Source of the DNA: Colius striatus
Lineage: Eukaryota; Chordata; Aves; Coliiformes; Coliidae
DNA length: 64,000 nucleotides
Assembly: GCF_028858725.1 (NCBI RefSeq)
Contig: NC_084769.1
Span: 7,813,501-7,877,500, forward strand
Direction: 5' to 3'
In this document: positions 1 through 64,000 of the stretch, in pieces
Layout of the letters: each line of letters begins with the position of its first letter
How positions within the stretch are numbered: position 1 is the first letter of the stretch
The notes under the pieces: generated by a model
The model's input: only the letters and a program-made list of their open reading frames with translations
Database searches by the model: none
What the model was told of the DNA's origin: nothing
Made by a program: the position numbers and the translations under genes

Positions 1-3000
1 GTCAGCATGTTGGCAAGCAGTGTTCTTGCAGATACAGCAGCAGAGATAAGAAAGGAGTATTGATTTATCTGGGGGAATTCTGTGTCATGACGTCAAGCAA
101 AGAGTTGAGTCCTTCAATAAAGAGATGTCTGGAAGACAATTCCCTATTTAAGCATAGAAAGCCAAAATACTAGCAAAGGAGAGAGGCAGGAAGAGATTTG
201 TGCATCTGAATAGTCACCATAGCTGCAGGCTACTATGCAGAGATCAGCAGCATTTCTTCAACACTCTGCTTTACTTTTCTCAGCTCTAAAAAAAGATGGA
301 GTTGTTGCTGCTCCCGAGACATAGCTTAGCTTGCAAACAGTGCAGTACTCCCACACTGCATTTCATTTAACAAAATCCATCATCTGGAAAACTTATCAAA
401 GGCAAACTTTGTATCCATTTCACTTGATCAAAGCGTCAGTAAGACACCTCTCTATGCCAGATATGATCCATTGGATCAGCAGCAGAAAGACCACCAGTGG
501 CTAGAAACAAAAGAATCTTCAGCTACCCAGGTACCTTTCCTACTATGAGTGTGTGGGTACGAAAAACAGGACACTTTCACTGATGTTATGGACAATCTCC
601 TTGATAACAGTGAGTGACTTATGCCTGTCAGGCTCATTGTTGAGTTTGTGTCCTAGTGCAACATGATGGCTTTTAGCATGGCCTTTGCTATCTGTCTCCA
701 CCTGGTTGACACTTTCTAGAGTGCAACACAGAGGTGTAAGAATTGGCTACAGCAGCCTGGAAGATCTGCAGTTGTGTCAGATGGCCCTACACAGACAGGA
801 CTGAGCTTAAATTCACTGTGCTATCTGTCAGACAGGAGTATATGACCAGATGGAAACTTTCACAAGCACAATGTCTGGGGCAACAGAAAGTTCCATTTGG
901 CCATTTGTGGGCCCATACAAGACCTGAACTGTCGCCATTCTTGGGCTACAAATCATTTACGTCCTTGAGCATTTGGATGAGATCACAAAGCTGGTCAGGA
1001 AAAAATAAAAGGGATCAGTCATTGAATGTACTTGCTACATCTGCTAGGGAGAAGAACTAAAATGCATATAGTATTCTTCCCAGCTAAAAGTAGCCTCCTC
1101 CAGATGTTAAGATAGCACATACATCAAGATGGCATGCCCCACCTGTCTCAGTACACTTATACATGGCATATCCATCTTTATAGGCAATAAAACATGCAGT
1201 TATGGCCATCAGACACCAAACTACATTCTGGGTTTTGATCAACCTCCTTTCATAGTTTGGGCTTTTTTGGGGGTTGGGTTTTTTTTAGGCATTATCTGAT
1301 TTCTATTAGTGTGGTTTTAGGCTCTGAAACACGATGAGCAACTCCTTCATGACAATTTAGCTCCTTCAAGACTGTTTGAGCCAGGACTGATTTCAGATAT
1401 GCAGACACCAGTCTAGCAGAACTACAGGATTTAATTTCACTATAGTGACAAGTACTACAGTGAAAGTGGTGTTGGATGTGGAGCATTAAAAGCTCTTTTC
1501 CAAAGCTATTTAACTGCTTTTCTGAAATAGTCACAGAATTTGACATTTGGAGTCTTCAGGCTGGAAAGTGAAGGGTCCAGTTCTCGTCTTTGTTTCCCAG
1601 GGAGAAGGTATTTTTTTTATCAGTGGGAAAAAAATGTCAGAGCATTCTTCAAAAGAGGGTGCATCAACAAACATCAGAAAACTCTGCAAGCAGTTCTGCC
1701 ACATGCATGCTATCAAGGCAGCCCATTTTCAAGTAGGACAAACACAGAAAGCAAGAGGCAAAATCAGGATACAGATGTTAGAAAGGGCTAAAATACCTGT
1801 GCCAGTTTTTCAAACCTTCAGTTTAGCATGTTCTTCGCTGGCACCCGCTCTTTAAATTGCACATTAGTTTTTGCACACTGGCTACCTTCAACATGTGCAC
1901 AGCTCTGCACAAACAAGTGGAAACCTCTGTGCTCAGCAGCTAGGATGAAGTATTTAAAGACTATGTCCCTTTCCAAATGAAATAAATGTTGAGCAGCACA
2001 CTTATATTGGTTGCTTAGCAACAGGTTGTCCTTTGGCTGTGCTGGGGACTGCACAGGTCCTCTGAGACTGCCATTACAGACCTGCTTGGAAATGTCACAT
2101 TTGAAAAGGATCCAAAAGTCAGTAATTCTGGCTTTTTGTGTGATATCAAATAATTAAGCCTCTCCTATTAAATTAGCCTAATCACAGATCTTAATCCTCT
2201 TCCGAGACTCGAGGGAACACAGGCTTTAGTGGAAGTGGTACTGTTTCCCTTTTACAGGAAATAATAACAATAGTTAGTTTCCCTCCTAATAAGGAATAAA
2301 ATTATGCAGTTCCCATGTAGCATTTTCTGTATGTAAATCTCAAGTGCTTTACAGTGGATGCTATTTTTGATAGGGACACATTAGTATATCCAGCATAGCT
2401 CCATCAGGAAGGTGTATCCAGTTCCAGTTACACCAGTAAGGTCCTTAACGAAGATGTACCTCAGACAATGGGAGGCATTATGATCCCCCATTCTTAAGTG
2501 CTCTGTACCAAACACTCCAGCACGACTGTCTAACCTCCTGATGGCTTGCATAGTTAGCTGGATTGCCATGTCTGCCTTTCATTTAGATACATTTACGGAA
2601 TGCTACAGGAAAAAAACCCACACATCTCCAATCTAGAGCCAACTACATAATTCCAAGATGGCAGCATTGTAGCTGTATTCATCATTAAATACTGAAGACA
2701 AGTAGATTAGACTTTTCATTTTGTTATTCAATAGCCTTTTCAGAAAATAAACAACTGAATGAGCCTCTGTTTAGACAAACGTCAGAGCTGATGCTGCTGA
2801 TGCTGGTCTGTCTCTGAGTCAGCTTAGCCTTGCAGAGAAATCGGGCTTTTTAGCTCAGATGTGATACTGTACTGATGCCTCCCCAGTGCTTCCAAGATTT
2901 AAGCAATCAAATTTGCGTAGTGATGCTTCATGGTTGTACAAGCTCAGGATGATGCTCAGCAGGTGGTCTCTCTATTAGACCTGCCACAGCCACCACAGTT

Positions 3001-4541
3001 GTGTCACTACAAGTTACAGTAACCAAGCTCGCTGACGCCTTTGGCAGCACACCACGCTGCTTTGCGACTACCAGCCTAGCAAGAGTCCTGATGAATCACA
3101 CAGTGGTGAAAGCAAATGACATGTCCTGTGCCAAATTCCTGACCATTACTATGTTCTCTGCTGTGGAAGTTAAGCTGTAATAAATCCTCCTTAATTTTTT
3201 GATTTCTGGAAAACAGCCCTTTGCTGAAACTCAACTAGTGTGCTAAACAAAAACATACCTTTATTTTTCAAACAATATAATGATTTTCTTAATACAATTG
3301 CAATTCTGCAATTTACAATTACTGTTTATCTTGCATAGAAATGTTCTATCAAAAATGATCATTAAATACCTATTTCCAAAAATGTGAATACAATAGAATA
3401 CAGAATTTTAATTTCTTATGTGTAGACACAAACAAATAAAAAAAGACTTTATTTAAGCATGTATCAGGCCAAGCATCACTCTTGTGCAATGGGAGAAACC
3501 AGATACTGGTAGCACAAATGTGGGGCAGAAGAAGAACAGATGGAATGAAGCTTACAGATATTGATATTGGAAAGTCATACTTTTCCAGTTAATATCACAT
3601 AGTAAACATCTGAGAGGTTGCAATTGTTTAGAAGGTTGGTGTGAAAAATAGGTAAAAACTGTTGCCAAACATTGTCTAACTTCTTTTTTTCCTGTGTGCT
3701 AGATATTCAAATCCCTACCTTTACCTCCTTGCAGAGGAGTGTCTTTGTGACACTGTTTGGGAGCATCTGAACTTTGGGGATGTGAATGCTCTTAGAGCTT
3801 TTACTGCATTAGAAAGGAAGCTAGGAAACCAACAGAAAAACTTAGTATCTGAACTTGTTCAGCTGCTTAAAAAACCCCTACACCTGCCTCTAGAACTCTG
3901 CAGAAGTATGCTTATGCCTCCTCTGTGCTACTAGGACTGGGCTAATGAAACAGGCTTATTCCTGGCTTCCTAAGGTCTGCTTGAGCATGAAGGTTTATGT
4001 TCCATTATTTCTGTGTAGCTGTAAATCACTGCCACCAAAGAGATGCTCTGCAAGGGACTTGAGATGAAACCCTGAGTCCCAGTTATGTGCTGTGCAAGTG
4101 GTTAGCCCTGGCTTTAGACTGATGCCTTTACTGAGTGTCTGAGAGGCAGCAGTACTGATATTTGCAGATTACAGCAGTGAGTGCCAAAGCAAAGACCTTT
4201 CCAATGATGCAGATGTTTACAATGTAAATGTTTAGAGTTTAGTACTGCAGCTGCATTTATTCATTCACCAGGAGGAGGAGGCTTGGCAGAGAAACCCCCA
4301 CAGAGGGTTTCTGAAGTCTGCTTTCATGTGTTGAGTTCAGATAGAAATATTTTTCTGTCTTTAAGTTCATTTTCCCACATGTATTAATTATAAGATAGGA
4401 TTTATGCTTCAATATTGTTTCTTTCAAAATCAATAAAGTATTAAAATTAAGGACCAGAGTGAGAATACAGTTCAGATTATCACAGGAATTTAGAAAGATC
4501 CAAATACTGAAGCTTTCTGCAGGACTGACCACTCTCAACTC
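1..4541. other. Upstream flank, no recognised gene
   Basis: This is AT-rich DNA without a recognisable repeat or gene. Several 60-105-codon open frames occur on both strands, the longest at 743-1060, but it starts with TTG and resembles nothing I know. The only part with a coding-like look is 2953-3180, described under the findings. No exon of ACMSD, the expected upstream neighbour in mammals, was seen. Confidence 0.5.
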
Positions 4542-4606
4542 TCATAGAATCACAGAATGGTAGGGGTTGAAAGGGACCTTTAGAGATCATCTAATCCAAC
4601 CCCCTG
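4542..4606 (-). mobile_element. CR1 LINE fragment (3' tail only)
   Basis: Read on the minus strand this is the extreme 3' end of an avian CR1 retrotransposon: the block GATCTCTAAAGGTCCC and the octamer-type tail with ATTCTGTGATTCTATGA. Only about 65 bp survive, which fits the strong 5' truncation typical of CR1. Confidence 0.85.
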
Positions 4607-5287
4607 TTCTACTTCTTCTACTTTACACTTACTTTCACCCATTCTACTTCCTCTATAGAACCACATCATCAATTGGAGCAAATTTTTGGCCTAATGATTC
4701 CAACCATAATGCAAACAACTCACAGAAAGTGCTATTTGCTGGAAAAAACACTGACTGTTGCTGGGAAACTCTAAGGAGACAGTCACGATACTTTTGCTCT
4801 CCCACTGGTGTTATCCCTTAGCAGAAGAGTACCACTACGGAAAATTACACTTGATGGTTAGTATTACTTTAAGCAAATCTAATATGAATGCTGCTGTAAG
4901 TATTGCTGTGTTGTCTGGTCACAATTTACAGTTGAATCAGAAGGTGTTGCTACAGGTCAGACTACATTTCTGTAATGCTCAAGAGGCCATCTCTATCCCC
5001 CACAGGCTCAGAACTGTCATTCAGTGAGGGTTTACAGAATATCATACTAGCAGTTCATTGTATTAAGATAACAGTTAATGAATAACTGTTCAACACAAAT
5101 AAAGTATTACTAGCTAAAACAAGTTCCCTAGCAATTTCACTGAAAAGTGATACGCAAACTGCAAAATCCTGACTACTAAGTGTCAACCAGACAGCAAAAT
5201 TGATACCTATTTTCTTTGCAAATTATCTGATCTTTTCTTTCCTCTTCAGCCAAAGTGACAAATGCTTAGATTTTGATGTGAATGATG

Positions 5288-5557
5288 TGACAGAATCGTA
5301 CAATTGTTTATGTTGGAAAAGACCTTTAAGATTATCAAGCCCAACTATTAACTCAGCACTGCCACATCCACTACTAAACCACGTCCCCTCAGTGCCATAT
5401 CTACACGGTTTTTTAGTATCTTCAGGGATGATGACTCCACCACTTCTCTGAGTAGCCCATTACAATGCTTGACAACTGTTTTAGAGAAGAAATGTTTCCT
5501 AATGTTTCCAATCTATCACTAACCCTTTGCCTGAAAGTTGTGTCCCATCATTACTAG
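5288..5557 (-). mobile_element. Diverged CR1 LINE fragment
   Basis: About 270 bp of a CR1 3' region in minus orientation. Recognisable blocks are the tail next to GGAAAAGACCTTTAAGATTA, the CCACTTCTCTGAGTAGCCC segment and the GTTTCCTAATGTTTCCAATC segment. It is much more diverged than the other copies and is therefore older. Confidence 0.8.
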
Positions 5558-8500
5558 ATGTAGCTCTCGACTCATCAGATGAATCTCAACAGATGAATGT
5601 ATTTTTTTTCACTCTACAAGTCTTATAAAGAAAAGCTCAGTATAAATGATAACTTGGTCCACAAATGAAAACTCCATTCCAAAATACAAAAATCAAATTA
5701 GTAATCTTTCAAAATGCTTTATGCATTTCAACCTGCTCTTGACAACCAAGAAATTTGGACATATTCAGTAAGACATTTATATAACAGGTAAATAAGCACA
5801 GTTAAATATATGGTTGACATGCCCACTTAGTTCAAACCCTAGCATGACATTAGGCTGGGACTTTGATTAATTCAGTAAACCAGCCATATCCAGCAATGTA
5901 AGACTGTGCATGAATACCACTGAATACCTCCAGAAATAGCTTCAGCTAAAAGAAAAGTTTTGCAAATTCCAGTTACTGTTACACATATCTGTTATCCCAA
6001 AGCCAAATCCATCACTGACTACAAAAAACAATGAATTCAATAGGCTTATACCATGACTGAATTCAGTCACTCAGCTCCAATCACTTTATTTGAGCCTGTG
6101 AGTTCCAAGAGTGGACTAGGAAGGAATATTACCTGTTGTATTGGCTTTTCTCCTTTAGAAGGCTACCCATTAATGTTTTTATGATGGCTTTTAAGAAAGA
6201 TTTTTTGTTTCCCCAATAAGATACCTTCAGGCTGACTCTCCTGGGGAGAGTTCCACTCCAAATGGAAATGTGTTTTGATCCATATTCCCCAATAAATATT
6301 TGCATTCATGCTTAATTTTGAAACACAGTAGGACCACTGGAACTGGTAGCACTACCGAGTTAAGCAAATGCTAATCACTGTATTTATACCTCAGTGTTCA
6401 CCTCATTTCTGCCTATATTTACATGCAACAAGCTCTACTAACAATTATACACACACACATAGAGAGCACAGAAAGAACTATAGAACTCAAGAATTATACA
6501 GAAAGCACCATGGACTGTGTCTGGACCACCAACTCAGAGACTCCACCGAGGAGTCATTTTGGTTCCATATGCTCTAGCAAGCATAAAAGCTCCACCAAAT
6601 TACAGTCCTAAAATGTACGTTTTCAAAAGTGATTTAGTAAATTTACACTAAACTCACAGCTAAACAATATTATCCATATAAATAAGCAAACTTCGCTGAG
6701 AAGCAAGATGCACTTTGATTTACAATGTGTGCCATGCTAAATCCATACAAAAGACTTAATCCAATGCAACTGCTGATGTATGTAGAACTAACATTACAAT
6801 TTGAGTTACTTTCTCAACTATCATACTGAGTTTTCCTCTTGGGAAAAGGCAGGTACAATCTTCTTTTTTTAATTGCAACACTTGGAATTTAACAAGATCC
6901 TGTCAAGATAAACAACCTTCTTTGCAATTCCTAAAACAAAAGAGTCCACGACTTCCTGGCTGTGTTTAAGTGTGCTTTAGTAAGCACTCAAAAAGATTAA
7001 GAGCTTTGCACTTTATTGGTCACACTTACAGACAGGACTGTACTACAGGTACACCAAAACATCTATTTTCCTTTCTGAGTGTAAAGGTCATAAACAAAGC
7101 CACTTCCTAAACAAGACACATTTTCCTCTTTGGGACATTGTCACTCATCTTAGTATTTCATATTTTTTTTTAATGATCTAAAAATATTGCAGATGTTCCA
7201 GAAGTACTCTATTGTAATCAATAATTTTGAATCCAACAGCAAGCCCCCTGAAATCACCAGGAAATCCAGTCATTTCAGAAGAGATCTATCAAGTAATGCT
7301 TCAAAAACTGGTTTTCAACCACTGGAAAGATAGGTAAACTTTGCCTAGAGTTCAGTAATTAAATGCAAGGGCAGTTTAGAGTGCTAGCTTTGTATTATGT
7401 GTGATTGCCCATGTCAGTATGGTGCCTTCAAAAAAAAAGAGAACTGCATTATAAATCACAAATTTGTTAATAATGTTTGTGCAGCTCAAAATGAATACTA
7501 CAGGTTGCAATTTGTAGTGCATTAAGTGGGGCACCAAACAGTGATTGCAATATATACATAGAACACTTATTTCATATTGATTGGAATGGATTTTGCCTGT
7601 GGTAAGTGATGCAAGCTTGTGCTGTCTGATCTTGTGGCTGACACTGCAATGTCAAAGTACAACTGGGTTGAACTGTTGCAAAGTAGGGTGGATTTGTAAT
7701 GAATGTTTTACATATTTACATAATTCATTGGCTGGTGAACAGGACTTTTGAACAATTCCTTTGTCTCTAGACATACAGCATTTTTAGGAACAGAAAGAAA
7801 ATACATGCTTTCAAATATCTCTTTTTCTAACAGACTTGCTCACCTCTGCCGTATGTTCTTAAACAGCTGGGTATATTAAAAACTCCTGAGGGCTTGGAGC
7901 ACTACCATTTGGATCACAATGTAAAATACATGTTTCAAATACTAGGGTTTGTATGTTGATTTTCAGTAAATGCTCACCACTCACCAAATAATAAAGGAAG
8001 TCCTTGTCACTAACTTTTTTCATATGAAAATATGACAATTAGTAATAAGATTGGGTACCATTTGTGAAGCTCTCAAGTTTTGGACCCTAGTAATAAAATA
8101 CACATGCTTGTAAAAACTAAACAATAATTAACAATAATTCTTTTCTAAAATTACCAACCAACTAAAACCTACGTTCAGTCTCTTTGTCTCAAGTGACAAA
8201 AGGAAGCCAGTTGCTCCAGTTCAGCAGAACTATATCCTAGTTAATAGTAGCTTGTTGGCTCTTCAACAATGTAACTGTTACATTACTTCAGTTAAATGAC
8301 TTCTTAAATAATATATTTGATATGTTTCTCTTATTTCACTCAAAAGCTCAGAATTTGTTTCATTCTCACCTGTATTACCATACTTTGTGTGCACTGCCTC
8401 TTTCAAACACTCATCTGGTTGCAAGGTTGCTAGCCAGGAAATTGCAAAGGTAGGCTGTCACAGCAAGATGGACCCTCTGCCATCTTCCCATGAAGGCTTC

Positions 8501-10897
8501 AGGTTTAATTATGATGTTGGTTTACAGAGTTTTTCTTTGTGGACAATTAAAATTATAGTGTCTTAAAGATCAGGACGTAGCACAACCAGAAGTTTTAAAC
8601 AGAAAATACAAATAGTTTAACAGCCTGAATTTATGGCAATGTTCTTGGTGAGATTTTGCAAGTGCCATTGGTACATTCTCTTCACAAAAACTCAATTCAG
8701 AGACAACTTTAAGAAAAAGTTTAATTATTTTTTTATTACATGTTTGACCACCGTGAGAATTTAAAACACCTGTTTAATAGTAAGCTAGTATTTACATTAT
8801 TTTTTTGGCCTTGTGTGCTTTCCCATTAGTGGTTCAGGCTAATTGAACTGGTTCATCCAACTTGAATTCTATACCTCCTCCTAAACATTATATTAGATGA
8901 CCCCTTGCCAGCCTGGAGCCTTTTACATTCTACACAAAGAATCAAGAAAAAAAAGCCAGTTTAGAATATGGAATGCACCAAAGTGTACCCTAGATTATAT
9001 GTATCTGATAAGCAATTCGATGAGCCCTCTACTGTGAATATCATCTCTAATTCTGGAAGACAAGTTTAAAACAAAGGACCACTTCTTCTCTTTCACCCCA
9101 GTACACAGAATTAAACTGAACACCCATGTACCTAAACACACTAGCACACTTAAAAAAATCGTGATTCTTGGCATGAAAAATTTGGATCTTCCTGTCACCA
9201 CATTCTTCTCCCTCTGCCCACCTCCTGCCCGGGTTTTCCTATCTGTCCCTGTTTCATTTCCTCCTTCTTCATGCCCAAGCTACTGCTGCTTCCTTGCTTC
9301 TTACTTACCAAATCCTTGACATTGATGATTTCTCCTTGTCTAGTCACCACATTTTTGGGATTGAAGCAACAAAAAAATCCCACTAGCCTGTTCTTTTGAA
9401 GGTATTAGACCTTTGCTTCACATCAGATGGTACTTCACCGGTCAGGACCCTAAGTTCTAGAAACCTCACTCTTGAGCACCACATAATTTTGTAAGGGATT
9501 GCTAATAGCTTATTTCATCTGGATGGAAGAAACAACAGAATATCTATATTTAAACTTGCAGCAATAAATTATTCTGATAATATATCCCGAATCAGCCACT
9601 AAATAAAAAAAAAGAAGTTCATATGAGGCTCTTTATTTAAAAGCAATTTTCATTGTAGCTCTACTTAGGACACTTCCTATCACTCCAGTTGAAGCCATGT
9701 AGCCAGAAAGGAAGCAATTTGCAGCACTAAGTCATTCCTTAAACATTACATGCAGAAAAGGTTGGAAGGGTTTTACTCTAAAAGCCACACTGCACACAGG
9801 ATCAGATATTGTTGCCATGGCTGACATCCTTTATTGCTTTGAGTGAATCCATATTTGATGCATTAAGGATGGATTGGGTTACTGTTTGGTAGAAGTAGGT
9901 CAAATGGTTTTTAAGCCACAGTTCTTTCACTGTTGCATAGAATAAGAGCAAGAACAATACATTATTTCTTATTTTTTACATCTTTAGATATGCAATTAAA
10001 CTAAAAAATTAACTTGCAGTTAATGCATAATGCCATCTAGTGGAAAAATCAACATGTATGGATGCAACAACTCTTGTCTAGATATCCCATGCAACATGAA
10101 TCTAGTTAATGTTGCAGCCACTTGACAGTTTTAATACTTTAATACTGAATTGAATTTAAAGCAAGAGAACTATAACTTAATTTTCAAAACCACCATGAAA
10201 AAAGACCTTCACAAAAATTAAGTATCTTCCAGAGATATTTTATCCTCACAGTTAAAACATATAAAACAATTTCAGTGAACCTGAATGTGTAACGATGGTA
10301 GGATGTGAGATAGACCTTGGAAGGCTCTTGGTTTTCATTCCTAATTAGATTTCATTTAGAAATTGAATTTTTTGGTCAACAGAATTATGCACACTTCAAG
10401 CTGATAAAGAAGATAATTCAAAGAAGTTTACTGATACATCAGACAGAACAACCTATAATTCTGTAGAGTTTCAGAATGAATGCTCTTCATCTTGATAACG
10501 ATGAGGTCATTTTTCTATACCCTTACATAAAAAAGGAAATGGCGAAAAAAAAGAGCCTAAAATCGAAAACTATATAAGGTAAAGGAAAAAGGCTTGTCAT
10601 AAAAAGATTAGAGTAGAATAAGGGGCCTAGAGAGACTATCTGTATCAGGTATGTAATATACTCCATCAATAACCCTTCTAAAATCAACAGAAAAGGAACG
10701 GTCTAAGAGGAGTAAGTCATCAGAATGTTATCCTTCATAAAAACAGCACTTGCACTTTATTGGTGAATTAACCTGCTCTTAGGCCTGAATTAGCACTGTC
10801 TAAACCTCTGCACATTTCGTAGCAACCTATTTTGATATTAATTTACCATTTACTAGGTCAAACGTTGCAGTTACATACCTCCAATGTTCATATTGGT
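5558..10897. other. AT-rich intergenic DNA
   Basis: No repeat family or gene recognised. One short exon-like segment on the minus strand (9309-9387) has good splice signals but no match I know, and is listed as a finding only. The remainder shows scattered stop-limited frames and homopolymer runs. Confidence 0.5.
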
Positions 10898-11215
10898 TGA
10901 ATCATGAAAGTGTGGACCTGAAGGACCCAACGGAGATCAGTTAGTTCAACTCTCTTTTCGGAAAAGGACTAAAAGCACCACTATACCAGCTGTGGTTACC
11001 TGTAGCTTTTTTTGCTAGCTGGATTGAGAAATCTTTCAAGGGGGCAGATTCCACCACTTCTCTCAGAAACCTCTTCTAATGCTGCACTAATATCATAGTC
11101 AAGAATATTTTCCTAATGTGCTATCAGAAACTCTCAAGACACAGTTTGTGACCACTGGCTCAGGCTATCCATTCTTATCATTCTGTTTAGTCTTCCTCTT
11201 CAGTTTCAAAAAGAG
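10898..11215 (-). mobile_element. Old, degraded CR1 LINE fragment
   Basis: Blocks in CR1 order are still visible in minus orientation: a tail next to TGTGGACCTGAAGGACCCAA, then GGCAGATTCCACCACTTCTC, then TTTTCCTAATGTGCTATCAG. The tail octamers are almost lost. Its boundaries are approximate. Confidence 0.6.
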
Positions 11216-12680
11216 AAGAACAACAGGCAATTCTACTGAAGAAGTAAACCAGACTTTGGACAGAAGAATAATGGAAAAATCCTATCTTATGGACATGAAT
11301 TCATTATATGTATTCAAGTTCTCAAGCTTCACGTAAACCTCAAATAAATTAACAAAGATAGTGCTGATGCACAGCAAAGCTGGAGAAGAATAAGTTAAGA
11401 ACCAAGAAACAAAAAGTCAGGTCTGGTTTAGAACTAAATAGTAACTATATTGAAGCACTAATAAGCTCTGACAAATATTGCCTGACATAAGAAGTACTTT
11501 TGGCTGCTCCCTGAGCAGAAATTGCGCTCCTCTTGAAATGTGCTGTCTGTAAGAATATTTTAGTAGTAGAAATGACACAGTGAGGCCTTTATCTTCTTAA
11601 CACGTCTATGCTATAATATTAGCCTACTCGTTAAAAGTCCAGCTAACTAAAAAACAGGTCATCTTACCCTTTTGCATCTTGATCACACTTTCATCTGCTG
11701 ACATGGATGGCATGAAGTATAGATGTGGACAAGGCACAGACTCTCTACTGCAATTGCAGACTTGAGCTACCAAAACTCATAATTAAGCTGCAACATCAAC
11801 CTTATCAGTTCTAGCAGTCAAAATCATTGACTGATAATCACCACCAAAAGTGATGCAGAAGACCATACATCCACCTGCAATGTCAAGCAGAACCATCAAG
11901 CCTCATAGAATGAGCAAAGGCCCCAGGCAAATGCACTCCTGACCAGTACTGTCCTGCAATCAAGTCTGTATTTCCCAGACTTAGAACATACTGCCATGGT
12001 AAACTGCCCCTTTGGGAGCCACAGCTATGGAATTCAGCTTGCCAGTCACCACTGACCAGAGCAAGACATAGTAGTGGTACACAGCATTCTTAAGACAGAA
12101 ACTAAACACTTCTTTCTAAGCCATGAGCTGAGACTCAAATGAAGAGTTACACTTGTAGAACTTACTAAAGTGAAACTGAGGAGATTCTGGGAACTGAAAT
12201 AAAACCCAAACTTGAGTGTTCTTGCTTATTTTCCTAAATCCTAAATATGACAAAACCCAGACATATGAAATGAAGACCATTATAAAGAGAAGACAAACTC
12301 TACAGACATCTTTTAAAAATTAAACCAACAGGTAAAAAAAAAGCAGGCATTTTTGGACACACAAACCATTCCTGAAGTCATAAAGGCTGTACACCTAGCT
12401 ACATTTTCTGACCATGTTAGTTGGAAATGGTAAGTACAGCTATACCTAATCTCTTACTCCAGTGACAGCTGTGATAGTTAATGGATGAAGTAAAATGAAT
12501 CCAAGTATATAAACTTTATCACTAAAATAAAACCTCTTAAAATACACCATTTTTTAAATAAAACAATGTGAACATTAAGATAAATTTCTGTGGCTATCAA
12601 TCCCTGTACCTCAGTACTGAATATATGTGTAGCCTTGATGGTGGAGAGAAAGCTGTCTGCACTACTGTGTGACTGCTTGT

Positions 12681-12930
12681 CTCATAGAATGGTAGGGATT
12701 GGAAGGGACCTTTAGAGATCATCTAGTCCAACCCCCCTGAAGAAGCAGGTTCACCTAGATCAGGTCACATAGGAACATGTCCAGGTGGGTCTTGAAGATC
12801 TCCAAGGAAGGAGACTCCACAACCCCTCTGGGCAGCTCCGTCACCCTCACAGTGAAATAGTTTTTTCTTATGTTTAAGTGGGATTTTTTGTGTTCCAGCT
12901 TCATCCCACTATCCCCTGTCATTACTTTTT
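12681..12930 (-). mobile_element. CR1 LINE fragment, about 250 bp
   Basis: Well-preserved 3' end of a CR1 in minus orientation. It has the tail CTCATAGAATGGTAGGG, the block GATCATCTAGTCCAACCCCC, the CACCTAGATCAGGTCAC block shared with the copies at 36.8 and 44.8 kb, and the GGGCAGCTCCGTCACCCTCA block. The shared CACCTAGATCAGGTCAC places these three copies in one subfamily. Confidence 0.9.
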
Positions 12931-15900
12931 AGGCACCATCAACAGCTTTAGGGAAAATTTGAAGGAGGCAATAATTTAATTTTATCATAATCTGATTAAA
13001 CTATATAATTGACACCTCCCTCTTCCTTTTTTTGGTTACCAGACAATTTTATTGCAGCAGAGGTTCAAAATGTCACTGACATTTTGAACTCCAGATTTCA
13101 ATTGCCTTTAAATTTGAATTTTACTGTTTGCTTAAAAAAGGTATACATAGGTGAAGTGTGTTTAACTGTCTTCATTCTACAGAGAAAAGCGCTTCTTCAG
13201 TTCCCTAAGGATACTGCTCTTCCTTGTAAAATTAGCAAATGCCAATAGCCATGTGCAATGTTATACCACTGCTAAATGTAATATAAATGTTTTAGTAGAC
13301 TTACTAACCAGCTACCCTATCCATCTTATATAAATCCAAATCAGATAGCATTCACTATGGATAGATAAATGTCAATATTCACAGTGTATTACATTATGCT
13401 AGATCAAATACAGATCCATAGCTTTTGCTACTGCTGCATACAGAGGAAGACTTGTCTGCACTAGAGAAGAAATTTTTGGGGTTGAATTCCACAAATGGTT
13501 CCCGTTTCTTTTTACAAGAAGAATGCTGTGAATTATATGATTCATTCTCTTAAAACTACAAAAGAGATTGTCACCATCTCCTATTTTTCCCATTACTCAC
13601 TGAATTTTTCACCTAAAAGAATGAGAAATAAGGAGTGTATAATGAGAATAAAAGATGCAGAAATCTCTTAAAACTGCTCTGTATGTTGTTGACATTGTTT
13701 TTCCCTAACTTGTTTTTGCCTCTTCCAAAAACTGTTATCTGAAGAATTTAATGATTTTACCTGCAGCATATCCCATTAAAATGAAGTATTCAAGGTCAAA
13801 TTGCATGCCAGGACTCAGGAAACTAATTCCACTTCCTCCAGCAAAAAAGAAAAAACAAAACCAACCAAATAAAAACCATTACGTGGGTAACAGATTCCAC
13901 TAGGTACTCAAGAATTTGCTGTCCATTAAAACCTAGAAGAGTTAAATGATTTAAAGTGTCAAACATCTGCTTGAGCAGATGTGAAAAAAACCCACCCAAA
14001 CTGGCACACAATGGAACAAGTATAGTTTTGTGGTTATGAAGAATGTGTTTTGTAAAACATTCATGTTGGCTGTGCTTATCATTCTTTTTTCCAAACTCTT
14101 CTATAATTATCCTAGCTAAATACTCATAGGAATATACAGAGCCTTAGTTACAATTCACTTGGCATAAGAAAAGGATACAATATATTTTTTCCAATTCACT
14201 AAACAATGTGGATTGGCTTTTCAAAACAATACTTAAATATTACTGTATCATACAGTTTATCAAGCAAATCTCAGCAAAAGTGAACTGTGGAGTACTTGCT
14301 CACCAGTAGAGTAGAAGCAATATAAATATTATTACTATAGATCAGTAGAGAGGTCATTGCCTCAAATAGTTATGCATGGTCTTTTAGTAAAAGATAAAAA
14401 TACATCAAGATTAAAAAAAAAGAAATCACTCTTTTGCAGATGACACTGATTGCCAAGGAATAAAATATTAACACAAATCACAAATTAGAGTTTAAAATAA
14501 TTTAAGAGAAAAATATATGAGTCGAGTGCTATTCCCTATAAAACACACATTTCTTTTCTGATACAGGCAAATCCCATAAGGAAATGCAACCAGTCCCTTT
14601 TCCCATTAAATCTTTACCTTCAAAGTAGAGACTCTTAATTTTTTTTTAATGCATAAGGTTAAATTTATAAACTATAAATCTTTCATAAATTCATGAGTCT
14701 AACTTGACTAGGAAACAAATGTATGTCTACAACTGCACACAGCCTTCTTAACAAACCTTAGGTGTGACATGGTGGGGAAAAGCCTTGGTAGACAGGCACA
14801 CCAAAAGGAACGGGCATAGGCTTGGAATAGGAAAAGTGACCCAATTTCTATAGAATTAAAAGAATGTTTTGTTGTGATTTCTGTACTTCATCTCATAGTT
14901 AATCATATAAACTTAATGGAAAATTGTTTCTCAGTTTTGCAAATAGATAGGAGACAACATGAAGTTAAGCAAACACGTCACAAGGGTCTAGTTGTTAAGA
15001 TGCTTCTGTATAGAAAATATAGTCAAGTAATTATAAGTTTATAATTGGATAAGTTTATTACAAAATTATACTGACTTCTGCTTCCTAGGAATTTCCTGGC
15101 TATCTTTTGTTCTTTTATAAGTGAATGAAATCTCAGATGCTTAAATCTACATCATCTATGTGGCTACGGTTAGAGTCTCATTGAACAACAAAATATCTTT
15201 CCACGTAGCATGGGGAGCATGGTATTCATTTTCTCTTCCACTCATCTTCAATAATTGTGAATATTACCAATGAAATAAAGCTTCTGTCAGTTTTACTTGG
15301 TAAGGTAAAAACTGGAAACAAAATATCTTCAGTGATATAAAGAAGTAACATTGTTTGGAATAGAGGCATGTAGTCTTGCATGACTGCATAATGTTTCTGT
15401 GAGCAAAATACTAAGTTCAGGTTCTGTGGGTAAACATTTGGTTTCCCATATTTACATATCAATTTTAACTCAAAACCAGTGTTTTAAATAGTTTTAAGAC
15501 GGAAAATGCTCACTGTGAAGAATCTTTTTCAAGATCTTCTGCTCACTTTAAGATAACGTATTTTTACATTTTGTTTTTATTCCTCCTCTGTTGCCACAAT
15601 GGAATTTATCAATGCTTGTGGTTCTTGCTAGCTTTGCCATTTTTTGCTAATATGATCCTGCAACAACATCATGTAGAGAAAGAGTAGGTGCTTATGTGAG
15701 GTGTCATCAGTTACTTACCAAGGTCACTGCATGCTGTCTTCTCTGGAAATCACATTATAGACACTCTCTCACAGCCTGAAGGAAAAGATATTGAATAATC
15801 ATATTCTTTTCTCAAAATAAATTCTGATTATTTTTGACTCAAGTTAATATTCAGTCTAAAGATGCCAAGGAGAGAAATGATTTCAAGTTAAACTCTATGT

Positions 15901-16626
15901 AACTTAGTGCATGACCAGTAAATGACCTACATACACGGGATAATAATTTAAGCGTGCTCTGTTAATGTAACATTTTTGGACTGACATCATCATTATTGTT
16001 TGATTATAAGTTTAAAAATAGAGTGAGTAACACTTGGCTGAGAAGTATATATAGAACGAGTTAAACGAATCTAGTGGAGAATTCCTCCTCTGGTTAACCA
16101 CTGAACATGCTGTGGGACTAAAGCTGATCTACACAACAGTAAAATATAGATCTGCCTCTGCCTGTGTGCCAGCAAATAATAAAACAGTTTTAAAACATCC
16201 TACAAGATGTAACCTAATTTGTTTTTGTAACAGAATACTATTGCACAAGACAGTCAAGGGACTGTTAAAAGAAAAGATCAGGTTCATTAAAAAATGGTGT
16301 GATATGCAGGATATAGATGTTTCCATCACTGAAGAGACTTTTTAGCTATTAAATTCAGCAGAGGACATGTCTAAATGGCAAAGAATGATCTGAAATATCT
16401 TCCCATCTCATCCACACAACAGGCACAAAAGAGTAGCTGTAGTGCAAACTGTCAGAGCATTTAAACAGAATAAATACTTACGCAACAACATTGCCTTTAG
16501 GGGAAAATTAGTCTAAGACTTTGATCCTAGATGAGTAATGCTGAAAATTATCTACAGGAATGACCTTTACAGGACTGATGTCTGCCCATCCATTTAGAAC
16601 TGGATTGGTACTAGGTTTTGTTTCAG
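12931..16626. other. AT-rich intergenic DNA with a perfect inverted repeat
   Basis: No recognised gene or repeat family. A perfect 13-bp inverted repeat lies at 13063-13089 (separate entry). A TATATATA motif at about 16046 precedes the exon candidates at 16.6-17.9 kb, but no convincing first exon follows it. Confidence 0.45.
13063..13089. repeat. Perfect 13-bp inverted repeat with 1-nt spacer
   Basis: GTTCAAAATGTCA, one C, then its exact reverse complement TGACATTTTGAAC. A spacer of one base makes a DNA cruciform or a palindromic protein site more natural than an RNA hairpin, whose loop would need to open several pairs. Function unknown. Confidence 0.85.
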
Positions 16627-16707
16627 ATGTGTCTCCAATAAAACAGAATGAGGATGCCATCACCTCCTGTTGTAGTTCCATGAAAGGCATATTGATGGAA
16701 GTAAGAA
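16627..16707 (+). CDS. Candidate internal exon of an unidentified membrane-protein gene
   Basis: The 81-nt segment follows a good acceptor (GGTTTTGTTTCAG) and ends at a strong donor (GTGAGTATT at 16708). With two bases completing a split codon it reads VSPIKQNEDAITSCC and on to GILMEVR plus one base, so it is a symmetric 1-1 exon. A vicinal Cys pair is present. Its phase fits exactly with the candidate last exon at 17702. An alternative donor (GTAAGA) exists at 16701. I do not recognise the protein and found no upstream exon with a signal peptide. Phase compatibility and splice signals can arise by chance, so confidence is low. Confidence 0.3.
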
Positions 16708-17701
16708 GTGAGTATTTTCTTTTCAATGTCAGTGATGAGATGCCAACAGAACAAATTAAGACAACATCCTGTCTTATATGAGCACTCTCTCATACTGCAA
16801 TATAATGCCAGTGACTAATGTAGTATTTAGTTGCCAGAAAAAGGCAGGTTTGTGTTTAGTATGAAATGCAACCCTGCAAACAAAATGGTGAGTGGTGACA
16901 GTATCATTTATTTTGCTCTCATGCCTTTCAACATACTGAAAAGTTAGCACTTGGCTAGCTGACTAACTCTTGCCAAATATGCAAGAGTGCCCTTAAATTA
17001 AGTGATGTACTTAAGATGATGGTCAATAGCAAACATTGACTAGTTAACTTCAATGAAATCAAGCAAACTTCCTTCTCAGGTGCCTCTGAATGCACTACTG
17101 TGTTCTGCTAACTCAAGTGAAAACATTCCAGTCAGTAGCTCTAAAAAGAAAAGGAAAACCAGAAAGTCCAGAATAGATGTAGCTCTCATGTTTAGAATGA
17201 CAAATGAACATATAATGCTAACATATCCAGACTTGCTTAAAGTGAAAACAGATTTATTTCAACTCCACAAAGACTGAAGAGGAATAACAAATCTTTTGCA
17301 CTTATACAGTGACTGCTGTCTCACTGAGGGACCGGGATGTTTTGCAATTGTCACCCATTGTTTCTTCTTTCACTCTACATGAGTGAAATAGCCCCATATT
17401 CTCTCTGCTGTTTTGTACCATGCTACTTTTTTGTCACTCCATAATGGATGCTGATGGTAGTAAGGGAAGAATATTTAAGTGAAACAAAGGGACTATAACT
17501 TAGGAAAGTAGGCCAACCTACTCTGCCCAGAGATTGCTTATTACCTCAGGAAAATGCCTGCCTTGAAAAAGAATAAAATGATGGACCTAATCCAATTTTC
17601 ATCTAATATAATTGAAGTTCTTCGTCTGACTTTGCTGAGAGTTAGGGGGACCTGGAGGAAGAATCTCAAATCTGACTGATATTTTTTCATTTATTCAATA
17701 G

Positions 17702-17877
17702 AAGGAAGGAAAAGGGGAAGAAAAGAACCACAGCAAACACAGACCACAGACAATCCTGATGAAACAAAACAAGAGAAATTCTCTTTGCTGCTTCTGGTTG
17801 CTGTGGTACAAGTGACCTCCATCCTTTTTGGAACCATCTTCCTCTGGAAGTCAAAATATTATGCAAATTACAAGTAG
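17702..17877 (+). CDS. Candidate last exon: single-pass membrane protein C terminus
   Basis: After the acceptor TTATTCAATAG the frame (entering in phase 1) reads a basic stretch GRKRGRKEPQQ, then an acidic, Thr-rich stretch QTTDNPDETKQEK. A hydrophobic segment of about 22 residues follows (FSLLLLVAVVQVTSILFGT and on to FLW), then a short tail ending KSKYYANYK and a TAG stop. This is the layout of a type I membrane protein with a very short cytoplasmic tail. Codon choice in the helix looks like real coding sequence. The segment has no in-frame ATG and is too short to stand alone. I do not recognise the family. Two facts favour a real exon: the phase fits the 81-nt candidate at 16627, and an AATAAA follows 179 bp after the stop. 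Confidence 0.35.
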
Positions 17878-18055
17878 TTCCAGCTGAGAACAAAGTTCTG
17901 CAAGAATGTGTTAATCTTGCAGCAGAATACGGGATGGCATTGATCTATTTAGATTGAATCCAGAGATGTGGCTTTTTGGTTTCAGGGGCTGGTTTTTAAT
18001 TGGTTTTGGCTTCTCCTTAATCATATCCAACAAAGGAAGAATTGAGGGGACAAGA

Positions 18056-18061
18056 AATAAA
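18056..18061 (+). terminator. Possible poly(A) signal of the unidentified gene
   Basis: AATAAA lies 179 bp after the stop of the candidate last exon, with a T-rich stretch (GTCTTTTTCTCTTCATTG) about 30 bp downstream. The placement is what a short 3' UTR would need, but AATAAA is frequent in DNA this AT-rich. Confidence 0.3.
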
Positions 18062-18089
18062 ATAATACAATAATACAGCTATTAGGGTC

Positions 18090-20584
18090 AGGTCTTTTTC
18101 TCTTCATTGATTTTGCTTACAGGCTTCCTACAGAAGAAGTCCAACAGGGCTGGAAAATGGGATCCACATCTTTAAAACTCTAGCCCTATATCTTTATCAA
18201 TAGAATATGTTTTAGGTGAAAGAGGGGTTGTGAGAAATAGGAGGCAATGATGGAAAGCATCTTCCAGCTTCTATGATACAGTAGCCTTTCTGCTTCTTAG
18301 TAGCTAGCTTATATAAACAATGGTCTGATCTTAAAAGCCTCTCATTGTGGATCTACTTAATGTTTTGAATTTGTATTTGCTAAATGCAGAGTATATCCCT
18401 TCTCACATGAGCACATGTTTGAAAGCACTGAAGAGAATCATTTAAAAGAAACTATAATAGTCTTTGTAAGCCTCATATTCTTTGCTATAGCCTGAACACC
18501 ATAGCACTTATACAGATAGACACAGCTGCAGCCCCTGCCAGAGTTTTATGTAAGAACAGCAATTGAGAACTGGACAAAAAGGGAATGCATCTGAGTTTAT
18601 AACTTGTGGTTTGGTGTTCCTAGTTACTTTAAATCATTTGGAAACCTACTCCTTTCACCTCCATTTAACGAAACAGAATTAGGAATCTCCAGGCACTTTC
18701 CTCTTGGGTTGATCTCTGGAAGTTGCAGGAATATCAAAATAGCTCAGAGGAGAAAGGAGGTAGAGTCCAATGAGAGTCACTGGTCAATTTTTCACTTATG
18801 TAAGGAATGAAAAGGTTCCTACTGGAATTGATCAGATATGGACTTTTCTCCCCAAAAGATGAAGGATCCAGCAATAATTGCATTAGGGAGTGTTATATTA
18901 GTTGCAGCAATTTCAAGGGACTCTTCATGGCTTGTACTGGATGCACTCTGCATGGGAAAGTGTCTTCCTAAATGGACTCACCAAGAGTTTCTGTATACCT
19001 GCCTGGTCCTTAAAAGTGATTTGCCCTCCATTCCTTGCCTCTGATCAGGTTACAAAACTGATTCTACTCATTTAAATGAACTCATTTTACAAACACATTT
19101 TAAGTGATAGACAATCTATTATTAACAGCACGTTGCAAAGATAAGTCTTTTATATTTTTCATATATCTCTCACATGCCTACACACACAGATCTTCTATCT
19201 CACAGGTTCAAGGTCAACAAAGATTAATAAGCAGCCTATAAACTACTCCCCCTATATTTAGTTTATAAAGTTACCTATTTCCAACTCCTCCCAGTTTGGC
19301 CCAAACTGATAAAACAACATTTCCCTCAAAAGAATTCACTTGTGTTAGCTTATATGCATAGGAATCTCTTTTGAGAAAATCAAACAGGCACGTGGCAATT
19401 CAGTACTCATTACATGAGGGAAAAGAAAACACTTTTGGTGTTGCTTATATTCATATTAATACCAATCCAACTAAAAGAGAGCGAGCTCTGAGATCACAAA
19501 GCAGGACAGGATAGCTAAGATGAAGATGAAATTCAAGCAAGAGGCATGAAGACTTCAAAAATATTTCATATAGTAGATATGGTAGAGATATACAAAGAAA
19601 TAATAAGATTAGGTAGAAAGTGAACACTAGTCCCTCACACCACAACAGCCATCTCCATTCCACAAGATTGCCAGAATGCCAGTAAGTTTCAAAAACAGTG
19701 CTTCGTGTCACTTACCTGAACATTTACTTGGACATACTTTTTCAGATAATTAATGCTTTAAAATACAGCTGAAAAGACTTTGAAGATTAGCGTATGGCAT
19801 TAAGAGGCATTGTTTAAAATGAAGACATTTTGGTAGTAATGTTTGACTAATTCCCAAATAGGTACTACTACTGCAAAACTTTTTTTAAAGCTGACATCAC
19901 CAAGATTCTGACAGCCTATAAAATCATGTCCCTTTGCTAGCATACAAATTAATTTCCTGCTGGCCTCCCCAAATATACTAATTTCCTCAAAAGAGAAAGG
20001 CAGCCTGATCTTCATAGAACTTAAAATGAGGATTATATCCACACATGGCAGCTATGGACCTGGGCTGCAATATGTAATTGTTTTTCAATATTTTCCTAGA
20101 TTCAGATCAAAACACAATGCAGTTTCAACATTTATCTGCATGCTAGTGAGCATGCAACTTGGAGACTGTGCTAACACAGAAAATGCCTTTACTTGCACCT
20201 CTCTATCTAGCCATTAGAAACCAGAGAAGAAGAAAGCAGATCTAGCACAGATCTATCAGTAAAAATTTCCAGGTTTGGGTTTTTTTACATTTTTGTTCTC
20301 TTAAGCTTTTATTTTTTTCATACAATCTTCTACAGCCTAGGAACAGTAGGTTAGTGAATCAAAACCAACCCTGTACGCTAGAAAGTCTCCAGCTCCAATC
20401 TCATGCTTCAGCATGAGTACTATATGGAGGACAGTTTTCAGGCTAATATTGGTTAAAACCAACTGTCACCGTTAACAAAAGGTCAGCGCTGGGGGATCTG
20501 AGAGATGCAATGTGTGGCAATTTGGCTCTGATCCTAAAACAAGGCTAGGGCGGGTAGGGAATGAGCAAATCCCCCAGCACAGGG
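18090..20584. other. Intergenic DNA up to the CpG island
   Basis: AT-rich sequence with no recognised repeat or gene. Open frames of 60-86 codons on both strands (for example 19451-19711 minus, hydrophobic) have no supporting splice or start context. Confidence 0.5.
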
Positions 20585-22290
20585 GCGCTGTGTGAGGGGA
20601 GGCGAGGCAACGCCGACACGGCTTCGCACCATAAGGCCGGCACCGGCAGCCCTCGGGAGCAACGTTAGGCGTTTTCCTCTCTTCTGTGCAAAGGCACCGG
20701 GTTTAGACAGTCACTGGAAAACTCCTTTCCCTGAGAGAGTCAGTAGAGGAGGAGAAAAGCAGAGCCCACCATGGCGAGTGGAGGCTGTCAGGTCTCCCGC
20801 TTCCTCTGCTAGCCTCGGAGAGTTAACTTAAGCCTAAGGTCCTGCCTTAGCGTCCGCAGGTGCCTGCGGCCTCTCGAGGGCGAGGAGCCTCTGACGGCGA
20901 CTCACCAGAGCCCTTCCCGCCCCGTCTCCGGTCCCACAGTCCTCTCACACTGGGGCGAGCTGCCGCCCGGCTCCCGCCCCCGCTCCGCTGCGGAGCCGGG
21001 CCCGCTCCCGCCGCCGTGAGGGGCTCCCCGGGGCGGGGAGGGGACGGGCAGCGCGGGGAGGCGGCACCGCTCTCCCACCTGCGCTACCCCCCATCCCTCC
21101 CCTCCCCTCCGCCGCCGGCGAGGTTAGTGATGAGGCGGCCGCGGGGAGCAGCTGGCGGGGAGCAGCCGGAGGAGTTTGTTTGCTGCTTGTTCCCGTCTTT
21201 CTGATGCTCTAAGCCCGAGTCTCCTCCTCTCCCCGGGCTCGCACCCGGGCTGGATGCTCCGCTCGCTCCTCGTTTCGCTGCCACAGTCGCTAGCCGCTTC
21301 CCGCCGCCTCGCAAGAAATGGAGCCGCCCGCTGCCCCCCTGGACACCACTCCGGACCCCGCCATCGTGCAGCCCCCCGGGGCCAGCCCGCCGCTGCCCCC
21401 ACGGGAGCAGCAGCAGCAGGAGCAGCTGCGGATCGGGGAAAGCGGGCAGTTCAGTGAGGGGCTAGAAGATAGAGGTGAGCACCCGTCCGTTCCTCACCCC
21501 GCACTTGCCTTCCTGCACGCAGCCCTCCTTCGTGGCATGCCCCGTCACCTCCGTCCCTAGATGCCTGACACCCACCCCCGAGAGCTTTTCCTACACCGTC
21601 CCTGCGCCACCCTCACGCCTCTCTTTCCTGGACCCATGCCCTCCTCATTCAGCCACAGCAGCCCTTTCCACCCTCTCTTCTTCAGCCGGGGCAGACCCAC
21701 ATGGGCTCCTGCCCTCCTAATTACCCACACCGGCCGTTCTCTGCTCGCAGCCGCCCGGTGTCCTCCGGCCCGGCCCCACTTGCTCTGCCCTCACAGCCCC
21801 GCGCCTCGCCGCAGCCCCTGCCTCCCGTGGTGTGAGGGCCTGCAGGCCCCGCTCCCGCCTTGCCCCAGCCGCCTCCCCTCAGCCCGCCGCTGGCACTCGA
21901 TTAACGTTTCAGCCTCCCACGCCGCCCTCGAAGATTTCCCCCCTTTTTAGTTCTTGTGCGAGCACCCCGCGACAGCTTTAGAAATATTTTTATCAACTCT
22001 ATTCGTGGCTGTTCCCACCTCGCCCGAAAACTTGCCTGCCTGGCAGAGGAGCGGGTGCCGGCGGGCGGCGGCACATGGCGCCGCTGCCGCCTCAGGGGCG
22101 GGCTGAGGGGAGAGCGCGGGCCGCGGGGCGCAGGTGGCGGCGGGCTCGGGGCTCCCGGAGGGGCAGGCGGTGCCAGGCGGTGCCGGAGGGATTTGCGGCA
22201 CTGGAGAGGGAGGCCGCGAAGGCTCTTTACCGGCGGGGCTTGTGGCAGCCGCCTTCTGAGAAGGGGCACGGCGGAGCGTTTCTGTGACGG
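20585..22290 (+). promoter_or_regulatory. TMEM163: CpG island with the TMEM163 promoter and 5' UTR
   Basis: Sequence composition changes sharply at about 20.58 kb from AT-rich to CpG-dense DNA and returns to average at about 22.3 kb. The island covers the presumed promoter, the 5' UTR, exon 1 and the first 0.8 kb of intron 1. GC boxes are visible, for example GGGGCGGGG at about 21030 and AGGGGCGGG at about 22092. I see no TATA box near the start codon, as is usual for CpG-island promoters. The exact transcription start cannot be read from sequence alone; it should lie within a few hundred bases upstream of 21318. Many long open frames on both strands here (such as 20860-21204 and 21956-22381) are what stop-poor GC-rich DNA produces by chance, and I do not treat them as genes. 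Confidence 0.85.
21318..21474 (+). CDS. TMEM163: TMEM163 coding exon 1 (N-terminal cytosolic region)
   Basis: This is the first coding exon of transmembrane protein 163 (also called ZNT11 or SV31), a zinc-binding membrane protein of the cation diffusion facilitator type. It acts in synaptic vesicles, lysosomes and the plasma membrane and moves zinc out of the cytosol. The exon encodes 52 residues plus one base of a split Gly codon. The start is the ATG at 21318 inside the CpG island. The protein begins MEPPAAPLD, continues Pro-rich, has a QQQQEQ run (residues 31-36), and ends LRIGESGQFSEGLEDR. That end matches the conserved vertebrate motif ESGQFSDGLEDRG, which is the main reason for the call. 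The exon closes at GATAGAG followed by the strong donor GTGAGC at 21475. As I recall the human protein, this disordered segment is about 15 residues shorter here. The whole segment is expected to be cytosolic, before the first membrane helix. Confidence 0.95.
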
Positions 22291-25200
22291 TCCACTACAG
22301 CCCAGGCTGGGTAGCCAAGTCAGGGCGCTTACCTTTACTCCTTGTCCCCCTTACCCTGCCGTATCGTGGCCTTCCACGTAACGAGTTTTTCTATTATTTG
22401 CCTAAATACCTAACCAGAGATGAAAAGCAGGCTGCTTCCAAACCACGTTACTCTTTCACGTATAGCCCACTTTGTTTCGGACATCTGTTAATGAATGGTG
22501 TGCGAGGCACTTGCTTACCTGCTGCCTATACAGGCAGCTGCCATTTTAACCCTCCCCATTGCCCTGTCCTCCACAACGCCCCCAGGCTTTTCTTCCACAC
22601 AGTTTATCTCCTGATTGTTTTTTATTTCGTGTTAGGCTTTTAGTAGCACCTCTGATTTGCTTTCTCTTCTTGCTTTCAGTATCCTAGAATCGCTTTTGTG
22701 TTCTTGGTCTTCATCCTGTCCTATATGTAACCCCTGTTTCACCCGTTCTTTCCCAAGCTTTCCAAATGCCTGTGCCTGCTCACAAATCCTAGACATGAAG
22801 TAGAGAAGTCATCTTCTTTGACATGTTTCACTCATGTTGGGGCTCAGGACAGCCTTTTTTTCCAGAGGTAGTCTCACTGTCACTACCAGTGGCACAGGAG
22901 AGACATTGTGTGACTGAGGGCAATTTGAGGCTTCAGTTCTAATTTAAATAACAGAACATTGGAAGTTTGATTATGGAAATTTTTTATTTGTGTCCAGTAT
23001 GACAGAGCTAAAGATGAAAGCTGGCCTTCTTTTGTATTAAGGGTAATTCCCAAAAGACAGAGTATCTATTGTACCTAACCTTAACTCTTTCTGGGAGGGA
23101 GATGAGACTAAAGCTGCTGATTTTATTTTCTTTTCCGCCTTTATGGTCTTTCTGTGCCCTCGCAGTAGCTGTCTTTTAGCCTTTCCTATAGTCGCTGATT
23201 CCATCTACCAGGATAGTTCCCTGGCACTGGAGAGGAAAATCTAGTATGCTTTTTTGCAGGTTGTCCCTGTTGAAATTGTTATGGTCTGTCCTTTTAAGAT
23301 TGTACTTTTTCTTATGAACCTTTCCAATGAATCATAGCAGATCCAGTTATAGAGATGATACTTCCATGTTTGCTAAAAATAAAAACTAACCCTACATTTT
23401 GGAATAAGATATTTGGTTTTTAAGAGCCAGATCCAAAACCAGTGATAATTTTGGGGATTAAATTAACATCTTAGGTAAAGAATTTTTCTATTAGCCTTAT
23501 TTCTTCCACAAATTCTAACTTGACATTTTAAAATGATCCCTTAGCCAAATAGAAAAGTACTTCTGGTAAGTCAGCATATGGTAAAGAATATCCTAGAATC
23601 ACTTCACAAATATGCCAAGCTTGTGTTCTGCAACTGTTAGGTAGGTTTTTTTCTCCTTCTGTTTTTTTTTTTTTTTATGGAAGAAAATCTGTTAATATAG
23701 GAAGGTACTGAAAGATAAATTAAAAATCCAGTGGCTTGAACCATCTCATCATCTTTACCTTAAGAATATATGTTAAAAAAATTAATGGCAAAAAAAATTC
23801 TAAGTATGTTAATTTCAGGGCAGAGGAATTTTATCAGTAGATGTTAGCTTTTTATTTTTGCAGCAATGCAGATCATGCTGAAAGATTATCTTGCAGCCTC
23901 CTATGGATGCTTAAACTTGGGGTTTTCTGTGGTTAGTGGAAAATAAAATGGAGGTTTACCTTGTGAGTTGTGGCGTTGTGTGTAAATTAATGAGCTATTG
24001 TTGCTCTAAACAATTTTCAGGGCTTGGTAGATGTGTGAATGAGTTTGTGTTTTTGTGTGCAGTCCCTTAGGACACTTGTGGGATTAATGAGGTCTTTCTC
24101 GGGGATGAAAATGTAAATACAAAAAATTTATTGGAATTATGTTAGGAAGGAAGGGATCACATGCCTGACAGCTAGAATATGCCAGCCATTTTGAGGAGGA
24201 GAAAGACAAACACATAGACACACGGCAGAAGTGGTTCAGTTTTATAAGGGTTGCAGCCTCTGTCATACTGGACACGTGCTTGACATGTGAATAGTAATCA
24301 GCAGTCCTGCACTAGCTGTGGTGCTTAATATTAATTTCTCAATTTAATTGGGATATTATTTGACCTGCAAGTATCAACTGTTTATGCTGGACTTCCCAGG
24401 TAATAGTGAGCTGTACCCATGAATTACAGGATATGTTTAAAGAAAGGAATGGGTGAGGATGTCTGTCATTCTGGTCTGTGTTTATTTGAGGTTTGAAATA
24501 TTGAGAGAGTCTAAATTGCCCAAGAAAATCTACTTTGCTTTACATTCCAAGAAGATTTGGAATTTAGAAGCCTTGGTTTGGGGAGGGATCAGAAGGGGCT
24601 AACACACTTCACCATAGAGAGAACACATCTTCTGATGTTTATGTTAATAGAAATATCTGCTATATTTCAAGATGTATTGTTAAATTACCACATATGAGAC
24701 AGAAATTAAACTGTGCATCCTTACTAGTGAAGACAGGCCAAAGGTAGTGAATAAATAAATAAATATTTCTTCACACAAATGAAAGTGGGCTGTGTGAGAA
24801 ATAGCTGTGCAATACTATCAGTAAAAGACTCAAAGCTTTCAGAGTTGTCATCTGTGAGTTTTTACGTAACAAAGAATGGCCATAATAAGAAACACACATC
24901 ATTTAAATACAGGGCCTAGTAATTTTCCTGCATACAAGCTTGCAGATTCTTTTCCAGTCATGAAGAGGGGACTGTGTTGCACAAAAGTGAGGTAACAGTT
25001 TAAATTTTCTGAAAACACATTACAAGCACAAAATTCTCACACTGGCTTTCTGAACTAACAGAGACTCTCTCTCTGCTTTATTGTAATTGAGGTGAGAAAA
25101 AAACCCCAAAACCTCATGAAGAATTTCTCCAAGGCAGTGTGAATCTCACCAATTATGCTATGATTAGAACCAGTGATTTGAACAGACCTCAAGTGGCAGA

Positions 25201-26619
25201 ATAAAATCTGGTAGCTAAAATTGTTACCACCTCTGTATGCCTGCCCCTCTGCTGACACATAGCTGCCCCTGAGGCAGAGATGTCTGATTCACTTCTGAAT
25301 TGATTCCAAGACTATTGCAGTTTTCAACCAGTATATTACACTCAGTTGAAATTAATATCTGTTAACATAATAAACTTGGTTAAATGTGGTGTGGATTCAG
25401 GAGTACATCGATAACCTGATCAGGTGTCTCTGCCTTATAAGTGGCACTAGCCATCAGAGAGAAAACTGGGGAAGGTGAGGACAGTAACAGTTTAAGCTGT
25501 TAGGTTTTAATTGGCTGCTGAGTCTGCCAGAGGCCCTGTTCTCAGCCGTTTGTCTAAGACATTAGACCAACTAATGAAAGGTTTTGCTATTAAACCAGTG
25601 TCCTAGTTCTATGCATTCTGTGCAGGCAAGTCCCTTGGAAAAGTGATCATCTAAGAGGAACCACCCACATTCTGGGGTAATTCATTAAGAAAGTTAAAAG
25701 CCATCAGGCGTTTTCTGCAGTTAAGCAGATTTGAGTTGGAATTTGCTGGTGAAAAAAAAAAATCTGTGTTTCAAATTAGATGAATATATTAAGCACAAAA
25801 GAATATGGATGGGATATATAGAAGGCAAATGTGTTAAATTCTGAATGCATTTTAAAGGTGGCTTGAGACTGAATGAAAACCAAAGAATGTTGTTATTTTC
25901 TTGATTTTTAACCTGAATTCTTCCCTGTGATTTAAGATGAATGGACAAAAAATTGTCAAACTGGATAAAATTTCACAAATTGATAGCATCAAAAAAGAGA
26001 GAAAGCAATCCCATTCCCATGTGTTTGACAGACTTATGTGCTGATTGCAGTAAGGACAGACTTGATTCTTCAATTGCTTCTAATTGGGGTGTGTACTCTT
26101 ACCTCACATGAAGGACATATGTTTCAGGAGGTTTTTTTTTCCAACTGTGATAGCTTTGATTCTAAACTATGCCTGCTTCTACTTCAGTGTATTTCTGTGC
26201 ATGGGTAGGTTATTTTGCAGAGATGGGTTTTTCTTCCTGTTGATTATATTCAGGAAGTTCTGAAAAGTGTTTTTATCTGAGTGAGTACAGGACTGAGCTC
26301 TTTCTTGTGTAGATGTACAGGTGGAAAGTGTAAGTGATGTGTTTCTGTACCTACCCTACAATTGCAGTGCTCTTTTTAAGTGACTATTGTGTGAATCTTT
26401 CTATGTGAAATCAAAACAACTTACGTGTGCTTTCCTTGTTTACCCATGTTTCTGGTGACTTCATGGACTTCACCTTAATAATATGGGCAGGATTTGATTC
26501 TGTATTGATTTTATATGTTACATAGAATGTAAATATGTGATCTAGATCTGAACTAACAAAGCTGTGTTTTTAAAAGGAGCAATGTATTGTTCATATCCTC
26601 TTTGCTTATTGCTTATTAG
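21475..26619 (+). other. TMEM163: TMEM163 intron 1
   Basis: The intron runs from donor GTGAGC to acceptor TTATTAG and is of phase 1, since it splits a Gly codon after its first base. Its first 0.8 kb belongs to the CpG island. The remainder is ordinary AT-rich sequence with a poly-T tract at about 23661-23677 and a short AAAT repeat at about 24749-24764. I see no CR1 or LTR fragment in it and no convincing additional exon. Confidence 0.85.
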
Positions 26620-26739
26620 GTTTACTAGAAAGCAGTACAAGGCTAAAACCTCATGAAGCTCAAAGCTACAGAAAGAAGGCATTGTGGGTTTCCTGGGTCT
26701 CCATTATTGTCACACTGGCTCTTGCAGTGGCTGCTTTCA
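26620..26739 (+). CDS. TMEM163: TMEM163 coding exon 2 (start of first membrane helix)
   Basis: This 120-nt exon follows the acceptor TTGCTTATTAG and opens with GT, which completes the Gly codon left by exon 1. It then reads 39 codons starting LLESSTRLKPHEAQ and continuing YRKKALWVSW. It ends TLALAVAAF plus one base, A, before the donor GTGAGT at 26740. The reading is nearly identical to vertebrate TMEM163 in this segment, and the intron phases match on both sides. It covers the short juxtamembrane stretch with basic residues (RKK) and most of the first transmembrane helix. The next exon should begin with two bases completing a Thr or Ser codon, followed by a sequence like VSVMRYSASAFGFAFD. 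I searched for that by eye to the end of the window and did not find it, so the gene is incomplete here. Confidence 0.96.
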
Positions 26740-29700
26740 GTGAGTATTGAGAATATTTTAAATCTTCACACCTCTTCTTTTTTTTTCCTTTTGGGCTCTC
26801 AGAATTTCTGTCTTTGTAGAGGCTTTCTCATGTTTTTTCTTTGCAGCTGCTAAGTAGGTTTCTCTCTAAACTGCCTGTGTCTGCGTGGTGCTTATAAATT
26901 AGTAAAACTGTTGGTTTTTTTCTGCAGAGAATAGGGTTGTTGAAGGTTGAAGAAACAGGAGATGTTGATTCCTGTTAGCCTTTGTGCATGTGGAACTGTT
27001 CATTTTACAGAATAGTGTAAAAGTCATTATACAGTGGATTGCCTTTAACCAAAGAGGTCATATATGACAAGTCTTAATCCACCTGGGATTTGTAGTGGGT
27101 ATGCTATAATAAGGAATAGTGAATTGTAAGTGAGAAATATATAATTTTTCTGACAGATACCCTAACATAATACTAATCTAGAGGAGAAATACCAGTTCTT
27201 TTCAAGCCAATGTTTTAAGTATCAAGACATTTATTTAGTTTTCCTTTACACAGATAATTTTAACACCCTCCCCCCACTTCTATATGGAAAAAAAGAATTT
27301 CTTTTACATTTCAAAACAGGACAAAAAAGCTATATTGTATAAGGAAAAGTGTATTTTTGTTCAATGCAAATTTGTGAAACACCAACTCCCCATCTTTGTC
27401 ACTTAAGTAACACTATTATTGTAAGGACAAAGAGGATGAGGGAATCTGGAACAACATCTTTGCAATGACATATTCTCTTTAAAGGAGAAAATCACTTCTG
27501 GGTTTGGATTTACATGTTATATAAACAAAAGGAAAGCTCTGTCTAGAAGACAAGACAACTAAGATGTCTCAAAACATCATTATTTAGCTTGATATAGACA
27601 GACATGGGTTTTTTGGGTGTTTTTCTTTTTTTGTGTGTGTGAAGCTGCAGCAGCATGTGCTTTATTATTCTAATCTGCAGTGTATGACCTGCTGCTGGAA
27701 GTTGGTGTCAGCTCCCAGGAGAGGTTATTAGAATCTGACCAAATGGTCTCTGAAAACTCAACATACATTACTTGGAGCGATTTATACAGAAATGCAGGTA
27801 CAATAGCTTGATTCAAAAAGAAGAGAAAAGAGAACATTTAAAAGCAGAATCTAACACTGTAGAGAATTTGAATGTTAACAACAAAGCAGGACATCTGAGT
27901 TTCCATTTTGTTCTGCTTCATGAAAATGCAGTAGCCTGTCTTTGCTACTAAAGCAATGTAAAAGTAAGTACTATGTTACAGGATAATTTTGTTACCTGTT
28001 AACAATATATTTTTAGGAATATTGAACAGTGGCTTCATTTTTATTTTTCATTTTCATTTGTCAGAATTGCAAGACGTAAGTACAAAATGGATAACTAAAC
28101 CACTCAGTTTCTTTTAAAAAGGTCTTTTAAAAAAACCTCTTAGATTAATAAGACTATCTGAAAGCGTTTTCCTCATTTGTGGCACTCTGACGGTGTTTAG
28201 AAAGCTTACAGAAATGCATCAGAGAAGACAGTCTCTGCCTGGGAATACTGTGATGGCATACTCAGCTGAACTACTGAAATGAGCTGTTAGTAGTTGGCTA
28301 GTTATATATTTTTTGAATGTATCTTTCCTTGTGGTTTGAAGGGACTACAAATCTGAAGATCTTTTAAAAAGATGAAGTAGGTCACAGTTTAGTGTAAAAT
28401 CTGTATGGATGGACTCTTAGTTGACAGTTAACTTACATACCACAAAAGCATTGCCAGGGCTTTTGATATGCATAGTATTACAACTTTTTGATCTTTGTGG
28501 AAAATACATTGGCTTTACTCCTCCATGCACTTTCACCAGTTGTACTCATTTTATCATGTAACATTGGCTGCTCTCTTCCTTTGTGCTGTCCTATTAGTAG
28601 GTTTCTCCCATGATTTGGGAGACATGCCAAGTGACCAGAGTTTGCTGCCTGTTTGATATAAATGACTAGTTGTCACTTCGAGGTGTCTGACACTGCCAGT
28701 TCTTCCCAAACACCTTCTATTTAAAGCATCCTGTTTCTGTTTTACCTCTTGTCTGTAATGGTAAAGTGTTAGCAATACAGCCCTGATGTTCTGTTTCGGT
28801 GAAAAAAGGAGACCTGCTGTGCTAATTGTTGGGCTGTGCTGACTGTGTTCTCACTGCTCTTTCTGCTTCCTCTAGAAATTCTTCCTCTAAATTTCTGGTT
28901 TATCCTCTTGTATGCTATAAAATACTTTCTTGCAAGTGTATCTTTTGCAGCAGCACATGATATAGAGTAAGGATACTAGGCCAGGTAGTTGACATTACTT
29001 GATAACTTTAGCTGAAGAAATTAGGGACGTGGAGAGTAAGAAAAATACTGATATTTACGTGCAAGGTCTGTGTGAAGAGTGGGGAAGTGATGCAGGGAGC
29101 CTTCTTTTCTAACCAAGTGTTTGTAACTAGACTTATTTTCCTTTTATATGGGCTATCCCTGTATGAGTTATGAGTGCTGCAACTTCACCACTATCCTTCT
29201 TTCCACGACTAGTCTAGTTGCTTTGAATGCTATATTTTTCCAGTGTTAGAGTAAGTTGGAATGATTTATCTTGACTGCTATGAGCTGTTTTCTTTCAGTG
29301 GTTTTATGATAATGCTTCATCTGAAGTTTTGCTTGGTAACATTAAAAGAGATTGATAAATCTTACGTTGACCTGATTACATAGTTTCCTTGTTAGGCGAT
29401 GATCTATGGCACATGAGGCATGAGATCCATTGATCTGAACTCTGTGTCTTAGAGGTACTATTAAAAAAAACTTGTACATTGTGTTTTGTAAAAGTCTGTA
29501 AATCCAAATTGTGATACACCAATACAGATGTGGTATATTTGCTACATAACAGGTGTACTATCTCTGAGGTAGTCTGTTTTTTGGCCTGAGGATTTGGAAC
29601 ATAGAAAATGAAATGCTGAAGTATACCTCAAAATGTGTTTGGTCTCTTTAGATTTGGAAATGTAAAGTAGACTAGGCTGCCTATGAAACAGGACAGCTGC

Positions 29701-31242
29701 TTAAGGGAAAATGAATTCATCATCTTTCATTCACTAATACAGAGAAGTAGGACTTACATAAACTATTAGATCATCTTTTTCCTTTAGCTGAAAGACTTAA
29801 TATGTTGAATTTTACTACAGAAGTGCTGTACTTGTAAAAGACCATTTGGAAGCTTTGACTGCTGCCTCTAAGTACAGCTCATGCACTATGTGGTAATGTT
29901 TGTGGTCTCACTGGCTTTTGATACTGTCGAAGGTGCTGCTTTCCACCATATAGTTGCACAAGGCTTCATTAAATCTTTATAGACTCAAATTGGTAAGATC
30001 CTTGAGGTTGTTGGAGCCCTATGGTATTGTCTTTAGCAAATGAAAGGCTCTCTTAGAATCAGTTACCCATATTCTGACATCTGTGGTTTACAGTGTGCAA
30101 TACTTTATGGTCAGATACTGAGCAATGCCTTAGGAATAAGTTTAATTTGCTTTTCATTTCAATGCTACCTGAAACATGTATACTTGTAGAATTTTCATAA
30201 AGAATGGATTTACATTTTAATGAACATAAAGTTATAAACTGAGGCTAGACATGGTAAAAATTACTAAAATGAATATTATTCTTCAGCACCCCAATTACTG
30301 GACTAATAATTTTAATACAATTCTTTGTTTCTGTTTTACAGTACTACAAGGAAAGAATTATACAAGCATAATATAAGTATATTTTTTTTTTCCCACAATG
30401 TATTTGTGTAATATAAAGCTGCAGCCTAAATAATTTCATAACAACAACTATGATTTCTTCCCTCTCTGACTGTAGTATCATATGTTCATACTGAACCTCA
30501 TGTCAGAATCACAATAGAGGACGATGAACTATTAGAGCAGTTTGGAACTCTGGTCTTTTTAAACCCATTATTCTTAGTTTCTTTACATTTATTTTACCAA
30601 AACATGTTTTTGATAAATATGCAAATATAGCTTTTGCTGTGATAGTTTAATTTCTGCTCAAGCAGCTAATCTCCGATAATATCGTCAAACAGAAAAGGAA
30701 CTCATTCTATCTGGTATTTCTTTGTTGATTCACAGAATGTAGTTTGTTCATTCATCTTCCTGACTTGATTAGCTTAAATTGTTTCACTGTGAATGGAGTA
30801 GTCATATCAATATATCAAAACAACCTATAGACCAAACTCTGCACTAAAAGCTCTCTCTGTAGTCAGAGACTGAGTAAAGATGTAGAATGTATGCCTTTGT
30901 AAGTGTAACCTTTGTAAAGGGCTTTCATGAGGCAGCTGTTGAGATGGAACTTGCAGACAGCCTGTCCCAGTGTGGTCAGAGCATGCCTGAATAGTCCCTG
31001 CATGATAATGCATCACGAGTAGAGCTGATGCTGGTCTATTTGCAAGAAACGGGTTGTGAAATCTATCCTCATGGTAGCTTTGAAGATCATTCCTTTTAGA
31101 CCACCACAGACATATCTAAAGATTTAGCTTTACGGAAATAATGGAAAGCAACCAGGATGTCCATGATTTGAGATTTTATCTTGGGAAGTGTTTCATCTGG
31201 TGTGGTAAATAAGCACTATTATTATGAGAAGATAAATTTCAT

Positions 31243-31717
31243 TCCCTACAAGAAAGACATTGAGACACTGGAGTGTGCCCGAAGAAGGGCAACAAAGCTG
31301 GTGAAAGGTCTAATGCACAAGTCTGAGTGAGAGGTGACTAAGGGAACTGGGGTTGTTCAGCCTGGAGAAGAGAAGGCTGAAGGGGTACCTTCTTATTCCC
31401 TACAGTTACCTGAAAGGAGGTTGTGTCAAGGTTGGTGTCTGCCTCTTTTTCCCAAGTAGCAAGAGATAAGAAAAGAGGAAATGGCCTCAAGTTGCATCAG
31501 AGGAGGTTTAGACTGGGTAGCAGGCAAAATTTCTTTACTGAAAGGATTGTCAAGCATTGAAACAAACTGGTCAGGGAAGAGATTGAGTCGTCTTCCCTGG
31601 AGATAATAAAAAACTGTGTAGATGTGGCACTGAAGGACCTGGTTTAGAGGTGGATGTGGCAGTGCTGTGCTCAGTCTTAAAGGTCTCTTCCAACTGCAAA
31701 GATTCTGTGATTCTATT
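31243..31717 (+). mobile_element. CR1 LINE fragment, 475 bp, same subfamily as 42.8 kb
   Basis: Plus-oriented CR1 3' region starting in the last part of the reverse-transcriptase frame (GTGCCCGAAGAAGGGCAACA) and running to the tail AGATTCTGTGATTCTATT. It shares the blocks AATGGCCTCAAGTTGC and AGGTCTCTTCCAACTG with the copy at 42.8 kb. The reading frame is broken by several stops, so it is a dead 5'-truncated copy. Confidence 0.9.
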
Positions 31718-32900
31718 AATCTGTGCAGTATCTCAGATGGAAACTTGGGAGATACAATTCTCCAAGTGTATTTTGTAGGATTGGCTATGGGCCCGTGTGG
31801 AATATACTACAAATAAATGAAAAGAAACTGGCAATCTGTATAAAAAAAATCATCTGTGTTTCAAAATGACTTACTGAAAATGACTTATTAAAGTGAGCTT
31901 CCACATACTGAAATTAGAGAGGCATTTTGTTTGAAATGCATGGTCCATGCACTTAGAAATTTCAGGGTGGAGCTTGCTTTTAGATTAAAGCTTCTTCCCA
32001 GTTCAGACTCTTTAACAGAAGCCAATATGCCAATAAACTTTAGAAAGTATGGATCCAGGTGTACTTTCTTCATTGGAATGATTAAACTGAGCTATAAAAT
32101 CTCATTTGGACTAGCTATAGGACATGACTGCTGATTATCCTCCGCTATTATGTATGTTACTCTGGTGAACTGGAAATGGAATTACGTGGGACAAACGTTG
32201 ACGGTGTTATCTTCTGGATTCTCAGACGTGGGTATATTGATGTAATCTGTCCCATAAAGAATATAGGTGAAGGTTCATGCTTCTGACACTCCAGTTTGGA
32301 TAACCAATTCAACATTCTTTAAAGGTCAGTGAATTTCAATGAAAGGTTAGTGAAACGATGGCCATTCAGAACTTGGAACACTTAAAGTGTCTCAGCTGGG
32401 TACCTAAACAGAACTCTCCAGGATCACTGAACACAGGAAAAATCTTTTTCTGTTTTCTCTTCTAGGAGCTATACAGAATGCATTTCTCACTCCTAAAGAT
32501 TCCAGTTTGGTTGGTCTGTGGATTTTTGTTTGTTTGTTTTTGTGTTTTTTACTGAGCACGTTACTTTTATTCAGAAAATTACATTTTACGTCATAATTAC
32601 TATGCAGACCCTTAAACTCAAGATTAAATACAGAATAGAACTGAAGAGTGGTAATATGCAGATCCTTCATTTAGCATATTTCTCAGGGTATTTAATTACA
32701 TCAGTTACCAAAAGATGGTTGCTTCAGGTCTGTAGTCTCATAGAAGTATTAATGAAATATAGAACTTAATTTCCCAAGGTAGAATTCTGATATTGGTGAC
32801 ACTTGTACTACCTTTTTATCCTCCTTATAGCTGCATTACTACAGCCAAAACCAGAGTTTGGTCCTAACCATGTTATGTAGAAGATCTAAAGGACAAAAAA

Positions 32901-32931
32901 ATCTATTGCCTGCACAGCACTGGCAATAGAT
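32901..32931. repeat. 10-bp inverted repeat with 11-nt loop
   Basis: ATCTATTGCC and its exact reverse complement GGCAATAGAT are separated by 11 bases, within which one further G-C pair is possible after a mismatch. The stem is too short for a microRNA precursor. Listed as structure only. Confidence 0.7.
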
Positions 32932-34661
32932 AGCCTTTTGTATAGGTCAGTCTATATTTAGTAACAGCAAAATGCAATTTTCGTTCACTGAAAATGAAAT
33001 GAGGGGCCAGTGAAGGGCCTGTCTTTTTTTAGGCATACAAAACTCTAAGTGACTTTCTTTGGAGGAGAAAATAGCATATGGATGTCAAGTTCAAGACAGA
33101 TAGCTGTTGAACAGAAGTATAGGTCTAAAATCTGCACTGCTTCACACGTCATGAAATCTTTTCCCTTAGTTGGCAGGCAAAATGATGATAGAAGTCTGTG
33201 AAATCTAGAAGAGGCCATGCAATGATCTCTGTCTATGTATTTGAACAGTAAACAACTTAAAAATTTGTTGCTGTGATGGAAGTTTATTAAAACTACTGTC
33301 ATTGTGTTTAAATGCTAAACTTTAAAACCTATGAACCTGTTGTATTTTAGCATTAGAAAATTGCAATTTAATTATTCCTTCCGCTGAGTGCTGGTTCCTT
33401 TCTCATGAGAGAATACCAACCCAAAGAATTTGGAAATTGAACCAGGCTGCTGATTTTTGAGGGAAAAACTAGTAGTATAACATTATTTCATGAAGACTGA
33501 GGAACACATAAGTATGTTAAGTCTAGGCTATTTAGTGTAAAATCATAATCACAATTCTTTCCTTTGTTGCTTTGTTTTTCTTTTCTGAGATTGAGAGACT
33601 TTTGCACAAAAAAACCCACAAAGAAATCTGTGCAACATCTAGACCAGTAAGAACAATAAGGTTATTTAAAATAATTAACATCTACATTATATTTCACAAT
33701 ATATACCATATAAAATTTGTATGATATACACAATCTAATATACATTTTGTTTATGTTATGAAATAGGAGAATTTAGACACCTGAAATTTGTTCTTCAATT
33801 TTGCCATCAGATCTCTGCTAGGAAACAGTTAAAGGCAATTTTGTGTTTGATTCAGAGGTTCCAACTATGAGAAAATATTTGTGTAGCAAGGTGCAATATG
33901 CAATTAACTAAGGTAAATAACTAGGCAGTGGTAAGTAATTGGGCTGGTGTCATGGATCCTGCTCGTGTCCCTGAGAGAATTACACTGTGCTATTGAGACA
34001 AATGTAGGTGTAGGGTGAATTTTGCACATAGAAAAAAAGGAATGGAATGTTTTAATGGGGTGAGTTTTAGGCACGCCACTTGGCAATAACTGAGTAGTCT
34101 GGGAATGATGTACCCTTCAGCTATCCCTAGCCTGTAGTGGCTGAAAAATCTGTCTCTTGGCCAAAGGTAAACCAAAATAGTTAGAAAGGAATATTGCATT
34201 ATTGCATATGATTGTTATTAACTGTTGTCTGTAAAAACTCATTTGACTTTTTTCTGTTATAAAATTGTATTTAAATGATCCTCTAGTACAAATCTGAATT
34301 GCTTCTCTTGCTTTATATGGTATATCACATAGGTAAGTGGTTGTACATCTGCCTTTTGAAGACAAATCACTGCAGTCTTAAGTCAAATGTATTTTCAGTC
34401 AATCGCTGTAGTACCTCAGCTGTTGCAGGCTTACCTCTTGTGCAAAAGCACAAATGTGTTAACAGATTTCTTTATGAATGCCTGATGTACCCGTAGAATT
34501 TGGTTTTCATAGATCATGAGAAATTTTCTCTGCTCTCTCAATTTAAAAAAATGTACTTCTTATGATTCTGTGATTCTTTTTTATTGGCAAAGATGAACTT
34601 GTAATTCTTTGTATCTGGAGTTGAAAATCAAGATTAATGAATGAAAAGGGATGTTTAGTTT

Positions 34662-35389
34662 TCATTGTACAGTGTCACTTTTATTGTGTGAAGTTTGGGA
34701 GGTTGTAAAGCACTGATGAAGTAAAATCAAGTTCTTAGGCAGCAGTGGAAGCGATGAAAACCAGAACACAGCTTTCTTTTCCTTAGATTTTCTTCTGCCA
34801 GAAATGTTAAAATATTCATGTTTTTTTATCTTAGTAATCAATGAAATGTAAACTTGTGCCTGACTTAATATTTTAATAGTGTTTATAACTTGCATTACTG
34901 GGGAGCTTGATAGTGCTTGGTATTTACTTCTTGGCACCCATTCTCTGATTTTCAGTAACAGCATTTGGGTTCCTTTCACTGAAAGTTGAGACTTGGTAGA
35001 TTTCACTACTTTTTCAGTACAGAATTTTCTTTGCAGATAAGTCATTTTGGTTTTATGTGCCAGCGCTGTAGGAAGACTTAGTAAAGTAATCACATAAATA
35101 ATATCTGCTTCTTTACAAGGGGATACAGCTCCCAGCAGATCTGTACTGTGTTGCAGTAGAACATAGTGTTGGCTGGCTGACACATGTGCTTCCCTGTTGC
35201 TCAGCCCTGGTGAAGCAATGCTTATGCTAGATGAGAAAGGTGAGCATCTGGGAGACTGTGGGTATATACAGAATGGCAGTGGAGAAAATTTGTTAGAGCA
35301 GGGTGATATTGTTTGAAAGGGGCACTTCCTCTTCTGAGGTGTTAACTTTTGTTTAGACAAGTTAATACTGATCTTGTGAAAAACCTAAT
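34662..35389 (-). other. Longest open frame of the window, antisense in intron 2, unrecognised
   Basis: The minus strand is open for about 242 codons from just after a TAG at about 35390-35392 to a stop at 34662. The first ATG comes only after roughly 115 codons; counted from there the protein would be about 127 residues. The conceptual product is rich in Ser, Lys, Gln and Thr and has no domain, signal peptide or membrane segment I can name. Length alone makes it unusual in AT-rich DNA. Against a gene are the late ATG, the purine-rich sequence where an acceptor would sit, and the absence of any recognisable homology. It could be a decayed retrocopy, a newly arisen frame or chance. Confidence 0.2.
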
Positions 35390-36757
35390 TTGAGATTTTT
35401 TTTCAAATGAAGTATTAGCTTATCATCTACAATGATAAATTATAAATTAAACTTCACTAGAACTCCATTACCCTCTCTTAAACAGCTGTGCTTGTCCACC
35501 GTAGTAGTATGTATTTCTGACACATGAAAATGATGTGAGTCGTTTCATCAATCCTTTATTGTATCTTACTGAAAATATTACACAGGTATTAGTCTAAAAT
35601 AAAAATAAATGACAGTAATGTGGGGCTGGGTTATTTGGTGGTGGTGTTTTTGGTTTTTGCGTTTGGGTTTTTTTTGTCATTGGGAGGATGGCACTTGGAT
35701 GATGAGCATCTACAATTTTTTTGGTCTATTTTGCATTCATACATGTTGATATCCTGACAAGCAGTTGTAGTGTCAGTTGGTCAATTTTTCAGGCTGAAAG
35801 ATGGGAAAAGAGTATTTTAAAGGTAGTATAATCAGATCAAGTTAGTTATGTTCAAATAAGGATTTTCTTAAGACTGAAACCAAAGGTCTGGAGATTGGGG
35901 AAGGTGAGACAGCTTTTAATAGACACTAACCTTCATAAAAAACCCCACCAAAACCAAACAAGAAGAACAAATAATGAAAGTCAGAAGAGATATTCAGGAG
36001 ACTTTTATCTTTCCTCTGGATGTGCAGAGCAAGGGACAGGTAAGCTTCAGAGTTACAAGCAGCAGATTAGTCAGTGCTTTGTCAAAGAAAAGTGACCAGA
36101 AATAACCAACTGATACTGTTGCTAGTCAGAAAAGATGCAGAGGAAGGGGGATAGTCTGACAAATACCACGAAAATAGTTAGACAAGAGGCATCTGCCTTC
36201 TAGGAATGGCTGCAGAATAAGTGGCTTTTGCTACTTGCACCACAAACTCTACCTTTCTGGAGAGATCTCTGGGCCATTTTTATGCTAAGTTTGATGCTCA
36301 GAACATGAGTTACATCTACTGCAGAACAAGTTCCTCAGCTGAATCCTAAATGAAGATTTCTCATCAGATATGAAGACTATTTATCTTCTGTTATTAAAGA
36401 TTATACATCAAGGAACTGTTATGTATCATGTATCTTTTCAATATATCAAGGTGAAGAAAATTTACCTCTAAGTGCATTGTCCTCAGATCACATTTCTTGA
36501 TGAAACATTTTACTGGCCAAAGAATGATAGCATTTCCCCAGGCTCTGAAAAGAAAAATCTGAAATTTTAGAGGAAAGATTTATTGTCATTCAGTGGGAGA
36601 TTTAATAGAATGGAAATGCAGCCTGCAGCATCAGCTCAGATGTGTGGCTGAGCTAAACAGCTCCATGTGCTCCCATTCTGGTAGGTCTGGTACACAACTG
36701 ACAGATGGGTTAAGGTATACTTGAAATGCTCAAGTCCAAATTGGAAGGGAGTTAAAA

Positions 36758-36840
36758 TCATAGAACGGTAGGGGTTGGAAGGGACCTTTACAGATCATCT
36801 AGGCTGAAGCAGGTCCACCTAGATCAGGTCACACAGGAAG
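36758..36840 (-). mobile_element. CR1 LINE fragment with internal deletion
   Basis: Minus-oriented CR1 tail (TCATAGAACGGTAGGGGTTG) followed by the block GGTCCACCTAGATCAGGTCA of the same subfamily as the 12.7 kb copy. The segment TCCAACCCCCCTGCA that normally lies between them is missing, apparently a small deletion after or during insertion. Confidence 0.85.
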
Positions 36841-39800
36841 ACAAATGGTTCCTTAGTTGCACAGGAGTGCACAGTTCCTTCGAATTAGCATTTTGTGAAA
36901 ACCACATAAGTTACTTTACCTTGACAAAAGAAAGAATAATTAGTAGTCCTTCCATGATAAAAATACTCTTTCAAAGCAACAAATTGCTTCAGATATTTAG
37001 TAACAGATTTGTGATGTTTGGAACTGTTAAATTCCCATTTAATGTGAATTGAGTTAATCCTTGAAAAATGTTTCTAACAGATACATGGAGAACAGGGCCT
37101 AGCCAAGTAGCCAGCATCAGACCTTGGTAGCATTGTGGAAGGTAGTGATAAAACTGATCATGACTGCAGTAGTGGCAGATCACTTCCTAACTACAGGGTT
37201 ACAAGAGAACTGCTAAACAGCATGAGAGAAAATAAGACAGCCCCTGCTAGTGTTGCTTCATTGTTGATCAATTTGTATGTGTATACGTACATGCTTCTGG
37301 GGATACAGAAACACAGATGAAAGGCATCAGTCTTAGCTTGTTATTTTGTAAGAGAGAGAATGAGGGCTATATGTATGCCTGGAGGATTATTGTCTACCTC
37401 CTGAACTTGATAGACATCACTATTCTCTGGCTTGCTGCTGCAGCTAACATATAACAGACTGTAATGTCTAACTACGTGGAACTAATAGTACCCAAAAGAG
37501 GCAATTCATTTGCTCATCTTTGTGGCACATTAGAAACTAATTATAAACCATGTCTCCTATTTCTTTATCATGACTTGATATTTTTGTATGTAATTAGCTG
37601 CAACAAGAAAAGGAGAGATTGTTTAACAATTCTCTCTAGCCATGAAAAAATAGACCAGCAAATTAATTTGTATAGATTGTTAGTTAAGGAAGTAAAATTC
37701 ATAGTTATGTGCTTTTTTTTTCCATATGAGTTCTGATTGTGGCAAACCCATAGTTACTGCTTGTGCATGTGAAGAAAATCAAACAACAGGACATCTGATA
37801 CTGAGATGTGGGCATCCAAATTATCTAGTTTTGTTGTTTTAAATCCTGATGGATACTTGAGCAAACCCTACTCAAAGGGAGATTTCCTGCTACTCTCCCA
37901 CTAAGAGATATTCACTGAGTTATCATGTGTACATTACCCTGCTGAGAAGCATCTGGTGGATGCAAACAAGACTGTGATTTAAGGGATAATTTTGCAAGTA
38001 ATATTTAATGGCTATGGAATGTTTAGGTTCAAAACCTCTTAAATACACTTAAAGTAATTTATAGGGATAGATCTTCAGTTGGAGTACGTAGATTCTTGAC
38101 TCCCGTGGTTTTATTTCAATTTGAGACAGATCTGTCCCTAAAGCTTATGGCACCTGATAGGATGAACCCACAGCAGATGAGGTGTTTTTGTACTTAGATC
38201 TCCTTTTATCATATATTTGGTTTTTTGATAGTAAGTCTTGTTTTGTCTCATTTTTGTGACATAGTATGTACTTAAAGTAGTCTGTTTAAACTTTCATAAA
38301 CATTTCTAAATTCTGAGGAAAAAAGATCAATTAATGCTAATTCAGTTCCTGCCAGGTTCACAGAGACCAGGCCAAGAATTTGCTCCAGGGACTATTCTAA
38401 TCTTGGACATAGCCCAAGCTCTCTTTGTAGCCTTGGGAAAATGATTTTACTGCTGTAAGCTTGTTCTCCATCTGCACCCATTAGGTTTTGATACATGCAA
38501 AAGTAGCTGACTTTTATGCCAGAAAATCAAAGTGTTTTTCTATATGGTAGTTGACTTATTCACGTGAAAACAATGTCCTCAGGTCTTCCACAGTGATAAC
38601 ATGCTCTGAGTTTTGTATGTACACTTGAAGGCAGATATTGCAGTCTCAGTATTAGACCCCCTGATTTGTGGGATAATTTCCATTCATTTGTTGTGGTTTA
38701 CCTTGTGAAAAGTATTTTGAGCTGATAGAATTCTTAATGCTGTAATGCTTGTGATTGAATGTGTATAGATGTATTTGACTTCATGTTGCCTGGGCAGTAG
38801 AGATTTTATGGTGGAGTGATATGTTTTGGTTTGGTGGGTTTTGAGGAACTTAGTGTTATTCCTGTTTGTGTTTTGGAAATGCAGTTAGCCCACTTTCTGC
38901 TGAACTGGAACAGAGAAAAGGCTATGGTAGACAATTAAGAGCAAGAGGGCAGAATTGTGTAGTTATGTATGGTGGTGAGTGTTGGTGGAATAGCTTCTCA
39001 TGGTGTAGTGCCTCTGGAGGTTGATGAAGTGAAGTACTTGGGGACTTGGACCTTTTTATTTTTTATTTTTTCCCTCCCAGTGGTAGATGGTAGAGAAAGG
39101 TAAATGCTACTATTATTTGTTTTTTACTGCTGGGAAACTTGTGTTTCTTCTGTTTATTTGAGGAACCATTTTCATTGGTCAGATGGATGTTGGAATGATC
39201 TTTTTACAACTTAAAAGTGCTGTTGGATGAGTATCATTGAGAAATGAGAGAAGACAGGAGAATGCTAGGAAATAACGTGCCTTGGATTCTAAATGCATGA
39301 AATTTTTGAGATCAAGGAAGAGATCCTTATGGAAATTGGCAATTTTAAAATGTGTATAGTCTCTTTGAGCAACAAATAAGATTATTTTAAGCATTAACAG
39401 TTATCAGGAACACATTTGTGAGGCCTTGGCTTTCAAGAAAGAACCTATTTTTTTAGCTGAATATTTGACCTGATGTTCTGTGTAACTTTTTGTGTCAGGA
39501 GGAGTCTGATGTTATTTTTTTTGTAGGGTAAGCTAGGTTTGTTGCACATACTGGTTTGTTTTTTGTCAAGTTTCTTTGTTTGTTTGTTTTTTGGATTTTT
39601 TTTTTTGTGTGAAAAAGAGACCTGAGGTTTTGAAAATAGAAGATTTTTGTAACAAAGCTCAACATGCCACAGTTCAAAAGCAAGGTTTCAAAGCTGCATG
39701 AGGATTGCAGTTGCATTCCCTGAGGTTACCAAATGTTTTCTCCTTTATTCTTTTCTTCACTTTTTTTTTTTTTTGCCAGGAGTTGAACAGGCATTTGGGG

Positions 39801-42128
39801 TTTGCCTGTCTCAGGTGTGACCTTCTAAAACTAAGTTAGTTACATCTTTCACAGAATATATAGCCAGATTGGTGGCTGTTTTTACTGCTTTCTAAAAACC
39901 GAGCTGTGTATATTTTTCAGGTGAAAGGGGAATCTAATGGATCAGAGTAGCTAAAGCATGTATGTCCTTGAAGATTGTTATGGGGTTGGAGGATGTCTCT
40001 CTAATCCATGTAACTGATAAACTAAGCAAGAATCCATTTATGAAGGTTAAGGAGGTCTACCAATCCGAATGTTGATACTTTTAACCAGCATAGTATCCCC
40101 GATGGTTTTCTTAGGTGAGTGAAAGTTTGTGTCTACCTATGTTAGAATGAGGAAACAGTCTTGCCCTGTTGTCTTAGAACCACAATAACTAGCTTTCAAC
40201 ATGTGAAGTTTTTCCTTTATATCTCTTTCTGGTCTGATTAGAGTTCACTAAATAGTAATAAATAAATACTGTTTTGCAGTGACTGTTAGCCACAGTGGAG
40301 TTGAGTTGGTGATTTGTTGCTCTTGATATGAATTGTATGTATTTTCTGCAGAAGTTTCCTGCTGCAATGCAGTTTGCTGAGCAGAAAAAAGCCTTGCTAA
40401 ATTTTACTCTTACAAAAAGCAAGCCAAAACAATATAAAATATTCTCTAGTACAGGAAAATAGGTTTGATATGGTAGTGATTTAAAACAAAAATAGCATCC
40501 AAAATATTATGTTGAGTTTGTTTAATAATTAAGACATAGTGCTTATCACTGACATCCATTTTTCGTCATCAAATGCACATCACTTATTGAGCATACAAGG
40601 TTTGTTTTTTTGTGATGATGGTGTGCTCTGTTTTGAGCCTGTTATACTTGTCAGTTCAATGCCTGATGGGGAGAGGAACTTCAGGGAGATGATTCAAGAA
40701 ATTGCTACAAAAGAATTATTGTCTTGTCTAGTCTTTATAGCTGCTGCAGCTTCCTGTTGCTTAGTCAGCATTTCTGTATATGGATGGAAATTAGGGAAGA
40801 CATACAAGAGGAGTTCTTAGGGTTAGAAGATTATGTGTTAACAAAGAATCTACTGGGTCTCCAGGTCAATCATGAGAGTTTTGGTGTCTTGTGCGTCACT
40901 AGTTGTGGTTGTCAAGACTTTGAAACAGACTTTGTTCACAGAGCTGCTTTCAGTTTTGAGGTCTTCACTGTCCTCATGTACACTGGCAATACTCAGCCTC
41001 CCTAGAATGTGGAAAAGCTAAAAGTTTGTGTAGTTATCATATGGGCAGATGACTTCAATGCTTTTAAAGATGGGAGTTCTTAGATTTTTTTTCTTTCCTC
41101 TTGGATATTCTTGGTTTTGCTGTGATATTGTATAGAGGTGAGCACAAATGGCCTTTCTTAAAAGTGCCAAAGTTAAGAATGAAGGTGGACCTGAGAATTT
41201 CCTTGACTTTCATATAATTCAAGAACGCAGATACCCTTCAAGTTGTAAAGTAGAGATGGAATCTGATGATGTCAATGCTAAACACATATAGAAACAAACT
41301 TTTAAGTGGATCATTCAGGGTAAAACCCACCAACCTTGGCAGCACAGCACTTCATAAACAAAGAGGTGATATTCAATCATATTATACTACATAATAAGGA
41401 CACATGGGAAAACAAATTGCACAATTGAGTTGCAAAGAAACTGCAGGACTAATAAATTGGGTTGGAAATCTAGTGTGAGCATATGAGCATGCAGATACTG
41501 TTATTTAAAGCAAGAGCACAAACTGTGCTGCCTTTCTGAGAACTATGTAATAAGTATTTATGTTGCATGGATGTAGTGTGTCTAAAAATGTGCTTTGTTT
41601 CAGATAAAGTGAGCTCTGAAGAGAGTTGGGGCAGCTAAAGAACAAGTGTTGTAAACCCAGGCTTGCACTTCTGTGCACTACAGTTAGTTTCCTTGCTGAA
41701 GCTAACTGCAGTGAGCAAGGTTGCTTAGGGCAGATAATAATACAAAACGGATTTAATTCAGAGGAGTGTCCCAGACTGTCAGTTTTTGAAACACTCTGAA
41801 ATCTTTGGAGAAAAGGCGCTTTTGAAGGTAAAAAACTGTGTCTGCTGATGCTCATGGTGTTCAGCTCTGTCTTTCTTTAAAAAAAACCCCAAACATTTAA
41901 AATATTATTCTCCCCAGAATTTCTCATGCAAGTATAAATAGGTTATTCATCAAAAGTAGAGGACACGTGAGGACCTGACCTTTCCTTATAATGAATCTAT
42001 TTAACTATCATCCAAGTGTTACATGTAACACTTAACTGTAGTTTTAGAAGTGATACTGCTCCCTGTGCTTTAGAGACAGTTTTGCTGTTACACAGCAGTT
42101 CTGTTCCGAAAAGCAGCAGATCTGATCT

Positions 42129-42172
42129 TCTGTTTGAATATATCCATCTCTGTTTGAATATATCCATCTCTG
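42129..42172. repeat. Perfect tandem duplication of a 20-bp unit
   Basis: The unit TCTGTTTGAATATATCCATC occurs twice head to tail, followed by a partial third start (TCTG). The copies are identical, so the duplication is recent. It is not part of a recognised repeat family. Confidence 0.9.
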
Positions 42173-42754
42173 GGGCCCAATTAGGAGTGAATGTGAATGG
42201 TGTACTTTTCCTTTCCTAGTGGTTCATGTTTGCTGTGAGCTGGAACTGCAAAAAGTGTTGTTTGCTACATGCTACAAGAACACCTTTTAGCTCTAAATGT
42301 TTCCAATGTTTTCTACTTTCTAACTTTTTCTATGTGTATACAATGATCTAACTAGGAAGTTAGGAGAGATGCAGGGAAATGAATAAAATGTATCCCATTA
42401 ATGATTATGTGTAGCTCTCCTACTCACAGTAATGTATCTGCCTTGATTTCACTTGCATAACTTTAATCAGAATGAATGTTTGTGTTTGTATGCTGTGATA
42501 TAAGGCTTGTAATACTGAAAAAATTAAGGAAAGGCAACATCCATCTAGCAAAAGATGTTGATAAAGGGTTTCTGTTTGGGAGGTACTTGATATTGTCTTC
42601 AATGCAATCAGTAGAAATTCTTTGACATAGATCACTAGCTGGAAAGATTTGACTTGGGGAAAAAACCAGTGCATGAGATACCTAGGACTTTAAAGAAGCT
42701 TTTAATGTAGTTGCATATCATTTTGTTGAATTTCCTCCTCTTAAGTTTCATTTA

Positions 42755-43236
42755 TGATGCCCCTCTCTACAAGAATGGCATTTTGGTGCTGAAGAGGATC
42801 CAGAGGTGGGCTACCAAGCTAGTAAAGGATTCGAAGCATGTATCCTATGAGGAACGGCTGAGGGATCTGGGGCTGTTTAGCCTGGAGAAAAGAAGGCTCA
42901 GGGGAAATCTTCTCGCTCTCTACAACTCTCTCAAAGGAAACTGTAGTGAGGTGGGAGTTGGTCTGTTCCCTCTAGTAACAAGCGGAAATGGCCTCAAGTT
43001 GCTCCAGGGGAGGTTCAGACTGGATATGAGGAGGGATTTCTTTGCTGAAAGGGTTGTCAGGCATTGGAACAGGCTGCCCAGGGAGGTGCTGGAGTCACGT
43101 CGCTGGAGATGTTTAAGAGATGGGTGGATGTTGCTCTTAGGGAAGTGGTCTAGTGGTTGATAGGGCTGGGACAAAAGCTGGACTCGATGATCTTAAAGGT
43201 CTCTTCCAGCTGAAATGATTCTGTGTTTCTGTGATT
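42755..43236 (+). mobile_element. CR1 LINE fragment with open reverse-transcriptase C terminus
   Basis: Plus-oriented, about 480 bp, 5'-truncated. The frame from about 42781 to 43100 is still open and encodes the conserved end of the CR1 ORF2 protein: motifs [20 protein letters not shown], then [20 protein letters not shown] and [13 protein letters not shown]. Near 43095-43100 the frame shifts: the family's expected ending ([16 protein letters not shown] and stop) continues in another frame. It ends in the tail GATTCTGTGTTTCTGTGAT. It lacks the endonuclease and most of the reverse transcriptase, so it cannot move itself. Confidence 0.93.
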
Positions 43237-44799
43237 GTTTGGGGTTTTTTTTCCCCCTGAATTCATACTGAAGTTGTGTGGGATGGGATCAAAGCCTATG
43301 CTTCCATGTCACCCATAGGTATAACGCTTCAAAACTGGAGGTGGGGATGAGAACCCTGGCCTAAGAGAGGCTTTTTTTATTCTTCAGTAGATCTAGAATG
43401 TCATTTGCTAACAATATTAAGAATTCCAAGGAATTTCCCCATTAAAGATGTTCCACTGGGCTTGCAAGGCCATTTTGAAATGCTTTCTGCTTTTAGTTGG
43501 TATGATGAAATCTATAACTTGAATAAACTTTTCTGTTCGTGAGTAATTTGTTAATCTTCCTATGTTCAGATTCAATGGTGGCCTACAATTCAAAGGGGAA
43601 GAACAAAATCTAACCCTTCATGTCCCATGATTACATTTAACAGTGTTTTATGTCTCTGTTGCATCATCTGTTCTCATTCTTATTTTAGGAGAAACCTAGT
43701 GACTACTTCAGAAAAATATTGCTTTTTTTGCTTCCTGTTCTCTGGAAGGACAAAAGGTTAGAGCAAAGAAGGATTGTACCTTGGTACAGGAGCAATTCTC
43801 TTGTGTTGTGTTCTCTAGTGCCTGGAAGCAAGCATTTAAAAAACTAAACAAACAGAGCACCAAAGGCCACAACAAATTCAGACTCTGAAACTGGCTTTAT
43901 AAATGCAATTCTAGGTCTATCTTGAAAGGCTTATAATCTTTGATATATCATGATGTTAACTGAGAACCAATAAAGAAGCAGTAGCAACTGTTGAGAATGT
44001 AGCTATTCAGTCTCTTTTTAACATAGAGAATTATAAAAGCAGCATTTGTCTTTATTTTTTTAACTTACCTATAGGAAGAAGCATCATGTTTCAGTTCTAT
44101 GTTGTACACTGTCGTGCTCTGCTTTGTAGGCCAAATTTTTACACCCTCTGCTGCCTTTTTCTGGTAGTAGATGGAAATAATAACATTTTATTTCTGTTGC
44201 AAAAAGCATGACTTACTGTGCACTGCTAACAGGGTTCAGTATAGGACATATGCTTTAGATCACAGGCTGGGGGAGAAGGCTACACTGTGGTACAGATCAT
44301 TTGATCTTTGCTGGTGCCCCTGTCACTACAGATATACAGGCAAATTGATGTTAAAATAATGTTAAGGTATTGTGGATCAGTGCACGTAAAATGCTGGAAG
44401 AAGAGACTAGCACAACCTAGACAGCAGTTACTGTTCAGATGACATCTCTGAAATGTTGGCTTTCTCGGAGGACTACTGGTCTGTTTTGCTGGGTGTGCCT
44501 TAGCCTTTGGCACGCCACTGTAGCTGTCACTTAAAATAATGTTCTTTTCCTGAAAAGTGGAAGTTAAGGCTGGCGCCTTCAAAGATGTCTCTGACCTGGA
44601 AAAGCTATGCCATTCTGGAATCTTCTTTTTATTAAACTAACCATATTCTGATTAAAAAACGTGAAGTCTGTTTGTCTTAAGTATTTGTTAATAACTTCAA
44701 AGCTTTAATTATTGTTTTATGACATATCTGACACAATACAGGCTTTTTTTGTATTAGTGTTTTTGTTCTGTTTCCCGTATGAGAGCAGCTACTTCAGAG

Positions 44800-45344
44800 T
44801 ACAATATCTTCATAAGGTTGAGGGAGGTTCTCCTCCCCCTCTACTCTGCCCTGATGGAGCCTCATCTGGAGTCCTGTGTCCAGTTCTGGGCTCCTCAGCT
44901 CAAGAGGGACAGGGAACTGCTGGAGAGTAGCCAGATGATCAGGGGACTGGAGCATCTTCCTTATGAGGAAAGGCTGTAGGAACTGCGGCTGTTGAGTCTG
45001 GAGAAGACTAGGAGAGGGAATCTCATTAATGGTGGATGTCAGGAGGTTGGGACATCCCTTTTTTTGATGGTATCTAGCAACAGGACAAGGGGTAATGAGA
45101 TAAAGCTGGAACACAAAAAAGTTCCATTTAAACATAAGAAAAAAGTATTTTACTGTTCAGATGAGGGAGCCCTGGCCCAGGCTGCCCAGGGAGGGTGTGG
45201 AGGCTCCTTCCTTGGAGATCTTCGAGACCCGCCTGGACGCATTACTATGTGACCTGATCTAGGTGAACCTACTTCTGCAGAGGGGTTGGACTGGGTGATC
45301 TCTGAAGGTCCCTTCCCACACCTACCATTCTGTGATTCTGTGAT
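44800..45344 (+). mobile_element. CR1 LINE fragment, 545 bp
   Basis: Plus-oriented 5'-truncated copy. The first part encodes the ORF2 end ([20 protein letters not shown], then [12 protein letters not shown]) with a stop after YEERL. The 3' part has GACCTGATCTAGGTGAACCT and the tail TACCATTCTGTGATTCTGTG. Subfamily as the 12.7, 36.8 and 53.4 kb copies, and different from those at 31.2 and 42.8 kb. Confidence 0.93.
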
Positions 45345-48300
45345 ATGAGTTTAAATATGCACATTAAGGAAATAGTAGTGTTTTTGTTACGGCGTTTCCT
45401 AATATACAGTTTTATGTATGATGTTTAGGAGTAAGCTGGACTTATGCTCCCTGGATTCATTTATATAGACTATATGAAAAATACCGCTGGATGCTGTTTT
45501 CAGTGGCTAACGGCAATACAGAGGTGTGGCAAGCCTGATAAGTCTTTCTTATTATACAGAGAGGCAAACTTTTGACTGTTTGACAGATAGAAAGGGGACA
45601 ATGTTTGGTGATTGATAATTAATAATCTTGATTTTTCGTTCACTTTCTTGTTGGCAAGGGCTACTGCAGTATCTGTTTTATTTCATGTAGGCTACTATCC
45701 TGAATCACACTTAAAAGCTCATACATAGTGTCTGCCTCTAGTGCCATATCTACTTCCATAGATACTGGTGAAGGATCCAGAACATCGTGTTACTTCTCTG
45801 TTTTGTGAAATGATGATTAAATCTGAGCTGGTTTAGAAAATAACATAGTGATTCATAACTCTGTACATAGCGTATGTTGAATCTTGAGATTAGTAAAAAT
45901 AGTAAAAGTAGCTGCTTTGAACAACTGTTAGATTTGCAGAGTCCAAAACTAATTGACAAATCTTTTATTGCTCCCCTGATTTGTTTGGATTTTAGAAAGG
46001 CACAATTTAGCCTTCCTGGATGGGTCAGAGCCTGGAGACGTGAATTCTTAGTGTTTCCATCCTTCTCTATCACTTGAAGCCCTTTTCAAACCAGGAAAGT
46101 TTCTTTGAATTTTTTTTCTTAATAGAAAATAAGATGATTTATCTGGCAGATTAAGAATATTAAGCAACCTCCTCTCTTCTATGCTCATGGCACTTGTAAT
46201 CATGTGGTATTTCTGATATTTCATGTTATGTGTCTTTTGTACTGATATAGTTCATGTGGTTAATTGCTTTTAGCTGAAGTCAGCCTGGTAAGAAGGGGAC
46301 TTCAAAGTAGTTGACATTTGTTTGAATGGTTTTCAGACCTTAATAACTCAATAGCTTGCCATCTTAAAAAATGAAATTGGGTTTTCCAGATGTACTTGAG
46401 AAAGCATTGTTTTGTAATTGAGGTTTAAAGTTGAAAAGGAAAGATTGGAGATACAGAGGCAATCTTATTCTGGAAAATAATGTTACCCTAAATGCTTTTT
46501 GTTTGCTGAGAGATTGACAGTCCTAAGAAAGATGGGAATTGTGTTTCTGTGTACTTCAACCTCTGGAGGAGTAAACAAGCAGCATGTTTCTGCTCTACTC
46601 TCCCAGCTGGGAGAATGAGAAAGCATGCAGTCCAAATTCCATTTTTCTGTTGTGGTATTACTTAATCTTAAAGGAAGATGAATACAAATTGAGAATCAGG
46701 TCTGGTGGATATGGTTGGTTGTTTGGATACAAATCAGTGGATAATTTACACTCTCTGATCGTTATTCTGTTATTTATTTTGCTGTGGATATAAGTCTTCT
46801 GAGAAATAGGGGAAAATACTTCTCCTGTGAGGAAAGAGCCTTTAGAATAAAAATTCCATTAGACTTTTACTACACACTTAATAATTTAAGATACTATTTT
46901 AGAAGTTATAAAATTTAAAAGAACTGCATATTGCCCTCTCTTCCATTCCTCTCCTTTTTCTCTGTATCCCTGAGGCTTTTTTTGTGTGATTTGGCTTTGG
47001 GGGGGTGATTTTCTTTTTTTTGTTCAAGTGCCTGTTTGTTTTGGTTCTCAAACTATGCTTTGTTCAGGTGCTTAAATAGCACACTTTAAACCATTCTGAT
47101 CCCTGAACACTTTACTTGTTATTACATTTTTATTATCCTTAGATGAAAGTCTGCTCTCTAGGTTATATATACAGTGATTATTGACTTCAAGGACAGGTAT
47201 CTGTTCTTAGGCTGTTACCTGGTTTTAAATAAGATTAACATTGATTACCTTACCATGTGGTTTCAAGGGCATTTAAACCAGGTCTTCCTTTTCTGTGCTT
47301 TTCCTGGCCCTGTCTCTATTCCTGTCTTGATCATGTCTCAAAACTACCAATTCAGATCCTGAATTTGTGTTATGTTGCAGTATGGTTTATTATTTATCAC
47401 TATCAAATAAATGCTTGTGAACCAGATTATATTTACTATTCTGTGCCACTGGGAAGATCACATTGAAGAACAAATATTTGAATACTGATTTCAGAAGCCT
47501 AATTTTGACTCTTAGTGTCTCAAATCACCTCTTTGATTGTTCTCCCAGGGGATAGATTTGCATTACATGGTGTTTTTTTTAAACTGTTTAAAATGAGTTG
47601 GTATAGAAATATTGCAACTTTTTCCCATGCTTCCTTCGTTTTAAGGAAAGTTTGTCTGGGATATTTCAAAATCATATTTATGTTTTTTAATTCCAAAGGA
47701 CTCACAGGTCAGGACATTGGTCTTCCATCAGGTTTCTTGTTTTCAAAACCTAATGCATTACGTTGTGAGGGTTGACAACTCAGTATTTCAAAAGAGTGAA
47801 GTTTATCATTGTTTTTGTCATGATGTGCCTCATGTTAACAGGAAGTTTTTGGAATGTCTAAAGCCAGGATTTGAGTTCATGAAGTTTTGAAGTTTGAGTC
47901 AATCAGTAAGCTTTCAGAATTTCAAGAGGAAGCCTGTGAGCGTTAATGAAAAGATGGTTTAATAACTGTTTGTGAGGCATGTTTCTGCAACAGATATCTT
48001 TGGGAAACACAAATTGTTAGTTGAAGCACATTTCATTAGAATCAAAGATGAAAAGCTGTTGTGTAGCTGAGAAGTATATTAATGAATTGCTAAGAAATAT
48101 TTATGTATAGTCAGCATCTGCCCTGCACTCTGATTTGTGCATGTGTTGATTTTCCATGTGTAACAACACTATAATTACCAGAAAGAACGCAAACGACTGT
48201 AATAGTTCTCATGGGTACTTCCAATAATAAATATAATTGAATTCACTGAGTAGTAGTCCTCAATGTGTGTTGATTTTTGAAAAGAGGAAAAAATAGCAGA

Positions 48301-49316
48301 ATTATTTCCAGTTAAATATTTATTGTATTAGTGCAAGGGTTCACAAGGAATCTGATAAATTTACAGCTCTGCTTTGAAGCAGTCTACTGGGGCAAATTGT
48401 AGTTTTAAAAACTACACCGTAAGTAAAACTTAGACCAACTCAAAACACTAAGCTATTAACAAGCTATGTGTTGTCGAAATGATTAGATTAAAGCTATGTT
48501 TGTGTCAGAACTTGAAGGTGCTGCTGCTCTGGAGTTGTACACCATGAGCTTTCACGTGTCAGCTGGGTAGGAAGCATTGCTACTAAAACAGCAAGGCTAC
48601 CAAAGGAAGTGCCTTTGAGGTGTCTGATCTATTTCACCTAATAATGAAATGGCGATTCTGCAATCATCCATTTGTATGAGGGAGTTAAGGCAGTGATGGA
48701 AATGAAGAGGTTATGTAGAAACAGAGACTAATTTGAGGGTAGTTAATACTTTCTTGATCCTTAAAATGTTCATGGACCTAGAACAAGAAGGATCCCTGAA
48801 AGAAACTGCATAGAAATTTCCAAAGTCACATGAAGCTCCATGAGAAGGTAATAGAGAAACTTCAACTGTCGTGCTGTCATCAGTGGTTCAAATGTCTGGC
48901 ACAGGACTTTCCACTAGAAAAAATGTATTTAGGAATTCTGTGCTTTAAACTATCTCATTGCATTAGGGAAGAATATTTTTTTTTGAGCTAAATCAAAAGC
49001 CTGCCCATGGAGTTCCATACCAAGTAAAGTGGTCCTTCCTGCAGAAAAATTGGACTTGGAGGATGCAATGTGCAAGGGCTGAACACCCTCCTTATTGAAG
49101 AATACTTTATCATACTTGATACTGATTGGGTACTGTGTAAAATCTGTATATCTAAGAATAGACCCTGTTTCCCTTACTGCAATATGAGACTGTTTCCCTC
49201 TATAATGAATTCTGTTTTGTCTCCCAGCTGCAGTGTTTGTACTGGATAATTTCAAGCTAACCCAAGTTTTTCCTATATGGTTTTTTTTCCCCTAACATTA
49301 TATTTTTATCATCATA

Positions 49317-49349
49317 AAGATATATATACACACACACACACACATATAG
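49317..49349. repeat. (TA)n/(CA)n microsatellite
   Basis: TATATATA runs into about nine CA units and then ATATAG. A simple dinucleotide repeat, likely length-variable. Confidence 0.9.
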
Positions 49350-51105
49350 TGTTTTAAGACCAGTTAAATACTTTTTACCTGAAGGGAAAAGTTGGACTGT
49401 GCTTTGCCACACTAAAGACTTCATAGTGTGAGCTTTTCTGGTTCTGATTTTGCAAGTCAAAAACATTTGGAGGAACTTGAAAATCTCACTTATATTTTTG
49501 GTAGCTAATATTTTGCTGAAGGGGAACAGTTCCTTCCAACTTATGCCATGATTATTTCCTATTCTGGAATAGTGCCTTCTGATGTCTTAGCATTTGGAAG
49601 TACAAGTGATACTTGGTATAAATTATTCAGTGTTCTTGAAATATCATAACATAATACAGTATAGTCTTACTGGTGACTGCAAGATATATTTGGCCTGTGG
49701 GTTTACTTTCTGCAGACCTGGACCAAAAGTACTAAAGAGCGCAATGAAAGCACAAATGACACGGGAGGTGATGCTTCTCAGTGCTGCTCAGCTACTTTGT
49801 AGCAATTCTCTGGTTTCCTGTTTATTTTGTCCCTTTAGATATTCACCATTCACTCCCTTTGTTACAATAGTGGCCCTTCTCTCAGCTGGGTGGCTGTGTA
49901 TAAGCACAACAGTTGAATTAATCACCTTACTTACAAAGGAGAAGGGTTAAAGCTTTATTGGAAAAAAGAAACTTTCTCAGTGGGTCAGTTGAGTTCATCA
50001 CATGTTTTGCATAGATTTATAATTCATTTCAACTCTTTGACATGTATTTGCTCATGTAGGTCTCACTATACATGCAGAAAGATGTGTTTGACTCATTTTG
50101 TGTATCTTTAAGGAGTCTTGCTCTGGTTTAATCTCAAGAGTCTGTTAGGATAATGCTGGTTCTCCAGACATGTTTTCAGCAAAACCTAGGAATTAGTAAG
50201 TGAAAATATCTTAATTTGTCATATTTTTTAGAGTAACATTCTACTTTGAAGAAATAAATATATGGAAATTGTCAATCAGTGTGTTTTGCCATTTATGGAG
50301 CTATTATGAACTAAAACTTAGTCAATGGACTTAGATGTCTGATACCATTCCATCTGGCATGAGGAACCTGAATGCTTTCCAGTTTTTTCTAATGGATTTA
50401 AATCCTTAAAAATCTGATGGAGCTACCTAGGCAGCCCTTAGATTGCCTCTATACAGTTTAAGTACCACAACCATTAAACGTTTTTTGACAGCCGGGCTTT
50501 ATATTTTTGCTAATGGGTTATTAATGGGTAATGCATATATAAGGAATTGCCCTATTATCATTAGTGAGCTCTGCAGATGAATACAAAGCCACAAACACAA
50601 AACCTAAATACATCAATGGAATCATTTTAGTGAGGCTCACTTAACCATATTTAATATCAGAAGGATCACTAAGAAAAGGTTATGGGATATTTCATTTATG
50701 GTTTGGTCCTTTGGCTGTTTTTTTTCTTTGGAACCATGAAAACATTTTCTACTTTAAAAAATGTTTAAAGCTAACCAATAATTGGATATTATTATTTTCT
50801 AACACTCAAGTGACAGAATTTAGTAGAGAATTTTGTAGAGTTTCACTGGTGGCTGCTTTTCTATATCTTGCTTCTCTCCCCATCCCAGGTCCAGTATCTC
50901 TACCATAATTGTGAGTGCTCTGGCACAACTAAAAGTCACTGTAGGACTTGCTACAGTACACAATCTACTAATGTCTCCAAAGAGCAGAAAACTGGAAGGT
51001 CTTCCCTAGTAGAAGAGAAGGTGGCTGTTGTAGAATTCACTGCCTTTTTTCTTTCCTGCTAAAGAGTTTCTTTTGCATCAGAGTGAGACCCTGACAACCA
51101 CATAG

Positions 51106-51653
51106 TGTCGTGGTTTAACCCTACTGGGCAACTAAGCACATCACAGCTGTCCATTTCCCTTCCTGCCTCTCCCAGGGAGATGGTGAGAAGTGGTGAGGGG
51201 AGAGGAGGGAAGTAAAACTGGTGAGTTGAGGTAAAAAAGAACAGTTTACTAACAGTGTACTAACAAAAAAACCACACAATAATGACAATAGTAATGAAGA
51301 GGAAGATAACAGAGAAAGAAAACCCTGTGAAAAACAAGTGATGCACAAAGCATCACCACCTTCTGACTGATGCCCAGCCAGTCCCCTAGCAGTGATTGGT
51401 TTCATTTTCCCTCAGTTTATATACTGGCTATGACAGTATGGTATGGAATATCATGTTCATGTCAGCATTCTTAGCCATTCTCCTTCCTGTGCTTCTCCTT
51501 GCTAGCAGAGCAGGGGAGATTTCACTTAGGACAAGTGCTACTTAGATGTAACTAAAACATCAATATGCTACCAACATTCTTCTCACACTAAATCCAAACA
51601 CAATCCTATACCAACTACTAGGATAAAAATGAACTCTTTTGTGGGTGAAACCA
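51106..51653 (-). mobile_element. Probable solo LTR of an avian endogenous retrovirus
   Basis: About 548 bp in minus orientation. It opens (plus strand) with TGTCGTGGTTTAACC and contains a segment typical of a widespread bird LTR: GTTTATATACTGG, then ATGGTATGGAATA, and near the end AACTAAAACATCAATATGC. The right boundary is decayed; it fades at about GGTGAAACCA. No clear target-site duplication or internal sequence is visible. Read on the minus strand, GTATATAAACTG could serve as its TATA box. It is old compared with the element at 53.9 kb. Confidence 0.8.
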
Positions 51654-53390
51654 ATCTTTTGCTCAGATTCATCAGTGATATGACACAAAATGGCTTGTCT
51701 GGTTGACAGACTTCATTTTGTTGCTCATTAGAAGCTTCCTTTTAGCTTTTTGTTTAGCTGTTTAACAGTATTTTAAAGGATGCATTTTTAATGTGACACA
51801 CCTGAGCAATCCAAGTCATTAAAATGGATTTTAAGGAAAAGCTGTTCAATGATTTATTCAGAAGATGCAGAGCATGGACAGGAGATCACTGTCCCTTGCC
51901 TGTATAAAACTCATATTCTAACCATTAAGTCTAATGACAATAAGAAATGCACAAATTTGCAGCTGTTGCTATTAATTTCAATGAACGTGGGGGGTTTAGA
52001 CCTTAGTTATGTAAAGACAACTTTCAGATAGGAGGATTCTGAATTATTTATATTGCAGTCATGCACAAACATGTAAATGTGTCCCTTGAGAAACCAGTGC
52101 TGTGTATGCTGCTGTTTGTTGGTTTTTCTTTTGTTTTGCCAATGTTTTTTGTGGGGAGACTGACAATTAGTAAACCAGCCTAACTGAAAATTGCTTTCAT
52201 AACAGTAGATATGGAAAAGATAAGTGATTTGACCCATTGGAAAGGATTAAGTTTAAAATGCATTTGGATTTTTTTCCCTACTTTTTGCATCTCCCTGGTA
52301 ATTTCATTCTTGTTATCTTTTAAATAAAATCAGCTATAATAGGCTTACAGATTCACTGAAATGCATTCCTGTAAGCTCTGTGCATAATCACAGTTTCTAT
52401 GCAAAGCAATATTGTCTCAAACTGAAGAGATCCCAAAGATTTTTGGTGGTATGTTGTACTTAAAATACACTTTTCCTATTGGTGACTGCAACAAAGTTTA
52501 GTTTAGGTTTGGTTTGGATTTTTTTAGAGTGTGGGCTCTCCACCAGCCATTGCCATATACTCTGTGAATAGAACACAGAAATACAAAAAAGCTTTCAGTA
52601 GTTTGCATGCGTAATGACATTCAGCAATGCAATGACAGCTTGGATTTGTGTGTGTAGGAATCTATAGTTTATCTGAAGAGCACGGCTGTTCTGATTGGAA
52701 ACACTGTCTGCCCTAGAATTCTCCATGTAAGTTGTGGCCCACAAAGGTATTCTTAATTTGGGGACATCCAGGTAACTATTTAGGCAATGATGACTTTTGA
52801 GTTTCTTCCTGCAGTGGCACTCAATTTGAATGTTGCTTACAGGGACAAACGACTCAGTTAACATAGATTAAATCAAAGAAGGATCAAAGTATTTTATTGA
52901 CTTATTAATGACACATTTTTAACTGGCAATCAGTAAATTGTACATTAAGGATCAACACCAGCAATGCAATGGATAAACCATAGTATTAGATGCTCACAAA
53001 ATATTTGTATGCAGCAGCAGATTTCTAAATACTCTTTTATAACTAAACCCCAGTCTCTCTAAGGTTATATCCACACCTCCATGCCCTTGTTACAGAAAGG
53101 GTTATAAGAAAAACATCTTCTCTGGGAATGTGCTGGGCCTGTTGCATACCTCTCCAGTTGGAGATGTGGATGTTTTCACTTTGTGTCTACTAACTCACAT
53201 TCTTAGGCACTCTGCAAGGTCATGTGTATGTGGAGTCCCATATTGTCATCCTGTGGCTTACAGTGCCTGTTCCTTGTGAGGTCTGATGAGAAGGCTGCTC
53301 TGTAGCTCCTGGGCAGAGGTGGCAATGCTGGTAGAGTGACTTTTGGTAGTGCTAGACCTTGTTTTGATTACTGCTGTGTCCACCACTGCT

Positions 53391-53472
53391 TCATAGAATC
53401 ATAGAATGGTTGGGGTTGGAAGGGACCTTTAGAGATCATCTAGTCCAACCCCCCTGCAGAAGCAGGTCAGCC
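53391..53472 (-). mobile_element. CR1 LINE fragment (3' end)
   Basis: About 80 bp in minus orientation: TCATAGAATCATAGAATGGT, GGAAGGGACCTTTAGAGATC and CCCCCCTGCAGAAGCAGGTC. Little diverged from the family, so a fairly late, very truncated insertion. Confidence 0.9.
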
Positions 53473-53882
53473 TTCCTTGCTATAACAAACTTTTCTCTGC
53501 TTCAAAGGTTTCTTCATTCCTCCCCCTAGGACATTTTCTTTATCATGGTCAATTTTGGGCAGACACTATGCAGATAGTTTTTTTTGAGTATTCAATTCAC
53601 CTGTAGTTTTCACATTTGCACCTATATCTTGGCAGTTGTACTTGAGGCCATTTTGCCATGGGCTGGGCAGGAACCTCTGCAAATGCTTCAAGTACTCAGG
53701 GTCCTGACACTACAGAGCAGTTAAAGTCTGGAGAATCCTGCTGTTGAAAACTCTAGGTGAGACCCTTTCCCCCAGCACCTGTTTGTTCTACATAGCCCAA
53801 GAAACCTTACAGTGTCTAAAGATGCCATACAACCAGAACTGAAATGACTCTAAGTTTAGTGTGCACTACTTCCTTGTGTCTT

Positions 53883-54889
53883 TGTCGTGGTTTAGGCCCA
53901 TCAGGGAACAAAGACCACGATTAGCCTCAAGTACCGAAGAGGCTGAGAATTGCTCGAGGGCAGGGAGGGCTTAATTGCCGCTTAAGGTTCAGGACAAAGC
54001 AGACCAGGCTACTCGGTTTGGGGAAGAAAAAAAAAAAAACCAGAAAATAATTTAATGCGACATCAACTAAAACATACCCACAAAAACCCAAAACATAACC
54101 AAAACGAAACAACACAGAGGAATACGTCAATGAAGAGTCCAACCAGCCTTTTTAAGAACACCTTCCCGCCACACCTCCCCTCTTCCCGGGCTCAGAGCCC
54201 TGATCCCGGGGTTTTTACCTTGCCCCCCCCTGAACGGTTCGGAGGGGCAGGCAGTGGGGGTCTCAGTCAGTCTGCTCCCAACAGCTTCTGCCGTTCGTCC
54301 CTCCTCAGGACGTGCCAACTCCACACCAGTCCTCCCTGCAAGTCCGTGGGGTAGCTCACACACATGGCAGCCCTGCACGGGCTGCTCCGACGTGCACCCA
54401 GTCCAAAGGCTGCAGCTCCTCTCTGCTTCTCGTGTGGGGCTGCTCTGCGGCGTGCAGGCTCTCCAACACGGCCTGGGCCATGGCCGTCTCCCCACACAGT
54501 CCCTCGCCCGTCCGGGCTCACTCACATGGAGCTGCTGGTGGCTCTCAGTCCTGCCACGGATCTCCATAAGTTTCAGGGGCACAGCTTGCATTCTCGCCAC
54601 GGCCTGCAGAAGGGTCTCCGGTCTACTGCTCCTCCTTCCTTCCTCCTTCTCTGGCCGAAGGGTCCGCGTGGTCGCCTCCATCTTGTATCCCTCTTACACC
54701 TCCTGACTCGCATTTCAAATTCCCGTCCCCTAAATACTGATCGCAGAGGCGCCAGATTGGCCCAGCCAGGCCGGAGGTGGGTGTGAACCTAGGAGCCGGG
54801 GGAGGGTCCGCAAACTCTTTACCGGGTCTTCACTGCAACCCGCTCCCCCTGTTACTAAGCCAAAAGCTGCTCCTTGCTAAACCAGAACA
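53883..54889 (-). repeat. 3' LTR of the young element
   Basis: Left-hand copy, identical to the other LTR except at 54790. Its CCAAT box is at 54756-54760, TATTTA at 54731-54736 and ATTAAA at 54051-54056. The 13-nt A tract after GGGAAG (T tract on the sense strand) has the same length in both LTRs, further evidence of a young age. Confidence 0.92.
54127..54681 (-). CDS. 184-codon open frame inside the 3' LTR (second copy)
   Basis: Identical to the frame in the 5' LTR, with the same start context and stop. In this copy the downstream ATTAAA (54051-54056) could end a transcript initiated in the same LTR, so a single LTR has the parts of a small transcription unit: CCAAT, TATA-like box, open frame and poly(A) signal. 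Whether it is translated cannot be judged from one genome. Confidence 0.33.
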   Translation of the reverse strand: MEATTRTLRPEKEEGRRSSRPETLLQAVARMQAVPLKLMEIRGRTESHQQLHVSEPGRARDCVGRRPWPRPCWRACTPQSSPTREAERSCSLWTGCTSEQPVQGCHVCELPHGLAGRTGVELARPEEGRTAEAVGSRLTETPTACPSEPFRGGQGKNPGIRALSPGRGEVWREGVLKKAGWTLH

Positions 54890-54906
54890 TTCCACCCCTC
54901 GCCTCT
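54890..54906 (-). promoter_or_regulatory. Polypurine tract
   Basis: Minus-strand AGAGGCGAGGGGTGGAA directly abuts the TG of the 3' LTR, as expected for the primer of plus-strand DNA synthesis. One C interrupts the purine run. Confidence 0.85.
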
Positions 54907-55154
54907 GCGAATCACTTATTCAAGAAAACATAAGGGAATCTGAACCACCTTCACAAATCAACATATAGTAACTAAGATCAAACAGAACCAAACACTTCCC
55001 CGTGAAAATAAATGATATACACATAACACAATAAATACACATAAATAAAAATCCACCCCTAGACACAAGGTAGCCTCACCCAGACGTCTGTTTTGTCCTT
55101 TACCACTCCCAATTCACCATCCTTATCACAAATCCCAATCTCCAGCAGCTCGAG
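54907..55154 (-). other. Internal region of the young element, non-coding
   Basis: 248 bp between polypurine tract and primer-binding site. It contains AT-rich sequence with several TTTATT-type motifs on the minus strand and no open frame of note. On the minus strand a GGTGAG motif (within CTGGGTGAGGC) could act as a splice donor. Packaging signals would be expected here or in the LTR but cannot be recognised by eye. Confidence 0.7.
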
Positions 55155-55172
55155 GCCCCACGTTGGGCGCCA
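55155..55172 (-). promoter_or_regulatory. Primer-binding site for tRNA-Lys(1,2)
   Basis: On the minus strand this reads TGGCGCCCAACGTGGGGC, the 18-nt complement of the 3' end of tRNA-Lys(1,2), five bases (TTTTT) after the end of the 5' LTR. It fixes the orientation of the element. All 18 positions match the sequence known from lentiviral and betaretroviral primer sites. Confidence 0.93.
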
Positions 55173-55177
55173 AAAAA

Positions 55178-56184
55178 TGTCGTGGTTTAGGCCCATCAGG
55201 GAACAAAGACCACGATTAGCCTCAAGTACCGAAGAGGCTGAGAATTGCTCGAGGGCAGGGAGGGCTTAATTGCCGCTTAAGGTTCAGGACAAAGCAGACC
55301 AGGCTACTCGGTTTGGGGAAGAAAAAAAAAAAAACCAGAAAATAATTTAATGCGACATCAACTAAAACATACCCACAAAAACCCAAAACATAACCAAAAC
55401 GAAACAACACAGAGGAATACGTCAATGAAGAGTCCAACCAGCCTTTTTAAGAACACCTTCCCGCCACACCTCCCCTCTTCCCGGGCTCAGAGCCCTGATC
55501 CCGGGGTTTTTACCTTGCCCCCCCCTGAACGGTTCGGAGGGGCAGGCAGTGGGGGTCTCAGTCAGTCTGCTCCCAACAGCTTCTGCCGTTCGTCCCTCCT
55601 CAGGACGTGCCAACTCCACACCAGTCCTCCCTGCAAGTCCGTGGGGTAGCTCACACACATGGCAGCCCTGCACGGGCTGCTCCGACGTGCACCCAGTCCA
55701 AAGGCTGCAGCTCCTCTCTGCTTCTCGTGTGGGGCTGCTCTGCGGCGTGCAGGCTCTCCAACACGGCCTGGGCCATGGCCGTCTCCCCACACAGTCCCTC
55801 GCCCGTCCGGGCTCACTCACATGGAGCTGCTGGTGGCTCTCAGTCCTGCCACGGATCTCCATAAGTTTCAGGGGCACAGCTTGCATTCTCGCCACGGCCT
55901 GCAGAAGGGTCTCCGGTCTACTGCTCCTCCTTCCTTCCTCCTTCTCTGGCCGAAGGGTCCGCGTGGTCGCCTCCATCTTGTATCCCTCTTACACCTCCTG
56001 ACTCGCATTTCAAATTCCCGTCCCCTAAATACTGATCGCAGAGGCGCCAGATTGGCCCAGCCAGGCCGGAGGTGGGTGTGAACCCAGGAGCCGGGGGAGG
56101 GTCCGCAAACTCTTTACCGGGTCTTCACTGCAACCCGCTCCCCCTGTTACTAAGCCAAAAGCTGCTCCTTGCTAAACCAGAACA
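55178..56184 (-). repeat. 5' LTR of the young element
   Basis: Right-hand copy, which is the 5' LTR for minus-strand transcription. Reading in that direction it begins TGTTCTGGTTTAGC, has a CCAAT box (56051-56055), a TATTTA (56026-56031), a 184-codon open frame (55976 down to 55422), ATTAAA (55346-55351) and ends CCTAAACCACGACA. Confidence 0.92.
55422..55976 (-). CDS. 184-codon open frame inside the 5' LTR, function unknown
   Basis: The frame runs in the sense direction of the element and starts about 50 nt after a TATTTA box. The ATG has A at -3 and G at +4. The predicted protein is highly charged and rich in Arg, Glu, Gly and Pro, begins MEATTRTLRPEKEEGRRSS, has no membrane segment, and contains scattered Cys residues. 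I recognise no family. The identical frame is present in the other LTR (54681 down to 54127). Caution is needed: the DNA here is GC-rich and two other frames of 140-150 codons are open on the opposite strand. The start AAGATGGAGGC also resembles a YY1 site, which often sits just after LTR start sites. Coding status is therefore open. Confidence 0.35.
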   Translation of the reverse strand: MEATTRTLRPEKEEGRRSSRPETLLQAVARMQAVPLKLMEIRGRTESHQQLHVSEPGRARDCVGRRPWPRPCWRACTPQSSPTREAERSCSLWTGCTSEQPVQGCHVCELPHGLAGRTGVELARPEEGRTAEAVGSRLTETPTACPSEPFRGGQGKNPGIRALSPGRGEVWREGVLKKAGWTLH

Positions 56185-56448
56185 GTCTTCACCAAGAAGC
56201 TTTATGCCTTTTCTTTCTGTCTGCCTTCTCACCAAGCTGATCCTGTAGTGATGACTCAAGTCTTGACATTTTGTTCTCTCAGACAAGGAATGCTGAAGGT
56301 TCATCCTCTTTCAAGTAAGCCTTTCAAAGACAAAGGAATGTTTCTTATTCTCTCTATTATGAATTCACAAAGTCAGGCCAAAACTTACTGATCTGGGCCC
56401 TACAGGGATCTTTACATTGTTCATACTACACCATCCATAGTCTCTGAA

Positions 56449-56520
56449 GTCACAGAATCATACAGTAGCAGAGCTGGAAATGAGACCCCAGAGATCAGTG
56501 TGCCAACTCTTGGCTTAAGC
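56449..56520 (-). mobile_element. Possible old CR1 tail fragment
   Basis: TCACAGAATCATACAGTAGC, then GCTGGAAATGAGACCCCAGA, then TGCCAACTC, resembles a strongly diverged CR1 3' end in minus orientation. Only about 70 bp, weak. Confidence 0.45.
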
Positions 56521-58137
56521 GATAATTAGAGACATCTTTGCCTTCTTACTCGGGAATGCCTACCTATACCAGCCTTCTTAAGTTTTTCTGAAGTTTAAAC
56601 TATGATAAGGATTGAAGTTATGGTAATTGATATTATGTATGCATACATGGTACTTCTTTGCTTTGAAGTCTCCAAGTAGTTTTTTCCTTTCAGTAATAGC
56701 TTGAAGTTATAACAGGTTTCACGTGGCTATCTATATGGTGAGAGACCTGCAAAAATATGATTGTAGAAAGAGAATTGTTGCTGAACTTTAGCTCTTTGTG
56801 TTGAGAAGTATGAATTGCAGCCTTCAGCATTTCTGGAAACCCTGGGAGGTGTAAGCGTTGGCTTAGCTAAAAAGCTGAGTAATTCACTCGGAAAACAGTG
56901 AACAGTTTGCAGAGCTCTGCCAATGTATGTTATGGAAAAATGGCTAAATGAGGAAACTCATGAAAACATTTCCTCAATTCACACCTCCCACTCAACTTGA
57001 CAGTTCAAAAACTGAGTCAGAAGGGCTAAGAATTGCTCAAAAGTACTGTTGGAATTTGGCATGGACTTGAGAGCCAGGATTTCATCTTCAGTTTGTAGTA
57101 CTGTACCTACTGCTGTCATCAGCTGCCATAAGTCTTGACCAAGTCAAGATCCTTCACTGAAAATTAATGGTTCCAAGTCAGTTATTTTTTTTCTCACCTC
57201 TTACTCAGATTTTTTGATATTATGAATCATTGGTGGCTCTGTTTTGGCATAGGAGCAGCAAACGGCTGTTGTGTTAAATTCAACTTCCTGTGCTTGTTAC
57301 ATCTTTTAATTAATTGTTTAACTGTACTGCCTAGGGCTGTAGTTATCTGAAGACCTGAAATACTAATGGGTGTAATGGTAAGTACTGTGAGCACCAGGAG
57401 GCAGTTTTACTCTGAGGTGCAAGTGTTTTGTAGGCTGATTTCTGTTTAATACCCCATTCTCTAGAATAAGATGCAACCGCTTCTGGTTGCCAAACCCAGA
57501 ATTTCAGCAGCTGAAAATCAGATGTGGGAGGTTCTGAACTTTGAACTGCCCCAGACAGCTTTGACTTGCCATAAAATAGAGCTCAAAAATACTTGGGGCT
57601 CATCTTAGGAGCAGTTCTTCAATATGACAGTTGTAAGTCCAGTAATTCATCAGTCTGCTATATCATAAAGGAAATACATATGAAAAGCAAGAAGAATACA
57701 GATAATCATATTCACATAGTGATCACAAAAACTAGGTACAGTGGGGGAAAGAAAGGGAACCTTACTCAAAACAGGTTTGTTTCTTGGTTTTCTTTACCTA
57801 CCTCATTGATAAATCCAAGATTTACTGGAGTATATTCTTAGTATATTAGAGGATGGGAAGGGATTGGGAGAAATAGAATGGAAGTTTCAGAATAAACAGC
57901 AATGCTATGTGTATCATTTATTTACATTAAAAAAAAAGTTTAAATTTGATACTGTTTGACATAAATGGGGCTGCCTCAGTGCATATGCTAGAGCTTGAAA
58001 TGAAATGGATTCATGATTGAAGTCTATTCTTCTTTTCAACCAAATTATGTTAGTCCCTTCCAGCCTGACTTTAGACGGCAAGTTGTTAATTGTAGAAAGG
58101 TTTGCATGTGACTCATCAATAAGAGTTGATAATGATG

Positions 58138-58637
58138 AGATTGGGGCTGTTTAGCCTGGACAAGGGGAGACTGAGGGGGGGAACCTTATCAATGCTTATC
58201 AATACCTAATCACATAATCACATAATCTTAAGGATTGGAAGGGACCTCAAAAGATCATCCAGTCCAACCCCCCTGCCAGAGCAGGACTACATGGAAACTC
58301 ATCCAGGTGGGTCTGGAATGTCTCCAGAGAAGGAGACTCATAGATGGCTGTAGAGAGGATGGAGACAGTCTCTTTTTCTGTAGTGCGCAATGACAGGACA
58401 AGGGGTAATGGGCACAAGCTGGAACACAGGAAGTGCCACTTGAATGTGAGGAGGTGAGGGAGCCATGGCACAGGCTACCCAGAGAGATATTAGGGAACCT
58501 CCTTCTCTGGAGGTTTCCAAACCTGCCAGGAAGTGTTCCAGTGCCCTCTGATTGAGAGGAGCCTGCTTCAGCGAGGAGGTTGGACTGGATGATCTCTAGA
58601 TGTCCTTTTTAACCTCTACCCTTCTGTAATTCTGTAA
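58138..58637 (+). mobile_element. CR1 LINE fragment split by a second CR1
   Basis: The outer element is in plus orientation. Its left part (58138 to about 58208) reads TTGGGGCTGTTTAGCCTGG to CTTATCAATACCTAA. Its right part (about 58341 to 58637) resumes with the block around GATGGAGACAGTCTC, AATGACAGGACAAGGGGTAA and the tail region TGGATGATCTCTAG to TTCTGTAATTCTGTAAA. The two parts join in CR1 order when the inserted piece is left out. Several small deletions mark it as older than its insert. Confidence 0.88.
58209..58340 (-). mobile_element. CR1 LINE fragment inserted into another CR1
   Basis: About 132 bp in minus orientation inside the outer CR1: tail TCACATAATCACATAATCTT, block GGAAGGGACCTCAAAAGATC, block CCAACCCCCCTGCCAGAGCA, ending at about CAGAGAAGGAGACTC. 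The tail octamers and the opposite orientation make the boundaries easy to see. The nesting orders the two insertions in time. Confidence 0.88.
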
Positions 58638-61059
58638 AGCACTGAAAGAGGTAGATGCTTTTTTCATGTATAGACATGTACACAATGTTTTTGGTTTGGT
58701 TTTGTTTTGTTTTTTAAAATTTCTGACCTATACCAAGTTCTACAACTGTATAAACAGTGCTTGACTTCCTCTGAATACTCTCTTGACTGCAGTGACCAAA
58801 GTTCACATCTGGTGAGTATTTGGAGGCTAATGAACTTACATGATGTCTTTGTTAGGATTGTCATGGCTCTAGAGCTGCTGGCAGGATGCTTCCATGCTGC
58901 TGGAGCTTAAATACACTTGGCTGTGTCTGCTGCTGTCAAACGTGCTGCAAATGATTCGTCAGCAAACAAGACTGTGGTCTTCAGTTGCCAGCACTGATCC
59001 TTGTTTCCTTGTTGCTGGATAGTTGGCTGAGGGATCATTTTACTTATTTCAGTTCCATCAAGTCATGTGACTACACATTGCTGCTCAGATTTTGGATGTA
59101 GGAGGCTTGGAACAGAACTGACATTGCTATGCCTTGGAAATAATGGAAGAGACTATGGCAGCAGCGAGTCACAACAATCAAGGACAGCAGCAGCCAAAAT
59201 CCTTTGCCATATTTTGGTTAGCTGGGAGGAGGTGAAGGAATTACAACTCTGCTACTGCTAGGGTAAGTCTCACAGCTCTCCCTGTTTCATCCTTTTTGCT
59301 TACAGATACCAAATTTGTCAACTGAGTAGCAGTTTTGGGAGAGAGTTACTGGTTATAGATGCAGTCTCTGTGGCATTTGGTGGACACGTTGTAAATCAAA
59401 ACCCAGAAGTAGACAGTTATGATGTCAGCTGATCAGGCAGCTGTGATTTAACTTTGTGAAGGACTGTGAAAGAAAGTCTGTAAAGCATGGATAGCTGTAG
59501 TTGCAAGGGTGAAAAAAAGGAGGTTGATTCAAGTACACAATCTCTGATATTGCTTGTCATCACATGTTCAGCTGGAATTGAAGCAGCAGTTCAGCATTTC
59601 TTGTTTAGCCCATTTCACCAGTATATTGAGTAATCTCAATACCTTAATTTCTCTGGTGTTGCAAAAAGCATATAAGACAGCAAGAATATAGAAACTCATA
59701 CCCTCCAAATCTTGGAATATTGTGGTCAAGTCGTCAATATTTGGTACTTTGCCCAAATATAGCAGAATCCTCAAAATTAAATTATCTATCACAGATAATT
59801 TTGACCATAAGTGAATAGTAAGGGACACTTCTTAGTGTCACTAAAATGGAAATATTATTAATAAACCACAGGTTAATACATTTTAGGTCTGGCAGAAAGG
59901 GCCACATGTTTCAAAAATACCATCATATAGCTAAAAATAAACCTGATACAAATAGTATTTGATTAGTAAGGATGTTGCAAATATTTCTTGGTTGAATTTG
60001 TTGTCAGAATTGAATGTTACAGAGAAAATGGAGAAATCAGGGAGCTCGAAGTACGGAGGTTTACAAGGAAAGATTCCTACCTGAGCAAGTTTCTCAGGGA
60101 AAGAGACTGCTTGGAAGATTTCCTTTGCCTAACAATTGGTCCTTGGTCATTACAAGTGCAAAAATTCCTTCTGTGTCTGTCTTTAGCTCTGCTAGCAGAA
60201 GGAAAAGGAAGGAAATTTCAACCGATGACACACAGCTATTAGATATCACGCTTATTCGTTATGCTAGTTTCCAAATCTGTCAAGTAGTTGCTTAAACATG
60301 CTTTTTAGTGAAACGGTCTTATTTTAAAGTCCTGTCTAGTGTTGGATGATTTTGAAGTATAATAGACCCTGGGTACTCTGTTGTCAGGAGCAGTTAACAC
60401 AGCTAGGTTGTTATACCTGAATGTCATGTTTGAAGGATCCCCAGGCATCCATGGGGTATTCTCGTACTGCACTGCATACAGGATGCCAAGTTTCTTAGAG
60501 AAGCCTGTCTTAGTGGGTTTTTTTCTGCATATTTTTTTTCATATGCTGAAGTCCTACTGAGGATAATTAGCAAAGAATCCTCTGAAAGATTATCTAATTA
60601 ATGGGAAATTGGAGTCATACAACTTGGCTCTAGAGATGAAAGGAACCTATGTGTCTGTGTGTAACAATGGCCCTGTGTTATCTTTCCGTAATGGATTTCA
60701 GGGATGTAAAGTGATAGCTAGGGAAGACTCCAAATATTTTCTTAATTAACCTATAATCTACTAAAATAATGAGAGAGGGTGAGTTACTTATAATAGTTTG
60801 GGTAATCTTACCCATTGAAATGAGTTATTAAACAGGGCTGAAATTGCCACTTTCTGTGGGGGTTTACAGAATCAGGACTACTATTTGATATTTGTTATGA
60901 CATTCATAAGGACTTGTTCATTAGTGCATATTATGGCTAAATGACTTATCTATTGCTATCACCTTTTAAAGCAGCACGCTATCTCATGTGCCAGAAAATG
61001 CTGTGCTCATAAGCTTGCTAAAATTAATTTAATCAGAAAAAAGGATAATATTGTGATTC

Positions 61060-61090
61060 AAGATTTTATTAATTTGCTTAATAAAATCTT
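61060..61090. repeat. Perfect 13-bp inverted repeat with 5-nt loop
   Basis: AAGATTTTATTAA, loop TTTGC, TTAATAAAATCTT. The arms are exactly complementary. It is AT-rich, so it could extrude or serve as a palindromic binding site. Not part of a recognised transposon; no flanking duplication seen. Confidence 0.85.
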
Positions 61091-61575
61091 TATTCCAGTG
61101 ATAATAATTAACATGCTCACATATAATAAGAGTCCTAGTAGTCTAAATTTAAATCTGGCTTCCCACCAGGGGCTCCAGCCCTGCACACACCTTCTTTTGT
61201 AACTCACACATTTGCAGTAGGTACAGGTTTTCAGATGTAAATGAGATAATCCTCATTAGATGAAAACTGGGTGTTGCAATACAGTTTTAGAATAACCCTC
61301 TGCCCTTTTTCCCTCAATTCAAATTATGTTATGGCATAGAAAGAGACTGCTGCACTATTCAAACAGTAGAGAAGGGCTAAATCTAATGCAGAGGCACATC
61401 TTCTTTATTCCAGAAGGACTAAGTGTTGATTGAACGCATTTACTGAACATCCCTTGAGCCATTCAGCTTTGTTTATAATTCTTGTCTTTGCTTTGAAGGG
61501 AACTGATTAACTCTATTTAAATGCTACGGGAGCCACGAAAAGTGAGCCTAAAGGAAAAATGAGAAGGTGAAATAT

Positions 61576-61607
61576 CTGTCTATCTATCTATTTATCTGCC
61601 TGTCTAT
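61576..61607. repeat. Imperfect tetranucleotide microsatellite (CTAT/CTGT)
   Basis: A run of CTGT, CTAT, TTAT and CTGC units of about 32 bp. Simple sequence repeat. Confidence 0.8.
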
Positions 61608-64000
61608 AAAGGCAATACAAGGTCTTATCTGATCTTATCAATGCATTTCCTTATAGATTGTTACAGCCTTGCTGTGTATTTGCAAGGAAAAATGCTCTGT
61701 TCCTCACTGTCATCTTACTCTGGGATATCTGTATATAAGTAGTAGATATGAAGATATGAGTAATGTTATGAGACATTAGTAGAAGCTCCATATGGAAAGA
61801 AGGGCACAGAATATAGTGCTCCCACAAGAGGTTGTTTTGCATTGTGAGCAAATGATCTGAAGGATATGAATGTATTAGGGTAGGTGAAACTGTTGTTGTG
61901 TCGTGTTATCAGTGTCTGGTGCAGTATGCGCATTCCCAATCCTATGAGCTACATTTAGTCCTAAATAAATTAAACTTGGTTTATACCGACGTGCGTGGAA
62001 ATCATTGTCTCTGCCTGCAAAGAAATAGGTCCCACCCCCTTGAAGATGACCCTATGAATACACAACCAGTCAGTATCAAAAGCAGAGATGTGAAGTGATA
62101 CCAGGATATGAACTGGATGCCAGTTTTACATGATAATACCTACGTGAATGTCTTCATTGGCTTTTGCAGTGGAAGAGTACTGGTTTGTTTTTTTTCCCAA
62201 AGTGATGATTGCCCTTTGTATGTACATTTATTCTAAAATGCCTTCAATCAAATAGAAAAACAGGAAGGTCTAATTTATTTCTAGGTTTATCTCAAACACT
62301 TTTATGAGTGTAGAAGTGAAAATAATGAAACCACTGTTACATGTACGTGCTAATAGAAACTGTGCCCTGTCTGTAAGGTTTTTTACTGATTCTCAAGTGC
62401 AGAATGCCCTGAGAGGAAGCAAGACATCATGTATGTGCTTTGAAACAGATAGAGATGGATGGGTGTGTTGTTATCTTAAGAAAGTTTTCAATGTTTATGA
62501 ACAATACCATAAAGTAATTTAAAATTAAAATACCAAAACGTTGCTAATTGGAAATCTCCACAAAATGTTCACTTAGAATATTGAAACAAAAAAATTTTAC
62601 TTGAGTCAGCTTAAGCTTTTACATGGGAAATAAGTTACTGTGGCCATCTCATTTTCCAACACACCTGAATTTTCCAGGGCAGAAAATTTGTTGCAACTGT
62701 CCTTCCATGCACTTTAGATACAGAGAGCCTTACTATACAGCTTTTCATTAAATATATTAGCATTATGCTAGATGGAGCTGCTGAAATTTTTCAGTGTTCA
62801 GTGAATAACAATATGACTGATTTGTAGAATATTTCTTCCTCTAATAAAACTGAGGAGTACTACCCCCATGTCACAAACAATAGCTGCATGAGACACATGA
62901 AAGATTTATGTTCATTTATACAATATTTAAACTAAGAGCACTTCACAGCATGGGGAGATGTCAGTGTTGTCATGGCAACAGCTGAAGATATGTCCTAAAT
63001 GGATGAAGCAGAAGTCTTCGGCTTGCCCAGGCTGAAGCCAACACTTCAGCTATTGCTTTGAATGTGCAGCTTCACCAGATGAAGGTTACCTCTCTCGTTT
63101 TGCTTTGGCAGCATGTATTTCAATGAGATAGGAAAAGGAGTAGCTGGCTGTTTGAAGACTATGTTTAAGCCTGTATACAATTCCCTTTGCTTTCTCCCAT
63201 TTGAAGTGTTTTCTGCTGATGACACAAGGCTGGGAAATGAGAAAGGATCTTACTCTTTGATGTTTTAGGCCAACTCTATTTATTCCAGCCTATCCCACAG
63301 GCCAGCTCAGTGGTAGCTCCATTCTTAGTGTCTACAGATGTAGTACATTGCTGCCTGTCAGCTCAGTGTGGTTTACTTTCTGTCCTCTCATTGTGTCTGT
63401 ATTTGTGCCTATATACACATGGAAAATACAGGGAAACATGTTTTGCTTTGCTGTACTAAACTGTTCCATTTCTTTAGTTGGAAGATGTATACAAATGACT
63501 GGTTTGCATTTCTTTTGATCCAGTGTGAATTATGCTTTGAGATATTTCATTGCAGCTTCTACAGTTGTTAGTAATATCTAGAGGCCAAGGGATTGATTTT
63601 GGCTTGTTGCTTTTCATTACTTGAGCAGATTTGGAGATGGCACTTGTTCTGCAGTAGTTCCAAAAACAAATGAAAACCAAAAATACACGCTTGTTTAAGA
63701 TTCATATTCTAGTTCTGCCTTTATGTCACAAGAACACATTACACTAAAATCTACAATAGAGAGAACCTGCGTTATTAAAGTAACATAAAAGATATCTAAT
63801 CAATTGCCAACATTCCTTAAGGAAATTAACTTGTCTCTGCAGAACTTGCTATGCAGACTTTTCTTTGTCTTCTAATATTTTAATAATTATACTGATCCGT
63901 GTATTAACATTATGCAGATTTTACTTTGATGCTTTTTCTAGATAATCTTATTCAGCCAATATTTCTGTCTGGTTATTAAAAAAAAAAGGTAGTTACATAT

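What the first reader, a model, noticed from the sequence alone, without database searches (positions are those of the whole stretch)
53883..56184. Complete, very young LTR element with only 288 bp between its LTRs
Two 1007-bp LTRs, 5-bp target duplication, tRNA-Lys primer site and polypurine tract are all intact, but there is no coding internal region. By eye the LTRs differ at one base. Such an element must borrow the proteins of an active helper retrovirus, so the helper was probably active recently in this bird lineage. The insertion may still be polymorphic in the species.
Basis: partly seen in the sequence, partly recalled or inferred. Interest (0 to 1): 0.75.

Follow-up and report, generated by a model that had tools for sequence, protein, structure and literature searches.

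The report
Short bird retroelement and its helper
A tiny gene-less retrovirus-like element in a bird genome turns out to belong to a recently active family, and some sister copies carry a first end borrowed from a gene-bearing element, which points to the helper that moves them.

Summary
In detail: two 1007-bp LTRs with one difference, a 5-bp target duplication, 288 bp between them; the element lies on the minus strand. It is not a lone curiosity: the 288 bp have 125 candidate places in the host genome, and the 40 scored are 97-100% identical. Of 25 copies with both LTRs whole, 14 have no LTR substitution and 23 have exact 5-bp duplications. So it is a gene-less family ("A") multiplied in its short form with borrowed enzymes.

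The surprise is in sister copies: 34 places match a junction between a largely different LTR ("B", about 448 bp) and the same 288 bp. Of 22 examined, 12 run from LTR B to LTR A between exact duplications, five of them apparent copies of one insertion. Pieces inside B elements encode reverse transcriptase, RNase H and integrase. The reverse join was found once, in a composite.

Best explanation: B enzymes copy A; B's plus-strand strong-stop DNA sometimes lands on A's minus strand through the shared primer site, and the hybrid integrates. Polymorphism was not testable.

The parts
53878..53882 (.). target duplication GTCTT, left
53883..54889 (-). 3' LTR (LTR A, 1007 bp); most simply carries the one post-insertion change, at 54790
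54890..54908 (-). purine tract next to the 3' LTR (GCAGAGGCGAGGGGTGGAA), interrupted by pyrimidines; last ten bases shared with B elements
54890..55177 (-). whole internal region, 288 bp, non-coding
55155..55172 (-). primer binding site, tRNA-Lys(CUU) type, 18 of 18 (tRNA recalled)
55178..56184 (-). 5' LTR (LTR A, 1007 bp); the 38 bp next to the primer site are the only substantial stretch shared with LTR B (87%)
56185..56189 (.). target duplication GTCTT, right
54127..54681 (-). open frame of 184 codons plus stop in the 3' LTR; judged not to be a gene
55422..55976 (-). same open frame in the 5' LTR

Best explanation
The element is a young copy of a multi-copy, gene-less LTR element family (A: about 1000-bp LTRs, 288 bp inside). 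Its RNA keeps the signals needed for copying (LTR ends, tRNA-Lys primer site, purine tract) and is copied and inserted by enzymes of a coding element family. The most likely provider is family B (about 448-bp LTRs, roughly 5.3 kb inside). During copying, plus-strand strong-stop DNA of B (its LTR plus primer site) sometimes pairs with the primer site at the end of A's minus strand, a second strand transfer between molecules. The product has LTR B at its 5' end and LTR A at its 3' end, and integrase inserts it with the normal 5-bp duplication. A's minus strand needs only 288 bases from purine tract to primer site against about 5.3 kb for B, so a B strong-stop DNA will often find A's site first; this would explain why the hybrids found are almost all in one direction. 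Shown: the family, its youth, the two-LTR hybrids with target duplications, more than one origin for them, coding pieces in B. Inferred: shared particles, the strand-transfer step, the kinetic reason for direction, and B as helper of the ordinary A/A copies.
For: Family: 125 candidates for the 288 bp, 40 of 40 scored at 97-100%; 25 copies with both LTR A whole, 23 exact 5-bp duplications, 14 with no LTR substitution, 5 with one including the window copy. Hybrids: 12 of those 40 have LTR B upstream; genome-wide 34 of the 40 scored places match the B-to-288-bp junction over 221-240 of 240 bases, 19 on contig C39 and 15 elsewhere. Of the 15 elsewhere: 7 have exact duplications with an LTR A end at the 3' side, 1 composite has exact duplications at its two outer ends, 1 has the exact 5-mer beside a changed LTR end base, 3 match 4 of 5, 3 unresolved. 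More than one origin: the LTR-A tree rejects one clade of the 11 usable hybrids (p-AU 9.6e-9) and of the four young ones (1.5e-68). Hybrid L053 has an LTR B identical to that of B/B copy L068, an LTR A 0.3% from A/A copy L052 and a 288-bp region identical to L051 and L052 where aligned. B: 10 of 10 LTR pairs seen whole have exact duplications, 5 of 10 pairs identical; RVT_1, RNase_H and rve in pieces sampled inside B elements. One direction: the A-to-B-leader junction matched at full length at one place only. A and B LTRs share 38 bp at the U5 end (87%) and about 11 bp at the start, so ordinary LTR homology does not explain the swap. Control: of the 40 copies 25 have LTR A whole, 12 LTR B and 3 a partial LTR A upstream; none has the LTR of family C, which has the same primer site and less divergence between copies than B.
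Against: No expression, particle or reverse-transcription data. The LTR-B tree does not formally reject one origin of the hybrids (p-AU 0.07), and the seven older hybrids form one clade in the LTR-A tree, so the older ones might share an origin. The spacer next to the primer site is B-type in L018 and L039 and mixed in L053, but A-type in L035, L038, L046 and the five C39 copies with GACAG; L034 has TTATT. The simplest transfer predicts B-type, so the switch must often lie at the U5 end. The B/288-bp locus at C1:97.7 Mb has a B-like, not A-like, 3' end. In the census of 100 listed primer sites the asymmetry alone is not significant (4 of 31 against 1 of 34, p 0.18); it rests on two genome searches that score only the best 40 candidates. 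Other coding families might also serve A.
Confidence: 0.7

Rival explanations
1. A full-length provirus inserted here and later lost its coding region, leaving the short form.
For: A single locus cannot exclude it; both routes leave two LTRs and a target duplication.
Against: The same 288 bp with the same ends lies at many sites with different duplications.
Confidence: 0.02
2. The B/A hybrids arose after insertion, by gene conversion or unequal recombination between A and B copies.
For: Such recombination seems to happen here: L042 has LTRs 37 substitutions apart and no target duplication.
Against: Crossing over would mix flanks, yet 12 of 22 hybrid places examined keep exact duplications with LTR A at the 3' side. 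Conversion would need homology at the outer LTR end, where only about 11 bp are alike.
Confidence: 0.1
3. The hybrid is a self-propagating element with two different LTRs, not a repeated accident.
For: Older hybrids form one LTR-A clade; 5 fetched C39 copies share the same duplication, GACAG, as segmental copies would.
Against: The young hybrids match different A/A and B/B parents. The longest identical stretch between the R regions, as I placed them, is 7 bases, so the first strand transfer should fail.
Confidence: 0.12
4. The second LTR is an assembly duplication.
For: The two LTRs are nearly identical and 288 bp apart.
Against: Primer site and purine tract sit between them in the right places, the flanks carry the duplication, and 22 other copies repeat the layout with exact duplications at other sites.
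Confidence: 0.01
5. The LTR encodes a protein (compare the LTR gene of mouse mammary tumour virus, recalled) that helps the element.
For: 184-codon ATG frame in U3, reached in 6 of 2000 shuffles of the LTR on the sense strand; the start is kept in most copies; pN/pS 0.56 in frame.
Against: The antisense strand holds a 190-codon frame, and 296 of 2000 shuffles reach 188 on either strand. No homologue, no Pfam match, weak periodicity (115 of 2000 shuffles as high). One antisense frame has pN/pS 0.53; synonymous changes 27 against 23.8 expected (P 0.24), 0 stops against 2.3 expected (P 0.10), frameshifts in several young copies.
Confidence: 0.06

Closest known systems
Short gene-less LTR elements (TRIM/LARD-type; recalled names)
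   Same: Two LTRs, primer site and purine tract, no coding region, many copies, moved with borrowed enzymes.
   Different: LTRs near 1 kb are far longer than those of plant TRIMs and the inside is far shorter than in LARDs (sizes recalled).
Wheat non-autonomous LTR elements with coding partners that share only a few essential motifs (RLG_Wilma/Sabrina/WHAM; PMC9744471, passages seen)
   Same: Partner families reduced to a few shared motifs; that paper names gene conversion or template switching as possible ways for LTRs to pass between populations.
   Different: The passages seen mention joined LTRs of different copies only through inter-element recombination, tied there to missing target duplications.
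Avian ERVL elements such as TguERVL2 (PMC6523648, passages seen)
   Same: Domains reported there (RT, partial and complete RNase H, integrase) fit the B pieces; about 6.4 kb with LTRs.
   Different: Sequences were not compared.
2.25-kb ERVK LTR insertion near crow NDP (PMC7341801, passages seen)
   Same: A bird LTR insertion of about the same total size, still segregating.
   Different: 296-bp LTRs, assigned to ERVK; another family.
HERV-K124, with inverted LTRs (PMC3625200, passages seen)
   Same: Odd LTR arrangement ascribed partly to template switching, somewhat like composite L018.
   Different: One element family, not two partners.

Membership tests
Non-autonomous LTR retrotransposon | paired LTRs, primer site, purine tract, target duplication | tested here: met
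   purine tract interrupted
Non-autonomous LTR retrotransposon | no coding capacity inside | tested here: met
Non-autonomous LTR retrotransposon | multiplied in the short form | tested here: met
Non-autonomous LTR retrotransposon | mobilised by a named coding partner | tested here: inconclusive
   hybrids point to family B; no functional test
Class III / ERVL-like (family B) | reverse transcriptase nearest to foamy type | tested here: met
   best PDB matches are Pr125Pol chains, E 1e-47, ahead of the next chains at 1e-43; foamy identity recalled
Class III / ERVL-like (family B) | 5-bp target duplication | tested here: met
   10 of 10 pairs seen whole
Class III / ERVL-like (family B) | place in a tree of reverse transcriptases | not tested
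   no such tree was built
ERVK / betaretrovirus-like | tRNA-Lys primer site | tested here: met
   not specific to this class (recalled)
ERVK / betaretrovirus-like | 6-bp target duplication (recalled as usual) | tested here: not met
   5 bp in the window copy; exact 5-bp matches in 23 of 25 A/A copies
LTR with a protein gene (MMTV-like) | conserved coding frame in U3 | tested here: not met

The most novel reading that the evidence does not exclude
Second strand transfer between the DNAs of two different elements is a regular, one-way by-product of mobilising a very short element: its primer site is exposed early and catches the helper's strong-stop DNA. Integrated elements with two different LTRs inside one clean target duplication would then be a general genomic fingerprint for matching gene-less LTR elements to their helpers.
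Probability: 0.45. Interest if true: 0.75.

Novelty: new variant of a known kind. Interest (0 to 1): 0.6.

Why it matters
Which coding element moves a given gene-less LTR element is usually guessed from shared LTRs or primer sites (recalled). Here the partners share little LTR sequence, yet integrated hybrids with clean target duplications point to a partner directly from a genome. They also suggest plus-strand transfer between different molecules in nature; the review passages seen report transfer between molecules for the minus strand (PMC3187697). The young A, B and hybrid copies make the helper and its timing testable in one species.

Tried and rejected
Viral contigs: the LTR-end plus primer-site pattern gave none; the 15-base LTR end gave 13 contigs without any further significant match (best E 0.33), chance. 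Phage records: no match. Rfam and tRNA scans of the window: nothing. LTR-encoded protein: rejected. A gammaretrovirus-like family with 1163-residue frames was considered as helper because one copy lies just before an A element, but no clear purine tract precedes that LTR, and seven other loci with similar integrase matches, sampled for about 2.2 kb downstream, showed no LTR A, B or C (L131-L137). Family C as helper: in the one copy checked its 3' LTR ends about 0.75 kb from the primer site, so it is short; two pieces taken 2-5 kb beyond other C primer sites show no long frame and are probably host DNA. The crow 2.25-kb element was set aside for its 296-bp LTRs. One odd locus, L065, looked like a C hybrid, but its upstream part matches what I take for the start of LTR C. 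L018 is not a plain tandem: its far end is an inverted LTR B.

Full report
What is there. The window holds a complete short LTR element at 53883-56184. Its two 1007-bp LTRs differ at one base, and comparison with 62 other LTRs of the family places the change most simply in the 3' LTR. GTCTT flanks it on both sides; only a 5-bp duplication fits. The primer site and the purine tract show that it runs on the minus strand, so 55178-56184 is the 5' LTR. The primer site matches tRNA-Lys(CUU) 18 of 18 (tRNAs recalled). The 288-bp inside has no gene that I could find. The LTR has a CpG ratio of 0.57 against 0.18 in the rest of the window, as expected of a recent arrival.

Age. One difference in 1007 gives 0.03 to 0.66 million years, depending on whether the rate is taken from PMC7341801, from PMC2329609 or from recall; the 95% Poisson range over these rates runs from near zero to 3.7 million years. 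LTR dating assumes no gene conversion. Polymorphism is plausible but untested.

It is a family. The host genome is held (1.21 Gb, 191 contigs). Searching it with the 288 bp gave 125 candidates; 40 were scored, all at 97-100%. I took all 40 with flanks (L014-L053). Twenty-five have both LTR A whole: 23 of 25 have exact 5-bp duplications; LTR pairs differ by 0 substitutions in 14, 1 in 5, 2-6 in 4, and 19 and 37 in one each (gaps not counted). The nearest sibling of the window copy is L016, with the same 288 bp where aligned and LTRs 0.2-0.3% apart. The LTR alone gave 4424 first-look candidates, which suggests many solo LTRs; I did not check this.

Hybrids with two different LTRs. In 12 of the 40 copies the 5' LTR is not LTR A but a 426-453-bp LTR B, followed by the usual primer site, the 288 bp and LTR A. 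The two LTRs share 38 bp at the U5 end and about 11 bp at the start. Of these 12, L035, L039, L046 and L053 have exact duplications; L040, L041, L048, L049 and L050 all have GACAG and look like segmental copies of one insertion on contig C39; L038 matches 4 of 5; L034 has a 3' LTR with a large gap and no matching duplication was found; L018 is a composite. A genome search with the B-to-288-bp junction found 34 places that match nearly the whole query, 19 on C39 and 15 elsewhere (949 candidates, 40 scored). I read the ends of the 10 not yet seen outside C39: exact duplications at C40:37.2 Mb, C40:61.6 Mb and C3:34.1 Mb; an exact 5-mer beside a changed end base at C6:25.1 Mb; 4 of 5 at C4:55.4 Mb, C6:1.3 Mb and C1:97.7 Mb (the last with a B-like 3' end, which does not fit the simple picture); three unresolved. 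For these ten only short end pieces were read. Twelve C39 places were not read.

Origins. In the LTR-A tree the 11 usable hybrids need 5 label changes, and one clade is rejected (p-AU 9.6e-9; for the four young ones 1.5e-68). The seven older ones do form a clade. In the LTR-B tree hybrids and B/B copies are partly interleaved, but one clade is not formally rejected (p-AU 0.07). Hybrid L053 ties both trees down: LTR B identical to B/B copy L068, LTR A nearest A/A copy L052.

Family B. The primer-site pattern has 124 forward and 124 reverse matches in the genome; 100 places are listed. Of these 100, 23 lie in the 40 copies already held and 77 were fetched and typed: LTR C with C leader 32, B with B leader 22, a B variant with B leader 11, A with the 288-bp region 8, A with B leader 1, other 3. 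Fifteen B or B-variant copies and L018 were looked at near the expected 3' end: 10 gave both LTR B whole, all 10 with exact duplications, 5 identical pairs; of the other five, one was cut by the piece, two showed no LTR, and the two variants were not resolved. Pieces sampled inside B elements are wholly or largely open and match RVT_1, RNase H and rve; the two gag-region pieces have no match over a Pfam cut-off. The nearest PDB relatives of the reverse transcriptase are chains named Pr125Pol. So B is a coding, recently active, probably class III element; env was not looked for.

Mechanism. In reverse transcription the plus-strand strong-stop DNA (LTR plus primer site) must pair with the primer site at the end of the minus strand (PMC3187697, passages). 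If a B strong-stop DNA pairs with an A minus strand, the product is LTR B, primer site, 288 bp, LTR A, as seen. Crossing over after insertion would not keep the target duplication; the clearest recombinant, L042, lacks it. The spacer beside the primer site is B-type in L018 and L039, mixed in L053 and A-type in L035, L038, L046 and the five GACAG copies, so the switch lies somewhere within the shared U5 end, spacer and primer site. The reverse product, LTR A before the B leader, matched at full length at one place, inside composite L018 (2911 candidates, 40 scored). That composite is LTR B, 288 bp, LTR A, primer site, B leader, and after an unread stretch a B purine tract and an inverted LTR B, with TCCTG at both outer ends; I read it as a chain of copying intermediates inserted at once. 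An inverted dimer of A with GTGGT on both sides (L020/L021) is a second odd product. The one-way bias fits timing: A's primer site is reached 288 bases after the purine tract, B's after about 5.3 kb. This last step is inference.

Specificity. Family C has the same primer site, little divergence (median 1% between copies in the LTR end) and many copies, yet none of the 40 copies has its LTR upstream. C itself is short: in the one copy checked the 3' LTR ends about 0.75 kb from the primer site. I read the lack of C hybrids as partner choice by packaging, but it could reflect timing.

Rejected side idea. The LTR's 184-codon frame looked promising but shows no clear constraint among 20 young LTRs and no relatives in one protein search.

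Literature. Two searches aimed at strand transfer and unlike LTRs and eight on bird elements listed no paper that, by title or abstract start, describes such hybrids in birds. I saw passages only of PMC7341801, PMC11009239, PMC10542752, PMC6523648, PMC4992247, PMC6712707, PMC3187697, PMC5086612, PMC9744471, PMC11302176 and PMC3625200, and the first of two parts of PMC2329609. Most older strand-transfer work in subscription journals is not held.

Verdict. The element itself is an ordinary, very young member of a gene-less LTR family. The two-LTR hybrids among its sisters are the interesting part.

Noticed in passing
L020/L021 (host C1:132.19 Mb): Inverted dimer of two A elements joined through shortened 5' LTRs, with GTGGT on both outer sides: apparently one insertion with two U5 ends.
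   Followed up: partly
L018, L107, L114 (host C6:47.21 Mb): Composite of A and B parts ending in an inverted LTR B, with TCCTG at both outer ends; the middle was not read.
   Followed up: partly
host C9:5.035-5.053 Mb: Four B-type primer sites spaced 5818-5819 bp apart, a tandem array.
   Followed up: no
host contig C39: A 42-Mb contig with many of the 150 best integrase matches and 19 of the 34 B/288-bp junctions; W-like by inference.
   Followed up: no
host C40:83.17-83.71 Mb: Sixteen near-equal integrase matches in about half a megabase, probably an array of one element family.
   Followed up: no
L131, L133 (host C7:16.39 Mb, C8:12.30 Mb): A gammaretrovirus-like family: MLV-type integrase C-terminus at one locus, an env-like match at another; described only.
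   Followed up: no
family C pieces, e.g. L057, L165: A second short LTR family, distantly related to A (parts of LTR and leader 72-77% alike), the commonest type in the primer-site census.
   Followed up: partly
54127-54681 and 55422-55976: Open frame of 184 codons in the LTR; no clear sign of being a gene.
   Followed up: yes
host C1:97.66 Mb (L180, L181): LTR B before the 288-bp region but a B-like end at the 3' side; perhaps an older form with B ends on both sides.
   Followed up: no
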